From Spirochaetaceae bacterium (GTDB lineage: Bacteria; Spirochaetota; Spirochaetia; SZUA-6; RPPD01), in NCBI GenBank assembly GCA_003818675.1, contig RPPD01000160.1, positions 1-5,931 on the forward strand: DNA of 5,931 nt. The letters are read 5' to 3'. The notes beneath the pieces are model-generated. The model was given only the letters and a program-made list of their open reading frames with translations. It did no database searches and had not been told where the DNA came from. The position numbers and the translations under genes were made by a program. The number at the start of each line of letters is the position of its first letter. The stretch's first letter is position 1. Below are positions 1 through 5,931 of the stretch, piece by piece.

Positions 1-1350
1 CAGGTTAACAACAAGGTGGATTTTTGGAATGATGTCTGCATGGTCTCTGACAAAAGCCTCAGAACCAAATAATCCTTCCTCCTCGGCGGAGAATGTCACA
101 AAGAGAAAACTCCTGCGCCTTGCAGGAGGCATTGTGGCAGATGCGTCTGCGGATTCTGATGCAAATGCCTCGACGAGTTCCAGGAGGCCGGATACACCTG
201 ACGCATTGTCATCTGCTCCATTGTATATGGTGTCAGGGACACTGGTATTGGAGCCGGAATATTTCACTGACAGGGTCCCGAGATGATCATGGTGCGCAGT
301 TACCAATATCCACTCTTCCGCGAGCGCAGGATCTGTGCCGGGAAGAAAGCCAACTACATTGCGGCATGTAATGGTTTCCGCTTCCTGCATGTCATACGCT
401 GACAAAGATGCGCTAAGTGCGCTTATATCAGTTTTGACTGGAGAAATGCCAGTATCCATAGCATTTCTGATTTCTGGTAATGAATATCCGAGCCGCTCAA
501 ACAAGGTCTGTGCGCTCAGGTTTGTAATAATGAAGCATGGGGGCGGCATTTCTGAATCTGGTTTTGGTTTTTCGGATTGCGAATCTGGTTTTTCCGGCTC
601 AAGATAATAATGAAAATCTGGCTGGAGCAGTTGTGTTTCAGAAGGCATTTCCGGGACATCGAACATGACAAAGATCACAGCCAATGCTCCATGGAGTTTG
701 GCATTGCGCATTTTGGATAGAAACTGCGAATGTTTTGTGTATCCGTCCCCGGCAAAGACAGTCCCGGGTGCGTTTGGTTCTCCCCGCAGGATAATGACAA
801 TCTTGTCTTTAACGTCAATATCCTTATAGTCATCCCAGCCAGCCTCTGGCGCGGTAATGCCATACCCCGCAAATACTATTCCTGCCTCGGATTCTCCTTC
901 GCCAGAAAGAAAGAGCGGCCCTGTGTCCTCGTACATGGTGAGGGGGAAAACTTCAGTTCCAATGGAGATTTCTATGACAGTGCGTTTGGCATCAAAACCC
1001 TTGCGATAAATGTCAAAACTCTGGAAATACGAGTCTGATCCCGGCATACAGGATAGACCTGCCCGCCTGTAAACAGACGAGATGTATTCCTCGGCAAGGC
1101 TTATGCCGGAAGTGCCTGTGAGCCTTCCCGCGAGCCTGTCTGATGCGAGAAATCTGACATGAGCGGCCAGCTCATAATCTTTGATTTCTGGCTGAAAGAA
1201 TAGTGGAAGGACGATATCAGAAAATGGCCACGGAAGGTTTGCTGTAATGCCCGCGGTTAAATCCGGGAATACGATAATCCCCAAAAAAAGAATGGCCATG
1301 AAAAAGAGAACTGAAGTAAAAAAAGGCAGAATGAACTGAAGTCTTTTCAT
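1..1350 (-). CDS. Membrane-anchored M28-family zinc metallopeptidase (aminopeptidase-like), 3' end outside window
   Basis: The minus-strand frame from ATG at 1350 is open for all 450 codons to base 1 and continues outside the window, so the C-terminus is missing. Residues 5-27 form one strong hydrophobic segment without a lipobox, suggesting an N-terminal anchor with the enzyme outside the cytoplasm. Residues about 140-235 resemble a PA (protease-associated) insert (GIVFAGYGI, WDDYKDIDVKDKIVII). The M28 catalytic signatures follow: TAHHDHLG (351-358, zinc-binding His and Asp), NGADDNASG (377-385, bridging Asp) and FSAEEEGLFGS (420-430, catalytic Glu and zinc-binding Glu). The last metal ligands would lie beyond the window. 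A Pro/Glu/Ser/Lys-rich stretch (251-271) sits between the PA-like and catalytic parts. The gene starts 10 nt after trpA with only a weak AGGA or GAG ribosome site, so it is probably the last visible gene of the trp operon. The family is clear; the substrate is not. Confidence 0.9.
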   Translation of the reverse strand, partial: MKRLQFILPFFTSVLFFMAILFLGIIVFPDLTAGITANLPWPFSDIVLPLFFQPEIKDYELAAHVRFLASDRLAGRLTGTSGISLAEEYISSVYRRAGLSCMPGSDSYFQSFDIYRKGFDAKRTVIEISIGTEVFPLTMYEDTGPLFLSGEGESEAGIVFAGYGITAPEAGWDDYKDIDVKDKIVIILRGEPNAPGTVFAGDGYTKHSQFLSKMRNAKLHGALAVIFVMFDVPEMPSETQLLQPDFHYYLEPEKPDSQSEKPKPDSEMPPPCFIITNLSAQTLFERLGYSLPEIRNAMDTGISPVKTDISALSASLSAYDMQEAETITCRNVVGFLPGTDPALAEEWILVTAHHDHLGTLSVKYSGSNTSVPDTIYNGADDNASGVSGLLELVEAFASESADASATMPPARRRSFLFVTFSAEEEGLFGSEAFVRDHADIIPKIHLVVNL

Positions 1351-1360
1351 ATTCCTGCTC

Positions 1361-2122
1361 TTACCGTAACCCTGCGATAAACTCTCCAACGCCATCCACG
1401 CCTTTTTCCGCGAGCACTCGCAAAGACTGCGTGCCTATGATGGCTATGTCCGCCTTGTCGCGCAAATGGTCTATGTCGGCTTTTGCCTTCACGCCAAAAC
1501 CAAGGGCTATGGGAAGGTTTGTCACTTTTCTCGCGCGGCCGAGATAGGAGTCAAGCGATTCTGAAAAGCTTGTGTCAGCGCCTGTCACACCTTTGCGCGC
1601 AATACAATAAATAAAACCTGATCCGTGTTTGGCTATTTCTGTCATGCGCGCGTCTGATGTTGTGGGCGCGAAGAGAAAAACAGGGTCAAGCTTGTTTTGT
1701 CTCATGGCAGCGCAGTATTCTTCTGCTTCCTCGCAGGGAAGGTCTGGAACAATGGCGCCTTTAAGGCCTGCGATAGCCATGTCCTGTGCGAATCCGGGCA
1801 CCCCATACTTGAAGAGTATATTGTAATAGCTCATGAAGAGAAAGGGGATGGGATATTTGCCGGCAACCTCTTTTGCGAATGCAAAACAATCCGCCACAGC
1901 TGTGCCCTGGTCAAGCGATGCCTGGTTTGCGGCCAGGATTACAGGCCCGTCAGCAACAGGCTCTGTAAAAGGGATCTGGAGTTCCATCAGATCCACGCCA
2001 GCCATTACCATCGCCTCCACTGTTTTGGCACTTGTAGTCATGTCAGGCGCGCCCATGACAATGTGTGTCATGAGCAGAATCCCCTTTTCCCGTTTTTTCT
2101 TTTCAATATATTCACGAAGCAT
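1361..2122 (-). CDS. trpA: Tryptophan synthase alpha subunit
   Basis: This 253-residue protein cleaves indole-3-glycerol phosphate to indole and glyceraldehyde 3-phosphate in the cytoplasm and passes indole to TrpB. The two catalytic acids of the family are present: Glu47 in MELQIPF and Asp58 in EPVADGP. Other TrpA landmarks are the GFIYCIARKGVTG loop, the phosphate-binding GFGVKAKADI and the C-terminal IIGTQSL. It is somewhat shorter than the usual 260-270 residues, mainly at the N-terminus. The usual ELG-PFSDP reads ELQ-PFTEP, marking a divergent subtype, but nothing indicates an inactive enzyme. The ATG at 2122 is preceded by GGAGGG with about 6 nt spacing, inside the end of trpB. The two genes overlap by 11 nt, which implies translational coupling and a 1:1 subunit supply. 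Confidence 0.96.
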   Translation of the reverse strand: MLREYIEKKKREKGILLMTHIVMGAPDMTTSAKTVEAMVMAGVDLMELQIPFTEPVADGPVILAANQASLDQGTAVADCFAFAKEVAGKYPIPFLFMSYYNILFKYGVPGFAQDMAIAGLKGAIVPDLPCEEAEEYCAAMRQNKLDPVFLFAPTTSDARMTEIAKHGSGFIYCIARKGVTGADTSFSESLDSYLGRARKVTNLPIALGFGVKAKADIDHLRDKADIAIIGTQSLRVLAEKGVDGVGEFIAGLR

Positions 2123-3368
2123 GGTAACCCTCCGCTTTTGATCTTATGAAGTCTTTCCATTTTGGATCGTTAACCGCGTCTGCCACTGTGAAGATATCCT
2201 TGTCTCCGCGGCCTGACTGGTTGATGATGACAGCTTGTCCCTTCTCCATTTTGCCAACTTCCGCAAACGCGCCCGCAAACGCATGTGATGATTCAAGAGC
2301 CGGGATCAGCCCCTCCTTTTTTGCTGAAAGTGTCAATGCCTCAACAACCTCACGGTCTGTCGCGGAAATAAATCTGACACGATGAGTTTTTGACAGATGT
2401 GAAAGTATTGGGGAGACACCCACGTAGTCTAGTCCAGCGGCGACTGAATGAGTCTCTTTCATCTGGCCATCACTGTTCTGGAGGAAAAATGTTTTGTATC
2501 CCTGTGAAACACCAACACTCGCGTCCCTGGCAGCAAGGCGGGATGCGTGCATGCCGGTCTGTATGCCATGGCCGCCTGCTTCAACGCCAACAAGCTCTAC
2601 CTTGTCATCAAGAAATCCCGTGAATATCCCCATGGCATTGGAGCCTCCTCCTACGCATGCATATACTCGCGCAGGAAGCTTTCCTGCCTGTTCAAGGACC
2701 TGCTCTCTTGCCTCCATGCCGATGATTGACTGGAAGTAAGTCACCATTTCAGGGAAGGGGTGGGGGCCACAGGCAGTGCCAAGGACATAGTGAGTGGTGT
2801 CCATGTTTGTAACCCAGTCGCGCAGGGCTTCGTTTATCGCGTCTTTCAAAAGCCTTGCGCCTGATTTGACAGGAACCACGGTGGCGCCCAGCTGTTCCAT
2901 CCAGAATACATTGGGTCTCTGGCGTGCCACGTCTATTTCCCCCATATAGATTGTGCACTCAAGCCCGAACTTGGCAGCCATGGTGGCGCATGCCACGCCA
3001 TGCTGGCCTGCTCCGGTTTCTGCTATCACGCGGCGTTTCCCCATGCGGAGCACAAGAAGGCCTTGCCCCATCACATTGTTTAACTTGTGACTTCCTGTGT
3101 GGTTTAAGTCCTCGCGTTTGACGTAGATATCCGCGCCGCCAAAATGAACTGTGAGATTCCTGGCAAAGTAGAGCGGGGTGGGTCTGCATGAATAGGTGGA
3201 CATGAGCGTGACGTATTCATCGTAAAACGCGGAATCGTTTTTCGCTTTTTCAAACTCTGTCTCAAGGTTTTTTATCGTTGTGTAAAGAATCTCCGGAAGG
3301 AATTGTCCTCCAAACTCGCCATAGTAGCCTGGTTTTGCCTGCCCCTTTGATTGCTGTTTACTGTCCAT
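2112..3368 (-). CDS. trpB: Tryptophan synthase beta subunit (TrpB1 type)
   Basis: This PLP enzyme joins indole and L-serine to make L-tryptophan, normally as an alpha2beta2 complex with TrpA. Counting from a GTG at 3374 (420 residues), Lys97 in HTGSHKLNN is the PLP Schiff-base lysine, Glu119 in AETGAGQHGVA is the catalytic acid, GGGSNA (242-247) binds the PLP phosphate and Ser387 lies in the NQSGRGDKDI segment near the cofactor. Length and motifs fit the TrpB1 class that pairs with TrpA, not the longer TrpB2 salvage class. I prefer the ATG at 3368 (418 residues) over the GTG two codons upstream, because AGAGG ends 5 nt before that ATG. The start overlaps the end of the GntR gene by 11 nt, and the 3' end overlaps trpA by 11 nt. 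The frame is intact with all key residues present. Confidence 0.97.
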   Translation of the reverse strand: MDSKQQSKGQAKPGYYGEFGGQFLPEILYTTIKNLETEFEKAKNDSAFYDEYVTLMSTYSCRPTPLYFARNLTVHFGGADIYVKREDLNHTGSHKLNNVMGQGLLVLRMGKRRVIAETGAGQHGVACATMAAKFGLECTIYMGEIDVARQRPNVFWMEQLGATVVPVKSGARLLKDAINEALRDWVTNMDTTHYVLGTACGPHPFPEMVTYFQSIIGMEAREQVLEQAGKLPARVYACVGGGSNAMGIFTGFLDDKVELVGVEAGGHGIQTGMHASRLAARDASVGVSQGYKTFFLQNSDGQMKETHSVAAGLDYVGVSPILSHLSKTHRVRFISATDREVVEALTLSAKKEGLIPALESSHAFAGAFAEVGKMEKGQAVIINQSGRGDKDIFTVADAVNDPKWKDFIRSKAEGYHAS

Positions 3369-4155
3369 AAACACCTCTTAAGTATTGTGAAAACGTGAAG
3401 CGGTCTGTCCTGCACCAGATGCGCGAATATATTGCATCAGGCGCATGTGGAAATGAGAGAATTCTGTGCACCAGAAGCACTTGCCCGGGGGCCCTCGCAG
3501 ATGTCTGGATTTTATCTGGCTTGTTGTTAATGTCATTTTCCGGACACAGGTGTGATTTAACACTCGTTGGAGGTACAGCTATGATAAAAGATTGCCTGCA
3601 GGTTTCGGGAACCATAAAATAACGTTCCTGGATAATCCCCGCAAGGGAATATTTTGCGAAATCACTTTGGATGATGCCTGGAAAGGCAGTTGCCGAAAGA
3701 AAAAACTCCTCAAAGATAACAGGATTCTTTTTGACCAGGACAAGCCTGGAAAAACAGGCCGCTTCTTTCCCTGCGAAAGGATTCTGGTCAACTGAATTGT
3801 CTGTATCTGCTATTCCTTCGATTTTGCGGATGGAAGGTTTGTCTATTATTCGTATTACGGGTGTTATGCCTTTGGCCAAAAAAGCCTGGGACGTGCCTGC
3901 AAGAGAGAACAGGTCAATTGCCTCTGTCTTTTCCTTTACAAATGTGCCGCGGCCCTTTTGTTTGGAAACCAGACCTTTCTGGCATAGCGCCTGCATGGCC
4001 TGCCTGACAGTTGGTCTTCCTATTTTATATTCCATGGAGAGCTCGTTCTCAGACGGGATTTTGTGGCCTGGAGGATAGGCGCCCGAAGAAATACGTTCCG
4101 CGAGGATTCCTGAAAGCTGGCGGTAAAGCGGTATGGGAGACTGCATTGACAACAT
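3358..4155 (-). CDS. GntR-family transcriptional regulator, HutC/UTRA subfamily; probable regulator of the trpBA operon
   Basis: This is a DNA-binding repressor-type protein with an N-terminal winged helix-turn-helix and a C-terminal UTRA effector domain. From the ATG at 4155 (265 residues), PLYRQL (9-14), PSENELS (34-40), RPTVRQAM (47-54) and GRGTFV (68-73) are GntR wHTH hallmarks. The UTRA domain fills about 80-255 and ends in the characteristic CRTDRF (248-253). The frame stays open upstream to 4206, but that stretch contains the promoter and operator, so the longer start is unlikely. ATG at 4155 falls 7 nt after the -10 box; ATG at 4146 is the alternative. Neither has a ribosome site. It is the first gene of the gntR-trpB-trpA-peptidase operon and overlaps trpB by 11 nt. 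Autoregulation through the palindrome at its promoter is likely. The ligand cannot be told from sequence; tryptophan, indole or a precursor are guesses. Confidence 0.92.
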   Translation of the reverse strand: MLSMQSPIPLYRQLSGILAERISSGAYPPGHKIPSENELSMEYKIGRPTVRQAMQALCQKGLVSKQKGRGTFVKEKTEAIDLFSLAGTSQAFLAKGITPVIRIIDKPSIRKIEGIADTDNSVDQNPFAGKEAACFSRLVLVKKNPVIFEEFFLSATAFPGIIQSDFAKYSLAGIIQERYFMVPETCRQSFIIAVPPTSVKSHLCPENDINNKPDKIQTSARAPGQVLLVHRILSFPHAPDAIYSRIWCRTDRFTFSQYLRGVYGQ

Positions 4156-4161
4156 AAATAA

Positions 4162-4190
4162 AATATACGACTCAATTGTAAAGATGTCAA
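4162..4190 (-). promoter_or_regulatory. Sigma70-type promoter of the gntR-trpBA operon
   Basis: On the minus strand TTGACA (4190-4185, perfect -35) is followed by a 17-nt spacer and TATATT (4167-4162, 5 of 6 matches to TATAAT). The expected transcription start falls on or next to the A of the ATG at 4155, so the transcript would be leaderless or nearly so. The -35 box overlaps the left arm of the inverted repeat by 3 nt. Confidence 0.8.
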
Positions 4191-4215
4191 TACAAGTTGG
4201 TAACAACTTGTATTG
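4188..4215. promoter_or_regulatory. Perfect inverted repeat, probable GntR/HutC operator between divergent promoters
   Basis: The left arm CAATACAAGTTG (4188-4199) is separated by GTAA from its exact reverse complement (4204-4215). A 12-bp perfect palindrome in an 87-nt intergenic space beside a GntR gene is what a dimeric wHTH repressor would use. HutC-type operators known from other bacteria are similar palindromes containing TTGTA, and each arm here carries CTTGTA/TACAAG. The repeat overlaps the -35 box of the minus-strand promoter and fully contains the proposed plus-strand -35 box. No T tract follows either arm, so it is not an intrinsic terminator. That the neighbouring regulator binds here is inference. 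Confidence 0.75.
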
Positions 4216-4236
4216 TAGACTTTCCCAACCTATGAT
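4208..4236 (+). promoter_or_regulatory. Probable divergent sigma70-type promoter for the gene at 4243
   Basis: TTGTAT (4208-4213, 3 of 6 matches to the -35 consensus) is followed by a 17-nt spacer and TATGAT (4231-4236, 5 of 6). The predicted start site is at about 4243, which is the A of the ATG of the downstream gene. The weak -35 box lies inside the right arm of the palindrome, so occupancy of the operator should block it. Confidence 0.5.
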
Positions 4237-4242
4237 TTATTC

Positions 4243-4951
4243 ATGGTGTTTTCACAAGATTTTGCCAGGGCAACAGCTCTGAAGCAGAAGCGCAAAATAT
4301 TAAAGGAATATTTCGTTCAAAATCCCAATGCAAAACTCGGATCTTTCGTGGATTCACTTTCAGGGAAACAGGCGGCTGGCCAGCTTATTGGGCTTCGGGA
4401 ATCCTGCATATGATTTGCCGGAAATCCATAATCTTGTGCAGAGAAAGGAGCTGGAGTTACATGCGCGTGAACGCATTTATAATGCGCCTGATATCCCGTT
4501 TTGCACGTCACAGACAAGTATCTGCAAAAACAGAATTGTCGAAACAGCAACAAGAGCCACCGAAGCAGCAGCAGGAGCCGCAGATGCACCCATGCGTTTT
4601 AGCGGAGAACCAGAAGGGGCGGCAAAACTGGTTTCGGCACTTACTATGGATTTTATGAAAATGAAATGAGGCGTCTTCCAGGTATCATGGCCGAGTTTGA
4701 GGCCAAAGGCTACTGCCTTTTTCTGACGAACGCCAATATGCTTCTGGGCAGGGGAAAATAAAGGATCTGATCCACAAGGCATATTGCGCAGGGACATATC
4801 CGGGAAATCACATCTGGATATGCTGGATTACCTGAAAAGAGATAATAAACTTTTCCCTGTTATCATTGCAGTCCTTTTTGAGGAATATCAGGCCAAATCC
4901 GGAGAGAGCGTCTATTTCCCCCGATTTCTAAAGGGCAATGTGAAACTTTAA
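4243..4951 (+). pseudogene. Broken gene of unknown family, four +1 frame changes
   Basis: I do not recognise the family. Coding-like sequence begins at ATG 4243 (MVFSQDFARATALKQKRK) and crosses frames until TAA at 4949-4951. Each frame change is +1, and each can be repaired by removing one base from a short run: GGG 4397-4399, AAAAA 4526-4530, TTT 4632-4634 and GGGG 4751-4754. The joins then read smoothly: GLRNPAYDLPEIHNL, SICKTELSKQQQEP, QNWFGTYYGFYENEM and LLGRENKGSDPQGIL. The reconstructed product is about 235 residues: a basic N-terminus, a Lys/Gln/Glu/Pro-rich linker (KQQQEPPKQQQEPQ) and a C-terminal part ending FPRFLKGNVKL. No signal peptide or membrane segment is seen. Unrepaired, translation from 4243 stops at TGA 4411 after 56 residues. 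The adjacent operon shows no frame breaks over 4 kb, which argues for real decay over random sequencing error, although all four sites are homopolymers. It is divergent from the GntR gene and probably shared its control. Confidence 0.65.
4542..4583 (+). repeat. Two 21-nt tandem repeat units encoding KQQQEPP / KQQQEPQ
   Basis: The unit at 4542-4562 and the unit at 4563-4583 differ at five positions. Four of these are A-to-G changes spaced so that all fall on third codon positions of the frame whose codons start at 4542 (AAA/AAG, CAA/CAG twice, CCA/CCG). All four are silent in that frame, and only the final codon differs (CCG/CAG). The repeat therefore identifies the frame used here when the gene was functional. 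Confidence 0.7.
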
Positions 4952-4979
4952 AGGATTTCAAGAAAGTCACACAAGCTCC

Positions 4980-4985
4980 GATAAT
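4980..4985 (+). promoter_or_regulatory. Possible -10 element for the exported-protein gene
   Basis: GATAAT matches the -10 consensus at 5 of 6 positions and lies about 20 nt before the TTG start at 5006, giving a short leader that contains the ribosome site. The -35 region (around 4957, TTCAAG) is poor, so read-through from the promoter at 4208 remains an alternative. Confidence 0.3.
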
Positions 4986-5005
4986 GAATAACAGTGGAGA
5001 AAATC

Positions 5006-5506
5006 TTGAAAAAGACCCTGTTTTTGACAGTTTTCCTGCTTTTTGCGGGATTTTCCGTATTCGGCGAAATGGTCTATGTTTATATAGAAGAAACGTGCAA
5101 TGGAGAGCATGTGGAATGCCTGCCTCAGACCAGAAGCGGAATTTTTGATGAACTGTTTGAAGCTGGTTATATTGTTTTTGACAACAGCGAGGACAAGGCC
5201 GAGACAGACCGCATAATGGGAAAAAAGTTGTCCCCCGTGTTTACCCAGGCTGTCTCGGGTGGCGCTGATTTCCTTATTGCCGTGGCAATCGCCTCAACCA
5301 GGGAGGTATTGGCAAGCAAGCGCATACGTCTTGTCAGTACCAGCACCTATTTCCTGTATGACGCTCTTACAGGAAAGCTGCTTGCGACAGGCAATGCCAC
5401 AATCAATAACAAGGACCGGGAGGAGGAAATGCCTCCGGCACAATGCGGCATTTCCATGGGTAAACAGATAGGTTCAGCCCTTGGAGGGATATTGGGATCG
5501 TACTGA
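5006..5506 (+). CDS. Small exported protein of unknown function
   Basis: I do not recognise this protein. With a TTG start at 5006 it has 166 residues. The GTG at 4994 would add four residues, but it has no ribosome site, whereas GGAG at 4996-4999 lies 6 nt before the TTG. The N-terminus is a classical Sec signal peptide (KK followed by hydrophobic residues 5-19) with a likely signal peptidase I site after VFG at residue 20 and no lipobox, so the product is probably periplasmic or secreted. The mature part has Cys31 and Cys38, possibly a disulfide pair, and a third Cys at 147. It contains an alternating hydrophobic segment (ADFLIAVAIAS, 87-97), STSTYFLYDALTGKLLATG (111-129) and a glycine-rich C-terminus (GSALGGILG). 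The 'D-x-x-TGK' strand pattern is loosely like envelope proteins of the CsgG/LpoB type, which is only a hint. The next gene follows 100 nt downstream on the same strand. Confidence 0.8.
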   Translation: MKKTLFLTVFLLFAGFSVFGEMVYVYIEETCNGEHVECLPQTRSGIFDELFEAGYIVFDNSEDKAETDRIMGKKLSPVFTQAVSGGADFLIAVAIASTREVLASKRIRLVSTSTYFLYDALTGKLLATGNATINNKDREEEMPPAQCGISMGKQIGSALGGILGSY

Positions 5507-5525
5507 AATCTATCCAAAGGTTTAC

Positions 5526-5554
5526 TTGGAAAATAGCTTAAAATGGTTTAAATT
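5526..5554 (+). promoter_or_regulatory. Candidate promoter upstream of the RlpA-like gene
   Basis: The 100-nt gap between the two exported-protein genes is A+T-rich. TTGGAA (5526-5531, 4 of 6) with a 17-nt spacer and TAAATT (5549-5554, 4 of 6) is the best pair I can find. A second weaker arrangement is TTGGAA at 5560-5565 with ATTATC at 5583-5588. No convincing terminator lies in the gap. Confidence 0.3.
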
Positions 5555-5593
5555 TTGATTTGGAACGTTTATAAATTCACCGATTATCTTAAA

Positions 5594-5600
5594 AAGGAGG
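5594..5600 (+). promoter_or_regulatory. Strong Shine-Dalgarno site
   Basis: AAGGAGG ends 6 nt before the ATG at 5607. It is the best ribosome site in the window and fixes the start of the RlpA-like gene. It contrasts with the apparently leaderless starts at 4155 and 4243. Confidence 0.85.
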
Positions 5601-5606
5601 AAAAAG

Positions 5607-5931
5607 ATGAAAAGACTGACAATTTCAATCCTCTTGGTCTTTATCAGCTTGTCCATTCTTGCCGCAGAAGAGAGCTGGCAGGGGAATGCGGCAGTGGCTC
5701 GCCGTGGCGAGTTTGAGGCCGAGGGACTATATGCTGCAAGCAATTCCTTTCCAGAAAATACCATGGTCGCTGTAACCAACCTTGACAATGGCAAGAGCGT
5801 CACTGTCACAATCCGCAAGCGCATTGACGGAAGCGCGGGTCTTTTTCTCCTCCTCTCCGAATCAGCCGCGAGTGTGCTTGCAATGCGGCCTTCGGAAATA
5901 ATCAGGGTGGAGACGCGCGTCACCGGGATAA
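5607..5931 (+). CDS. Exported RlpA-like double-psi beta-barrel protein, 3' end outside window
   Basis: The frame from ATG 5607 is open for 108 codons to the window edge. Residues 1-20 are a Sec signal peptide (KRL, hydrophobic core, cleavage likely after ILAA), with no lipobox Cys. The mature part follows the RlpA barrel pattern: EFEAEGLYAAS (35-45), SFPENTMVAVTNLDNGKSV (47-65), VTIRKRIDG (67-75) and a LS..AA..L helix (83-91) ending in IIRVET. RlpA proteins are septal or cell-wall proteins, and in Pseudomonas aeruginosa RlpA is a lytic transglycosylase acting on glycan strands lacking stem peptides. Here the usual AAH motif reads AAS and the DRGP motif is replaced, so catalytic activity is doubtful and a structural envelope role is possible. 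Treponemes carry similar degenerate forms, to my recollection. The visible part contains no SPOR domain; one could follow beyond the edge. Confidence 0.8.
   Translation, partial: MKRLTISILLVFISLSILAAEESWQGNAAVARRGEFEAEGLYAASNSFPENTMVAVTNLDNGKSVTVTIRKRIDGSAGLFLLLSESAASVLAMRPSEIIRVETRVTGI

Follow-up and report, generated by a model that had tools for sequence, protein, structure and literature searches.

How is transcription of a tryptophan synthase operon controlled when its first gene encodes a GntR-type regulator, and does the perfect palindrome in front of that gene mark the place where the regulator binds? The window, the whole stretch of 5931 bases that was analysed, contains gntR, trpB and trpA, all on the minus strand.

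3358..4155, minus strand: gntR, a GntR/HutC (UTRA) regulator of 265 codons with PF00392 and PF07702 domains
2112..3368, minus strand: trpB, tryptophan synthase beta (TIGR00263, 578.9 bits, scored from the GTG at 3374)
1361..2122, minus strand: trpA, tryptophan synthase alpha (TIGR00262, 205.7 bits)

The three genes are joined by end-to-start overlaps. The trpB ATG at 3368 lies 11 nt inside the 3' end of gntR, and the start of trpA lies within the end of trpB. The start of gntR is probably the ATG at 4155-4153, because the MLSMQSPIPLY of the window matches the MLNPQSPIPLY of its relatives; given this start, the intergenic span of 4156-4242 proposed in an earlier, sequence-only reading is right. 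That reading also named the left-hand gene as a GntR/HutC regulator, which the two domains bear out, and spoke of a 'trp operon'; trpB and trpA are indeed present, but the term is not to be taken to mean further trp genes. An M28 peptidase gene (window 1-1395, 5' part, minus strand) comes next after trpA. In the nearest relative (L138) the peptidase is found at 13201-14733, with one gene between it and trpA. A midpoint-rooted TrpB tree of 85 rows pairs the window with L112 of genome G033 (support 100/86). Both fall within a group of 10 rows (94/90), the remainder of which all come from the spirochaete searches, and the other 75 rows, separate from this group, are mostly Desulfobacterales and kin.

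The regulator and its predicted effector pocket

The regulator consists of an N-terminal GntR domain (PF00392, 67.3 bits, cut-off 27) and a C-terminal UTRA domain (PF07702, 26.8 bits, cut-off 23.8) and belongs to the HutC subfamily of the GntR family. All 25 named NCBIfam GntR/HutC families listed, including HutC, PhnF and TreR, score under their curated cut-offs; the best reaches 79.8 bits against a cut-off of 269, and HutC itself 76 against 220. The protein is a member of a subfamily without a name in NCBIfam, the alignment of which (45 rows including the window) contains nearly invariant stretches such as IGRPTVRQA.

By sequence the best solved relatives are 2wv0 and 4u0v, the amino-sugar-phosphate-responsive repressors NagR/YvoA and DasR. 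The predicted structure model fits PhnF, DasR and NagR/YvoA, with the best fits to the effector domains of DasR and PhnF. NagR and DasR are HutC repressors in which phosphorylated sugars modulate DNA binding (PMC4333415 and PMC4918961, both in part). In the present subfamily NagR Arg133 is retained as Arg134 in all 45 rows and Glu145 as Glu146 in 44, and the position of Thr90 is occupied by Ser in 43. Arg38, in contrast, is lost, and at the place of Arg135, the second phosphate-binding arginine, 41 of the 45 rows have Thr and none has Arg. Ser167-Leu168 is invariant and starts a helix (168-176) of the model (pLDDT 81.7); it aligns to NagR Ile166-Tyr167 with MAFFT and on or near Ser165-Ile166 with HMMER. 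Arg134 (45/45), Ser86 (43/45) and Ser167 (45/45) are thus placed at or near the NagR/DasR phosphate site, the match of Ser167 being alignment-dependent. A phosphate-bearing effector is plausible on these grounds. Since some of the residues with which NagR/DasR bind phosphate are retained in the pocket, a candidate effector is indole-3-glycerol phosphate.

The genomic setting of the operon points to the same compound. trpC, found in 18 of the 19 regulator-bearing genomes, forms part of the gntR-trpBA operon in none of the 18. In 17 of them it is located on a different contig or more than 1 Mb off, contig breaks blurring some of the distances; in G008 it is about 4 kb away on the other strand. 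trpBA is therefore split off, which would make its substrate, indole-3-glycerol phosphate, a natural inducer, as it is for TrpI of Pseudomonas, a LysR activator of trpBA (PMC9105386, in part). That the HutC protein is a repressor sensing indole-3-glycerol phosphate, and so gives feed-forward control of the split-off trpBA in sulfate-reducer relatives and spirochaetes, is offered as a tentative proposal.

As a variant of the repressor model set out below, the effector could be tryptophan, acting as corepressor, or free indole, and not the phosphorylated intermediate. The absence of the second phosphate arginine of NagR would fit such a ligand, and tryptophan is the signal sensed by TrpR (PMC5343134, in part). 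However, the three residues at or near the phosphate site speak for a phosphorylated effector. In addition, a Trp_repressor-family protein is encoded elsewhere in 10 of the 19 regulator-bearing genomes (G032, G033, G001-G006, G009 and G010), although this model is not TrpR-specific, as Bacillus subtilis also matches it. Tryptophan or indole may be the effector, although the odds are somewhat below even. The presence of the Trp_repressor-family protein beside the gntR-trpBA system hints at a divided control of the pathway.

The established trp controls that were looked for were not recognized at this operon. Its regulator is a GntR/UTRA protein and belongs neither to the Trp_repressor family, as TrpR control would need, nor to the LysR family, as a TrpI-type system would. 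Rfam was run on 18 sources, nine of them from the 18 trpC loci and the others being 8 gntR loci and the window; at the gathering score none matched a T-box, a trp leader or any other RNA control in Rfam. GntR/HutC control of trpBA is not described among the literature matches listed, in agreement with the earlier statement that it stands outside the standard trp controls; a description elsewhere is possible.

A conserved operator-like site on the -35 box

The features of the intergenic stretch are as follows.

4185..4190, minus strand: -35 box TTGACA of the gntR-trpBA promoter, from the promoter scan and conservation over 84 loci
4162..4167, minus strand: -10 box TATATT, 6 nt upstream of the gntR start codon
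4178..4194, minus strand: O1, operator-like site TGTATTGACATCTTTAC, with 0 mismatches to TGTMTTGACAWSTTNAC; its core dyad TGTA-TT-GACA (4194-4185) lies on the -35 box
4209..4225, plus strand: O2, degenerate second site TGTATTGTAGACTTTCC, with the second-best matrix score in the window; its dyad centre is 24 bp from that of O1
4188..4215, no strand: perfect 12-4-12 inverted repeat; one arm is the left part of O1, the other that of the degenerate copy O2

The minus-strand promoter of the sequence-only reading, TTGACA (4190-4185), 17 nt and TATATT (4167-4162), is confirmed with 11 of 12 consensus bases. Its surroundings were compared over 88 gntR loci: the window, 80 genome loci taken from 179 confirmed in genome contigs, and 7 loci from further spirochaete genomes. 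The genome loci were found by an alignment-based search, a single-protein search of the contigs having given no match. Up to 400 nt before gntR were examined, with a shorter stretch in 6 of the 88 loci.

The pattern TGTMTTGACAWSTTNAC occurs upstream of gntR with at most one mismatch in 84 of the 88 loci, which are related and not independent (0 mismatches in 80, 1 in 4). L035 has 2 mismatches, and L021, L071 and L080 have 6-8; the upstream stretches of L021 and L071, which lack the site, cover only 175 and 239 nt. None of 1760 shuffled controls has fewer than 2 mismatches and all 88 gene-interior controls have at least 4. In this pattern the degenerate letters W and S were added after the spirochaete sites were known, and M after the first 80 loci. 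The narrower TGTMTTGACAACTTNAC, set before the spirochaete sites were known, is found with at most one mismatch in 83 of the 88 loci (0 in 73; 1 in the window), and the pattern TGTCTTGACAACTTNAC in 81 at the same limit.

Base counts over the 84 loci show that TGT and TTGACA are invariant except for one base in one locus. The -10 box peaks at a spacing of 17 nt and the flanks are near background. Conservation extends at least 4 nt 5' and at least 7 nt 3' of the -35 box. The consensus has the form of a HutC-like dyad, AAnnTGTC-TT-GACAnnTT, that overlaps the -35 box (window, minus strand, 4198-4181). Columns at distances 0-3 from the central TT are complementary in 75, 84, 84 and 84 of the 84 loci. 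The number falls to 33 and 9 for distances 4 and 5, is 74 and 69 for distances 6 and 7, and is 34-44 further out. The predicted dyad is short, with weak outer symmetry, and is symmetric only in part. L023 and L113 have a longer dyad than the other loci; that of L023 is an inverted repeat around the same TT centre, with arms that by eye are roughly 25 nt each.

The operators of the HutC subfamily follow the palindromic consensus NyGTMTAKACNy, with GT and AC spaced by 4 nt (PMC4494728, in part). The core of the present site, GT[CA]TT[G]AC with T for G in one locus, has this spacing and 7 of 8 consensus bases in 84 of the 88 loci, so that the candidate site has the character of a HutC-type palindromic operator. 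The GT and AC spacing is shared with the operators of NagR/YvoA and DasR, yet the candidate operator here is TGTCTTGACA and not the dre site, TGGTCTAGACCA.

The promoter lies close to the coding sequence. In the window and in 6 spirochaete relatives (L023 and L112-L116) the gntR start codon is 6-10 nt past the -10 box. In 11 other loci it is 6-11 nt past the equivalent place, giving 18 of 84 in total, and in several of these 11 the hexamer at that place is a poor -10 box. L117 and L118 have 31-32 nt between the -10 place and the start. With the -10 place only 6-11 nt before the start codon in the 18 loci, the gntR mRNA may therefore be leaderless.

Co-occurrence of the site with the regulator and trpB

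trpB is found downstream of gntR on the same strand in 79 of the 80 genome loci, with a median gap, by extrapolation, of about -20 nt. trpA is matched in 74; of the other six, five have a contig end in or shortly after trpB, and the sixth, L080, has no trpA. L080 (5989-6720) encodes a subfamily GntR protein without an adjoining trpB and without the operator, and forms a natural negative case. The convergent gene after its gntR is an aminotransferase by appearance.

With matches at E up to 1e-40, the regulator is present in 6 of 26 genomes of the spirochaete order of G007 and in 4 of 392 genomes of a sample of the phylum, G007 being in both samples. Of the nine distinct spirochaete genomes eight have trpB adjoining the regulator; for the ninth, G098 (L119, 30% identity), there is no trpB match in the retrieved stretch and the best site has 5 mismatches in 400 nt. 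In a phylum sample of G001 the regulator occurs in 5 of 297 genomes, and the search of viral contigs found none. Many sulfate-reducer relatives and some spirochaetes thus share this gene order and site; the system is clear but patchy, and rare in the two broad samples.

Six genomes of the 297 hold an exact TGTMTTGACAACTTNAC. All five regulator-bearing genomes have it once, upstream of gntR. One of the 292 genomes without a regulator match also has an exact site (G678, C7:101288-101304). Likewise, each of 12 genomes picked from the 80-locus set has its sole exact copy at gntR-trpB, G001 being included in both samples. Eight spirochaete genomes were searched with TTGTMTTGACANCTT: six have one exact copy, at gntR, and G111 and G141 have 1-mismatch copies only, one per genome at gntR. 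At up to 2 mismatches the 12 genomes give 76 matches (12 exact) versus 67 for the reversed pattern, and at up to 1 mismatch the spirochaetes give 46 (6 exact) versus 35. The matches elsewhere in the genomes are taken as chance. In single genomes, however, the site is in clear excess over its control (18 versus 8 and 8 versus 2 in G007), and weak extra sites are possible there. No site with up to 2 mismatches lies near trpC in any of the 18 trpC loci (2.9-3.8 kb each). The candidate site and the regulator co-occur.

The palindrome and the divergent gene

The inverted repeat CAATACAAGTTG-GTAA-CAACTTGTATTG is perfect, with arms at 4188-4199 and 4204-4215, just where the sequence-only reading had placed it. 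No other repeat in the window has arms of 12 nt and a loop of up to 10. Dinucleotide shuffling gave such a repeat in none of 100 versions of the window and in 4 of 20,000 versions of the 87-nt intergenic stretch, and the repeat is beyond chance. Its first arm is made from the left half of the conserved site plus flanking CAACT, and so covers half of the site, and its right arm is the beginning of the degenerate second copy on the plus strand. Only three of the 83 other aligned loci, L112, L114 and L118, share CAACTTGT with the window.

This arrangement raises the possibility that O1 and the degenerate O2 are back-to-back operators that seat two dimers in the window, which would be an addition to the repressor model. 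Scored with a matrix built from the 83 other loci, O1 is the best of all placements in the window (28.9, close to the bottom of the 28.7-47.9 range of those loci) and O2 is the second best; the third is O1 read in reverse. Extra candidate boxes next to HutC-subfamily sites have been described (PMC4494728, in part). However, O2 scores 0.3, far under the range of the 83 loci, and the nearest relative has one site and no second copy. A second operator is therefore unlikely, though it would do no harm to the assignment of O1.

The earlier proposal was that the palindrome itself is a single operator that closes gntR-trpBA and a divergent gene together. Its perfect arms and the divergent gene of the nearest relative speak for this, but the conservation test set in advance failed: even the best match has at least 8 mismatches in 24, both across the 80 genome loci and in all 7 of the further spirochaete loci. 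The letters of the proposed plus-strand promoter are present, TTGTAT (4208-4213), 17 nt and TATGAT (4231-4236), but they agree with only 8 of 12 consensus bases by manual count, and this weak promoter is absent from the output of the scan at its 9-of-12 limit. Nor is the divergent gene intact.

4243..4951, plus strand: divergent-gene remnants, four matching pieces alternating between two frames

The frame from 4243 stops after 56 codons. In the nearest relative (L138, 4087-9396) the divergent gene is open over 1769 codons and starts 170 nt from gntR; a Pfam search of its protein gave no family. Compared with this single protein, the remnants match in order residues 45-82, 1172-1200, 1496-1536 and 1748-1795 of its stop-to-stop frame (E-values 2e-9, 4e-6, 1e-7 and 1e-16), so that about 0.7 kb is left in the window of a 5.3 kb gene. 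It looks like a decayed gene, since the missing middle is not explained by base errors alone. With only a remnant of the divergent gene in the window, and only one site in the nearest relative, there is no support for the two-way switch, and we regard it as very improbable that the palindrome is one operator for both directions.

It is just as hard to believe that the conserved element is no more than a strong promoter, or that it serves another regulator, with the GntR protein acting elsewhere: it does contain a -35 box, followed after 17 nt by a -10-like box, but its conservation exceeds the -35 box on both sides and forms a HutC-like dyad, and it occurs with the regulator, in one exact copy per genome searched.

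A model for autoregulation of gntR-trpBA

The gene order, the conserved site, its placement on the -35 box, its co-occurrence with the regulator and its single exact copy per genome searched are established at the level of sequence. They make it very likely that an autoregulated HutC-type repressor acts at the dyad on the -35 box of the gntR-trpBA promoter and is released by an effector. The autoregulated repressor of the sequence-only reading finds its support here, in a dyad that is present in 84 of 88 loci and tracks the regulator. In this model gntR, as the first gene of the gntR-trpB-trpA operon, encodes a repressor that is presumed to be dimeric. The dimer would bind the dyad AAnnTGTC-TT-GACAnnTT, with the window core at 4194-4185. 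Since the site covers the -35 box, the bound protein should exclude RNA polymerase and so repress both trpBA and gntR; control would be autogenous because gntR is the first gene of the operon. An effector in the UTRA pocket, at first guess indole-3-glycerol phosphate, would weaken binding, and the operon would then be open when the substrate of tryptophan synthase is available. In the window the degenerate plus-strand copy completes the perfect palindrome and may be a weak seat for a second dimer or a leftover.

The model has parts in common with several known systems. NagR/YvoA and DasR share the protein family but, unlike them, the window regulator neighbours trpBA. TrpI is similarly a dedicated regulator adjoining the trpBA pair, whereas it is a LysR activator encoded by a divergent gene and the present protein is a GntR/HutC regulator encoded in the same operon. 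The position of the site on the -35 box means that, unlike TrpI, it is probably a repressor. A parallel in gene order is the chlamydial trpRBA operon, in which a repressor gene likewise leads trpBA (PMC7755916, in part), but chlamydial TrpR is of a family unrelated to GntR/UTRA.

Implications

The window probably encodes a conserved, autoregulated HutC-type repressor of trpBA, for which a candidate operator is newly placed. If this is true, a control of tryptophan synthase at the DNA level, complete with operator, would be added to the known trp controls. To our knowledge trp regulation has been little studied in both phyla concerned. An unnamed GntR subfamily would gain a predicted target, a site and a short list of ligands. 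The most striking palindrome need not be the operator; here comparison between loci shifted the site by half its length. Finally, if indole-3-glycerol phosphate is indeed the effector, the operon would share the logic of TrpI although its protein is unrelated and acts with the opposite sign.
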